From Parietaria judaica (lineage: Eukaryota; Streptophyta; Magnoliopsida; Rosales; Urticaceae), in NCBI GenBank assembly GCA_954871525.1, contig OX940861.1, positions 10,710,842 to 10,774,841 on the forward strand: a stretch of 64,000 nt of DNA, written 5' to 3'. The notes under the pieces are model-generated. The model saw only the letters and a list, made by a program, of their open reading frames with translations. It was not told the origin of the DNA and did not search any database. How positions within the stretch are numbered: the first letter of the stretch is position 1; each line of letters starts with the position of its first letter. The translations under genes and the position numbers were made by a program. Positions 1-64,000 of this stretch are shown here, one piece after another.

Positions 1-2491
1 AAAAATTGTTTTTAATTTTTTTATTGAAAAAAAAAATGACAAAGTATTTTTTTAAAAGATAAAAATAGACCAAGAAAATTATTCTTATTAAAAAAAAATT
101 ACTCTTACGATTTATGTAAAAAAATTAAAATGATTTTTGTATTTTTATAAAAATAATTTTATCAAACACATAAAAAGTAATTTAGTTTATTCTAAAATAA
201 AAAATAAGACTAAATAAGTTATGTCACTCACTGTTCGATCCGTTTCATTTTAGTTGTTACACTGTAAATATATATATTTGGATGCGATCTACTTAATCAG
301 CTCGTATTAATTGTTTTGTTACACTGTGAGGATGCGATCTACTATTAATGTTAGTTGTTACGTTACAAAAATGAACTTCTAATTTTAATCAATATTAGAC
401 TTTAGTTTTATAAATTAAAAATTAAAGTTAAAAAAATGAAAAGTTTATCACAATACGCTGTAAACTTCATGCGCAATAGTGTTTGCAATTCTGAAGATAA
501 ACTTAAAAAAAAAATGTGAAGACAACTAAAAAAAAAAGTAAAATTAAAGCATACAAGTCCTATAGTGTAGGTCTGAAAACATATAAATAATTAAAAATTA
601 TTTACGAGATATATTTTTTTTTTTCATACTTAGATTTTCGGTTCATGAATAGATAAATTGTTCACACGAAAATTTTCCCCAGTCAGTGAAAAATTGTCTT
701 AGATCTTGGGATTCATGAATAAATAAATTGTCACGTCAAAATATGGCCATGCGGTGACAAAATTGCCCCAGATCTCTCGCCACCATACAACTAAAAGCTC
801 CTGTCCTGTCTTGGAAAGCAAAGATGCACCCTTTGAATTGATCTAAGTAAGTGACAATCGATTTCTTCCACTTTGCATAAGAAATTTGTCGCTCATGGTT
901 AGTCGGTAACCATCTATTCAAACTCGTGCAAGCCGTATTAATAGATGTCGCCAAATGTAATTCCGCATTCAAAATTTCCGACCAAATAAAAAGCAAAATT
1001 CGCAAAAATAAACAGATAAAAAATTTCGGGAGAACAAGATTTGGCTAGCTCCAAATTATCAAATAAAAAAAATACAGAATATATTATCGGGCCACAAAAT
1101 TTAACATGATTGAAAGAGCTGGGTTGAAATGGATGACTGCAAGAGCCAATGGACTAGTTCTGTAAAAATTTCTTTCTATTTGATAGTGGAACAATCTAGG
1201 CGTTTGTGGTGAGGACAGGTCAATTTGCTATTCGTGGATTAGTAGAAGGGAAGTGAATCTTTGCAGCTCATAAAGTTTGTTCAACGCATAATTCCAAAAT
1301 TAATATAGTATCTTTGAAAATAGGCAGATTCTGTTAGATTCTCCTGTAACTGCCTATTACTTCATTTACTAGGAAATCAATTTCGCTTTGTCTAGATTCC
1401 GTGGTCTGCATTAATACCAAGATTCCTCTTTTTTCGAAGTGTTTATTGTTAAACAATGGTCACCTATAAGGAATCTAAGGGCTTTGTTATTTTGGCATTT
1501 TGTTCAAATATAAATATTGTAAACCTAAAATATATTAATTCCGAACCATAAGATTCATAACCCACTATGTTTGTTGTAAAAAAAAAAAACATTTAAAGTT
1601 CCGCAATTTCCAATATATTATGCAAAACATTTGATATGGGAGATTTCAAAATATAAATGTGAATTAATCGCCTGGGATAAAACAAATAGCCAATATACAC
1701 AAGAATGCATAAATGACATCTTTCAAACATTGAAGCATAAAGCTGTAACCAAGTTTCTTTTAAAATAAATAAATAAAATATCAGAGTATTAATACGTTAC
1801 GGGAGTGTTTAAGATATTGAGGACGAAGCCAGTCCTTTTAGATAAAATCAAATTAGCACTCTGATTTAATTAAGTGTCATAAGGCATATCTTGTAGTTAT
1901 TCTACATAGCATTCATATCCTCTAAATAAATCAAACTACACCAAGACCTAACACAGTACCATAAATTATACTATTAATTTATACTTGGATTATTGGATAA
2001 ATATACAAAAATGCCTTGAGATAGAATTAAATATAAAATTATTCAACTCTTTGGACATATATCTTTCCCTCATATATATCATATCGGACGTGATTTGAAT
2101 TAAACCCTTCCTAATCGAGTTTAAATTATTCAGTATAATTCAAATCCTTTACGATTAAAATCTGTATAATTTTAAGCACACATCAATTAATTACAAGTAA
2201 ATAAAAACAATAGGGAATAAAATAATCAATTTGTTTGGCTACAACTAGAGAGGTTCATTTTGGCTACGCAAGGAGACAAAAGTTTAAGACGTGTCGACCC
2301 CTCATTGCCTTAAAAAATAATGAAGCCAATTGTAATCAGGATCCTCTTAACGTTTTGGTGCGTTTTTAGCCTTGTTAGGGTTTCCATCAAATTATAGTAT
2401 TAGATCGCACTAAAAAAGGACCGTGACCACTGCTCACAAATGGGAAAAGGACACAAAGGAAAGCGAGAGCAGTACAGCTACATGAGCCAAC
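1..2491. other. AT-rich intergenic region
   Basis: No gene recognised. The stretch is AT-rich with poly-A and poly-T runs and scattered stop codons in all frames. A 90-codon open frame on the minus strand (736-1005) matches no family I know and has no splice context. The right end presumably holds the 3' UTR of the asparaginase gene, which starts at 2690 and is transcribed leftwards. Confidence 0.6.
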
Positions 2492-2497
2492 TTTATT
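2492..2497 (-). terminator. candidate poly(A) signal of the asparaginase gene
   Basis: AATAAA on the minus strand, about 195 bases after the asparaginase stop codon. This is a usual distance for a plant near-upstream element. It is a motif match only. Confidence 0.35.
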
Positions 2498-2689
2498 TCT
2501 GAGATTGGGCAATTAATCATGTGTAACATAATTGCCAAAGAGCATCATAGTACATGATACTACTACATACTAACCCACTAAAACTTACAACTAAAAAAAA
2601 AAAAAACAACCCAACCAAATACCCACATCGATCCACCACCTTTTTCTAATTCAGTGTTTTTTTTCTTTTTCTAAGTTAACCAAATTCCT

Positions 2690-4086
2690 TCACTCCCAAA
2701 TGCCCACTTCCATGAACCCGTCCTCGGTGGCGCAGCCCCGGAACATCCCGGTTGTGTTGAACCCGTACGCGACCTCTCCGGTGGCCGACACCGCGATGAG
2801 GCCGGCGAACCCCTCGTCGAGCCTCTCCTTGATGACGAAGTCCACCGCCTCCTGCAGCCCCAGCCCCTTGTACTCCATCACCGCGGCCACCTCGCGCGCG
2901 AGCGTGCCGCGGATGATGGCCTCGCCCTCGCCCGTGCACGACACCCCGCACGCCTGGCTGGCGTAGGTGCCGGCGCCGATGAGCGGCGAGTCGCCGATGC
3001 GTCCCATCATCTTGTTCATCAGCCCGCCGGTGGAGGTCCCGGCGGCGCAGCGCCCCGCGGAGTCCACCACCGTGCACCCCACCGTCTCGGGCGCGTAGAC
3101 GCTGATGGGGAGGCCGTTCATGATGAGCGGGCTGTCGACGCCGGCGCTGCACGTGTCCATCCCCACGGCCGGGATCCTGTAGTCGAACTGTGGGAGCCAT
3201 AACAGCAAAGAGCCACGTCAGCGTCTCTACGCATTAAAAAGCGTTTATGAATAGCGAGATTCGGAATCGTACGTACCAAGATGGTTTTGGCCTCTTTCGC
3301 CAACTTGAGCATCCCCACATTTTCCTTTGTGATAAAGTACTCGTTGTCCACAACCTCGACACCCTGAACCAGACAACTCTGCTTAGCCAAGCTTCATGCT
3401 CAAGACATATATATAGATATATATATGCGAAAATATAATTCGATATGAGAGACGTGGGGGGTTTGTAACAGCTGTAGCGATTAACGTGGCAGTTGAAAGA
3501 GTAAACATTATTTTTCAATTATTTATTTTTAATTTTTATTTATTTACCTGGTTACGGGCAAACTCCTCTGCGCCGGAGAAGGCGAGATAGGAGTGAGGAG
3601 ACTTGTCCATGACGAGGCGGGCCAGAGAAATGGGGTTCTTCACGGTCGTGACGCCGGAGACAGCGCCGCATCGCCGCTTCTGCCCGTCCATGATGCTCGC
3701 CTCCATCTCCACCGTCCCCTTCTCCGTCAGCGCAGATCCACGGCCGGAGTTGAACACCGGGTCGGTCTCCAGCTCCCTCACCTTCATTTCACGTAAATAA
3801 AAAAATTCATAAACAAATCTCGACATGCAAGCGCCAGCCAATGTGTACGTGGTTTTCGTAAACGGTTTTGAGTTTTGACTGAGTCTAAGAAATGGAATCC
3901 GGGACGTACGACGAGCTCGACGACGTCGATGGCGGAGAGATTGGAGCGGAGAGCGGAGATTCCGAGATTGAGGCAGCGCGTGAGGAGCTGCTTGGCCTCC
4001 TCCTGGCGCTCCAATGGTAGATTGGGGTCCACCCCAGCGCCGCCGTGCACCGCTATGGCCCAACCACCCATTCTCTCGAAAGACAC
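2690..4086 (-). CDS. isoaspartyl peptidase/L-asparaginase (plant Ntn-hydrolase type), 4 exons
   Basis: Hydrolyses L-asparagine to aspartate and ammonia and cleaves isoaspartyl dipeptides; in plants it mobilises transported nitrogen in sink tissue. Family enzymes mature by autocleavage into alpha and beta subunits. Exons on the minus strand are 4086-3910, 3781-3548, 3363-3277 and 3187-2690. All introns are phase 0 with GT-AG ends, giving 331 residues, close to the 315-325 usual in plants. The N-terminal HGGAG motif is at residues 14-18. The autocleavage nucleophile is the Thr of PETVGC (about residue 201), opening the beta subunit, followed by TSTGG and [15 protein letters not shown]. The C-terminus ends in [12 protein letters not shown]. 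The start is MSFERMGGW or the internal Met six codons in. The tail and the linker before the Thr recall the K+-dependent plant subtype (Arabidopsis At3g16150), but subtype is inference. No damage is visible. Confidence 0.95.
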
Positions 4087-4206
4087 GTGCGAATGTGTGC
4101 GTGTGAGCCCCTCTCTCTCTCTCTCTTCCCTCCCCTCTCTCTGTCTCTCTCCGGCGCTAATGTGACTCGTGTGTTGGTTGTGGTAAACACAGGCATGCTT
4201 GGCGTC

Positions 4207-4216
4207 CTTTTTATAG
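4207..4216 (-). promoter_or_regulatory. TATA box of the asparaginase gene
   Basis: CTATAAAAAG on the minus strand, about 120 bases before the first ATG (4086). Between them lies a CT-rich tract on the plus strand (4110-4152), which becomes a GA-rich 5' UTR. Spacing and composition fit a plant core promoter with transcription starting near 4180. Confidence 0.7.
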
Positions 4217-4318
4217 GCGCGCTGGCTTGGCGGACTCCAGTTGGTTTCTATAATTTATTTATTTATTTAAGTTTAAAAAAGGAAAAGGAGAGTCGAGTTG
4301 CCTTTTTCTCTAGGCTCG

Positions 4319-4342
4319 CACGTGTAAGCTGGGCCCCACGTG
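4319..4342 (-). promoter_or_regulatory. two G-box (CACGTG) motifs upstream of the asparaginase gene
   Basis: CACGTG occurs at 4319-4324 and 4337-4342, roughly 105-125 bases upstream of the TATA box; the second sits in the palindrome CCCACGTGTGGG. G-boxes bind bZIP and bHLH factors in light, ABA and energy responses. The link to asparaginase regulation is inference. Confidence 0.55.
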
Positions 4343-4399
4343 TGGGTGGAGGTGTGCGCTTTGGGCTTTTTGCGATATTTCAGGGCCCAAAGAATCTCG

Positions 4400-6680
4400 A
4401 GTGGTATGGTATCTGTGCATCAGATCGCCTCATCATCACACAATTACGCCCCTCATTTTAGCTTCTTTCCATTTTTAATCAATTTTCTATTTTTCCACGG
4501 TTTTACCGTTTTGGTCAGAGCCGTTTCAAAACCGTATTTTTTGTGTTTTTATTTGTTTTTTCGGCTAATAAATGCTCTGTCTTATGGCCTAGAGTTCTTC
4601 TCTTCTCTTGTTTGGAACTGCGAAATCAGTCTTTTGCCAAACTGTTCTAACAGAATTTTAGAGGGAAAATTACTAATATAATAATTTTATTTTGGAGGAT
4701 TTCTTTTAAATAGCTAATATTCTTTTATTAAACTGGGTAAATTTTTTGCCATTGACTAATAATATACTGGAATCATTTGCTATGCATATCAATAATATAA
4801 TTTACTTCCTCTTTAGTCTTAAAAATTTCATAATATAATAAAAAAAATTACTTGCCCTGCGAATATTAAGGTATCATATAGCAGTTTTCTTTTACCATTT
4901 AAGATCAGTACCTCCTAAAATGATAATTCTATTAAATGTATCCTTGAACTTCTTTTCATCATTTTACTTTACGTAAAAAAATATTGTATGAAATTGTGCT
5001 TATTTTATCTACTTGTTTTTTCACTTTGCACATGTACTTATCAGTTATCGCTAAGAATCAAGATGGTCCCTCTTTGTTAAATGTTATAAGGTCTACGTTA
5101 AGGTTTAAGGTTTCAATTACAAAATGAAAATAAAAAATAAAATAATGAGGTTTTGTGGATGGTAAAAAGCAGAAAAGCAAAGAGAGGAAATTGCAAGTGG
5201 ATATGTTTTAGAAGTATTTTACAAAATTTGTTTATAAGTTTATTAATTTAAAATATGATTTCCATACAAGATAAGAAAAATAAAATTTTGTCTTTAAATT
5301 TTGACGGACGTGGTTAATATTTTTAAAAACAGTGTTTTTTAATATAAAAAAGGGACAAACTTCCATAAGCAGATAATTTATCTGCTTCTCACGTTCCTTG
5401 AATAATTAGGGCATTGAGGAATATCCAGAAAGACATATAGAGAACCGATCTTTCCTATGACCAAAAAAAAATAAAGATAATGAGACAAAATGATACAAAA
5501 CGATAATTATGAGTGAATAACTATTTATAAATTTTAAGTTTATGTATTTGCTATTTAGTAAAAGTGATAAATTTTGTATAAATGAAAAATGCTGACAAAT
5601 AATGATGTAATTGTATATCTAATAGGGAAAACATGTTTTTCACACTTATTTCTCTTAATAATTTGTTGGACATTCGAAGTTCAAACTAATTAAATAATCA
5701 ATATGAAAGAAATAAATAAACGCAATAATATTTAAGAAATCTTATATTTCACGTGTTGTTAGCTATTACAGAAGTTCTAAGAATTTGAAAATCTAAATTC
5801 ATACAAAGAGATATAGAACACGCGGGTCAAATTAAATCAGTCCATTGGTATGAAATTTTACAAGTTTTGACTTGTTAATACGTAAATCATGTGATTCGCA
5901 ACTTTCATTAAAAAAAAAAAAAAAATCGCAAGTTTCTCATTTTTACGAAATTAGATATATTGATATCCAATTTCAAGATTTCTAAATATCCTCTTCAACA
6001 ACGTGATTATCATGTTAGATTATTAATTTATGTTATTTTATGATAAAGGAAATAGTAACTACTAAATTTATAGACTATGCCCTTATATATGGATTATGAT
6101 ATTATTCTAAACCATAAAATCAGCTATTATAGGTAAAGAAAAAGATCATTGTGTATAGAATCGAAACACATAATCTATTAAATCTCATATACGTATATGG
6201 ATTTGATTTCTATGTACACGGTTATCACATGCATTCATAATAATTTAATCAATTATAAAGATAATCACGATTAGTTTGTAATATCTTACTCTAAGCAGAA
6301 AGAAATATTATGTTAGTATAAACGTAAATAACGAGACCATCTTACTAATCAAAAACGATTTTTTCTTCAAAACGTTGAAGATATGATTGATGAATGAAGA
6401 GAGAGAAAAAAAAAAATCACAAAGAAGGCCTCTAGATAGATTTATAAGCATGTTAGAAGGGTGATAGGTTAAAATATGTTTTATATGTTTCTTTAAATAA
6501 ATAAAAAATTATATATATAAATTGGAGATAATACTTGTCATTTGTCAATCACATTTTTTTTGTACAATCTCCAAAATACAAAAAATAAACACAAAAATAA
6601 AAATAAAAAACAAGCGCTAATTTTAATATTTAAATGCAAAAGATTTTGGGCAGATTTCGAGTTGACATACTCATTTATAA
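4400..6680. other. AT-rich intergenic region
   Basis: No coding sequence, RNA gene or recognisable transposon. AT-rich throughout, with frequent stops in every frame. Short open frames on the left are read-through of the promoter region. Confidence 0.6.
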
Positions 6681-6982
6681 TTAAAAAAAAAGGGTTAATG
6701 ACGGCGAAAATAATCAAACTTTGGTCAAAGAACCCCTCGTGTACCCAAAGTCGAAAAGTGGTGGTAAAAGTACCCAAAGTACGATTTGGGGCGTTGACCA
6801 GTTTTTTCCGTCCATCCACTAACAATGCCGTCCACGTGGCCATTAGCCTCTTTCCACGTGGCACGCCACGTGGTCGTTGACTACCACGTCATCCAAACTT
6901 TGGGTATTTATATCGTAATAAACCAAAGTTTAGGTATTTTATGCCGTGATAAACCATTTTTTATATTTCTTTCGGTTGATAT

Positions 6983-7062
6983 TATAGCTTTGGTAGGACT
7001 CGAACCCATAACCTTCCCCCTCATAAAATGATAACATAACCACTAAACCACATTCACTTCAC
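6983..7062 (-). repeat. tRNA-like (SINE-head-like) module, inverted copy at 7787-7858
   Basis: Read on the minus strand it has an A-box-like TAGTGGTTATG and a B-box-like GGGTTCGAGTCC about 35 bases later. The same module, inverted, occurs at 7787-7858 on the plus strand. It lacks a full cloverleaf and is not a functional tRNA gene; a tRNA-derived fragment inside the foldback element is the best reading. Confidence 0.5.
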
Positions 7063-7134
7063 GTTATATCTTGACAAAAATAAGAATATAAATAGAAACT
7101 TATTGATAAGTGAAATAGTAATAGAAACATATGT

Positions 7135-7710
7135 ATTTTTCACATCCGGTTTGGGTTGACTTATTTGGAACGGGGTGAGTTGACTTTTTTGACCTGGGGT
7201 CAAGTTGACTTTTTTTTTTTTAGAATGGGGTCGGGTTGAATTTTTTGGACGGTGGTCAAGTTGAATTTTTCGTACCGTATTCATGTTAACTTTGTCGGTA
7301 CGGGCTCGGGTTGACTTTTTCAGAACGGGGTCGAGTTAACTTTTTGAAACAGGGTCGAGTTGAGTTTTTTTTGGAACGGGACCAGTTGGACTTTTTATTA
7401 TTAAGTGACATAGTAATAGAAACCCGATCCCAAAAATTCAACTCGATCCTGATAAAAAAAAAAATTGATTCGACCCCATATCAATAAAGTCAACTTGACC
7501 CGGTTTCTAAAAGTCAACCCGAACCTGTACCGAAAAAGTCAACTTGAATCCAGTACAAAAAATTTAACCCAACCAAAGTCTGAAAAAGTCAATCCCTGGG
7601 TCTTAAAAAGTCAACCCGACCCCGTTCTACAAAACTCAACTCGATCTTGGTCCGAAAAGGTAAACCCAACCCCGTTCCTAATAAGTCAACCCGAACCCGG
7701 TGCGAAAAGA
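7135..7710. repeat. paired inverted arrays of a roughly 30-bp degenerate unit
   Basis: From 7135 to about 7400 a unit of the form CGGGGTCGAGTTGACTTTTT is repeated with variation. From about 7430 to 7710 the same unit runs in reverse complement (AAAAAGTCAACCCGACCCCG). The arrays form the loop-proximal parts of the foldback arms. Confidence 0.75.
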
Positions 7711-8556
7711 CATATGTTTCTATTACTATGCTACTTATTAATAAGTTTCTATTTATATTCTTATTTTGATCAAGATATAACGTGAGGTGAATGTGTTTTA
7801 GTGGTTATGTTTCTTTTATATGTGGGGGTAGGTGATGGGTTCGAGTCCTACCAAAGCCATAATGTTTTAACCTTTATTTAGATAATGTCAGCAAACAAAT
7901 TTTTTTAAAATGGTTTATCGCGGCATAAATACCCAAACTTTGGTTTATCACGGCATAAATACCCAAAGTTTAGATGACATGGCGGTCAACGACCGCGTGG
8001 CGTGCCACGTGGAAAGAGGTTGACGGCACTGTTAGTGGATGGAAGGAAAAAACTGGTCAACTCCCCAAAACGTACTTTGGGTACTTTTGCCACCACTTTT
8101 TGACTTTGGGTATACGAGGGGTTCTTTGACCAAAGTTTCGGTATTTTTGCCGTCATTAACCCTTAAAAAAATGTTTGAAATAAAAAAAATATTTAATCTT
8201 GATATTGATTAGCTATCTTATTACACGATGATAAATAAGAAAAAGTCAACTACATATGTGGAGATTAGCTTAAGAATATTTTCCGATGAGATAATATATA
8301 GTCCTTGAGCCAATCTAATTTTGCAAGCTTGACTTTCTGCGACAGATATAGTCGATCGAGTCATGTACAACACTTATGGTCTATCAAAGATCAGATCTGT
8401 CAATCTCATCGCTTCTGATTCAACAAACAATTATCAATTACCTAATTGCTTAATATTTTTATATCCATCGAGAACTCGTGCAAATTGATGAGTAATAAAT
8501 TTGACATAAAAAAAAAAAAAATGGAATACGTAATCTTGAATTGGAGAGATTATTAA

Positions 8557-9336
8557 GAGCAACTCCATCCGAGCTGCAAATCCACCAAATGCAGTGAGGA
8601 GTTGCTCCACTCGTACTGCGATTCCAACGCCATAATGGTGTGAGTATTAGATTTGCAGTGAGTTCACACCAAATATGGCGTTGAACTGTTCACCACTGCA
8701 TTTCTTTATTTTATTTATTTTTTAGTCCTTCAAAAGTTTATAATTTATACATATGACACGGTTTTATAAAATTATATCATATTTATCCTTAAATTATTAA
8801 CAATTTTGAATGTAAATTTTAAATTTATTACATGAAATAGTTTAAAATACAACATTGACATTTGGAGTTTGAAAAAAAAAACTAAACTGACATTAATAAT
8901 AATACTGAAACGAAATAACATTACAACGACATCGAAATGAAAAAAAAAAAGACATTGCAATAACATTAAAAAAAACACAATACAACAAAATAAAATTACA
9001 ATACATGTGGTATAATTGAAAGATATTAAATAATGAATATGTGGTATAATTGAAAGATATTAAATAAATATAAGGGTATAGAGATAAATAAGAGAATATG
9101 AATCGGGATAAGGTGCCGAGATTTGAGATTGTTGTATTATAAAATAATGAATTAGTGGTATAAATGAGAAATATTAAATTAATGTAAGTTATTGAAGACA
9201 AATAAGAGAAACATGAATATAAAAATAATATTTTATTTAGTGTTAAAAATGGAGTTCAGATGGAGATAAGGTAATAATTGATGTGACGTTTACTGCAAAA
9301 TGGAGTATGAAATGGAGAGTTCGGATGGAGTTGGTC
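8557..9336. mobile_element. Harbinger-like MITE (TAA target duplication)
   Basis: Begins GAGCAACTCCATCCGA and ends with the imperfect inverse TCGGATGGAGTTGGTC. TAA lies directly outside both ends (8554-8556 and 9337-9339), the 3-bp duplication typical of PIF/Harbinger elements. The 780-bp interior is AT-rich with no transposase. It includes a short direct duplication of a GTGGTATAATTGAAAGATAT unit near 9005-9070. Confidence 0.75.
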
Positions 9337-9386
9337 TAAGATCACCATAACTGAATTGCACATGTCTTTGTTCATTATAATTATTA

Positions 9387-9820
9387 GGGTTAATGACGGT
9401 GAAAATACCCAAGTTTGGTCAAAGAACCCGTCGTGTACCCAAAGAAGAGGTGGCAAAAATACCCTAAGTCGTAGTTGGGGAGTTGACCGCTCCATTCTCG
9501 TAACGCCGTTAAACTTACCCGTTAACTCTGGTCACGTGGACAAATCTATTTTGTTAAGTGTAATCATTAGGGGTTCAATTAGTTGTATTAGATAGTATTA
9601 ATTAGAGATTTAATTCGTTATGTTGTCGTAAACAAGGCTGATGTGGGCTCGTCCACGTGGCAAAAATTGTTATGTCAGCAACCCACGTTTGTCCACGTGA
9701 CCAGAGTTAACAGGTAAGTTAACGGCGTTACGAGAATGGAGTGGTCAACTCCCCAAATACGACTTAGGGTATTTTTGCCACCACTTTTACACTTTGGGTA
9801 CACGACAGGTTCTTTGATCT
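9387..9820. mobile_element. foldback element family A copy 2, right end truncated
   Basis: Left end GGGTTAATGACGGTG matches family A. The middle shares the GTCCACGTG-rich segment with the copy at 53849. The right arm runs back through the inverse sequence but stops at TTCTTTGATCT, where an A-run starts at 9821, so the last 30 or so bases including the terminus are lost. Confidence 0.8.
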
Positions 9821-10237
9821 AAAAAAAAAAAAAAATCGAGGTTCTAACCCCACCACCAATACATTTGCTTCAGACTATGTTACGAGCCCCTTTTTCATTC
9901 TCCATTTCTTGGTTGCAAATCTCATTTATTGTAGTTTGTACCTTCAAGAATTCGTACTTGTATTTTTTTTTAATATACGAAATCATCTAAATTTGCACAA
10001 TAATCTAAGAACTTTATTCAATTTTATTCAATACATGTGCTTAAAAATATTGAAATTAAAACAGATTCATGGGTCATTGGCCACATGATACGTGATGGAT
10101 GAGTCCCTAGAATCCAACTAAGCTTATTTCACACATTTCCCAGGTTGGCGGAAGTGAAAATCTTTATGAAGTTTGCAAGTTTCAAGAAGTCGTAGATCCA
10201 CGGCAATGCATTGTATTTCTTGAGATTGACAAAAATA

Positions 10238-10303
<66 letters not shown>

Positions 10304-13300
10304 CAACATTTAAAGTTGTCCATTACTCATGATCAAGCAATACCGACTATAAGTACTAAAGTGTATTTAGTGTCGTAGTTACAGAGCTACTTTTGAACCA
10401 CATAGATTAAAAAAAAAAAAAAACTTTGGGAATTGGGCTCATATCGAAGTTACAGATATACAAATTTTATGCTGAAAATGTCATAATGTGAAAAACAAAA
10501 TACAATTAAATGAAGATGACAGATCTAGGTCTCCATTTACTTCTTACATAATCTGTGGACTAATATTTTTAATATCGTTTGTATCTCTAAAAAATATATA
10601 TATTTTTAATACCGTTGTGGATACAAAATTAATAATTCGATTTTATTGGTTCACTGAATTCAAAGAGTTTATCGATAAATTTTTAGGCATATATATGTTT
10701 ATGACAAGTCAATTAACAGATATAAATTTACGGACGACGCATTTTATATAAAAAAAATAAGTATATTTACTTGATATACGTATAGATTACTTTTATTAAT
10801 ATATATATATATATGTTATGTAAGAAGTCAGTTGGGACGAAATATAAGAGTTAGAAAAAACAAATCTGATTAATATAGATGTAATAGTTTTTTTTTTATA
10901 TAAAAATATAAGAACTAAAAATATATTAAATGGTTAAAAATGTTCAAAGCATTTTACTATTATTTAAAAAAAAATTATCGATAAATTAAAAAAAAATTGT
11001 AAACGTCAAATTGATCAAGAATTCACAAGATTTTTATTATTATTAATAAACAGTTAATTAATCAGCGATAATTATCGATAACTTGTAATATAATAACAAT
11101 TATCGTGATTATTTTTTTTTTTACTGATAATCGTCGATAAACGATTTACTCACTATTAATCCCAATTTTTAGAATATTGAGCTCATCTTGGTGGTGGAAT
11201 TTTATATAGACTCCCGTAATGTACGCTTGAGGTACATTAACATCTATTATAATAATGGAAAAATACAACAAAAGGGTCAATTAATTGCTTTCACTTTCCT
11301 CCTAGCTCCAAGCTTTAGGGTATTGGCGGCGGACCATTTGGAGGGTCATGGGTCCTACAATTACTAATTTAATGGATTTTCTTTCATCTTTGTCGGCTTG
11401 ATTCTCCTAATTAAATTAAATTAAATTATATCCGTGAGGCCCAAAAATCTTATTTAAAGCAGATAAATAATGCTGATTGGCTCTTTGATATTTGGAAAGG
11501 CTAACTTTGATCATTACGTTTCTACGCCAGACTTGAATTTAAGAAAAGTTTTTTCCTGGCCATCAGGAAAAGGAAAATATAATATTATAATTAATAACAC
11601 GACAACCGATACGAAAGTTCCGATTCATGAATTTAATATATATTGTTGATACTCGTTCAGAGCATAGTGTAGTGCTTGAGAAAAAAAAAAAGAGTATTTT
11701 GTCTTGCAATGTTAAAAGCAAGGTTTTTTTTGTTTATTTATTTTTTAAAGTTTTATATTTGAACTGGCAATCTATTTTTAAAGATCTTCGTAGAAATGAC
11801 GTTATAACGTAATATATGATTTGATCAGTACTTTTTTTTTTTCAGTGGACATCGCGGTCAGTACATGTATTTAAAGAAAAAGAGAAAGTTACTTAAACAT
11901 TGAGAGACTATAATATTATAAACTAGGTAAAATCATCACTTTATTAATTAATAACATCAAATGATGAGGAAATGATCTAAAAAAACAAATTATCTAATTC
12001 CTATAATCTATGAGGTTAATTTAAGTAGTTTGGAGTGGAAAAAAATAATACAAGTGGTGTGATTATATAATGTAGATTCCACCATGATTCATCGTGATAT
12101 TCTAAGGGTACTGTTAAAATAACTATATTACATGCCGTATATATGCATGCAAACAAACAAAATTTAATAAACTATACTCTATACAACACTAAATAAATTA
12201 TTATGAAAGAGCCGAAAGAAAAAAGTATGAGTAAAATGGAGGAGGCTCATAGTGCGCATTGAAAAGCACCAACTTTATTGCCAATTTCGATGAGCATATA
12301 TATAATTAAAGCTAATTAAATGCGTCACGTGAAGCTTAATATATGTATTTATATAATATTTCCTTGCTGTTGGACTGCACGTACGTACAGAAAACTATAT
12401 ATATATATTATATATATAATATACACATTTTTATAGCCGTACAAATATAATAAGCAATATAGGTGAGAATTATTTTCTATGATAAATATTTTAGAGGTCG
12501 AATGCGTTAAGATCGTCCATGAAATCATTTACTAATTGTACTGAAAAGTATTGCGAGTTAAAATACTCAGATACGACAAAACCGAATTCGATTGTACAAA
12601 GACTTAATGAAATCTAAACATAGAGATTAATAATGTGTTTGTGAAAGAGAATTGATTGCTATATGCTTAAGTGTTTCAAGCACATTTATAAGACGTAACT
12701 TGTGCTCTATACGATCACGATTTCACTGTTGCCAGCGCCGAGCCCTAACCGACCAACATCGACGTCATTGAAAGCAGCGAGATGTATATTAGACTGTCAA
12801 TTGACACGGTTTAATCAACAAACGCATTTGAGCCGGTCGATAAGAAATCCAATTGAAATTGCACCATTTATCAATAATTCTACCCAATTTTACAATGCAT
12901 TTCTTTCTCCGAATAGTTCTCTAACACATTGTCAATGATCAATGAAAGTAACTCATAATTTTTTCAAACACAATTAATTAGTCTTTGTTTTTTTTCTACG
13001 TAGGGTTCTTACTTCTTATCATGCCTTTTTTTTTTATAATTAATACGGTAACATTTTAAGTTACTCATCTAGTACTGGCCGATTTGAGCTTAAACTTTGT
13101 AGGCCTTATACAATCTAAATAATTAAGACGCGGTTGTATTTTATCAATTAACAACAACGATAGTATCTCATATATAATAATATTTCAATTCTGAAATTTC
13201 TATTTAATCTCTGAAAAATAATCACCCGCAGGGAGACAAAAGAGAGATTTATAACATAGCAGAAAATAGAGAAGACATGAAGTGAATGAATGGGTAAAGT
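9821..13300. other. AT-rich intergenic region
   Basis: No gene or defined transposon recognised. It contains a long TAA microsatellite near 10240-10302, numerous A/T homopolymers, and a region near 11040-11150 with GATAATTATCGATAA-type inverted motifs resembling the hAT MITEs at 45528 and 46928. Open frames here are short and AT-driven. Confidence 0.55.
10238..10302. repeat. (TAA)n microsatellite
   Basis: About 21 uninterrupted TAA units. It produces artificial poly-Ile and poly-Leu frames on the minus strand. Confidence 0.95.
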
Positions 13301-13327
13301 AGTTGAAGAAGGGAGAATCTTGGAGAT

Positions 13328-13648
13328 TCAGCGATGAAGAGAAGAGTCCCCATTGGCCATGGCCATGGCCACCACCTCATGCATGTGTCGTACGCTCCAA
13401 AAGATTCTCGCGATCACATGCTCTGTCTCCTTCTCTCTGTCTCTGAATCTCCCATTTTCCCGCTTCCTCGCTTTCCACGCTCCATTCATATACACTAACA
13501 CTCTCCTAATAATATTATTATTATTATTAATATGTAAAAAGTCGGTTTTGTCCATGGGACTGTACTGCTGGCACTCTCCGAATACGCCGAAGTGGGCGCT
13601 CTGCTCGAGGGCCTTTTGCTGACTGTGAGGTGATTCAACTGGAATCAT
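13328..13648 (-). other. unrecognised overlapping open frames in a GC-richer patch
   Basis: A 106-codon frame on the minus strand (start 13648) and an 89-codon frame on the plus strand (13353-13622) overlap almost fully in a patch less AT-rich than its surroundings. Neither matches a family I recognise. The plus-strand product has a hydrophobic run and several Cys. The minus-strand product contains a TTATTATT-derived poly-Asn tract. It could be a small gene, a non-coding transcript or a shadow; I cannot choose. Confidence 0.2.
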
Positions 13649-13876
13649 TCCTTTTTCTGCATAAAATATTTTATGTATCCTTCCTACTCTCAGCAGTATC
13701 TCATTTCTTACATTATTATTTCATGCAAGATTTTTTCGTTTTTAATTCCTGAAATCTATGATCTAAGATTTTTTTTAATTTGCAAGATTCGGCACTTCCC
13801 GTACTAGACAATTAGTAGTTACTAGTGGTACTACTAGTCTACTATCATTGTTTATGCTATATACATATATTTATAT

Positions 13877-14559
13877 GGGTAAAATAGCGGCGAAAGTCCC
13901 TGACTCTGCATTTTTGTTACAGTTAAGTCCCTATACCTAAAATTTTGTGGTAAAAGTCCCTACCATTAGAATCTTGTTCCACATTAGTCCTTCTGCCGTT
14001 ATAGTATCGTTAAGTGCCACATTGGCTGCATGCTTGTCATCCATGTCACCAAAAAATTAAGGCAAAAGTACAAAAAGTAAAAAATTCAAAAAAAAATCTA
14101 TACCATTAAAATATACATATCATATTAAAATTAAGCCACATTTTAAATGGATCCACCATTTTGAAATTTTTTGTCGTTTTCTTATTTCTTTGCGATTAAT
14201 TTTGTCGTTTACATATATTTTTATTTTCTTTCTTGAAATTCCATAATTAACGTTGGAATTGGAACTATAGCTTACAATGGTGGCTCCATAAAAAAATGTG
14301 GCTTAATTTCACCGCGCTACGTGAATTTAACGGTTTAGAATTTTTTAGTATTTTTTACTTTTGGTACTCTTGCCTTAATTTTTTTTGGTGACATGGATGA
14401 CATATATATAGCCTGTGTGGCACTTAACAATATTATAACCGCAAGAGGACTGATGTGCAACAAGATTCTAATGGTAGGGACTTTTGCCAACAAAATTTGA
14501 CTATAGGGACTTAGCTGCAACAAATATACAGAGTTAAGGACTTTCGCCGCTATTTTCCC
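13877..14559. mobile_element. inverted-repeat MITE (GGGTAAAATAGCGGCG termini)
   Basis: Left end GGGTAAAATAGCGGCGAAAG; the right end is the near-perfect inverse CTTTCGCCGCTATTTTCCC. The arms remain complementary for about 180 bases, through motifs such as AAGTCCCTA and CCTACCATTAGAATCTTGTT. Flanks are AT repeats, so the target duplication cannot be read. There is no coding capacity. The layout resembles family A but the sequence is different. Confidence 0.8.
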
Positions 14560-14917
14560 ATATATATATATATATATGTATATATTAATGAGTAGATTAA
14601 TTGTTAGTTGAAATCAGGTGTTTAAACTTTAAAGATACATGGGCATAAATGAACCCTGGTTATCTATAAAATAGTTTTTTATGCGGTAGCTCATTATATA
14701 TTTATCAGGGATTAAATACTCATTTTTTTTATTTATTTACGTGACTACGTTAATATTTAAATTGAATAATTGAGACACATTTTATCATAAAATTAAGTAA
14801 TTAATTTTGAATCGTGAATAACAAATAATAAAATTGTATCGCGGGAACACATAACTTTATAGCGAATTTGGTTAAATATTCTATACGACTAAAAGTACTT
14901 TAATATATAAATGATGC

Positions 14918-15713
14918 TGAAAAACTGTCTTTATTTGACAGTTTAGTGCAGTTATATGTTTGGCAGTATTGTTGATCATACGAATGGTCATATGTGCGAT
15001 CTCCTTATCCGTAAAGCGGAATTGGTCCGTTTTGGTTGAGATATTTAAGGAATTCGTTTTCTCCTATCTGCTGGTCAAATATCAGAGTTGAATGAGCAAT
15101 TAAATTCGAATTATTGAGAAAATACTTAGTCTAGGAAAGACTAAGTAAAAAGCCTAAAAATGTGGAAGAAGTTGTTATTTTGTTGAGGACTTTTTGGGTT
15201 CTATTTAAACTGATCTAGGGCTCCCAAATCGTGCATCCTTTCAGCCATAAAGTGAAGAGAAAATCGTTCAGAGCTACAGAGAGCATTCTAGGCATTTTCT
15301 CACAATTTCTGTGGATCGTTCGTTGGCGTTTTCTTCCCGAGAAGAAGTCTAAAGAGGTCTGAAGCACTTCAGTATCGTCAACGGAGTTGTGCATGCTTGC
15401 ACAGATTGACACTCGCCGGAAGTCGCCTTACCCGCTTGCCGTGCCGCCGTGTCGTCGTCTTAATCAGCAGGTTACAAGTCTGGTTACATCGTTGGTCGCA
15501 CTGGTTAGAGTGTATTTTCCAGTTTGTTGTTCGGTGAACAAATCGATTGTGTAACGTCCATCTTGTAATTATTCATGTTGATTAATCTGGGTGAGGGCCC
15601 CGCAGAGTAGATAGATATCGAACTGCGTTAACAAAACATCGCGTGTGTCTCTTTATTTTCACGTATGTTTATTTGTCGTTATTTTCCGCATAACCGAAGA
15701 ACGTGACGTTTCA
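14918..15713 (+). mobile_element. solo LTR of a copia-type retrotransposon
   Basis: A 796-bp segment beginning TGAAAAACTGTC and ending GACGTTTCA (TGAAA...TTTCA ends). It is flanked by perfect 5-bp duplications GATGC (14913-14917 and 15714-15718). It carries the GGGTGAGGGCCCCGCAGAG motif. No internal region is attached, so it is a product of LTR-LTR recombination. A homologous LTR lies inverted at 43771-44566. Confidence 0.9.
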
Positions 15714-15718
15714 GATGC

Positions 15719-16263
15719 CAAATGCCAATTCTAGCAATAACCATTGATTATAGTATGTGCTCTTTTTTAATGATAATTGTTGGAATTATTTGCATGAAAA
15801 ACAGCATTGTTATGACTTATGTATGTAGCCATCGATCCTCCATTCAAAAGTTTACACAAGAGTTATCAAATTATTTAAATCTTTCTAATCAAAGTTTTGG
15901 CACTTGTTTTTCTACTTATGATTTTTGGAGAGAAAAAAAAAATGAATAAGAATAAATTCAAAAGAAAGAATAATATTTTAATTAGGTTATGATATCCATA
16001 CATATCTATCATGGAATTCGTGAGGTATTTAAATGAATGGACTAGAAAGACCCCAATGTTTTGTATATCCTTTCTATCCATTCTCAGCCCCAGAGTAATG
16101 GAATACCACTTAAACGATGGGACAAACTTTTATTTCATTATCTCATTTCAGATCCAAAAAAATCCATTCAAATTAATTTGTGCTCAATCTACTAATATGT
16201 GTTCAATACTCTTGGTAGGTCACATCTATGCTTGCTTATTTAGTTTTATGTCTAAAAAAACGT

Positions 16264-16339
<76 letters not shown>

Positions 16340-18072
16340 TATATTCACAGACAATACTAGATATATTACATGAAACAAGTATGTGCCTGCATGTCTTGTT
16401 TGTTGAAATCATGAAGTTTGAAATCATGGGAGCTAGGGATAGGGGGTATGAAATAGACACCAAAATAAATTTATAATCCAAAATGTTAATTTACCGACTT
16501 TATAAACATGTGTATTAATTAACCTCTAGTGCGACTTTCAATTTTACATGTGAAAAAAAATGTGGTTTCTTCTGTTAGTTAGGGTTGTGCGGAATAACCG
16601 AGAATCAAAGTTTAAAACTGTAACAAAAAATTATCCGGTTTAAAAAAACCGTAACCGAATTTTCTGAAATCCTGTTAAGGTTAACCGTGTTCGGTTTGAA
16701 ACTGGTACAGGCACCGGTTATTGATTTTTCAAAATTGGTTATTTTTTTAACTGGTTTTATTATTAAATATTTTTAAAAATATATTTTAGAATTAAGTTAG
16801 AGAGTCACGGTTAGTTCTATGGACCGGTTGTTTTATTTGCGATTTATTTTGGACCGATATGTGTTATTTTGACCAAATATGTTTTATTTTTGCCATAAAA
16901 AAGTGTTGAAATATTATATATTTTTTTAATATTGAATAACCGATCCAGTTAACCGGTTTCAAATAAGTTAAGGTTATCAAAATTAATATGACAACCAAAA
17001 AATCGATATTGACAATTAAGGGCGTGACAATTGACACAAACTAAAATCCAGAGACGGAATTGTTAACGGAGGTTGACTATGAGTACGTTTCAATACTTTC
17101 GAAACATATGTCGCAAAAAGAATGAGAATATAAATCGGATGTTGTAAAAGAATTAGTACTTGTACCAATAATAACCCAAAATTATATTATGAGTAGGTTA
17201 TAATGTTATATGGCTTAATCCTTGGTTGGAATAAGCTCTATTCTATTTGGTAACTTTTAATTAGTTCTAGTTAAGTAGTTGGCCCTACTATCTGCTCCAC
17301 AGCAAGCAAGTAGGCACGAACACCACATGGGAGGCACTCTAAGTAAAATCCTAAAATGATTCGGAAAATGATATATAAAATAAGAGTGGCCTTTCGTTCC
17401 CAGAAAGGCTACTCTCGCAACTAGGCATTTATTTCCCCTTTCGATGCTCTTGTCTGTTTTTCCAAGTAATGTGGTTATCATAGAAGCCTGAGCAAGTGCA
17501 GGACTTGGAAATTGTACAGCTCAGAATCATAGATTTGGGAGAGTTTGGAGGGGCAGTTATGTCAGGACAATATTAAAACATACCAAATCAAACCCCCAGA
17601 CCCAGAAAATGACCCATCTTCTCTCCTTCCAATATTGGACCACAATCTTCTTATAATTATTATACAGCCGAAGAGTGGTCACCACTTTGCCATTGGATTT
17701 TTCTCATACTTCCTTACATCGTGTGCCCAATGGGAACTTTTTATTTCATTTTGTTTGATTTAATGTTTCCTATTATTCTGCCTTTGTCGAATTATCAACT
17801 ATGTTTATGCCCAATTACAAGTGAAATATGTAAGAGGCATGTAATCTCATTCTCCGGTCAAATGTCGCAGAGGGCGGAGGCCACGAACATACGGCTCAAA
17901 TTCCTATCAAAATATTTTTCGAAAGTTTACATTAAGAGAGACGAACCCTCTCGCTCCAGGCTTTTTATTTCGAATCATGGCTATATCCTTGGCTATGAAT
18001 TTTACGGAATACGTCGGTTCTAGCTAGTGTTGTAAGACCATTTTGGTCAAGTTTGAAATCGGACACTAACGA
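15719..18072. other. AT-rich intergenic region with (AT)n microsatellite
   Basis: No gene recognised. It contains an uninterrupted (TA)n tract near 16266-16331 and a CCGGTT/AACCGG-rich patch at about 16570-16980 that looks like a decayed hAT MITE without readable duplications. Short ORFs near 17257-18020 match nothing I know. Confidence 0.55.
16266..16331. repeat. (AT)n microsatellite
   Basis: About 33 uninterrupted AT units, followed by a short ACACAC run. Confidence 0.95.
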
Positions 18073-18839
18073 TGTTGGGAAGGATGTCCCGACAAGTATA
18101 TCAACACACAGTAAAATCGCCCAGATTACCAAACACGCGCATAAAGTAAAAGACAAGTGAACACGCGATATTTGGTAACGCAGTTCGCGAACCCCTCGTG
18201 GGAACATACTCTGCGGGGCACTGACCCAGATACTTTATTCCACTGAAAAACATTCAAAAATGTTACACGGTTATACATGATACTTATATGAGTTTCACAA
18301 TGGAATGGACAACGCCCCCTCAAGACCAGGCGCAACTGGTGATCCAACTCCAGGGAAAAAGTGTGCACTCCTCTTCGGAAACAGCCTTGGATGCTTCAAG
18401 TGTCCACAGCCAGTCGTCACTCCACAAATGAGATCGCAAGACCCTCTAGCTTCCTTTGAGCATATTTTTACATTTTCACGTGCTAGTTGATAACCACAAC
18501 CATAAAATGTTAAATAGCCGGTCAAAATGGCTTCCAAATAAGGCAATAAAGGCTCCACGATCTTGGGTGATTGAAGGAAAGATCGGCAATCTTCAATCAC
18601 AGCTATTCAAGGGGCTGATGCTGCAAACCACTCATTGATTATGCAGATACATGATGAAGATCGTGGTGATGACTCAAAAGATCTTGGACATTAACTCTGA
18701 TGAAGATCCTGGTCATTAAATCCGATGTTGCTTTGACACTTGTTCCGACAACTTCTTTGACACCCTTATCCAGTCTGAATCTGGCAATCAAATCTCCAGC
18801 AATCAATGACCTCCATGAATGCGCTAATATCTCCCAACA
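18073..18839 (-). mobile_element. LTR (copia/SIRE-like), solo or truncated
   Basis: Bounded by inverted termini TGTTGGGA (18073) and TCCCAACA (ending 18839). The segment ACTCTGCGGGGCACTGACCCAGAT near 18209-18232 is the minus-orientation form of the motif shared with the LTRs at 14918 and 43771. Immediate flanks do not form an exact 5-bp repeat, although ACTAA occurs 3 bases outside the left end and directly at the right end. No internal retrotransposon sequence is recognised on either side. Confidence 0.65.
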
Positions 18840-20430
18840 ACTAAGATATCACGACCAGCTATGTATCTTGACATTATTTTGATTGCCTTGATCTTCTTGA
18901 TGATTGAACAACATCTTTTGCACACGCCATATATGAAAAGTCTTCCACACCACCACATGTGTTACACATAATGACAAAGTTTACAAATAAACTATTATGT
19001 GGTATTAGAGAACCCACAATGAATTCACATATTTATGTTTTTTTTTCCTTCTCTGAGTTCAATACTATATAATTTACTTGTTAGATGATATATATGTTTA
19101 TATTTTGGCACAAACCAGCACGATTTTGGCCCCAATGGTAACAAAATGAGTACCGGACCAAGGTAAAAAGGTCTGGCCGTCTGGCCATGTCCCAGTTCTT
19201 GGTCTCGGGTTTGATTAAACTATATTTCAATGAATTTGTTCTAGTGTTAGCTTTTATAAAATTTCATTTATAATATCACCCTTAATTTATGTATTATTTA
19301 AACTTTTGAGTCTTTTAATTATGTTTACTACTTAATTTGATTTTTTTTATTATGAACAGTTTTTTTGTATAGTAGAATTTTTAAATCCAATATAAGTATT
19401 GACAAACGTATTTAAAATCAGGCTGGTTATTTCTGACCCAATTCATGATTTACTTAATTTTTTTATTTTTTTTCAAAATACAGACATGACTCAATTTTGA
19501 AAAGCCCGAAAAATCATAAATAGGCCATAAATGTACCTAGTATTCGATCCCAATTCCACCCTTAAAAAAGTTATTGTTCCTACGAAATTAGCCCTCTTTG
19601 TAATTTCTTGTTCCAAAATTTGTATATTTGGAAGTTCATTTTTGTTTGAAAATGGGCTTATTAATCTGTCAAACCCATGGGTTACTTCTGCGTCAAAGTC
19701 CAAATAAATAGTCTTATTTTGGAGCCTTTGAAACGTTAAATTGACTTTACATAGGGCTTTAGTGGATCGATCCAGTTTATAAGTCTTTCTTGTTGCAAGG
19801 ATGTTACCAAGGCCTTTGTTATTTTGATAAAACGCCATTACATCTTGAAAAGCTTTAGTTTAGGGGTTAAAGCGGGCAAATTATATGGATTTTTTTCCCA
19901 AACTCAGAACCCGGACCTTGATTCCGAGTTTTAAAAAATCAAAACTCGTATTCAGATTTTTAAATGTTAAAACTCGGATTTCCGTATGCGAGTTTAAACC
20001 TTGATTAAAACTCAAATTCGGATTAATTAATAAATAATACTAATAAAATAAAAACCTTATTTTTATAATAAAAAGATATTTTTTATGCCAAATCTTTTAC
20101 TAAAATGTATGTATTAAGTTAGATAAATACAAAAAAATGGCATGAGAACATTAAACTCTATAAATAACAGAAAAGTTCATTAGAAAATAGAGAAAAATAT
20201 TAAAAACCAAAAATATATTGTTTAAGGGTTTGAACCTATCATTCGGGTTCTGGATTTTTTAACCACTCCCGGAACCCGTAACCGGTTTTAATCCGGATGC
20301 AATTTTTAATAAACTGGTTCCGGTTTAACCGGTTTAATACTGTATTGCAGGATTTTTTTTTTTATTAAAAAAGCGGTTCTAGTCCGGATGAAATTTAAAA
20401 CCCACATTTAAAAAAAAAATTATACCCATA
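18840..20430. other. AT-rich intergenic region
   Basis: No gene recognised. A 115-codon minus-strand open frame (19491-19838) has no recognisable domain. From about 19900 to 20400 the sequence is rich in AACTCGGATT and CCGGTT-like motifs, probably old MITE material. Confidence 0.5.
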
Positions 20431-20438
20431 CTTAAAAT

Positions 20439-21005
20439 TAGGGGTGGCAATTCAGGTTGTGTGCCGTGTTCGTGCCGGGTCTTAATCGTTTTTTACTTAT
20501 TTTATCTAGACCTAGACCCGCCCCATTTATTAATCGTGTTAGAAGACGAGACCCAGACCCACCCCATTTAAATAACGTGTTTATCGTGTCTACCCGTTTA
20601 ACCCAATTAAAAGATTCATTTATTTATAAATAATAAATTAATTCAATTTATACTCATTTAACTTAATTTATTTAACTATACTATCGAAGATTTTAAAATT
20701 TTACTAGCAAATTTTTATGTTCATCAATTGTAAGACGTAATTAATAAAATAAAAACATAAATTTCATATATAATAAGTATTAAAACACTTAAATAACATA
20801 TATAAAATATAGAAAATGTAACTTTTTGCTCTTTAATCGTGTCTAATTGGGTCCCATCGTGTTATCGTGTTCTTGCCGTGTTTACCCGTTATTTAATCGT
20901 GCTCGACACAGTTGGACCCAGATCCATTTATGGTAGACCCAGACTCGTTTAAATCGTGTCGTAACCGTTTCGTGTTTCGTGTCCGGCCCCAAATTGCCAC
21001 CCCTG
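20439..21005. mobile_element. hAT MITE (AGGGGTGGCAATT termini)
   Basis: Left end TAGGGGTGGCAATT, right end AATTGCCACCCCTG. Flanks are CTTAAAAT (20431-20438) and CTTAAGTT (21006-21013), an 8-bp duplication with two mismatches. The interior is dominated by CGTGTCGT/CCGTGTT-like subterminal repeats (for example ATCGTGTC, TTTAATCGTG). There is no transposase. Confidence 0.8.
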
Positions 21006-21013
21006 CTTAAGTT

Positions 21014-23047
21014 GATGAACTTCGAGCGCAATAGAAAAAGCGAATTAAGATTTAAAAAAGCATTCGATGATAAAAAAAAAACATATAAAAATAATTGTGC
21101 TTTTCTTCTGCACTCATTCGTTACCCCTTTTAAGGTACTTTCGTTTTCTCACGTGATATTTATTATGATTAAGCCCTAATCAACAAACTGAAAAATGAAA
21201 TCCAATACGAAGCGAAAAACAAGGACAGGGAATCGCAGCGGAATTTGTTACACCCACTTGCCGTTTGGAAACTAATCAATCGGAGTTCTAGTATTACAAA
21301 CTTTGTTTTTACGCTTTCTTTTGTGTTACAAACGCTACAAATATAAGCAACAAGCATATGCTTGAAATACTTAAAATACCCTTGTCAACTTTGCATGCAA
21401 TTAGATATTCATAACAATTTGGGTGATTTAAGCTTCAAAACTAATCAAACACTTACAGAAGTATCACGAATATCATTTTTATAGTATTAACTAGAAACTT
21501 TGCATGAAAACAGTGAAGTTATTTATTCGAAGTATGAAAGGCGACATCCATTGGCACAAACTCTGCCTCTTTCATCTGATGGGTGGTTAGGAGTTATAAG
21601 TAGCTTCATTTATCATCCACTATATTTATACAACCAAGAGAATGAAACAAACAGCGAATAAGTTAATAAAGACAGAAGAAACTATATATTATTTATCACA
21701 AATTTGCAGCCAATTCAATAATCCAATGTGGATTCGGTGTCTGTGATAGGGTTGGGACAACCATTTCGAGCTGTAAAAATTAAAACAGACAGATCATATA
21801 TAGTGAAACTGAGAACTAACCAGTAGTGTACCTCCTCCAATTCTTAGTTTTTTTTTTTAATTAATTGGAATGCAGAGAAATGGCCTGTAAAAGCCTAAAA
21901 ACACTAGCAAATGTCACTTTCGCTTTGTCCTACTCCTACTCGTATCGACTCGATAATTACAACATTGCATATATCACTTTGGAATCGGATTAGCTATAAC
22001 GTATCATCGCGATAGGCTACAATAAATAAATATTATATATATGATTTTGTGATCTAATTTGTTTTCTAGGTCGCCCGAGTCGTTCCCGTTCGATATTTTA
22101 TTGTATAATTTAGCGGCAATTGGATTAAGATTTTTATGTAATTAACGTTTTATTGTAATTGGACGCAACGTTAGCCATTTATTTTTGTCTCGACCTTTTA
22201 AATTACTGATTCCATGTAATTGGTGTTTCCGGATTTTTATATGTCTATTATTCTCTTATGTCCCTAAGTTGCTTTTCAAAATGAATTCCCATGTAAAAAT
22301 TTATCGATTTTATTTACTTCCGGTTCTAGTTTCCAATATATATATACACGACGACCCTACTAGAGTAAGTAGACAGATAATGCATGGACTGATGTTGCAG
22401 TTGCTGCTCTGGAAAGAGAGAGGCCATATATAAAAGCCCTAGCAATATCTCAGGACCACAATATATATACTGCTCCATAACTGATCGCAGAAAGTAGCTA
22501 ATTAAACAGTGCTTGTATTGAAGTAGAAATATATGGTAAAGCTAGCTTAGTGATTAAAATGTATACCTAGTACATTACGCTCCTATATATTTATGTCTAA
22601 GTCTCATAGTAATGAATGGCATGTCCCTCCTTACTTCTTCAATGGTCCCCTGGAATGGAAATGCTTCCAATGTTTGTTGTATCATCTTAGTCTTTGAGTG
22701 CTTATCATAAAGAGAATGTCTCTATATTTTAGTTTGCTTTTACTAGTTAACTATTCGTCAGCGAATATTGAAACAAAGTCGTTTTGGTGGGAATAGATAA
22801 AGTGTGTGATTTTATGAGCTTTGACTTTAATAAAATTAAAGTTATCTTATCGGCCCTTTTTTCAACGAGGAGTTGCTGCGACTTATTAATGGACAAAGTT
22901 GGGTTTGTTAAGGAATTTCATCATGGAGTTGTTATACAATGTCTAGGGCACAGGCAAAATGTTATTACTAATTAATTGGTAGGAATTACCCCTAGTATTA
23001 CTAAGAGATTACAAGGGGGAAACACTCTTGCTTAGTAATTTAATATA
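21014..23047. other. AT-rich intergenic region
   Basis: No gene, RNA gene or bounded transposon recognised. A tRNA A-box-like TAGCTTAGTGATTAAAATG occurs near 22545, but no B box follows. Confidence 0.55.
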
Positions 23048-23239
23048 GGGTTAATGACGGTGAAAATACCCAAAGTTTAGTCAAAGAACTCCTCGTGTAC
23101 TCAAAGTTTAAAAGTGGTGACAAAAATACTCAAAGTCGCATTTGGGGAGTTGACCACTCCATTCTCGTAACGTAGTTAACTTACCCGTTAACTCTGGCCA
23201 CATGGGCAAATCTATTTTGTTAAGTGTAATCATTATGGG
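23048..23239. mobile_element. foldback element family A copy 3, fragment
   Basis: Starts GGGTTAATGACGGTG and follows the copy at 9387 through AAGTGTAATCATTA, then stops abruptly at the hAT end beginning at 23240. The missing right half is not found downstream in the window. Confidence 0.8.
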
Positions 23240-23290
23240 CAGGGGCGGAGCCAGAGCTTCGAATAAGAGGGGGCGAAAAAATATTAGACT
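23240..23290 (+). mobile_element. left terminus of a hAT element inserted in family A copy 3
   Basis: CAGGGGCGGAGCCAG followed by a purine-rich GAGGGGGCG stretch is the terminal signature shared with the complete hAT elements at 54459 and 51592. The element's other end and the 8-bp duplication (expected ATTATGGG) are not seen, so the right boundary is unknown; AT-rich sequence continues to about 23850. Confidence 0.6.
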
Positions 23291-23848
23291 TTAATCTTTA
23301 ATATAAAATAAAACATTGAAACTGCTACCTTATATTGTATTATAATTGTCTTTTACATGCTCTCGATTTATGAACATAATTTGATTAAAACTGACATCTA
23401 CAAGTTTTATGTTTTTAAAAAAATTAATTAATTTTTTTTACTACAATTTTCAAAACTTTATACGTCTTTTCAATTATTGATTGGTGATTCAATTTCTCTA
23501 ATATTGTAAGTTACAATAAATCATATTATTATATCAAGTATACATTTGGAGTGTTCTAGTGAAAGTGTTAATCAAAATGAAATACTCATCTATTAAAATG
23601 TTTATCTACTAGTTAGCTTTCTAATTGTTAGTTTTCATAATTAAGTGATTAAAGATAATGTACCTATAACTCTAGAAACAAAGAAAAAGAAAAGGTAAAA
23701 ACTGTAATTATAATGAATCAATAGCTAAAAAAATTATATGATTAGAAATTGAAATTATAATGAATCATTAGATAATAAAATAGAAAAAATAGAGGCTTAA
23801 AAACTGTAATTACAATAGATCACTATATAAAGTAGATAGAAAAAAAAA

Positions 23849-23932
23849 AATTGATGTTGGGAATCGAACCCGTGACAATCACTAAAAGGTGAAACAAAGT
23901 GAGGTTGCCATACTCCACTACACTACTAAGCA
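23849..23932 (-). repeat. tRNA-derived fragment
   Basis: On the minus strand it reads TAGTGTAGTGG (A-box-like) and, about 45 bases on, CGGGTTCGATTCCC (B box). The arms do not fold into a full cloverleaf, so it is probably a SINE head or tRNA pseudogene, not a working tRNA gene. Confidence 0.45.
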
Positions 23933-23933
23933 T

Positions 23934-25540
23934 TAGAGCTGTCCATTCGGGACGGGCCCACTGCGGGCCAGCCACCCGCAGGCCCGCGAAGCCCGAGGCA
24001 ACTCGGGCCTGCCGGCCCCGAGGCCCGCCTGGGTCAGCCCGCCCGCAGCCCGAGGTGGTTGCGGGACCACGGGCTTATGCCTTTTTCTTTTTTCTTAAAA
24101 AAAAAAACGTGGACCATTGGATGCAATGATCCAATGGCTGTGAGAGTTCCAAAATATAATCGTTGGAAAAGTACCTGAACATTTATGTAATTGACACCAA
24201 CTAATAGAATTGGTTGGTATAAGTACCAAATTAATACATTTTGGTACCCTAACTGCAACATAATGGCTATTTAATATCTGTAAAAAATAAAAATTATTTT
24301 CATAGTATATTAAATGAAAAAAATGGCTATATTTTCAAAAAGCATTAAAAAAAATATAAAATAATTACTTTCTCAACTTTCTCTATAAATAACACCCTAA
24401 TTCAAAAAAACAATTCACACCAATCTCACTCTACTCTCTTATTTTCTCTCAAGCTTAAGCTCTCAATTTCAAGCTCTAAAATTTGTAAGTTTGTATACAT
24501 TATTTATTAGTTAGTAATTTAGTATACATATATATTATATTACTACAACTAATTCACATATTATTGAATTTGTTTATATATTTGTTAGTTAGATTTGAAT
24601 ATTATGGATCCATTTCCTCAACCGTCTAATCCCGATGAATTGAGCAATGTTAGTGGTGATTCGGTCTATGGTCCGGGCGGCACACTCATTATTTTGTCCT
24701 CCGATGATGATGAAGGCGATCAAAATACCTCCGAGGAAACTATAGAGTCTCAAATCCCATCAAGAGGCCACGTTCGTCGCCGACCTCCGAGTCCCGCTCC
24801 ACCTCAGCACGAATCCTCTACGTCGACATGCCAAGCGTTGTCGTAGAAATCACGGTGTTTAAGTATGTAATGTGACATTGTTTTTAATCTACGATGTTTA
24901 ATGTACCGTGTTTAATTTTATTTTTAAAAGTGTGTATTGTGAGTTGTGACATTATTGTAGTTTTAAAATTTTAATGTTTAATAGTATGTATTGTAAAATT
25001 ATTGTAACAATGTGATTTCAATTTTATAGATAATAATGGTGTTTTCATTCTCTATAATATAATTGTGTTTTCATTCTTTATTAAAAAAAAAAAAAAAACT
25101 AGATAATGCCCCCAAAATCTATATTTATCTTAATATATTATTTATCTTTATAATATTTATATAATTAGTTACAGGTTATAATACATTTCAACTATATAGC
25201 CATTATATACACAACTTGTTTGCATTTATATATTATACATTTATTTATACGTACAGGTTATAAGTTTATATGTAATTAGTATAAATTATATAATAGTTAA
25301 TAAAAATATGTAAACAGTTTATTAGTATATGTTATATATATGATTTAATGTTTGAACATCAATATAATGATTCAATTAAATAAAACTATACAATTGCAAA
25401 AACCAAAACATAATCACCACCAAAACTAAATTGCTCTCTGGTCTACCTACCACAAACATTTGGCATTAATGAGGTCCTTATTTGTAATTAATAAATTAAA
25501 AAAAAAAAGGGGCGGGCCGGGCAGCCCGAATGACCCACCG
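23934..25540 (+). mobile_element. hAT element, internal deletion derivative
   Basis: Left terminus TAGAGCTGTCCATTCGGG followed by GC-rich subterminal CGGGCCC repeats (23934-24075). The right side has the inverse GGCGGGCCGGGCAGCCCGAATGAC (25509-25534), cut before the expected terminal TCTA. Between them are a promoter-like segment (CTCTATAAATAAC near 24382), a CT-rich leader, a possible 5' intron from about 24484, and the first codons of a transposase. The catalytic core and dimerisation domain are missing. It is a Ds-like non-autonomous derivative. Confidence 0.7.
24595..24846 (+). pseudogene. N-terminal remnant of a hAT transposase
   Basis: An 83-codon frame starting MNIMDPFPQPSNPDEL, with an acidic patch (SSDDDEGDQ) and a Pro/Ser-rich tail. 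The position, just behind a TATA-like box and CT-rich leader inside hAT ends, argues for the disordered N-terminus that precedes the BED zinc finger in plant hAT transposases. It stops before any zinc finger or RNase-H-like core. Assignment rests on context. Confidence 0.45.
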
Positions 25541-25564
25541 TTATTTCTCAAAACAGAAAAAGGT

Positions 25565-25803
25565 TTCAATTTGGCTATTAGGAGCGATTTCTCAAAACAA
25601 ATATATGATGATACGTAAATTTAACTACACCGTTATTTAAAAATATACTTTTCATAAATGTAGAAATTATGACTGCTTATCACGAATGCTTAGCTAAATT
25701 ATGTGTATTAAAAATATGAATACTTAGTAAAATTATGTGTATTAAAATTTTAAAATTGTAGTAGTATGTTTACGAGAAATCACTCCTAATAGCCAAATTG
25801 AAA
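25565..25803. repeat. short foldback made of the gene-capture element's terminal sequence
   Basis: About 28 bases at 25565-25592 (TCAATTTGGCTATTAGGAGC and onward) are near-perfectly inverted at 25775-25803. The right arm is also the start of the larger element at 25785-27970. Confidence 0.6.
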
Positions 25804-26565
25804 CATTTGATTAGCAAAATAGCCAAAGTTTCCGTTTTATTAGCAAAATAGCCAATTGATGAGGTGGCACATATTTTATACCTATAATACCCTTTTAACC
25901 TAATATCAGAATTTGGTTTCCGATATTTTTTTATATCAACAAATTGACCGAAACAAACTGAAAACCCAAATCAAAATCTCTCTCTGACTATTTCGTTCTT
26001 TACTTTTTTTCAATCGTTATGTAACAGAGATCTCTTGCTCTCTCTTTGTAATTGATCTGAGCTCTCTCTCTCTCTCAGAGAGATCGAAGAATGGTCATCC
26101 AAAGCATCGCCAGCCCATGACCTTCGCCAGGCAGATCGCCGACGACGGAGACGATGTTGCTGGCGGAGAAGTCACGGAGTCCGTCGACGATTCGTGGGGT
26201 CTGTTTTCGCGCTCAATCACTGAGGGAGGAGTCTAATCGACATCACCGGTTCTCTGAAGCATCGAATCTGGGTTTGAATCACCACCCACCACCTCTGCGG
26301 GCACTGGCAAGCTTCGACCGCCATCAACGGAGTCGCCTCATCCTTCGCCATCGTCGTTGCGCCTGAAGTCGCTTCCTCCGAATGACGTCGAGCTCGCATG
26401 CCTTTACACATCAAACGTTCTATTTTCCATCCCTTCTCGAGTAAGTGATATCGGATCTAATATTTTCTTTCCGTCAATATTTTCTTTCTGTCTTCTCTTC
26501 TCTTCCGACTCAATCGATTCTCTCACTTTCCTATGCTTGGTTCATTAGAACTTTTGTGGTTCCGA

Positions 26566-26700
26566 AGGTACGTCGCTCAGGGAAAGGGAATTCTGCAGCC
26601 GCACACTCTGCTCGACGATACCGAGAGCGTCTTCGCCGGCCACGAGGCTCTGGAGAGTCTCAGCAACGGCCCTTTCGGCGAGGTCATCAAATCCGCGCAG
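26566..26700 (+). pseudogene. captured sucrose synthase exon fragment
   Basis: Forty-five codons starting RYVAQGKGILQPH and ending GPFGEVIKSAQ match the N-terminal region of plant sucrose synthases (AtSUS2/SUS3-like), which make UDP-glucose and fructose from sucrose. The frame ends in CAG followed by GTTCTG, where SUS genes commonly have an exon-intron border, so the fragment was probably copied from genomic DNA with its intron edge. Two codons later comes TGA. No other SUS exon is recognised nearby. It is not a functional gene. Confidence 0.75.
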
Positions 26701-26831
26701 GTTCTGTGAATCAAGCCTCTGATCGATCGTTACTCGAGCTTTTTGTGACAGAGGATTGAATTTCTGAATCTAAATTGCATGTAACTGGAAGCGATTGTGC
26801 TGCCTCTGTTTTTGGCCATTGTGGTACGGAA

Positions 26832-27238
26832 TTAATGTGGTTAATTCACGTTTTTGTTAGATATTAGGTTGTGTTAATGTGGCTAATTCACGGTTTTTGT
26901 TAGATATTAGATTGTATTAATGTGGTTAATTCACGTTTTTGTTAAATATTAGGTTGTATTAATGTGGTTAATTCACGGATTTTGTTAGATATTAGATTGT
27001 ATTAATGTGGTTAATTCACGTTTTTTGTTAGATATTAGGTTGTATTAATGTGGTTAATTCACTTTTTTGTTAGATATTAGGTTGTATTAATGTGGTTAAT
27101 TCACGGTTTTTGTTAGATATTCGATTGTATTAATGTGGTTAATACACTTTTTGTTAGATATTAGGTTGTATTAATGTTAGATATTAGGTTGTATTGGTTG
27201 TATTAATATGGTTAAATCACTTTTATGTTAGATATAAT
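26832..27238 (+). repeat. 42-bp minisatellite, about ten units
   Basis: The unit TTAATGTGGTTAATTCACGT plus TTTTGTTAGATATTAGGTTGTA is repeated head to tail with small length changes in a T-run and some substitutions; the last units are shortened. A further two to three units lie at 27513-27615, separated by about 270 bases of unique sequence. Confidence 0.9.
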
Positions 27239-27640
27239 GAGGAGGACGCAATCAAGTGCGAAGAAGTAAACAGGTGGGGAACCGGCTAGGGAAACGGCAT
27301 CGACGGTAGTGGAAACGACGGCTAATTCGAGTTTAGAAACATCATCGAGATCGGATAATGTTCCAATTGTGGTTGTTATAAAATCGATATTTGGGTTGTA
27401 CGAGTTTTTCATCACATGATGTTCATCGTCACTATGAAAATCGATTTTTTTTCTTTCAATATGAACCTTTTATATAACTGTTAAATGGTTGGTTGATATA
27501 CAGATTTTAGATTGTATTAATGTGGTTGATTCACGTTTTTTTATATATTAGGTTGTATTAATGTGGTTAATTCACGTTTTTGTTAGTTATTAGGTTGTAT
27601 TAATGTGGTTAATACACATCGAGTGATGGGTTTGTCGAAG

Positions 27641-27686
27641 AGAGAAGAAGAAGAAGAAGAAGAAGAAGAAGAAGAAGAAGAAGAAG
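27641..27686 (+). repeat. (GAA)n microsatellite
   Basis: About 15 GAA/AGA triplets in a row, directly after the last units of the 42-bp repeat family. Confidence 0.9.
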
Positions 27687-27970
27687 GAGGAAGTCAAATA
27701 TTGTTTATTTAAAAATCATTAATTTAAGGAATTAATAGGTGATAATTAATTGATTCAAATTTAAATATTAAGATTTATTTTTTGATTTTAATTATATCAC
27801 AATTTTTTTTTCTATTTTAATTAAATAATGTATTTATTTAATTGTAAGGTTAATAAGGTCTTTTGTGATTTATTAACGTGGTTGATTGGCTATTTGGCAA
27901 TATTAATCAAAAGGTTGGCTATTTTGCAAAATAGTTTTTCTAATTTGGCTATATAGCTATAGAGCCCATT

Positions 27971-29565
27971 TGTTTTTCATATAAAAAAACGGAAGCAAAA
28001 TTTTCCTTTTTTGGATTCATCCGGGATCGTATAGATGGGAAATAGAATAACGGGTTCTCCAAAATTACAACATTCGATTGAGACCTTGAAAATAGAGATT
28101 CTCGAGTACCATTGTGAAGAAACACGGGTCACATTTCAAATCTTCAAGAACTAATTATATATTGAAATGAAACTAAAAAAAATATGTGATACTAAGGTTT
28201 TTGGAGCATGGAGTAGGGCCCGGCCAGTAGTAATTGCCTTTTAACTGTAGCACTGCAAGATCATGGCCAAATTGCTTGCTGAGACCTTGTTGTTGTGTTG
28301 AGATACAAAATTTGTCCCACACAAACACAAATGAAATAAATACAATAACACCAAGGGTATTTATGTCTCGTAGTATTTGGTCATTAGTTATCACCTGCTG
28401 TAAGAAGCCGAATTGTACGTTTGGCTTTTCCTGAGACTGCGACACATAACCCACCACGAACGCTACCCACAGGATGCTTATCCTGGGGTGTGCAAATTCA
28501 TTTTATATTTTGATATGGATAGACAAATTTTGCACGAGTACACCTTACACTTTAGGAGAATGAGCAGTTTGTGCATTCATTTTAATTTTTTTAGCGGAAA
28601 TACTCCATGTTGTAGCAAGATGCCTCGTAAAGGTAAAAAGTTAATTAACAGAAAAATTAGTTTGTATTTGTAATGAAGCTGTCCAACGAGGCGTGTATAA
28701 TCACTCGAGAAAGACTCGCTTTCCATTAATCCTAACATTTATTAACTGTCCTTTTTTCTCATATATTAACTCTAAACTGACATTATGTGTATCCTTTTTT
28801 TTAAGTATAAACTACCCTCATACGTGGCCAAACATGGATACGAATCCTCGAAGGTCGATGAATCTGGAGGACGACAAACGGATTATGATATAAGGTTAAA
28901 AAAAATGAATTTTGAATTGAAAAGACTGATTATAAAATTAAGAAAGCAAAACAATGTGTCTTTTGTCTACTATGTGTCAAGCTGTACATGAATGACGTGT
29001 GCATACCAACGTGTGCAAGCCATGAACGAGAGTGAGGAACACGTGCTGACGCGTCGCCTGAGCTAGTGACACGTGGACGCTAGGATGAGAGAGTTGTGAT
29101 GCGTGCAAAACGTTACGCTTGGCAGGGCTGGATTAATGCTGAAGCATATTAAAGTTGGTCATTTTGCGGCATTAATATCAAATTTCTTTTTATTGTTATC
29201 ATTATTTAATTATACAAAAATAGTAAAAATATTAATTTTTATCCGTTTTAATCAATGATGTTTATTAATTAGTTTTTATTTAACATCATTGAAAAGGTTA
29301 GTTTTACAAATATAAATAGACCTAGTACTTTAGCCGCAATTTTTATAAAACTATCATCTTCTTCCCATGACCATTCGCCGCGCACAAAACCAGATGCAGC
29401 ACCATACTCGTGTGTTCTCGTGACACGCGTCCAAGGGGTCCATGGCTGAACTTGATCGTGAATCTCTCGTTTGTGGCGGGACAAGAACGGCGGCTGCAAA
29501 CAGCTCTAACTACGTGGTTCGGCCAATGCCCTATATGTGGCATTTTGCTACGCTTAACCACAGAG
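27971..29565. other. intergenic region
   Basis: No convincing gene. A 94-codon frame on the minus strand (28173-28457) includes the segment HDLAVLQLKGNYYWPGPTPC, faintly reminiscent of the start of RNase T2 proteins (LQWPG), but with an insertion and no catalytic His motif. I do not assign it. Around 28985-29100 there are several ACGTG motifs (GACGTG, AACGTG, CACGTG). Confidence 0.45.
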
Positions 29566-29570
29566 TATTT

Positions 29571-30376
29571 TGTTGGAATAAATGCATGTCCAATAATGTT
29601 CTAATAAAGACTTAGTTGTTGAAGAGTATGGGAATGAAAAGAGTCTCACATTGATTAAACACAAAGAGTTGGTGGTGTTTAAATAGAGTGGTATTCATGA
29701 CAAGCTCAACAAGTGGTTGAGCTAGTTATATGCTATGTAGAGTGTGATGCGGAGGCGGGGTGGCGAGATCATGCCACTTTATTCTCTCGCAACGCCAACC
29801 CTGCCGGTGCTGCCACCGGTGACACCAGATCCGGCTCGGGATCGGGGGTGGGGGCGTAGAGGCGCTAGTGGCGCTTTGTAAAGGCACCTGAGCACGTCGC
29901 ATCAGGGCGAGCGGTTTAGGCTCGGGTCCTCGGGCTCTTTCGCGGCGATTCTCGCCTAGCGGTAGCAATTACTTGGACCGCTAGACTTTCGCATAGCGGT
30001 AGAGGTAATGGCTACAGGGCGGTTTTCGTCGGTTACTGTCTTTTCAAAAAGGGTCGCTACCTTTAAAAATGGCAGTTACTTTTGCCTATAAAACACTCTC
30101 CATATTTCGAGTTCAAAAAATCATAAAAATATACGATATATAACTCGAAATACAGAATACCAAAAATCTCTCTCAACAATTTCCAGAAGCTGTTCTTGCC
30201 TATTTCGTGCTTCACAAACGTCTTGTGTAGTACGATTTAAGGCTTGCCGTATCATGTGGTATTCTTGCGTTGTAGACCTCTAGACGTTCTCGGAGGTGCT
30301 CGAAATACTATAAGGAAAGCGTGTTTCATGCGTGATTCAAGCCCGGAAGTCTTCGATCTCCAATAATTATCCAACA
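29571..30376 (+). repeat. 5' LTR of the copia element
   Basis: An 806-bp repeat with TGTTGG...CCAACA ends. Its last 301 bases (30076-30376) are collinear with 39256-39556, and its first 250 or so bases recur inverted at 39013-39248. The GCCTATAAAACACTC segment near 30083 is a probable TATA box for the element. Confidence 0.88.
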
Positions 30377-33032
30377 ATCTTATAGTATTTGTTTTGTTAG
30401 GCATATTGCCCTTAAACAATGTTTTATTTACCCATTGTAAAAGTTTATGACGTCACTCTTAATAAAGAAGACACTTATTATGATAATATTTTTTATAGTT
30501 CTTTATGTATAATCGAATGTTTATCCATAGTTCATAATGGAATGCAATTGTAATCTATCCATCACACAAGAGTCAATGTAAGGAACAATTGATAGATGCA
30601 ATAAATGAACTTAAATGTATCTGTGACTTAATTAAGCGGGTGGGAGCCTCTTAATTGATAAAGTCATTAATACGACTAAATGGAGAAAATCTTATTCTGG
30701 ATAGATATGTGTGTCATACCCATTAAGTGTATAAGTACGAAGTGTCTTCGTACTGGATAGGACTTGACTAAGTTCTGAAAGTGGCTCAACTAAGACCGTC
30801 GCTGACAACTTTGAACTAAGTCGTAAAAGATGATCAAATGGTAATTAATCTAAATCTTGAAGTGATCTTGAACCCTGACTGTTAGCTTGATTGAACTTTG
30901 ATTTGCTAGTTAAAGAACACAACATAACGCTGTTTCCAAAGCCGCTATATTGGGAACATGATAGTCGACAGGGAAGGGTAGCTCGATCACAGATATAGAT
31001 ATCACATAGCTTTTTACTAAGTCAAGATGATTCTCGGAATTGTCGGTCGTGAGAAGTAGTACGGGACTCATGCGCAGCTTACGTCTCCAAATCGTAAGTG
31101 AGTCGTCTACAATACCACCGATGGAATTCAGGAAGAAAAGCACTAAGGGGCTAAACGGTAAAACGCATGCTCAAGTGTGAATCATCAAGTGAAAGATTAA
31201 ACACTAGAATTTGATTATATCACTGGACACCTTAAGATATAAGGAATATATTATTCGCATCACTAAAGAGTACAACTTCGGGTTTTTAGTGGAGTAACAC
31301 CAGAGTTAACGGATTAATCCGTTGGAGCTTAAGTGATGTGGGTCCATGGTCCCCAGGATAGCTCTCTAAAGGACCAATCGTACAATTAGAATATTCGTTA
31401 TTCTAATTTATGATAGAACAATTGAAACTGAAGCTTGTGTCAAGTTTTGGAAAGTTTCAAAAAGTTGCGGCAAAAGTACCTAAAGTTTTGCCCAAAAAAA
31501 ATAGCTGATCAGAAAAACTCAAAACTGGAATAAATTGTCAACATCAATGTTGTATTAAATTTAATTCTAAGAGTTTTTTCTTCTATGATTTCATGTGAAA
31601 AAGCTACGGAAAAAAAGATATGAATTATATATCATAACAAGAGGTTATGTTAATTCATGAGAATTACTTAAAGATAAAATTAATGGGCTAGGTCCATTGG
31701 GTTTAATCTTAGCTAATTGATAGAGAGGGAATTCTACCAACCTTGGTGGTTAAGCCCATTAGGTATTTTCCTTATCATATTTTAATAAAAGATTAATTAT
31801 GTTAATTATCATGATAAACATATAAGGCAAGATTTTGAATCATGGAAATTACCAAGCTTGGTGACCAAGCAAGAGTTGGCGATTTCAAGCATGAATGAAA
31901 TCGAGTTTTATATGTTATGATAATTCAAGATACTAATTAATCATATTCAAATATGGTATTAATCTAAATTAAATAAATAAGAATTATATCATGAATATTA
32001 ATTATGCATGAATCATAAGAACTTGATTTGCAAGTTTTAAATAAAGATTTATAATGCATGAGAATTAATATTGATTGATTCATGACATTATTTAATTGAT
32101 AGGTTATTTACAAATAAGGAAAAGATTGATAAATCATGTGTCACCTAATTTGATTTAATTGAATTAATTTTTTACTAAGAATAATATTAGAAATCGCATA
32201 AACCTATTCATGGAAAGGGATTGGATTTCTTGGTATTTATTTTAATTAAAGAAAATGTATTCCCTTGATTAAAATATGATGAAATCGAATTTTACCTAAT
32301 ATGGTAGGTATTTGATTTTCATGATTCATATTTAAATCATATGAAATTAAATCTTAGGTATTTTATTCATCATAATTTCGAGCTCCTATCTAAATGGGAA
32401 GGTTGGAATTGGTTCTTGATTGATTGATTTGTAATTGACACTAATTAAGGTTGATTGATTTATCTAAAATTGGAAGTTATGCTTGCATGCCTTTTACTAT
32501 AATACAAGGCTTAAGCATCACATTCCACAAACACTCTCATATGCAAAACTCGAGTTCTCTCTCTAAGAAGTTCTCGAAATTTTCTCTCTCTCTCTAGAAA
32601 TCGGCTAGGCTAGAAGCAACGAAGTTCCATCAAACGAAGCCCACGCTTTGTGTACGAGAAAGTTCTAGAGAATATCCCGAAAGGCTTTGGGAGTTTCCTT
32701 GTCGCTTTAGAAGTCGTGCGGAAGCTCTGCTGAACCTCCCTAGGAGCATTCTCAAAGGCCGGCGGAAGCTCTGCCCAAATTCATAAAGCGCAGTGGAAGT
32801 CATCGTGAGAAATAGGTACGGCCTTATGCATTGGGTAAATAAATGCAAAACCATTTTATTGCTTTATTTATTTCCTTGACTAGAATTAATAATTACGTGT
32901 TTGAATAAATAACTAATTACTTAACCGATCGAATCTCCGTTATCTTGGTGCTCGGTTCTGGAAAAAGGAAGTAACTTCGGAAAGTGTAAAATGGGCCTTT
33001 CCGTGTAATACAAATTTTTAAAAGTTACCCCG
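30377..33032 (+). other. untranslated leader of the copia element
   Basis: 2.66 kb between the 5' LTR and gag without a long plus-strand frame. The common copia primer-binding motif complementary to initiator tRNA-Met (TGGTATCAGAGC) is not seen right after the LTR; the sequence there is ATCTTATAGTATTTG. A CT-rich patch lies at 32560-32600. Part of this leader may come from another element (TGTTAGGCATATTGCCC at 30398). Confidence 0.5.
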
Positions 33033-34978
33033 ATGGATCGAGGGCCCATCCCGAGATATGACGGAGGGGACATTAATATTTTTCCCTACATGTTTATGGC
33101 GACCGAAGCATCCATTTCAAGCATCAAAGTCATGAATCAGGATCTCGTGAAAATGGACCGTTTCGACGGTACAAACTTTACCCGATGGCAAGACAAGTTG
33201 ATCTTCCTCCTCACGGCGTTGAAGATCTACTACGTCTTGGACCCGGAGTTGCCGGCCATTCCCGAACTGGTGGACGACGACTCGGACAAAGTGAAGAAGG
33301 ATCGTGCGAAGCGCAAGGAGGACGAACTCTTGTGCCGTGGACACATACTCAATACGCTCTCCGATCGCCTCTACGATCTCTACACCGAAGTTCAATCCGC
33401 GTCGGAGATATGGAAGGCTCTCAAGTACAAATTCAAAGCCGAGGAAGAAGGTGCCAAAAAGTTCTTAATCTCGACGTATTTGGATTTCAAAATGAATGAC
33501 GGCAAGTCGATACTTTCACAAGAACACGAATTTCAAGTCATCGTCAACAAATTACGGGGTGTGAAAGTTGATAGTCCAGAAGCTTTTCAAGTTGGTGCAA
33601 TTGTTGCGAAATTGCCATCATCATCGAAAAGTTACCGGAAGAAACTTCTTCACAATTCCGAGGACTTCTCTTTGGAGCAAATCCAAAAAAATCTTCGAAT
33701 CGAGGAGGAATCGAAAGATAGAGAACGTTCCGAGGATGCCGGGACTTCGAAAGCCAACGCGGTGAGCGCGAAAGGCAAAAAGAATTTCGAAGCGAAAAAG
33801 AACTTTCTTGGTCCGAAAAAGACCAATGAGAAGTTCAAAAGTTCCGGTGCTCCCAAAGGACCAAAATCGGGCTGCTTTGTGTGCGGGAAGCCCGGCCATT
33901 ATGCTCGAGATTGTAGGAACAAGAAGGTTCCCAACAACGAGGCAAATGCAACCACGACCGAAGACAAAATCATCGCTACGGTGAGCAAGATTTTGGCTGT
34001 CAAGAGCAAGGCTAAAGGATGGTGGCACGACACTTGTGCTACCGTTCATGTCTCCTACGACAAGGCTGCCTTTAAGACTTACAACGAAGTCAATGGACAA
34101 GAGGTTTAAATGGGCAACGAAGGTCGTTCAAAGGTCGTCGGAATAGGCTTCGTTGATCTTGAATTCACTTACGGGAAGAAGGTCACTTTGACCAATGTGC
34201 TTCACGTGCCGGATATGAGTAGGAACCTTGTTAGTGGGGATCTTTTGGGAAAACCGGGAATTAAGACCGTGTATGAGTCGGGCAAATTGATTTTGACCCG
34301 CAACGGTGTGTTTGTTGGCAAGGGCTATTCTAGCGAGGGAATGGTCAAACTTTGTATTGTTGGTGATGTTATTAATGCAATTTCTTCTTCCGCGTATATG
34401 CTTGATTCCGTTTCTTTATGGCATAATAGACTAGCTCACATTTAAATTAGCACTATGAAAAGATTAATTAAATGTGGTTTGATTTCGTGCAATGTTAATG
34501 AGTTTAACAAATGTGAAATATGTGTGAAATCGAAAATGATTAAAAAACCTTTTTATAGTGTTGAGAGAAATTCCAATTTGCTAGATCTTATACATTCGGA
34601 TATATGTGAATTTAATGGTATGAAAACCCGTGGTGGTAATAGATATTTTATCACGTTCATTGATGATTGCTCTAGATTTTCATATGTTTATTTGTTAAAG
34701 AATAAAGATGAAGCTTTCAACACTTTTAAGACATATAAAGCGGAAGTGGAACACCAATTAGGAATTAAAATCAAAGTCCTTACAAGTGATAGGGGCGGAG
34801 AATATTTTCCTAACGAGTTTACTGCATTTTGCGAAGAAAATGACATTATTCATGAATGTTCCGCACCTCGTACACCGCAACAAAATGGTTTAGCCGAACG
34901 CAAAAATAGGACTTATCAAGAGATGATAAATGCTATGTTAATGAATTCGGGTTTACCATTTATTTGTGGGGTGAAGCT
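33033..34978 (+). pseudogene. copia gag-protease-integrase, broken
   Basis: One frame carries the polyprotein. The Gag domain (KMDRFDGTNFTRWQDKL onward) is followed by a CCHC zinc knuckle at codons 281-294 (CFVCGKPGHYARDC) and then the protease start WWHDTCATVHV (Asp at codon 333). Next come the GAG-pre-integrase region (SLWHNRLAH) and the integrase core with CEIC of the zinc finger, Asp in LIHSDICEF, Asp in TSDRGGEYF and Glu in QQNGLAERKNR, so the catalytic triad is present. Breaks: TAA at 34107-34109, TAA at 34443-34445, and a one-base deletion near 34961. The frame is then cut by the inner retrotransposon at 34979. Codon use is GC-richer in gag than in integrase. Confidence 0.9.
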
Positions 34979-35832
34979 TGTTAAGGTCGGATTTGGTCAA
35001 ATCCATCCTCAACACAACTCGTGTCGTTTTGCCCACAAACGACATGAAAGGGGGCGAGGAAGTTCAGCCCGAGGGGGGTATCTCCGACGAGGATAATCCC
35101 CGAGGGAGTTCAACCCCGAGGGAAATTATCTCCGACGAGGATAATATCCGAGGAAGCTCTACCGCGAGGGGGATTATTCCCGAGGAGGATCATCCCCGAG
35201 GAGGTTGGATCGCGAGGAAGCACAGCCACACAAAAGCAAGTTGCGAAGAAGTGTCCCGTCACGCTCGACGAGGGATTTCGTCATGATGATTATGCAGAGC
35301 CCGATGACAGCCGAAGGGACGTTCATTAATGAAGCTCACCTACCCAATCGATAAAAGGTGTCAGCCCCGGGGCTTGCAAGGCCCGATGACGGCTGAAGGG
35401 ACGTGCATTTAATGAAGCTCACCTACCCAAAATGACAGTCTACTCGGAAGCGACGTAAAGCAGAAATCGGCCATGCCTTCCATCGAATCACTCTAGGAGG
35501 CGAATGATTAAAAAGAGAAAAGGTGGGAAAAAGGCTAGGGGGCATAATGTAAATTGTAAACTCTATAAAAGGAGAAGAGAAGCCTCAACTATAGAGGTTC
35601 GAAGAAATAGAGGAAAAAGACCCGAAAAAGAGAGAAAGAAACCTTGTAATAGAACGGAAGAAAATCAACCCGAGGCTCATGATCCTTCATCTGTCCAGCT
35701 ATTCAACGGAAGAAAACCGAGCTCATTTCGGAAATTATAATAAAACATAGATATTCATCATTTGTTGTTATTTATTTATTATTTGATGATGTCTTTGTGA
35801 CTGGAAAAGGGTGGTGAAAAACCCCCTCTACA
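34979..35832 (+). repeat. 5' LTR of the F-box-carrying retrotransposon
   Basis: Starts TGTTAAGGTCGGATTTGG and ends ACCCCCTCTACA. It contains GAGGATAATC/CCGAGG-type short internal repeats (35080-35220) and a direct duplication around GAAGCTCACCTACCCAA (35320-35435). TCTATAAAAGGAG near 35561 is a likely TATA box for the element's transcript. Confidence 0.93.
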
Positions 35833-35852
35833 GTTTGGCGCCCACCGAGGGG
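35833..35852 (+). other. primer-binding-site-like start of the interior
   Basis: GTTTGGCGCCCACCGAGGGG directly follows the 5' LTR. TTTGGCGCCCACCG-type starts are common behind LTRs of plant Ty3/gypsy-related elements. I cannot assign the tRNA from memory with certainty. Confidence 0.6.
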
Positions 35853-35935
35853 CTTTGTTTTCTTTCTAACTCACAGCCAGGAATTTGGAGGAGCATGACG
35901 TCATTAAACGACACCATCGTCAGCAGCGTGCTCGA

Positions 35936-35977
35936 GGTGGTGACTGAGCGCGCGAGGTGGTGACTGAGCGCGCGAAA
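35936..35977 (+). repeat. about 20-bp tandem duplication in the element leader
   Basis: GAGGTGGTGACTGAGCGCGC occurs twice head to tail (about 35935 and 35955). Confidence 0.8.
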
Positions 35978-36373
35978 ACAGCGAGCATAACCCAAGGAGG
36001 CAACTCAAGGGCAGGAGTGACGTAAGAAGGGGAGACGTACGGACTCCTTGCGCTTAAGAGAGGTAGACGTATAGACGGTTAATCGGGAAAAGAAGCGCAC
36101 GCGTATCAAGGAGTCGGGGTGACTCCCGAAGCGTCATGAAGTGACAGCAAAACAGGGAATACGAAGGGACGCGTGTGAAACAATCGGCGGCTATAAAATG
36201 GGAAGTTTGGAGAGGACCAAGGAGAACAAGTCTGCGGAAGTAAAAACGAATTCGGTTAACTCTCAGATAAGTACAAATCTTTCCACCCAGAGAATAAAAG
36301 TCCCTTTCTTACTCCGAAACCAGTTTTTGTTAGTATTTTCACGTTACAGGTCGAGAAAGCATACAAAAAAGAA

Positions 36374-37255
36374 ATGGCGCTCATGGAAGAAGTTGGCCAA
36401 AGCTACATAGACGAGTCAGAGAGGATAGTGGATGAAGGTTGGGAATGGCCCAAGGAAGACACCACGGAAAGCCTGCGGGACCAGGAGGAGCTAAGAGTAC
36501 CGGGTGAACCACACCCCGCGTTGGAACTGGTCCTGCCATATCTTATGCCCGAGGAGCTCCTCGCGGTGGAGATGGTATGCACGTCATTGCGCGACGAGGT
36601 TCGGGGAAACAGCCTTCTGTGGCGCAACATCAGCATCTACAACCCGTTGAGCGAGCGGATGGAAGACGACAATCTCTTGAGGCTGGCAAGGAGATCTCAA
36701 GGGAAGATGGAGACTTTGACGCTGGATGGGTGCTTCGAGGTCACCAACGCCGCGTTGAAGACAATTCTGCAGGACAACCCGACGCTCGTAAAACTATGCC
36801 TGCCTCGCTGCCACCGAATCACCTTAGACGACGTGGTCAACAACCTGCCCACCATCAAGCACGGGATAAAATTCTTAAGGGTCAACGGGCTATTTCCCAG
36901 GGCCAAACTCGAAGACCTTCCCCCGCTGCTCACGGCGGGAAACCCAACCGATTACCCCGAGCAGCAGGCGCCCGCCCCACGCGGTCGACTGCTCGACATA
37001 GAGTTCTGCCGGAGGTGCGACAGAAACGTTTTTATCTACGAGAAGAGCACGAAGGTGCGAGCGGGAGACTCCGTCCGCCCGCCGTGTTTTGGCCGACGCC
37101 GAGGTAGTGGTGCTTGCGGTTTTTGCAGGTCATGCTACATCCTCGGTACCACGTGGTACACCCACCTCTGCACGGAATGTAACTTCGGGCGCACCAGCTT
37201 AGACTCCCTGGAGAAGGTCGTAACGACGGCCTGCTCGATCGTCGAGGAAGAGTGA
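36374..37255 (+). CDS. F-box/LRR protein, SKIP14-like, inside an LTR retrotransposon
   Basis: An intact 293-codon frame between the LTRs. Residues 47-90 form an F-box (PALELVLPYLMPEELLAVE, then VCTSLRDEV and LLWRNI), the part that binds SKP1/ASK in SCF ubiquitin ligases. Residues 113-165 are two leucine-rich (AMN1-like) repeats: LTLDGCFEVTNAALKTIL and LCLPRCHRITLDDVV. Residues 209-270 are Cys-rich (C212, C215, C238, C248, C251, C254, C266, C269), likely metal-binding. This order, including the DIEFCRRC start of the tail, recalls plant SKIP14 F-box proteins, which are usually longer (about 450 residues); here the N-terminus is short. The frame has no intron, fitting capture of a spliced transcript, but the parent's intron structure is not visible here. 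The start ATG follows an AAAAAAGAA stretch. Substrate unknown. Expression would come from the LTR promoter. It is unlike any gag or pol. Confidence 0.82.
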   Translation: MALMEEVGQSYIDESERIVDEGWEWPKEDTTESLRDQEELRVPGEPHPALELVLPYLMPEELLAVEMVCTSLRDEVRGNSLLWRNISIYNPLSERMEDDNLLRLARRSQGKMETLTLDGCFEVTNAALKTILQDNPTLVKLCLPRCHRITLDDVVNNLPTIKHGIKFLRVNGLFPRAKLEDLPPLLTAGNPTDYPEQQAPAPRGRLLDIEFCRRCDRNVFIYEKSTKVRAGDSVRPPCFGRRRGSGACGFCRSCYILGTTWYTHLCTECNFGRTSLDSLEKVVTTACSIVEEE

Positions 37256-37510
37256 GCCCGGAGTAAAGCTCGTACGCTGCTTGGTGCGAGGAGAGGATCG
37301 AAGTGGCCACCCCTTTGTAACCATTAGTAGATTATATTAGGTGGTAGAAGTTTGTTTGGCTTTGTTTTTAATACCGATATGTGTATGTTTTTCTTTTGTT
37401 CATTAATGAGCGAGCAAATTTATAAAGTTGGCAAAGGGTGTATGCAACTCTGCTCGGGGATAGTACCATTTAAAAAAAATATATCTATATATATACATAT
37501 ATATATACAT

Positions 37511-37785
37511 CATATATACGGCTAAGGGTGCCGAGCAAGCCCGGTCCGGCAAAACATGTCGAGATCATATATACGGCTAAGGGTGCCGAGCAAGCCCGGT
37601 CCGGCAAAACATGTCGAGATCATATACACGGCTAAGGGTGCCGAGCAAGCCCGGTCCGGCAAAACATGTCGAGATCATATGTACGGCTAAGGGTGCCGAG
37701 CAAACCCGGTCCGGCAAAACAGGCCGAGACCCTATATACGGCTAAGGGTGCCGAGCAAGCCCGGTCCGGCTAGAGAGCCGAGAAT
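37511..37785 (+). repeat. 55-bp tandem array, five units, downstream of the F-box ORF
   Basis: Unit starts CATATATACGGCTAAGGGTG and continues CCGAGCAAGCCCGGTCCGGC plus AAAACATGTCGAGAT. Copies start at 37511, 37566, 37621, 37676 and 37731; the last is partly degenerate. GCCGAGCAAGCCCGGTCCGGC is GC-rich and partly self-complementary, so each unit could form a small hairpin. Confidence 0.93.
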
Positions 37786-37798
37786 AATATAAAGAGAA

Positions 37799-37804
<6 letters not shown>

Positions 37805-37838
<34 letters not shown>
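37805..37838. repeat. (AT)n microsatellite within the retrotransposon
   Basis: An AT dinucleotide run of about 17 units between the 55-bp array and the polypurine tract. Confidence 0.9.
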
Positions 37839-37841
<3 letters not shown>

Positions 37842-38026
37842 TAAACAGGCAAAAGGAGTAAGCGGAAACAACCAAGGGGGACGCAAAGGATTCTTAAAAA
37901 AAAAAATTACAATATAGCCACGCGAGGAGCCGAAGAAGCAATCATCGACTGGAAGGATAACCAATGCCGGTTAGAATCGATCTCCGAAATAGTTATACTT
38001 TATTTTACCAAGTGTACACACTTGAT

Positions 38027-38042
38027 AAAATGGGGGACTAAC
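38027..38042 (+). other. polypurine tract of the F-box-carrying retrotransposon
   Basis: AAAATGGGGGACTAAC lies directly before the 3' LTR, the expected place for plus-strand priming of reverse transcription. The LTR begins TGTTAAGG at 38043. Confidence 0.8.
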
Positions 38043-38896
38043 TGTTAAGGTCGGATTTGTTCAAATCCATCCTCAACACAACTCTTGTCATTTTGCCCAC
38101 AAACGACATGAAAGGGGGCGAGGAAGTTCAGCCCGAGGGGGGTATCCCCGACGAGGATAATCCCCGAGGGAGTTCAACCCCGAGGGAAATTATCTCCGAC
38201 GAGGATAATCTCCGAGGAAGCTCTACCGCGAGGGGGATTATTCCCGAGGAGGATCATCCCCGAGGAGGTTGGATCGCGAGGAAGCACAGCCACACAAAAG
38301 CAAGTTGCGAAGAAGTGTCCCGTCACGCTCGACGAGGGATTTCGTCATGATGATTATGCAGAGTCCGATGACAGCCGAAGGAACGTGCATTAATGAAGCT
38401 CACCTACCCAGTCGATAAAAGGTGTCAGCGCCGGGGCTTGCAAGGCCCGATGACGGCTGAAGGGACGTGCATTTAATGAAGCTCACCTACCCAAAATGAC
38501 AGTCTACTCGGAAGCGACGTAAAGCAGAAATCCGCCATGCCTTCCATCGAATCACTCTGGGAGGCGAATGATTAAAATGGGAAAAGGCGGGAAAAAGGCT
38601 AGGGGGCATAATGTAAATTGTAAACTCTATAAAAGGAGAAGAGAAGCCTCAACTATAGAGGTTCGAAGAAATAGAGGAAAAAGACCCGAAAAAGAGAGAA
38701 AGAAACCTTGTAATAGAACGGAAGAAAATCAACACGAGGCTCATGATCCTTCATCTGTCCAGCTATTCAACGGAAGAAAACCGAGCTCATTTCGGAAATT
38801 ATAATAAAACTTAGATATTCATCATTTGTTGTTATTTATTTATTATTTGATGATGTCTTTGTGACTGGAAAATGGTGGTGAAAAACCCCCTCTACA
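38043..38896 (+). repeat. 3' LTR of the F-box-carrying retrotransposon
   Basis: Same length as the 5' LTR (854 bp) with only substitutions and no length change. By eye about 18 differences, spread evenly. Ends CCCCCTCTACA at 38896, followed by the AAGCT duplication. Confidence 0.93.
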
Positions 38897-38898
38897 AA

Positions 38899-39012
38899 GC
38901 TTTGCTATCCGATTGTCATATTGTTAACCATATTCCTTTAAAGAAAACCCGTATTTCTCCGTATGAAATATGGAAAGGCCGAGCGCCGAATATCGGGTAT
39001 TTCCGTGTATGG
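38899..39012 (+). pseudogene. copia integrase, continuation after the nested insertion
   Basis: Resumes the integrase C-terminal part: SDCHIVNHIPLKKTRISPYE followed by IWKGRAPNIGYF and RVW. It is in the frame reached after the one-base deletion near 34961. Homology stops at 39012, where inverted LTR sequence starts, so reverse transcriptase and RNase H are deleted. Confidence 0.88.
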
Positions 39013-39556
39013 AGCCGGTGTCGCCGGTGGCATTGCGAGAGAACAAAGTGGCATGATCTCGCGACCCCGCCTCCGCATCACACTCCACATAGCATATCAC
39101 TAGCTCAACCACTTGTTGAGCTTGTCATGAATACCACTCTATTTAAACACCACCAACTCTTTGTGTTTAATCAATGTGGGACTCTTTTCATTCTCACACT
39201 CTTCAACAACTAAGTCTTTATTAGAACAATATTGGACATGCATTTATTGATGCATTTACTTTTGCCTATAAAACACTCTCCATATTTCGAGTTTAAAAAA
39301 TCATAACAATATACGATATAGAACTCGAAATACAGAATACCAAAAATCTCTCTCAACAATTTCCAGAAGCTGTTCTTGCCTATTTCGTGCTTCACAAACG
39401 TCTTGTGTAGTACGATTTAAGGCTTGCCGTATCATGTGGTATTCTTGCGTTGTAGACCTCTAGACGTTCTCGGAGGTGCTCGAAATACTATAAGGAAAGC
39501 GTGTTTCATGCGTGATTCAAGCCCGGAAGTCTTCGATCTCCAATAATTATCCAACA
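39013..39556 (+). repeat. rearranged 3' LTR of the copia element
   Basis: 39013-39248 is the reverse complement of the first 250 or so bases of the 5' LTR (with an internal gap of about 18 bases). 39256-39556 is the last 301 bases of the LTR in normal direction. The middle (about LTR positions 260-505) is missing. The normal CCAACA end and the TATTT duplication are kept. Confidence 0.88.
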
Positions 39557-39561
39557 TATTT

Positions 39562-40597
39562 TTGTAAGAAAATTAAAGCTTTGGGCGAAAGTGCTCACTC
39601 TCTGATACTTGGGGGTTTTCGAGCAAGTTACTCGTCGTATGATTTGCCAAGTATTGAATATGTTATTTGAAAAATAAAAATAGTGGCTTGCAATTGCAAG
39701 CAATAATGCGATTCACGTAGGGAATGTGCCAAACTCCTGGCAAAGATGCAGAGTGGGATTGCCCTCTCTAATTTCTCTTCCAATCAAATTGCAATCTCTT
39801 CTCACTTTGTCCCACTTCACTCTCTTTGTGGGTCCCCTAGTTTTTTTTTTTAATTATATTTTTACGCAAAATAAGTGCTTCAATTACTGTCATCGAGTAA
39901 AATATCGGTGTGTGTGTGTAACGCCTATATGATACAAGAGTTAAGAGTTTAGGGTTTAGCCTCTACTCTCTTTGGCCATGTCTCTTGGTTTCAGCTTTCA
40001 ATAGTACACTTTTTTGCTCTGCTTGCTTTTCTTGAGGTCCCAATATTGTTTCCAGACATAGCTCAGCTTTCGTAGCAATTTTTTACTCTATTATACATGC
40101 GTATTTATACGCGTCAATGGTATGTATATAACTATATATATCAAAACCAAGAGAAAAAGTAAAGTAATCCAATTGCAAATATCGATCAAAATTTTTATCA
40201 CTTAGTGCGAGCTTTTGTGTAAGAATTGGGCTCCGAATTCTAGGGCATTATGAGCTTCTCTATATATGGGTCTGAGTTTTGACTATGTCATGAGAAAAAG
40301 GCTATGAAATAATGGAGAGCAAGGAGTGCCGAGTTTTGGACCACATTGGGTGGACCAAGGACGGAGAGCACGCATGGCTTGCTTTGCTTATATATGATTT
40401 TGTATTTTGTAAGCAATAATTCAAGACAATTGGTGCAGCCTAAAGTTAGTCTGAGCTGCACCAAATTTATGGTCTTCCTATTCTACCTCAGATAGCCACG
40501 TACACTTTTGCTGTGTGACTAGTATAGTACAACATTCATTAGAAGAAAAGTTAGGATCATTTGTTTAATGAGAGGACCGTTTTATTAGATAATTGCT

Positions 40598-40650
<53 letters not shown>

Positions 40651-42788
40651 CCCATGGTAACAAGAGAACATATCAAGAGATAGAACTAGCATGGAGAGGG
40701 ACCGGGATGCCCGGGTTATGTATTTTTGGGATTGAAATTCAATATGTTCGGTAAAATCTAAACAAAAAGTAAGAGGTTCAACTCGTGAAACGAAGTAAAT
40801 GGATCCGCCTTTAGCGAGAACAAATGAGATGCCATATATATCAATTATCAAAACTATCTAAACAAAATCCAACATAAACATTGCTTATCAATTATATCAA
40901 CTCTAAACAATTTTATTTTATTTTATAAAAAACTTAAAGATAGTTAGAGATTGTAAAAGCGAGATTTCTTACATCAATTTTCAATTTTGGCCAATGCAAA
41001 TGCCACATTGTTACCTTCTTGGTTTTACACATTCATAATAACCTTTTGATTCAAGCTCTTAAATTAAAACTGTGGAAAAAATAACAATGTCAATACTGAA
41101 TTGGTCAAAAGAGCAGGCTATGAGATGCCTTAAAAGAAAGCACTGTCCAAAAAAGAAGAGGATGTGTTCGCTGGAACCAATTATACACAATGCATACATC
41201 ACTCGATACATCTTAAACAAAAATCAATATCTTATCATTGTTCTTCTTTAATTTTACTTTCGAGTCCCTTTTTCTTTTTGGGTTGAAATACTCTACTGTC
41301 TAATGCACAAAACTTCCCTGAACAAAAGTACATTAAAGACATCTACAACAAAATCAAAAGATATTGTCCCCAATTTCAACTCCCATTCCACAACTTTATC
41401 CTTTCTTTAAATTTTCTTTTCTTTTCTTTCCTTTCCATGGAAGTGATCTTTTGGTGGATCTAATTTGTACCCAAATCTCTTTTAATCTTCTCTAATTCTC
41501 TCATAACCCCTTTTTGTTGATCTAAATTCTGTACTTCAATTTTGGAATCTCTCTCTTACTTCTATATTAATTCCACAAGCAAAAGAAAATAGCTAGTGAC
41601 ATAAACACTACACTTAAGCATCAAAACTTCATTACCCTTTTAGTAATTCATGTTTTTAGGCCTTGTCAACTACACGTTAGCCAAGACAGATTTATAGTAG
41701 GGAATTTTTTTATAGATATAATTTGTATTATAATTTATTTTTTTTTTACAAAACTAAACGCTTTATTTAAAATTAAAAAAAAAAACAGCTAATATATACT
41801 TTCAAAGTAATCTTTAGAATTTCATGTTTACAAAAAATAAACTACATGTTTTTCACACACAAAATATTTTCAATAGTCGAATTTATGGATTTAATTTTTA
41901 AAAAATTAATTACATAGTGAAAGTAAAAAAGTATTATTGTCAAATTACATTTAAAGAGTATATTTTAGCTGTAATAGAAAAATATAAAAACAAATTTCTT
42001 TTCTTTATATTATTTGAGTATGATTTGTACACATCGCCAATATAAACTGAAGTAGACAATATGTTAACCGATATTCACGGGCAATAATCCAAAAGGTCAT
42101 TGATGATTCAATGCTAAGCATATAAAAACAAGACAAGAATCATAATTTCAGTAAGATATCCAAAGAGCTTCTATTGCTTAAACTTTTTTTTTTTTTTTGA
42201 CAGTACTATTGCTTAAACTTTAAAGCATGACAATGAAAGAAAGATTGCCAACTAATTATTCCACACTAAAATACTCTCACAAAAAATGGTAGAAAAGCAC
42301 ATGCACTCCATCTTGTGCTTGTCTTTTTGTGTATCGACGCCTATGAAAATGAACTAAGATTTCGTAGGCCATTTTTTTCTTCGTCTATTTATTATATGAT
42401 ATACTATAAGTTTAATATATTGCATTGACTGATCATTCGAGTATATGTATTAAAAAAATGGTCATTGAGAAGTGAGAACCGATCTTGAAAGCATGTATTA
42501 AAAATTCACGAGTAGGCAAACTCTTTCAACTCTTGTTTTGTCACAAGCATATGTATCGTATGGAAAAGGAACAATGTCTGATTTCGAAAATGAAAAATTG
42601 TGATCCCTAGTATCGCCATCAGAGCTTTGACCAGATCTCTCTCTATTTATGATCAAATAATTTAAAAGGGTTTTTTGCCTTTCATACGAAGGCAGTGAAC
42701 ATGATTTGTGTTCCTTAATGTATCGTAACTGAGTACATTAATTTACCCTTTTTTGGCCGATTACAAATTTCAATAAAATACAATTATA
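39562..42788. other. AT-rich intergenic region
   Basis: No gene or bounded transposon recognised. A (TA)n microsatellite lies at about 40604-40646. The stretch near 39690-39850 is CT-rich. Stops are frequent in every frame. Confidence 0.55.
40604..40646. repeat. (TA)n microsatellite
   Basis: About 21 TA units without interruption. Confidence 0.93.
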
Positions 42789-43654
42789 TGTTGTTAGGAC
42801 TTACCCAAAATCCGAAGAGCGACTACGTACTCCGAAGAAGTTTGCATCCACGTAACGCAAAGTTAAAAGATAATAGAGAAGTAGCTAACTCACTCTAAAA
42901 TTTTCTACTAATGTGAGGCCGCTAACAACTATTCGAATTATATTCAGCTAGACATCAACAAGACAACAAATCTAATGACTCTGTATAGACACGCATTTTT
43001 TATAATCTAAAATAAATTAAAAAGTTAGATGACTGAGTCTATAACCTTCAAACGAGGCTTAACTTGCCTTTTATAGAGTTTACATTATCCCCCTGGTGTC
43101 TTTCCCGCCCTTTTCTCTTTTTAATCATTCGCTTCCCAGAGTGATTTGAGGGAAGCATGGTTAATCCGTGCTTTACGTCACTTCCGAGCAGACTGTCATT
43201 ATGGGTAGGTGAGCTTCATTAAATGCGCATCCCGTCAGCCGTCATTCGGTCCTGCAAGCTTCGTCGATGATGCCTCTCATCGAGTGGGTAGGTGGGCTTC
43301 ATTAAATGCGCATCCCGTCAGCCGTCATTCGGTCCTGCAAGCTTCGTCGCTGATGCCTCTCATCGAGTGGGTAGGTGGGCTTCATTAAATGCGCATCCCG
43401 TCAATAGTCATTCGACTCTGCACAATTCATCATGACGAAGTTCCTCGTCGAGCGTGATGGGACATTTCATCGCAGTCTGCCTTCACGCTAGTTAGACCTC
43501 CTCGCGGTTAAACCTCCTCGGAGATAATCCTCCTCGAGGATGTACCCGTTTGACCCTCGGGCAATGAACTTCCTCGCCCTCACCCATGTCATTTATGGGA
43601 CAAAACGACACGAGTTGTGTTGAGGATGGATTTGACCAAATCCGACCTACAACA
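42789..43654 (-). mobile_element. diverged solo LTR of the F-box retrotransposon family
   Basis: On the minus strand the start (TGTAGGTCGGATTTGGTCAA), the CATGAATTGTGCAG/GACGGCTGAC stretch, the TCACTTCCGAGCAGACTGTC stretch (plus sense) and the CTCTATAAAAGGCA TATA region follow the LTR at 34979 in order. It has an 83-bp unit present three times (plus-strand starts near 43203, 43286 and 43369), expanding what is a two-copy duplication in the other LTR. Boundaries TGTTGTTAGG (42789) and CTACAACA (43654) are tentative and I see no clean target duplication. There is no F-box interior. Confidence 0.75.
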
Positions 43655-43770
43655 ACTTTAGAGTACGTATAAAAGGCTAAGGAAGAGTCAGTTGAATTGG
43701 GATCGAAAAGAAAACCTGCATGAAAACCTAGAGAGAGTTTCTACAAGAAATCGCAACCCAGAAACGCTTT

Positions 43771-44566
43771 TGAAATGTCGCGTTCTTCGGTTATGCGGAA
43801 AATAACGACAAATAAACATACGCGAAAATAAAAAGACACACGCGATGTTTTGTTAACACAGTTCGATATCTATCTACTCTGCGGGGCCCTCACCCAGATT
43901 AATCAACATGGATAATTACAAGATGGACGTTACACAATCGATTTGTTCACCGAACAACAAACTGGAAAATACAATCTAACCAGTGCGACCAGCGATGTAA
44001 CCAGTCTTGTAACTTGTTGATTACGATGATGACACGGCGACTCGGCAAGCGGGTAAGGCGACTTCCGGCGAGTGTCGATCTGTGCAAGCGTGCTCAACTC
44101 TGTTGACGATACTGAAGTGCTTCAGATATCTTCAGACTTCTTCTCGGGAAGAAAATGCCAACGAACGATCCACATAAATTGTGAGAAAATGCCTAGAATG
44201 CTCTCTGTACCTCTGAACGATTTTCTCTCAAGTTATGGGTGAAAGAATGAACGTTTTTGGGAGCCTAAGATCAGTTTATGTAGAGTCCACAAAGCTCTCA
44301 ACAAGATAACAACTTCTTCCTTGATTTTAGGTTTTTTACTTAGTCTTTCTTAGACTAAGTATTTCCTCAAAAAATCGAATTTTAAATGCTCATTCAGCTC
44401 CCATATTTGACCAGCAATAAAAGGCAACGAATTCCTGAAATATCTCAACCGAAACAGACCAATTCTACTTTACGGATAGGGAGATCGCAGATGTAACCGT
44501 CAGTATAATCCAGGATACTGCCAGACATATGACCACAACAAAACTGTCAAATAACATGTATTTTTC
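43771..44566 (-). mobile_element. 3' LTR of a copia (SIRE-like) element, with polypurine tract
   Basis: Homologous to the solo LTR at 14918-15713 over its whole length but inverted; ends TGAAATGTC (plus-strand left) and TTTTTCA (right). Directly upstream on the minus strand is AAAATGTCAAAGGGGGAGAG (44567-44585), a typical polypurine tract, so this is a 3' LTR with remnants of interior to its right. The 5' part of the element is not seen in the window. Confidence 0.82.
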
Positions 44567-44778
44567 ACTCTCCCCCTTTGACATTTTTGTTGAGGAGTCA
44601 TATAATTAGCCAACAAAATTGTCAACAATGAAATCACTAACATATTGACTATATATAAGTACGTGGATTTCACAGCTTTGATAGTGCGTTACGCCTAGAT
44701 CTAATCCTAGAGATCTAGGGTTTCTCAGAAACCAAGACAAGGAAGAAGACGAGAGAGAAGATGAGATCTAAAAAGTAC

Positions 44779-45009
44779 CTGGGGTTCGGGAGAAGCCGGA
44801 GGAGCTGAAGAAGCCATGGAAGCCCGGTACTCGGCGAGAGCAATCTCCATCTTCCACCTCTCCATCTCGTTCCTTGGAGTCGTTCGGTCAGTAGCTTCCT
44901 TCATCAATTGTCTTCTCTAAGAGGCGTACTTCCACAGCAGAGCTTGATTGGTAGCGGTGCGGGTCCGGCGAGCCACCGGAGCGTCATCGACAGTCGGCGG
45001 AGTCTGCAT
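44779..45009 (-). pseudogene. exon-like frame of unknown protein, with a stop codon
   Basis: From ATG at 45009 the minus strand reads MQTPPTVDDAPVARRTRTAT and on to LLWKYAS, then TAG at codon 31. The same frame continues through MKEATDRTTPRNEMERWKME to SAPPASPEPQ, followed by CAG|GTACTT, a good splice donor (44778). It is preceded by a GA-rich leader (45020-45065). It resembles a first exon of a host gene or a retroelement accessory ORF of the copia remnant next to it. I do not recognise the protein. Confidence 0.35.
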
Positions 45010-45404
45010 CGCCTGAGAGGTTAGAGAGAGAGAGGAAGAAAGGTTGGAGAGGAAGAGAGAGAAAGCTTTTGCGATTGTAAAGAAATTCTCGACAAGCCCT
45101 AATCAATAAAGTGGTGTTCATTATCTTTGTCGTTCACGAGTTAAACTACGTGTCGTGCTACTTCGTGTCATGTCATTGAGTTCTTGTCGTGTGTGCTGTT
45201 GGGTGTCGTTTCGACACTAATTTGTCACTTTGGCCGAGTTGTTAGTGGGCTTGAAGGAGTGGGCTTGTTGTTTGGGAGGTATAAGTTCCAACATCGATAA
45301 ATGTTGCAAAGGCCGAAGCTGGGCACACAGGATCGCTTTTCGGTCCGCGGTGATAGATTAGCAAAAAAACTAGATTATGCAATCCACATTCCACATGACC
45401 ATTG

Positions 45405-45503
45405 TTTTTTTTTTAAGGCAGTTTTGCTGCATGTGGGGATCGAACCCACGACCTCCACTTTGGAGGTAGTGTGAAATTACCACTAGGCTATCCTAGCAAC
45501 CAT
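45405..45503 (-). mobile_element. very short tRNA-derived SINE
   Basis: On the minus strand it begins GGTTGCTAGGATAGCCTAGTGG (A box), then GGTCGTGGGTTCGATCCC (B box), a short GCATGCAGC-like body and a poly-A tail (poly-T 45405-45414 on plus). It is flanked by 17-bp duplications ATTCCAC(A/G)TGACCATTG at 45388-45404 and 45504-45520. It is about 99 bases and has no tRNA-unrelated body, so it may be a retroposed tRNA pseudogene. Confidence 0.85.
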
Positions 45504-45527
45504 ATTCCACGTGACCATTGTTAAATC

Positions 45528-46312
45528 CAAGGTTCAAAATGCCGTTTTTGCCGATAAATCGTTTGCCGTTATCGACGGATTAATCGTTTACCGATGGATT
45601 TATCGATGGAAAACCTATAAAAATTATCGTTTGCCGTTATCGAAACTTATCGAACTTATCGATTGATTAATCGGTTATCGATGGATTTATCGATGAAAAA
45701 CCTATAAAATATTTTCATTTATTCTATACAAATAAATTATAATAACAAATTAACAATTATTATAATATATTAATATCAATAATTATTTAGAAATAATACT
45801 TATAAGTTATAAATTAATTATAATAAAAAATTAATAATTATTATTTACAAATTATAATTTGTAAGCTCTTTACTTATTTACTATTAAATAAAATATACTT
45901 ATTTGATAAATTGTACAATTTAAAGAGTCAAAATCATATTTTTCTAAAATAAAAATTTGAAAAGCAACAATCACATCACACTAGGCGAGAACGAGAAGCA
46001 ATGTGAGCCGTGACTGTGAGGAGGCCGAATAGTGTTGCTTTGCTTGAAAATTCACTGTGTTGTTTGCTTGAAAAGGGCTATGTGTAAGTGGGTAGGGTCT
46101 GACAGTTTGACTTATCATTATTTAGCGATAAGGTCTTCAATTTTCTATAAATTATTTTTGAAAACATTGAGCGAAAAGTAGCTTAGTTTTCCACTCGAAA
46201 AATCGCGAAAAATATAAAACGAAAACGATTAAGGGAGATAACTTACCGAGAAGCTTGTTTTCAGCGATAATCGAACGAAAATCGAACGAAAATCGCGATT
46301 TTGGACACCTTG
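45528..46312. mobile_element. hAT MITE (CAAGGTTCAAAATG termini)
   Basis: Starts CAAGGTTCAAAATGCCG and ends CGATTTTGGACACCTTG. Perfect 8-bp duplications GTTAAATC at 45520-45527 and 46313-46320. Interior: many TTATCGATGG/ATCGTTTACCG subterminal repeats, an AT-rich centre, and no transposase. It lies immediately beside the right SINE duplication, sharing its last base. Confidence 0.85.
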
Positions 46313-46927
46313 GTTAAATCTGAGCTCTGAACAAGTCCAAGTGAGCAGTTTACTATATGAATTTTTAATTCAAAAGTAACTTACGAGGCACATTTTTTCC
46401 TTGATTTTCTTTTATTACTGTAATATTATTAACTATTCTATTACATCTTTACGTTAGAGTTTTACGTTAAAAATGTTTGAAAATAATAAATGAAAGTTGA
46501 TCGAGTCGCACACAGCTGGTTAGACACCTGGTCTAGTCTGAGCACATTCTAACACAAGATCGTACTCGCAGGACAAGAAAAACTCTCCAAACGAGGCCAC
46601 AAATCTCCTAAAATCACCAACATTTTTATTTTTTTCATTTGCGAAAAAAAAAAACCCCCACATTTTCCATTAATAATCATTAATAAATGATGAGTCCATA
46701 AAAATTTAATCCAAAAATTTTCAGTGGCCGACAACCTGTCTCTCCCGGCACATGCAAACACAAACCCCGTTCTCTTTCTTTTCCGTATTTCATATGCCTT
46801 ATAAATATTATTATTTATCATTATTTTTTAGGAAAATCGAATTGACAGAGGAAAAAGGATAGTACGATTTCCAATTGCCATGCCAAATAATTGCGTGTCA
46901 TATGAAATAAGCATGTGCTCATAGGCC

Positions 46928-47412
46928 CAGGTTCAAAATGCCGTTTTTTTTCGATAAATCGTTTGTTGTTTTTAATGATTATCGAATTCGGTGGATTTTT
47001 TAGAATTATCGATGGAAAACTAATAAAATTGTAACTTATCGTTACTGACAGTTTTCGAGGATTATCGACAGATTATCGACATTTATCGAGGATTATCGAT
47101 GAAAAATCACTAAAATAGAATACATTTACCGAGTATACATATGTAAATAAAATAGTCTTAATCTCACATGTGTAAATACTCAAATAAAATATGTCATACT
47201 CAAATAAAATCATGTCATACTAAATAGTTTTTTTTTTCATTGAAGGTACTTTTGCCAAAAATTGTTGAAAAGTTCAAAAAAATTCAAAAAGTACCCTTTT
47301 TTTTTTTAAAGTGTTTTTACAGATAATCGATTGGTATTGAATATTTGCCGATGACTAGTGGCAAGACGGATAATCGACGATTATCAAAGATAAGAGGAAA
47401 ATTCGAACCTTG
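46928..47412. mobile_element. second hAT MITE of the same family
   Basis: Starts CAGGTTCAAAATGCCG and ends AAATTCGAACCTTG; same ATTATCGA-rich subterminal repeats as the copy at 45528. Flanks share ATAGGC (46921-46926 and 47414-47419), an imperfect 8-bp duplication. Confidence 0.75.
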
Positions 47413-47724
47413 GATAGGCGAACGAAATATTATACCAAAAATATCCAAAACTTAAATATTTTTTGTATTTTTTTTTTCTCGTAAGAAAGAGACTACGGAG
47501 AGAAAGTCATTACTCAGTGAGAGAGAGCCAAGGATCCGTGCTCCAAATTTTCCAAACCCAACCCATGACAAGGACGATTCCATGGAAATTACATTTAGGA
47601 CCGTTGGAAAATGCAGAGATGGTAGGCGATCGGATTTACTAAGGTTTTTGTTTTTATATATATAGATATATATATTTGTTATTCATAATTAATAAAATAA
47701 AAGAAAAAAAAGACCGTTGGGTTC

Positions 47725-49037
47725 TTAGTAGTGAAAGCGAGAGTCGATGAAATCTGGGTTTGTCGTTTCGGTCCTTGCCGTTGTCGTTTGGGCTCTGATC
47801 CTCTTGAACAGAGGCTCCGGCGACGACGACACCGACAGCGATCCGACGGCCCACGAGTCGTTCGAGCTGTCTGAGCTAAATGACGCGTCGACAACGCCGT
47901 TTGGGCTGCTCGGGACCGAGCCGAACATACCGACAACTTTACGCTTCTTGGATTGTAGGCTCGCATTTGCCAATTCCCATATCAGCTTAAGACAGTCATC
48001 GGATTTTTCCTGCACAAAAACAAGACAATATACTTAATTAAGCTAATTTTAGATTAATATGATTTTTTAAGAATTTAAATTCTAACTATACCTTATCGAT
48101 TCCCAGAATACCCAGAAGCTGTTCTTGGTATTGGCTATGAAGACGAGGCTCTATACTATCCACCACATGCAGCATTGTGGCTGTTGCCACTGTGGATGGG
48201 AGAAAAGCCATCATTCTTGAATCTGCACGTATACACCAAAACGACATTACGTTTTACATATATATATATATATATATTTACGAGTTTTTTCAGAGAAGTA
48301 CGGACCTTGAAGGAGTGAGAGAACGATGGTCTCGCATCGTCTGAGAAACTCCCAACAGAGATGGTCCTTCAAGCCGAGCCTCCTCACGAGGTAATCCAGA
48401 AACGACATTGGAGTGACGAGGTTCATTCTCCACTCGAGCGTTGAGAGAACCAAAAGCTCCATTCTCTTTATCGTTCTCGCTTCGAACAAGTACTTGCTCT
48501 CTTCCACCTGAATCATTCATTGAAGAAAAAGATCTCATTTTTATGGCGTATTAAAGAGACCCAGAAGAAATTAATAGCTGAAATGTTCGATCTCCGAACA
48601 CCCACTTGGAAATCTAGCAGGAGCGGGACATGGGTCTCCTCCACTTTGGCGGCGATTGAGAGACACGCGACGGCCGCGAGATGGGTCATCCACGGCTTGT
48701 CCCTCTCGAAGCGAAAGCTGACGAGAAACCGGTCAAGATAGTCAACGGCGAGAGTCGCCGTGAGGGCGGAGAAAGAGTAGAAAGCGACGGTCCTCAGCGT
48801 CCACGCCACGGCCTCTCTGCGAGCCTCGCCCAGCGACGCGTCGTTTAGGAGGGCCTCCGAGAGAGGATTCTCTCTCTCCTTCGATAGCAGAGAGCTCAGC
48901 TCGTGGTCTTCCCAGCTCAGGTCCAGCTCCAGCAGAGTCAACGGAAACGGGCTCGGCTTGGTCAACGGGGCCTCCTCTTCCTCTCGGTCCTCCCAGTGCT
49001 CTTCCGAGCAGTACAGAGCGTCCAAGAGGAAAGCCAT
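47725..49037 (-). CDS. CYCD3: D-type cyclin (CYCD3-like), 4 exons
   Basis: Regulatory subunit of CDKA that phosphorylates retinoblastoma-related protein and drives G1-S in response to cytokinin and sugar. Exons on the minus strand: 49037-48606, 48507-48306, 48222-48092 and 48009-47725, all GT-AG, giving 349 residues (Arabidopsis CYCD3 proteins are about 360-376). The Rb-binding LxCxE motif is LYCSE at residues 8-12. The cyclin box N lobe contains AVAWTLRTVAFYSFSALTAT, AVDYLDRFL and CLSIAAKVEET. The C lobe starts in exon 2 (KRMELLVLSTLEWRMNLVTP) and continues to LLGILGIDK. The C-terminus is Ser-rich with FKRIRAQ. Exon-intron positions match known CYCD3 genes as far as I recall. No damage seen. 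Confidence 0.94.
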
Positions 49038-49089
49038 TTCGGTGTTCTTCTTCCGAGAAGAAGATGTTCGAGTGAGGGCTCATACTAGA

Positions 49090-49200
49090 GGTTGGTCATC
49101 CCTCTCTCTCTCTCGCTCCACAGTGAAACAATGGTGGGGTTAAGTAAGGAAGAGAGACCAAAAGGAAGGAGCCCAAAGGTCCAAAGGATGTGTTTATATT
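49090..49200 (-). promoter_or_regulatory. cyclin D core promoter and 5' UTR
   Basis: On the minus strand a TATA-like ATATAAA lies at 49193-49199, about 155 bases before the ATG, followed by a GA-repeat leader (49100-49118) common in plant 5' UTRs. No E2F site was recognised by eye. Confidence 0.45.
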
Positions 49201-49459
49201 TCATTAATAAGAAGGGTTTGTATATTTGTGTTGTGTCTACATAGTTTATTATTAGGGCACAGAGATTATTGGCCAAAAAAGACCACCAAAAACGTGAATC
49301 ATGGGCCATGCAGCACCAATAGTCGACACGTGACGCTCGTACCGCACATCCTACCATTGGTCCCATCGCGAAATATCGACCGTTGGATGGAATATCGAAA
49401 TATTGGACCAAATATTATTATTATTATTATTATTTTCTATTTACTGCTACTGGCTTGAC

Positions 49460-50600
49460 AAATGACAAATGACAAATGACAAATGACATTCTCCATTTGT
49501 TTTCACAGCTTTAATTACTGTTTTGACCCTTTTTGTTTGGTTTTGTGGAAGGCCACTCTTGAGGGTGCAGAGAGTGGGTGAAATTGGCGCAGGCGGGAGA
49601 GAGACACTGCACAGTGCCCGATGCATGAAATTAACGTCATACAGCGATGATGGACACAAAGTATCAAAACAATTATTAATTACATTATCATAAAACAAAA
49701 ACACGAGAAAATTGAACGGACATATATTATTCGGAACTGAATAAATACCAACACTAAATAGTAAAATTTCCAAATTAAATTAAATTTCGGAAATCATTAA
49801 ATATTAGAAGTCTTTTTCTTCTTCTTTTTAGCTATTCAATTTCTAAAATAACTATTTGCACCTTGACTTTGTAGTTTGCTGTTTCCCTACATGTGATTTT
49901 TTTTTTTCTATTTACCCCTTAATTTTGTACTTTTCGCTATTTTTTTTCCTCATTGGTATACCTAAACCTGTAAATGTCTATGAAATCTATAGTCCGACAC
50001 TAAATACTTTTATTTTAAAAAAACTTCATTTTTTTGGACCCGGACTTATCCGGGTCCGTATTTTTTAATTTTTTAATTTTTTAATTTTTAGGTTTAAAAT
50101 GTTTTTTTTTAATATATACAAAAAAATTCTCCGACCCGAACTCGTCCGGGTTAAAAAAAAATCCGGTATATGCATGCTCTAGATATTTACAGAATTAAAT
50201 ACACGGTGAAAAATGCACTCAGCTATAACGCAATTTTAACCTTTTTTTTTATAGAGATAAAACAATGTTAAATTGTTATTTTACAAAATTATGATGAGAT
50301 AAGGATAAAAACAAAATCAAGGGTGTCAAGAAAAAATTACTGTGAAGCTATCGATAACTAAGCCGAGTTGTCGATTTTTGAACTCAATCAATCAACTACC
50401 TCAATAATCACTCGCGTTTTTTTCTCATTAATTTACAAACTCTAGCTAATTATGTCAAACGATTAGGTGAGTAGTATCCAATTATGAACACCCGGACCGG
50501 ACGACAAAAACTCAATTCCATGAAATCATTATTTCTTCAGGATTAATTAACTCATGTTAAATACATCACATTTATATAAAATAGATATGATCCATTGCTA

Positions 50601-50664
<64 letters not shown>

Positions 50665-51583
50665 TGTATATATCTGACAGAAGAGCCTCGGAATGGAATC
50701 AAAATAATGAGAAGAATCGTGCATTGCGAAACACCAACAGTAGCATGCATATGCATGATCTACTTACCACTAACAGGCCACGTTCAAGCCCATGCCAAGA
50801 AAATAACCCCATCTTCAACCTACAAATACCCACCTCCCTATTTATATTTATATTTATATATATACACTCAAGTATATATTATATATTTCGAGAGAAAGCT
50901 AACAACAAAACGGTCTCATGGTCATTAAGCCAACACTCGACGTTAGTGTTATTGGGGAAACTGCCAAAGTAGGAAGACAAAGTGTGGTGATCATGAGATT
51001 ACCTTATATTCGAAAACCGATGGAATTAATTCGATTTTATTATATATTTAACTGGAGGATGAAATAAAGATGATCAATGAGAGTCGAGATCTGATCTTCT
51101 CTTCTGGTTCTGGTTGATGTCTGAGGTGTGTTTTTGGAAGTACATGCTTTCCAGCGCAATATAGTGGCCCAGAGAGAGAGAGAGAGAGAGTGCAGATATG
51201 CGAGAGACAACTCGCTCGCGTATGTAATGCACAAACCCAAACCAGACTCAGCACACCATTAATGTTGTGCCTGCATCGCTCCTAATGGACCATCGGAAAC
51301 TGTGTCTCTCTCTCTCACTTCCTAAATATATATTATATATATACAAGGTTTTGATCTAGATTAGTTTATTTTGGCCCGGCCCGTTAGGCAGTTTTTCTAG
51401 AAGAACAGAGGGATCGAACCGATATACTTGCTTGTTCGTTATGTATTTTCGATTACGAAATATCGTTGCATTTTTAAGGGTTGATTAACCCGTCACTGTA
51501 TCTGAAGGTTTAACTCGTACTCTATTTTCGCCAGTGTAACCTCTTTTTCAATCATACTTATTATTTTTCTCTACACGCGTCAT
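49460..51583. other. AT-rich intergenic region
   Basis: No gene recognised. Contains four copies of ACAAATG at 49460-49487, a (TA)n tract at 50606-50660, a (GA)n tract at 51171-51191 and CT-rich stretches near 51303. Open frames near 50554-50972 are driven by the TA repeat. Confidence 0.55.
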
Positions 51584-51591
51584 GTTTTCTT

Positions 51592-51787
51592 TAGTGGCGG
51601 CTCATAATATAAATTTCGGGGAGGGGGTTAATTAAGCAAAATTAAAGATAATAAATAAAATAAAACAAATTTCATGATTTCATGGTAAATTTGAAGAATT
51701 GAAAAAAATTCACATAAATTTTGAACGCTTTTTCAGAAATATAGGGTGGACTACAACCCTTTTCGGGTCCTTATAGATCCGCCACGG
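51592..51787. mobile_element. 196-bp hAT MITE
   Basis: Left TAGTGGCGGCTCATAAT, right TTATAGATCCGCCACGG; the shared inverted core is GTGGCGG. Perfect 8-bp duplications GTTTTCTT at 51584-51591 and 51788-51795. Both ends share the GGGGAGGGGG and GGACTACAACCC motifs with the larger element at 54459. Confidence 0.85.
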
Positions 51788-51795
51788 GTTTTCTT

Positions 51796-53839
51796 CCGGA
51801 TTTCGGTTACCACTTATGATTTTTGAATAAAATATATAGTTATTTCTTAGGAGATAGGATGTTAATTTTATATTATATATATATAAATTATAACTATGAA
51901 TGATTTGGTAATTATATAATATATCCATAAAGTGCCTTATAAGTGTTGTCATAGAAGAAATACTTATTTTTGAGCCATGCATGAAAAAAATAGTAGTTCA
52001 GATTTCAGAAATATGCATGATGCATGAGAATCATATCAATTTCAATAGACAACTTTGAATAATAATAATAACACAAGGACACTTTCGGTGCAGTGTATAC
52101 TTGTGTTAAATGTGTATATTTTTCTTTTATGTATGGCCTTGTTACTTGTTATAATGGGATTGTTTTCATTTTTTATTCTCGCTAGTTACATAAATTAAAA
52201 TTACAGTGATGAAAATTGAATATATCACTGCAAGAGCAGTCCATTACAATGGACCTGATCTGCACCGAAACGTTGCTTTCTTTTCTTTTTCTTTTTCGTC
52301 TCATTTTTATTGAATAATTTCCTTGGTATTTGTTGTGCTCTTCTTTAATCTTTATAGGTTCTCTCTCGAGAAATGAAGCCCTAGCTATAGAGAATTGCTA
52401 CAAAAATGTGAGCAACTCAGAGAAAAAGTGATAAAAAGTCTTGCTAGAAGCAGAAGCAAATGTTTAACAAGAGAGATTTTTTCTTTTATTTTCATCTTTC
52501 TTTCTTTCTTTTCACCCTTTTCGTGTCTTTTAGAGGTAGTGATTCCCAGTGCACGCCAACAAAGTACACCATGAGTTTGTGTAGACAAAATTACCGATTG
52601 ATTGGTTTACGTGGAGTCAATTACATAATCATGATGTAACTAAACACCGCCGCTTTAGGCCGGAAAGCCAGTTACAATTTATCGGTTACAATAAATGGCG
52701 GCCAAGTATTTAACCGCGCGAATGGTTAGATTATGTCACTTGGAGAAATTCTCTCGATGAATCACTGCAACGTCGAAGATTCGCCGCTTTTTTTAAGCAA
52801 ATAATTTGTAACGCGAGTATTTACGGAATATGTGATCAAGAGTTTTTTAGCTTGCAACTGAAAATTTATCCCGAGAGAAATACGTGTGTGATCGAGAGTT
52901 TTTGAATTTATACGTAATAAATCTAGAATCTTTGGAGTGGGTAGAAGTACCGCACCAAGTGACATTATTTTCATCACTTTCTTATCGGGAATAGATCGAA
53001 CCAAACTACATATTACCAAATTAACATATTCAAAATTTATTCCTTCAATTATTATTTTTTTACTCTTTTACTTTAATCAACCTGATCATTGCCAATTTTT
53101 TTGCTGGTGTTATTGACCTCTGGGATTTAACAAAACAAGAAACAGCTGTTTCATTATTATAGTCAAAGTCAGATTAACCCACTCTCGGAAAGTGGCTGGT
53201 TTTATTGCAATGGCAACAACAGAAAGCAAAGCCCTTTATTGGAACTCATCAACCGTCCCTTTAGTAAACCCGTATTGCTATTTTTGCCCGATGGGACCAA
53301 CTTTGCATCCCAGCCGTTCGTGAGCTCTGATCGATCATGATCATGAGCTTTTAATAACAAAGGATGAAAGTTTTGTCCTCATACTCGGTTAATTCCGGTT
53401 CCCCATTCCAGTTAAAATTACGGTTTCTCATATTAAGAAAGGAGAACTAGTCATCGAAAGAAAATAAAAATAGCCCAAACCCGGTTTAGTTGTATTGATT
53501 TTTTATTTATTTACTTACTATACTTTTTAACTTAGGGATTTTGTTTAAGGCTTATTTCTTATATTATATAAAGCTTTGACTCTGTATATTGTTTGTTTTA
53601 ATTGCTTCTTTTCAATTTTTGAACAATTTAAAATCAGTGTAAAAACTTGTTGTTTTTCTTAAAACTTAATTTGATTAATTAACAATAACATGAACATAAT
53701 AAAAACTGGGACGGTCCAATTTCGGATGGATTATCGATTTAAAAAAACCCGGCCTTTCTACTGAGTTTCACCCCTACTTTTAAGATTAAGTAACTAATCA
53801 TCAATCCAAATTCTTACGTACGAATTAACTTGCTTGCTT
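51796..53839. other. AT-rich intergenic region
   Basis: No gene, RNA gene or bounded transposon recognised; all open frames are short and without recognisable domains. Confidence 0.55.
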
Positions 53840-53848
53840 TATTTATTA

Positions 53849-54317
53849 GGGTTAATGACGGCAAAAATACCCAAAGTTTGCTCAAAGAACCCCTCGTGTA
53901 CCCAAAGTTTAAAAGTGGTGGCAAAAATACCCAAAGTCGCATTTGAAGAGTTGACCACTCCATTCTCGTAACGCCGTTAACTTGCCCGTTAACTCTGGCC
54001 ACGTGGACAAATGTGGGTTGCTGACATAATAATTTTTGCCACGTTAACGAGCCCACATCAGCCTCGTTTACGACAAAACACGGAATTAAACCCCTAATTA
54101 ATACTATTTAACACAACTAATTGAACCCCTAATGATTACACTTAACAAAACAGATTTGTCCACGTGGCCAGAATTAACATGTAAGTTAACGTCGTTACGA
54201 AAATGGAGTGGTCAACTCCCCAAATGTGATTTTGGGTATTTTTGCCACTACTTTTAAACTTTAGGTACACGAGGGGTTCTTTGACCAAACTTTGGGTATT
54301 TTTGCCGTCATTAACCC
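53849..54317. mobile_element. foldback element family A copy 4, complete
   Basis: Starts GGGTTAATGACGGC and ends GCCGTCATTAACCC. Flanking 9-bp repeats TATTTATTA (53840-53848) and TATTTAATA (54318-54326) differ at one base, supporting Mutator-like transposition. The arms are inverted over about 170 bases; the centre carries CCCCTAATTAATAC-type sequence also found in the copy at 9387. Confidence 0.88.
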
Positions 54318-54458
54318 TATTTAATATGTGATTACTGTGCCCACGTGGATTTAATCCAGCCAGTTCCAATGTAATTAGTGTGAGCTTAATGATCGTGTTT
54401 TTCTAATCCTATCCCACTATGAATATGATTAACAAAAAGAATTTACATAAGCTGTTCG

Positions 54459-55617
54459 CAGTGGCGGATCCAGGAAAATATATTGGAGGGGGCTACAATT
54501 TTTTTTCATTAAATAGACCGGATAATTTAGCGGTAATAGTTACAAAATATACCGGATAATTCAACAGTAATACATATAAAATTTCCAAATAATTTACGAT
54601 AATAATGACAAAATTTGCTGAATTTTGTCATCAGTGGTCGTCAAATTCTTTTCTTTGTCAAAAAAAGCTCACCTAGCATGATCGAAACATCAAGTTCTTA
54701 AAGAATCATCGATTGTTTTCATATGAAAAACACGAAACTATAATTCAATATAAAGTTCCAATCTAAACTAAAATAATTCAGCACAAATTTCTTACAAAAT
54801 TAATATTTAAACAACTGTATTAAAAAAATCCAGTAAAATTTACACTAACTAAATCAATCTCAAATTCAACACTTAATAATTTAAAAATATATTTTTACTT
54901 TAGAACATAAATCACTAGCTGAACCGTGAATTAAGTTACTGCGGCCGGGCTGCAACAGTAGCACTAGGGTGATCCAACAAAGTCCCTTCGTAATAATTCC
55001 GAGTCAAATAAGATCCAAACAGTTGTAATAAAGTTTATTAAATAAACACATAAGTTTTTAATACTTGCGCTAGTATCGTAATACATAAACACACAATCGG
55101 AGTTATATAATAAACACACAAAATGTGAAGAGAAAAAAAAAAAAAAACCATTATACTTCAAGAAAGAAAAAAAGAAAGAGTGAGACCTGAGACTCGTTGA
55201 TTTAGACTTTAGAGTTCTATAAGAAATAGATTCAAGGAAATAGTATAGAACTTTTTCATTTAATGAGTATCGTATTCAAAATAAAATAAAAAAAATGTAA
55301 TAAAAAATTGCCTGGCTGGCTGTGAGTCCTGAGCAGTTGTTGATCCTTTGAGTCTTTGACTGAGCAACGAAGGGATGATGGAGTCAAGGAGCTAGGTTGA
55401 CGAATGATTGACTGTGCGTGTGGGTTAAGGCTGAAGTGAAGTGTGTGGGTCCCTCCAGTGAAGAGGGCTGAAACGTAGAGTTTATTGGGCTCAAATGGGG
55501 GCTGAAATTATTTTTATTGAAGGGACTAATTAGTTTTGGGCCTAATCCTCTAATGGACTTTGCATGTGGGTTGGGGGGACTACAGCCCTCCTTGGGCTGG
55601 GCTTAGATCCGCCCCTG
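54459..55617. mobile_element. non-autonomous hAT element, 1.16 kb
   Basis: Starts CAGTGGCGGATCCAGG and ends TTAGATCCGCCCCTG. Perfect 8-bp duplications GCTGTTCG at 54451-54458 and 55618-55625. Next to the ends are GGAGGGGGCTACA and GGGGGGACTACAGCCC. The AT-rich interior has no transposase frame. Confidence 0.92.
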
Positions 55618-55625
55618 GCTGTTCG

Positions 55626-56142
55626 TAATTGATTGATTTTAAGTTTAACTACTAGAACTAAGCTGTAAATGCAGTGTAACTCTCTAGCCTGACGTGAAAA
55701 GAGAATCGTTGACCTTGGATTTAAATAGATAATGGATAACCTAGTAATCGGTGATGAGATTTGATTATAAATCACTATACACAAACAAAGGCTATCAATT
55801 AGCGGATCTTCTGATTCCAGATTAAGATTTAATCAATTATTTAATTAAGAATGATATCCGACTGTTATTTTTAAGCGTCACGAGATTTGAACTCTCATTT
55901 AAAATAATTGAATTTCTAACAATTAGCAACTAAAGATATATTGTGGGAAAACAATAAAGAAACTAATTTTTACTCGTTTGACTACGTTTATTTTTTATTT
56001 CTTTTAAATAAACTATACTAGAATTACTCAGTTCTAAAAAAAAAAAAGATAATAAGCTTTTTTAGCAGGGTTTTTCGGTTCAATTGTTGCACAAAATGGA
56101 GGACAAAACATTGAAGTGAATCCCAACAAATCGCTTAAATGA
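55626..56142. other. AT-rich intergenic spacer
   Basis: Nothing recognised between the hAT elements at 54459 and 56151. Confidence 0.55.
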
Positions 56143-56150
56143 GTTTTGGG

Positions 56151-56411
56151 TAGGGCTGCAACTCGCGGTGTCGCGACGAGTCGCGACTTAATCGCCAAAA
56201 ATCGTCACTGTAGAAGTCGCGACGAGTCGTGGTGGGGGGAGGTCGCGACTCGTCGAGAGAGAGAGATGTGTTACTTATGTGAGAGGGAGAGAGAGAGAGA
56301 GGGAGGAAGAGAAAGTCGCGACGATGCACCGAATCGCAACTGGTCGCGATTTTTTACGCCGAATCGTGACTGGTCGCGACTAGCAACAGTGAATCGCGAG
56401 TTTCAGCTCTA
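56151..56411. mobile_element. 261-bp hAT MITE with GTCGCGAC subterminal repeats
   Basis: Starts TAGGGCTGCAACTCGCG and ends CGCGAGTTTCAGCTCTA. Perfect 8-bp duplications GTTTTGGG at 56143-56150 and 56412-56419. The interior is packed with GTCGCGACGAGTCGCGAC-type palindromic motifs plus a GA run. Termini and motifs match the transposase-bearing element starting at 62739. Confidence 0.92.
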
Positions 56412-56419
56412 GTTTTGGG

Positions 56420-58095
56420 TACATGCTATGTGTGTTCCTGTCCTAAAACAGTTATTTTTCGGTGATAATCTCAAGTCGTATTTGCTTGTGGTGTGGTCAA
56501 ATAATTGCTGTTTAAGGATTGGCTTTGTGTTTGTGACAGGCACACACCGAGAGACCAAACGCACTAAAGGACAAATTTATCGTATAAATGTACTGTATTA
56601 CTAGTAGCCCACTCTTTGACCAGTACAACCGTAGATTTTAGCTCAAAATGGTTCATTTTTTCCGCATCTCCTGTTTCGTCACTCGCTGATTTGCCATCTC
56701 AGACCTGATGGGAAATTTCATGACACCTTTCACTTTTAGTAATCCTTAGTTGAGAGATAAGTAGATGCAACTTACTATACCAATGGAATCATGTCATCGT
56801 TGAATTGACACATAATTGCTGTATATGATGTCTCAAAAACGGGTCAAAGTCGTGTTCAATTCAGCACATCGAAGACCTTGTATGATTCATAAGAGATTAC
56901 TTTTCGGTGCATATTTTTTAAAATTTAGTGTTGATCTACAATGCGGTACATATATAGAGCTGTTTAGTACCAATTAAGCATATATGCATTCTGAAAATAT
57001 AGTCGCAAACAACAACGAAATACGTTGGCGAAGTCCAAAAATTGAAGAAAATAAGATAACTAACGCTAAACTGTAAGGCATTATCTTCATGTAAAATATA
57101 GTATTCCAAAAATTCTACAGATCTTCAAAATTCTAAGTCCGAACAACAATAGAATCATATGTAAAATAGTAAGATGGTCGGAATAAATATCTCTTAAATA
57201 TAAACTGATATAATTAGCATTGCATTTCAAAGTATCTCTGATATATATATATATATACCTTTTTTACGTAAAATAAAAGCCGTAATAGCATAAGAACCCT
57301 CGTAAATGGAGGTGGCGTTTAGCAACCGCCTCGTACTAGAGACACTCACCAATTTTACCTTTTTTTTTATTATTATTATTTTTACAGAATTTTCGATAAA
57401 TTCGACAAGTGGCACTAAAAGCGGTAACCGGATAGTTTTTGTAAACCTCCAGATGATAATGTAAGTCTAAAATGAGAGTCATCGATATGTCCCACTAGTT
57501 AGGTTGTAAAACAGAGGAGAGGTTAATGGTTGAAGGCTGGGCAAAGGTGGGCAAGGAATTTAACCTCTTCCTTCCCCTTGGATGATTATCCCACGAGGGG
57601 GCCTCGGTCGGCGTTGAGGTTCGGCTGTAAGTTGAATTCCGTGATGGGAATTAAGTGAAAGTGAAGGAAAGGCCTTTGTGGATTTAGTATTGGGTTTCGC
57701 TCTTTGGACTTAATTGTCTGGCACAGACCATTGTTCACTCGCTTCCTAGATCCTCCCCTCATAAGCCACACCGCATAGATCTCAAATGTAAGTCTGAACT
57801 CTGAATGGTCATGGAAACAAACAGGCAAACAAAAACTAAAGTTTCACTTCAATCATTTCCTTTGTCCTCATTTGCAAACAAAAAAAAAGTTTGAAATCAT
57901 GGCACGGATCATCATTCATTTCATCTACCTCGTTGAGGATCAGATGATCTCTATAATTTACAGGCCAAAGAACTAATATAAATATTATATATATATATAT
58001 AGCCGAAAAACTATGGTGGTGTATCAAATCAAAGTGACATTAAACAAAAAATAGAAGAATCAGAAGTTACATACTTACTTACAATTTACACCCAG
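56420..58095. other. intergenic region
   Basis: No gene recognised. An 80-codon minus-strand frame at 57586-57828 has no known domain. The right end should contain the 3' UTR of the DCL-family gene, which is transcribed leftwards. Confidence 0.5.
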
Positions 58096-60313
58096 TTAAC
58101 CTCTACTGCGTTTAAAATGTTGGCGTATAAACCTCTCGGCGTGCGACGGATATTTCTGTCGGATGTATTGGCGGATACACTTTTGGTAGGAGAAATCTAC
58201 CCATGCGCCATCGGTTCTGATGAGAAATAGGCACCTTGATTGCTTGAACTGGGGATGCCGATCGACCTTGGGGAAACGCAGAATTAGTACTTTATATTTC
58301 CATTGAAGAAGATTATCAAGATTTGACACGACCGATTTGAATCACCAAAGGAATTAATTAATTTACATTCAATTATTAACCTAGTGATCAGGATCTCACA
58401 TCAGAAAGATAGATAAAGTGACTTAACAAAGTTTATGTTATGTCCTGAGATCAGTGACCTCGTTTCGCGAGAGGGTCCGTATCAGTTTACAAGGTAATGA
58501 GTAACTTTTCTCATTGATAATTTTGGATGAATCCTTTGATAGTTAACATGATATCAAAGCCCAGAAGATTCAAGCGCGTATTAGTCCAAAAAATAAAATA
58601 ATAGGAATCGACCCGAAATGAGTGAGCATAAAAGAGATACTATTTTGACATGGCATGTTAAGGATCCTACGCCAAAAATAAAAGGTAATTTACAAGAATT
58701 ATACGGTCCTTCAAAAAAAAAAAACAAGGATTATACGGTCAGGAGTTACTCTTTAAACTGCCCATTGGTTTTGAAATGGAACGTGCAATACTCAACAAAG
58801 TCAACATAATAGTCATAAAACGTGATAGGAACAGGACGATATTTCTGCATGAAGGTTCAAGAAGGAAATGCATCCAATAAAAGGTATATGCCTTTCAAAT
58901 TTTGCATCAATTTATCATTATCTCCTTAGATTATGTTAACCATCATAACAAGTGGTTGCTTTTTTATTTGCTATATTTTGATGGTTCAATACTGTGGAAA
59001 ATCCATTAAGTAAAACCTAATATACGTTGAACTGCTAAACCCACTATTGAACAACAAAACAAGGAGAACTAGATTCTGTTGCATAATACTCTCATCACTT
59101 TCTTATGGCTCTTGAATGAGAACAATCCCATGTTTTCACAAGAAGTATGCAGATTCTTACTTATATCTTATTCGAAACACGTGTTCAGGAATCGATTTCA
59201 TTCGCATACATTGAAGTTTTGAATAAGAAAAATTGCCTCCATAGGGAATTAAAAAGTGAAAAAAGCTTTGTTTGTAAGTTGGACATGCTCTAATCTCTTC
59301 ATTGAACACGAATAGGTCCTTCACCATGTTGATGCCTAATTGAATAGTACAGAACATCTCTTAAGAGAGTTTTGGTCTTCCACTGAAAGGACCGATCGAT
59401 TATCTCTAGTTATCAGTAGAGAATTCGAGAGTCCCATCATTGCGATGAGTTTCTCTTAGATTATCGGTTCAAGTCCTATCAGACTATATGTTCTACAAGA
59501 CAACAACAACTACAAACATGAAGATTGAATTGCAAGAGAAGAGTCGCGATCTTTACTTATCAGTAGAATGAACGAATGCATACCATAATAGAATCAAGTC
59601 CACATCCAACTTTGTCGTCAGCCCGGGGATGGTAGACCAGAAGCTTCTCGACAATGGCTTTCTCGTCTTCAGCTTTTAGGCGCTCTCCATCCATGTACCT
59701 GCCATACCCAAACCTGCTCATCAATATCCATGGTTGCAAGGTGGTATTCACCCAAACAGAGTGATGCATATGAGTCCATAAATGATTCTGACTATCCTCA
59801 ACCTTGACCATTTTCTATATGACCATCTCTTCAACCTTAGGTTTTCTGAAGCATCAGTGTTGCAATGGCTATAAGCTCGCTAATTTCTCGGTGTATCAAC
59901 AATTAAACACAGAAAACTTGGGAGAAGAAGCAAACTCACGTCGTGGAATGAAGGATATCCTTGGTGAGCAAGAGAATGGGCTCAATTTCCCTGAGGATTT
60001 CCTCTTCTTTATCCTTCCACTGCCGGTACTCCAGGTCGCTCCACCTCTGGTACTTCGGCGGCTCGCGCAGCCTCGCGTCGTCGGACGCCGCCGAGGTCTC
60101 CTCCGGCGCAGCCGAGTCTCCGGCGGTGGTGCAGAGCGGCCGGCGATACGGCGGAGAAATGCGCGCCACGGATTCGGCGGCGGCGGAGAGCCTGTGGTGG
60201 TTGAGGTGCAGGCGCTGCCGGAGAAGCGGTAGGCCTCTGAGGAGCGGTGACGCCGCCATCGGTGGTGGTGGTATGGCTGGTTCGAGGGGCGTGAGAAAGG
60301 GTATGAAAGCCAT
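58096..60313 (-). CDS. DCL: DCL-family protein (DUF3223), organelle-targeted, 3 exons
   Basis: Homologue of tomato DCL (defective chloroplasts and leaves), a plastid protein family needed for chloroplast development and rRNA processing. Exons on the minus strand: 60313-59940, 59698-59584 and 58266-58096; introns are GT-AG with phases 2 and 0; 219 residues. The first 75 or so residues are rich in Pro, Ala, Ser, Leu and Arg with few acids, like a transit peptide. The domain follows: PPKYQRWSDLEYRQWKDKEE, EPILLLTKDILHS, YMDGERLKAEDEKAIVEKLL, YHPRADDKVGCGLDSIM, VDRHPQFKQSRCLF, RTDGAWVDFSYQKC and KYPSHAERFIRQHFKR. The start is either 60313 or the in-frame Met at 60259 (MAASPLLRG), which gives a more typical targeting peptide. 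Intron 2 is long (1.3 kb). Plastid versus mitochondrial location is open. Confidence 0.93.
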
Positions 60314-60357
60314 TGTGGACCTTCGGAGCTTGGAGCGAGACCCATTGGATCATGGAC

Positions 60358-60425
60358 GGCCCATAAGATTTTGCCCGTTGGCCCACTGTTGATCCTGGCC
60401 GTGCAATCTCGTGGGCTGTGGCCCA
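60358..60425 (-). promoter_or_regulatory. cluster of site II (TGGGCY) motifs upstream of the DCL-family gene
   Basis: TGGGCC/T elements occur at 60358-60363, 60380-60385, 60412-60417 (opposite strand) and 60420-60425, just upstream of the first ATG. Such clusters bind TCP factors and mark plant genes for ribosomal and organelle proteins. No TATA box was seen. Confidence 0.6.
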
Positions 60426-60429
60426 CCTA

Positions 60430-61586
60430 TCTCTAACGGGCTCTCTTTTAAAATTATCGATTCTTGTTGGATTTTTTTTTATTTGAATTTCAGGATTATT
60501 TTAAACGGTTGGATCGAGATCCGACGGTCCATATAATAAAGCCGATTTATAATATGTGAATTCCTTAATTTTCCAATATGATTACTGCTGTTAATATATG
60601 ACATGTTTGCAATAAATTTAATAAAATAGTGAGAGACGGTAACTTATTATCACCGTTTCAATTAGAATTAAGTTTGATAATAAAAAAGAAAATCACACAA
60701 ATACAAATTATTGTATAAGAAAATGAGCTGACATGAGAAGTCAGTCGTCAGATGTGTATTAAGTAAGGATTAATGCTCCATGATGAGTTGATGACTGATC
60801 GCAATAATAAATAAGACGATCATTGAATGATTTATATATATAGCTTCAGTATTAGTAAATGAGACAAAGGCGTCATCAATATTCTGCAACAACCTTAATG
60901 CTTAGTAGACAGTGAATAATGTTACGCATTTTTATAAAAAATAAAAATAAAAAAAAAATCTAAGACTATATATTTGACCACAGTATTTTTGGCCTTCTTA
61001 GACTCGTGTTAATATTAAATTGACACGAATGAAATAATATAAGCTTTGATTTGAATTCCATATTGATCCAAACACAAGAATAGTTGAATGTGGTGTATAT
61101 TGTACGTCAAGTGGCGTGCTTTTGGGCGAAGGCAATTATATGAGGCCTGCAATTTGTAGGAGACGGCAAACAATTCTGAATTCTGATTCAGTATTATAAG
61201 TCACTGTTACTCTTTAAATAATATCAAATTTTAAATGATTAATATGAATACTCAACGCAACGCAATAAAATAAATTGTTGAGTGTAAAGACAAATGGGGA
61301 TGGAATCACCAAAACAATGGAGGTGTATTATCGCATAATATGTTGGAGAGATAAGGTAGAATAATAAACTATATAATAGCATTTATATTCAGTTGTGCAT
61401 GTCAAATCATTGTTGGTTTGCATGTGAAGCTCGGAAGATGACCCGTCAAGGCTCTACATCTTACAACAAGCTAACATGGATCATATAATCACATTCATAT
61501 CTATATATATTGTATCTTTTGGCAAAAAAAAAAAAGTCAAACATATTATTATTGTTTTGAATTTTTTATCACAAATCGTGATTCAC

Positions 61587-61642
<56 letters not shown>

Positions 61643-62730
61643 ATATTTAATCCTGTTTAGCTTTTTTTTTTTTGGGTTTATTTTTAAACAAAATTTCTCT
61701 AAAGTTTTATCTTGGTATCCAAAAAAAAAAATTATGAACTTTGCCTCTCTCTCTTTTTCCCTTATGTTGCCCATACTTTTTTTTTTAGTTATATGTTGCC
61801 GATAGCCATACTTCTGTTTACTTATCTCTATATAACATATAGTTATTATTATTTTTTCACTATTTAACTTTTGAGTAAATACCATATTAAAAATATAATT
61901 CAGTTGAAATCTAACTGCAAAGAAAAGACAACATAGAGACAAACACAAGAATATAAGGACTATATAATGAGAAAAACACAAAATCATATATGACCTGAAT
62001 TTAAAATAAAATAAAAGAAAGACCAACACAAATACTTACCCGTAAAAAATTGTCTTAAAATGTATATATTGAGAAGTCTTTATAGAATAATAAAGAAATG
62101 TGTAACCATAATGAATGGTCTGTGGGTGATGTGTAAATACATACCAATTTGAATTGTATTTGGGCCTCAAATTGCAAAGACTACTCAACAACTTTCTCGC
62201 GTATCTATTGCTGTCACACTTACCACATGAATTGTCAGTATCATTGCTTGCTTTATAATTGACCACTTCCCTTTTATGACTTTAATTTCGACGAATAGTG
62301 CGTATCTGCTTTTCATTACAAGCCAAGTTTGTGGTAATTGTTTATAATAATGAAAAAAAAATTAAAATAGAAATATAACTTTTATTGTATATCCACGACC
62401 AGTCGACCACTAACCACTAACCCTTAATGTTGTAAATATTCGGATTTCTAAATAAAATTTGAGAAAAAAAAAATATCATTACCAGAATTTCTGGTTTCAT
62501 ATTAATTCAAATTTGGAAAAAATTGAAACAAAAAGTTTTGGTTTCGATTTAAAAAAAAAAAAACACACTTTTTTTTTAACATCTGACACTATTGATATTT
62601 TTATATGACGACATTGATTGATTGATTGTAAAAAGTAAACTAAAAAAATAAATTAAATTAAAAATCAAAACTGAACTTTTAGTTCCAATTTTATCAGAAA
62701 AAAAAAATGCTCGTACATATTAAAGGTTTA
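60430..62730. other. AT-rich intergenic region
   Basis: No gene recognised. Contains a (TA)n tract at 61590-61640 and several A and T homopolymers. The 148-codon frame at 61583-62029 (minus) is low-complexity and caused by the TA tract. Confidence 0.55.
61590..61640. repeat. (TA)n microsatellite
   Basis: About 25 TA units without interruption. Confidence 0.93.
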
Positions 62731-62738
62731 GTAACACC

Positions 62739-64000
62739 TAGAGCTAAAAGTCACGACGTCGCGGCGAGTCACGACGTCGCGGCGAGTCGCGACCAAATCG
62801 CCAAAAATTGCGGCTGTTCCCGTTGCGACTCGTGCAGTCGCGATGGCTCGCGATTTGTCGCGACTCGTTGGGCGATGTTTGCGACATATGTACCTGTTTT
62901 CTTGAAATGTTTATTTTTAGTATTTTTTACCCGAATTTAATTATCAAACTTTATTAATTATTTCAAAATTATATTTAAGTATGTTAATTATTTAAAATTA
63001 TTATCTATAATTTATTTTTTTCAAAATTAATATTTAAGTATGTTATAATTTATTATTTTGTAACATATTAATAATCTTGATTTTTACTGTTAATTTTTAA
63101 TTTGTAACATATGTTAATAAATATTAGTTTGTAACATATTAATAATTTTAACAAATTTAATTAACATATAAATAAATATGATAAGACGAGATATTTTAAA
63201 AAAAAAAGTTGTATTATTCATTGTGAATATTACAATAAGGTGGAAGAAGTTGTAAATATTCAGTGTAAATATTACAAGATGCCTCACTAAAACCTCTCTT
63301 GTAAAACCCTCCTTAGGGACATAAAACCAAGAGAGGAAAGAGCACATCATTGGCGGTTACTTTGCATCACTCGGGGAATAAGGCGTTACACCTTTCAGTC
63401 ATTAGCTCCAGTTCGGTTTGGTCAGACCGTTCGGCAATCACGGGGTTGTGGAACAACAAATCATTCAACACCACTATTTGCTCGACGTGTGTGTTGGTGG
63501 TTGACGCCCTCCGGTCGTTTATGACATACTGAGCCGTACTGAATGCGCTCTCCGAAGCAACGCTTGAAATGGGGATGGACAGTATATCCCTCGCCATTCT
63601 CGCCAATATCGGGAATCTGTCCCGTTGATTTTTCCACCACTTGATGACATCGAACTCAGCTGAATCGTCGTCGAACCGTAGGCCGTAGTACCGCTTCACT
63701 TCTTCCGGTGCGCCTTCCGGTATGTCCGCCCGTGCCGGAGCCGTACTGGATTCCCCTGCTTCCCCGCGATCTAGCCGTTGCTTGAGTCTCCGGCTAAACG
63801 CTAGTCCCGTCTTCGTTGGGCTTTCCATTACTGTCCTTTGCTCCTCCTGTGCGTTGTACTGTGGGAACCGCAGGTCGTATTCACTGTACAATGCAAAAAA
63901 CGCTTCATTAACAACGTTAATATAATTCCGGTAATCCACCCCTATGTTTTCCCCGCATGCTAACATCATTGGCCCCCAAGTAAACGAAAAGCGAGGATCT
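62739..64000 (-). mobile_element. hAT element with transposase, 3' end (runs off the window)
   Basis: Terminus TAGAGCTAAAAGTCACGACG, followed by GTCGCGGCGAGTCGCGAC-type subterminal repeats to about 62880, then an AT-rich untranslated stretch and the 3' end of a transposase gene. The left flanking 8-mer GTAACACC (62731-62738) should recur beyond the right end outside the window. Termini and subterminal motifs match the MITE at 56151. Confidence 0.85.
63367..64000 (-). CDS. hAT transposase, C-terminal part (partial)
   Basis: Open frame to the window edge (at least 210 codons), read leftwards; codons upstream of the first Met (DPRFSFTWGP) are in frame, so the gene continues past 64000. The hAT C-terminal dimerisation domain is clear: AEFDVIKWWKNQRDRFPILA, RDILSIPISSVASESAFST and INDRRASTTNTHVEQIVVLN. 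Segments such as NEAFFALYSEYDLRFPQYN fit the helical region before it. The catalytic DDE core and BED zinc finger must lie outside. No stop or frameshift is visible, so the transposase may be intact. It ends in NALFPE. Confidence 0.9.
   Translation of the reverse strand, partial: DPRFSFTWGPMMLACGENIGVDYRNYINVVNEAFFALYSEYDLRFPQYNAQEEQRTVMESPTKTGLAFSRRLKQRLDRGEAGESSTAPARADIPEGAPEEVKRYYGLRFDDDSAEFDVIKWWKNQRDRFPILARMARDILSIPISSVASESAFSTAQYVINDRRASTTNTHVEQIVVLNDLLFHNPVIAERSDQTELELMTERCNALFPE

What the first reader, a model, noticed from the sequence alone, without database searches (positions are those of the whole stretch)
34979..38896. LTR retrotransposon without gag-pol carries an intact F-box (SKIP14-like) gene
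Seen: matched 854-bp LTRs, AAGCT duplications, primer-binding-like start, polypurine tract, and one long frame with an F-box, leucine-rich repeats and a Cys-rich tail. No retroviral protein. Known: retrotransposons sometimes capture host transcripts. Inference: a ubiquitin-ligase adaptor gene became the sole cargo of a mobile non-autonomous family. An intact frame in an element whose LTRs differ at about 2% suggests the cargo is either very recent or kept by selection.
Basis: partly seen in the sequence, partly recalled or inferred. Interest (0 to 1): 0.88.

Follow-up and report, generated by a model that had tools for sequence, protein, structure and literature searches.

The report
Jumping-DNA family carrying an F-box gene
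This is one copy of a large family of plant jumping elements that lack their own copying machinery and instead carry a long-ago captured plant gene for a protein-disposal adaptor, which evolution appears to have kept intact, so a mobile element may be steering the host's protein-degradation system.

Summary
Confirmed and extended. Window 34979-38896 is an LTR retrotransposon: two 854-bp LTRs (18 differences), AAGCT duplications, PBS-like and PPT-like sites, no gag-pol, one intact 293-aa F-box/LRR/Cys-rich ORF (36374-37255). It is one of many: in the window's own 539-Mb genome the ORF matched 134 places (the best 134 of 897 candidates; 107 without a stop in the matched stretch). All 48 ORF loci read share the leader, 47 a long LTR match. 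dN/dS between subfamilies is 0.25-0.51; for four pairs simulated, 1 of 1800 neutral runs was as low, so the protein has probably been selected. The host SKIP14 gene has an intron where the ORF has none and only 31-37% identity: an old capture of a SKIP14-type transcript. A gag-pol element (L054) shares LTRs (96-97%), PBS, PPT and 3' repeats and is the likely helper; the F-box block stands in place of gag-pol. Longer members also carry antisense ORFs, one with a weak Transposase_28 match, as in Retand elements: the F-box gene is the sole cargo of the window copy, not of the family. Function (SCF adaptor favouring the element, perhaps against silencing) is inferred.

The parts
34974..34978 (.). 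target-site duplication AAGCT, left copy
34979..35832 (+). 5' LTR, 854 bp; TATAAA at 35564, AATAAA at 35739
35833..35913 (+). PBS-like site and first 81 nt of the leader, 90% identical to the gag-pol element L054
35914..36373 (+). rest of the leader, no match in L054; at least 300 nt of the leader are present in all 48 ORF loci read
36374..37255 (+). F-box/LRR/Cys-rich ORF, 293 aa, SKIP14-type, without the SKIP14 intron
37256..37508 (+). 3' untranslated stretch without counterpart in L054, apart from a 20-nt match
37509..37783 (+). five 55-bp tandem repeats, 90-96% to those of L054
37784..38042 (+). 3' tail with PPT-like site, 80% to L054
38043..38896 (+). 3' LTR, 854 bp, 18 differences from the 5' LTR
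38897..38901 (.). target-site duplication AAGCT, right copy

Best explanation
The feature is a young (LTR K 0.021), short, non-autonomous copy of a large Retand-like Ty3/gypsy family in a plant that is most likely a member of Rosales. In the ancestor of the family the gag-pol block, from shortly after the PBS to the 3' tandem repeats, was replaced by a copy, without the intron, of a SKIP14-type F-box/LRR gene (shown: shared termini, missing gag-pol, missing intron; inferred: the replacement itself, and capture through a spliced transcript, for example by template switching in a particle). Element RNA made from the LTR is packaged, reverse-transcribed and integrated by proteins of gag-pol elements that share LTR, PBS and PPT, such as L054 (inferred from the shared sites). 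The F-box protein has been kept by purifying selection while subfamilies diverged (supported by dN/dS). Most likely it joins host SKP1/Cullin1 and recruits, through its LRR and Cys-rich tail, a host protein whose loss favours the element, with a silencing or immunity factor as first guess (inferred, not tested).
For: Multi-copy family: 134 long ORF matches, the best of 897 candidates, 27 of 134 with in-frame stops in the matched stretch (rows counted by hand); 47 of 48 distinct loci read have an LTR match of 150 nt or more and 48 of 48 at least 300 nt of leader; 33 F-box loci had 5' flanks long enough to compare and no pair was similar. Intact frames in three subfamilies, 18 of 38 loci. dN/dS 0.25-0.42 in 11 pairs, dS up to 0.65; for four pairs x three mutation spectra x 150 runs, 1 of 1800 neutral runs was as low as observed. 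Fixed differences A+B against C 14 N:17 S, against a neutral N:S of 1.9-3.1. Consensus of host SKIP14 kept at 69% of the slowest and 19% of the fastest quarter of core columns. Host SKIP14 with a 244-nt GT-AG intron at the K|L junction that the ORF reads through; host SKIP28 exon 2 appears to begin at the same place (my reading). L054: LTRs 96-97%, PBS and leader 81 nt 90%, repeats 90-96%, tail 80% to the window element; gag, RT, RNase H and integrase domains above cut-off; no F-box match. Among 54 loci plus the window, gag matched 1 and pol 2. AlphaFold model: F-box helices and LRR strands/helices, pLDDT block means 67-95 over residues 41-190.
Against: The MK-like table is not significant (p 0.16) and fixed A|B differences are 7N:2S; mean dN/dS between A and B is 0.51 and that pair was not simulated. 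Single-pair binomial tests range from 9e-5 to 0.2. Singletons are also below the neutral N:S (1.48 against 1.9-3.1), which could mean that my neutral expectation is off or that using only open frames biases it. The copies scored are the best matches, so their share of open frames is biased upwards. Selection on a diffusible protein of an element without gag-pol is hard to explain without cis preference. No transcript or protein evidence. The Cys-rich tail is poorly modelled (pLDDT under 50; whole model mean 63, pTM 0.55) and shortened against SKIP14. L054 has gag, protease and pol in three separate open segments, so whether this copy works is unknown. Donor uncertain: grouping of the retro clade with SKIP28 not rejected (AU 0.48), although the exon-2 tree puts it on the SKIP14 side.
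Confidence: 0.78

Rival explanations
1. Selection keeps an open frame rather than the F-box function: a long translated ORF protects element RNA from decay or silencing or marks it for packaging, and the F-box sequence is passive cargo.
For: The element lacks gag-pol and would need a reason for a cis benefit; many of the scored copies have the same open-frame length, e.g. 371 aa.
Against: dN/dS 0.25-0.42 in 11 pairs means that amino-acid content is constrained, not only openness; conserved F-box/LRR columns are kept.
Confidence: 0.15
2. A host-domesticated F-box gene that has spread by retroposition; selection is for a host function, and the LTRs are the vehicle.
For: The family is related to a host gene family; an ordinary host SKIP14 exists beside it.
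Against: None of the 48 ORF loci read lacks the leader, and 47 have a long LTR match; the flanks compared are all different and the dated F-box copies are young (LTR K 0.006-0.021 in three); the constraint is seen between element subfamilies.
Confidence: 0.08
3. A recent chance capture of the host SKIP14 transcript with no function, intact only because it is young.
For: The window copy is young (K 0.021); such captures are known.
Against: 31-37% identity to the host SKIP14, while 30 angiosperm SKIP14s share 53-90% with each other; sister-to-host rejected (AU p 0.014); simulated neutral decay to 40% identity leaves 8.5 stops on average and 0 of 300 runs stop-free; several diverged subfamilies with intact frames.
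Confidence: 0.03

Closest known systems
Retand lineage of plant Ty3/gypsy elements (passages of PMC11963269 seen)
   Same: long 3' region with tandem repeats and antisense ORFs, TRP28 domain; some members are non-autonomous
   Different: here a sense F-box gene stands in place of gag-pol; the paper's text has 0 occurrences of 'F-box' (listing)
Dasheng/RIRE2-type non-autonomous/autonomous pairs of rice (recalled; only the listing seen)
   Same: non-autonomous family sharing LTR and priming sites with a gag-pol family
   Different: recalled as having no coding capacity; here a host-derived protein under constraint is carried
Bs1 of maize and other LTR elements with captured host genes (passages of PMC13317346; part 1 of 3 of PMC7264820)
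   Same: host gene sequence carried inside an LTR element; PMC13317346 cites about 1,235 such genes in rice, most under negative selection
   Different: Bs1 carries gene fragments; [quoted passage not shown] here at least 134 ORF places with an old, conserved gene
Orchid Gypsy elements with a captured AlkB demethylase (abstract and section 12 of PMC9289625)
   Same: host-derived regulatory enzyme fixed in a gypsy lineage
   Different: that screen of 121 genomes used RT as marker and section 12 names no F-box; carriers without RT would be missed
Polerovirus P0 F-box silencing suppressors (abstracts in the listing)
   Same: parasite-encoded F-box protein acting with host SKP1
   Different: sequences not compared here; function of the element's protein untested
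VANC anti-silencing proteins of VANDAL transposons (abstracts in the listing)
   Same: element-encoded accessory protein that favours the element
   Different: sequence-specific anti-silencing proteins of other transposons, no F-box known to me (recalled)

Membership tests
non-autonomous LTR retrotransposon | two LTRs, target-site duplication, PBS-like and PPT-like sites | tested here: met
   the tRNA matching the PBS was not identified
non-autonomous LTR retrotransposon | no gag-pol in the element | tested here: met
   for the window copy; L011, L024 and L013+L053 also without a gag or pol match; 3' halves of many other copies not read
non-autonomous LTR retrotransposon | shares termini with a gag-pol element that could act in trans | tested here: met
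   L054; trans action itself not testable
Retand lineage (Ty3/gypsy Tat) | placement of the reverse transcriptase in the Retand clade | not tested
   element has no RT; RT found in L054 but no tree with reference RTs was made
Retand lineage (Ty3/gypsy Tat) | antisense ORF with TRP28/Transposase_28 between coding region and 3' LTR | tested here: inconclusive
   L053 antisense 164-aa ORF, PF04195 E 9.5e-4, 19.8 bits against a cut-off of 26.2; absent from the window copy
Retand lineage (Ty3/gypsy Tat) | tandem repeat arrays before the 3' LTR (in about half of elements, PMC11963269) | tested here: met
   55-bp repeats 37509-37783, shared with L054
captured host gene in an LTR element | host homologue with intron, element copy without | tested here: met
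   244-nt intron in host SKIP14 at the K|L junction; ORF continuous there
captured host gene in an LTR element | recognisable recent donor in the same genome | tested here: not met
   31-37% to host SKIP14; sister-to-host AU p 0.014
SKIP14 F-box protein | F-box, LRR and Cys-rich module in this order | tested here: met
   F-box match slightly below the Pfam cut-off, Cys tail shortened
SKIP14 F-box protein | conserved N-terminus with DILDLLPSDPFGM | tested here: not met
   absent from the 293-aa ORF; hence SKIP14-derived, not a SKIP14 orthologue
SKIP28 F-box protein | groups with SKIP28 proteins | tested here: inconclusive
   placement with Prunus SKIP28 rejected (AU 0.009), grouping of the retro clade with all SKIP28 not rejected (0.48), exon-2 tree on the SKIP14 side
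SCF F-box adaptor | binds SKP1 and recruits a substrate | not testable with these tools
   F-box helices predicted, no binding data

The most novel reading that the evidence does not exclude
A mobile-element family has traded its replication genes for its own ubiquitin-ligase adaptor: the F-box protein, selected over the divergence of many subfamilies, makes the host SCF complex destroy a host restriction factor (for example an RNA-silencing component), while gag-pol comes from partner elements, giving a two-part mobile system with a transposon-encoded counter-defence.
Probability: 0.35. Interest if true: 0.92.

Novelty: new variant of a known kind. Interest (0 to 1): 0.78.

Why it matters
Host genes captured by LTR elements are known, and many in rice are reported to be under negative selection (PMC13317346, passages), but transduced genes are described as sitting in one or a few copies (PMC7264820, part 1). 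Here a host-derived ubiquitin-ligase adaptor appears to be kept by selection in a non-autonomous family with at least 134 ORF places in one plant genome. That poses a testable question: what does an element gain from a protein that acts on host protein turnover, and how is a diffusible protein selected in an element that cannot copy itself? Screens that use reverse transcriptase as marker would not see such carriers.

Tried and rejected
Rejected: recent capture of the host SKIP14 (divergence, AU test, neutral decay). Rejected: separate insertion of the ORF into an LTR element (same order of LTR, leader and ORF in 48 loci; a few, such as L033, have further insertions). Rejected: high GC3 as a sign of foreign origin (ORF 0.72, but host exons in the window 0.78 and 0.95). 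Led nowhere: viral contigs with the protein, an LTR pattern and the PBS pattern (no relative); tRNA and Rfam scans of the window (none); the protein search of 5.8 billion sequences with the ORF gave 1 hit at E 0.01, a Macleaya SKIP14-like protein; a profile search limited to short proteins showed no closer relative in the 120 of 167 hits listed; Pfam on antisense ORFs gave nothing above cut-off. Fold search never ran. A gag copy count never ran. The flank test used wrong orientations for plus-strand loci and was replaced. Paper searches with an F-box or SKIP14 term: 25 of 54 papers listed; 0 found; 1; 15 of 68; 1; 10 of 326; no listed title or abstract start reports an F-box gene as cargo of an LTR element; open-access library only.
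Full report
What is there. It sits inside a Copia element bracketed by 305-bp direct repeats at 30072-30376 and 39252-39556, probably its LTRs. The LTR has TATAAA at 35564 and AATAAA at 35739. LTR divergence K 0.021 corresponds to about 0.8-1.5 million years at two substitution rates that I recalled.

The protein. Pfam gives an F-box-like match of E 4e-5, 0.6 bits below its cut-off; the best PDB relative by sequence is FBXL2 (E 4e-8, residues 82-150, the LRR part). In an alignment with 30 angiosperm SKIP14 proteins the ORF is 36-42% identical to each, while they are 53-90% identical to each other in the same columns. It lacks the SKIP14 N-terminus and has a shortened Cys-rich tail, but core columns are kept in the pattern of SKIP14: consensus at 69% of the slowest quarter of columns and 19% of the fastest, 19 of 26 host-invariant columns (part of the decline is expected, since the consensus is not the ancestor at fast columns). 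The AlphaFold model (mean pLDDT 63, pTM 0.55) shows F-box helices (48-78) and an LRR part (85-186), with block means of 67-95 over residues 41-190; residues 1-37 and most of those after 193 are below 50.

It is a family. The window's own genome (538,666,778 bases, 87 contigs) was searched with window 36000-37500: 40 of 511 candidates were scored, with matches at about 95-99%, 89-93% and 79-83% identity. The ORF protein gave 149 matches from 134 scored of 897 candidates; 134 are long matches, 27 of them with an in-frame stop in the matched stretch (my count of rows). These are the best-scoring candidates, so the share of open frames is biased upwards, and a match may end before a frameshift. 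I read 48 distinct ORF loci: 38 from the DNA search (a 39th fetched locus has no ORF) and ten from the SKIP14 search. All 48 have at least 300 nt of the leader and 47 at least 150 nt of the LTR in one match. 33 F-box loci had 5' flanks long enough to compare, and no pair is similar, so these insertions are independent. Of the 38 loci, 18 keep the frame from ATG to stop, spread over three subfamilies. LTR pairs on one strand suggest that six members are about 9.5-10.3 kb long (my pairing of rows); the window copy, at 3.9 kb, is a short form.

Selection. Nei-Gojobori dN/dS on 19 open copies is 0.31 between subfamilies A and C, 0.33 between B and C, 0.51 between A and B, and 0.39-0.49 within. With more divergent copies, 11 chosen pairs gave 0.25-0.42 with dS up to 0.65. 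Neutral simulations for four of these pairs, with transition and CpG bias, had medians of 0.58-0.82, and 1 of 1800 runs was as low as observed. Fixed differences between A+B and C are 14 N to 17 S, against a neutral N:S of 1.9-3.1. Against this: the MK-like comparison is not significant (p 0.16), fixed A|B differences are 7 N to 2 S, singletons (86 N to 58 S) are also below the neutral expectation, and single-pair binomial tests range from 9e-5 to 0.2. Only copies with open frames entered these counts. I conclude that purifying selection probably acted on the protein in the element lineage, with moderate certainty about its strength.

Origin. The best match of a SKIP14 query in the genome is one two-exon gene (873 and 513 nt, 244-nt GT-AG intron); the 87 other places listed are much weaker, and the ten of them that I read are all elements. 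The ORF reads through the intron site. Host SKIP28 exon 2 appears to start at the same place (my reading). 25 element ORFs are 31-37% identical to the host SKIP14 in local alignments, and the leader from 35914, the ORF and the stretch after it have no blastn match in the host locus at E 0.1. The ORFs form one clade with a long stem (1.7 substitutions per site). A sister relation to the host gene or a position within Rosales SKIP14 is rejected (AU 0.014 each), but SKIP14 and SKIP28 as closest group cannot be told apart; placement with Prunus SKIP28 alone was rejected (0.009), and the exon-2 tree favours SKIP14. So the gene came, I infer, from a spliced SKIP14-type transcript, either long ago or with great acceleration. 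Among 240 held proteins the host SKIP14 is most similar to Parasponia (65.5%), Ziziphus and Cannabis ones, so the plant is most likely a member of Rosales (order of Parasponia checked; inference).

Helper and architecture. L054 is an 8.5-kb element with LTRs 96-97% identical to the window LTRs, nearly the same PBS and first 81 nt of leader (90%), the same 55-bp repeats (90-96%) and 3' tail (80%). It has Retrotrans_gag, an aspartyl protease match below cut-off, RT, RNase H and integrase and no F-box match. Its coding region lies in three open segments, so this copy may be defective. Thus the F-box block, at most 35914-37508 of the window, stands where gag-pol stands in L054. Longer F-box members have antisense open frames between the repeats and the 3' LTR; one has a weak Transposase_28 match (E 9.5e-4, below cut-off), the domain that PMC11963269 (passages seen) reports, as TRP28, in 97% of Retand clusters. 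Among 54 loci and the window, gag matched only L054 and pol only L054 and a fragment next to the element of L038 on the other strand; the 3' halves of many long copies were not read.

How it probably works. LTR-driven RNA is translated into the F-box protein and also serves as genome for particles made by gag-pol elements. The protein should bind SKP1 through its F-box and a substrate through LRR and tail. Plant viruses use F-box proteins against silencing (abstracts) and transposons encode anti-silencing proteins (abstracts); by analogy a silencing factor is the first candidate substrate. None of these functional steps was tested. A cis benefit is needed to explain why an element without gag-pol keeps a diffusible protein; that is the open question.

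Novelty. Six searches of the paper library with an F-box or SKIP14 term showed, in the listed titles and abstract starts, no report of an F-box gene as cargo of an LTR element; three of these lists were capped. A survey of extra domains in 121 angiosperm genomes used RT as marker, and its section 12 names no F-box. I rate this a new variant of a known kind: gene-carrying, non-autonomous LTR elements.

Noticed in passing
window 43054-43653 (-): Fragment of a related LTR (about 78-83% identical) that ends soon after the TATA box and has a doubled 83-bp unit; no internal region seen beside it.
   Followed up: partly
window 30072-39556 (+): Copia element with 305-bp direct repeats (98.7%), gag and integrase frames, interrupted by the F-box element.
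   Followed up: partly
window 29577-29797 and 39028-39248: A 221-bp inverted repeat (96%) near the repeats of the Copia element, unexplained.
   Followed up: no
window 26767-27620: Array of 42-43-bp tandem repeats.
   Followed up: no
window 6690-8164 and 13859-14577: Long self-inverted repeats (77% over 1.5 kb and 0.7 kb), perhaps foldback elements.
   Followed up: no
window 2676-4063 (-) and about 47000-49037 (-): Exons that I read as an isoaspartyl peptidase-like and a cyclin D3-like gene (names recalled), with GC3 of 0.95 and 0.78 in the parts measured, in a window of 36% GC.
   Followed up: partly
L038 (C19:18169600-18175000): A protease/pol fragment (85-90% to L054) lies directly next to an F-box element on the opposite strand.
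   Followed up: no
L053:382-3565 (-): Antisense open segments of 164, 694 and 294 aa (weak Transposase_28 match in the first) in a long F-box element; partner L054 has only about 0.7 kb between pol and 3' LTR.
   Followed up: partly
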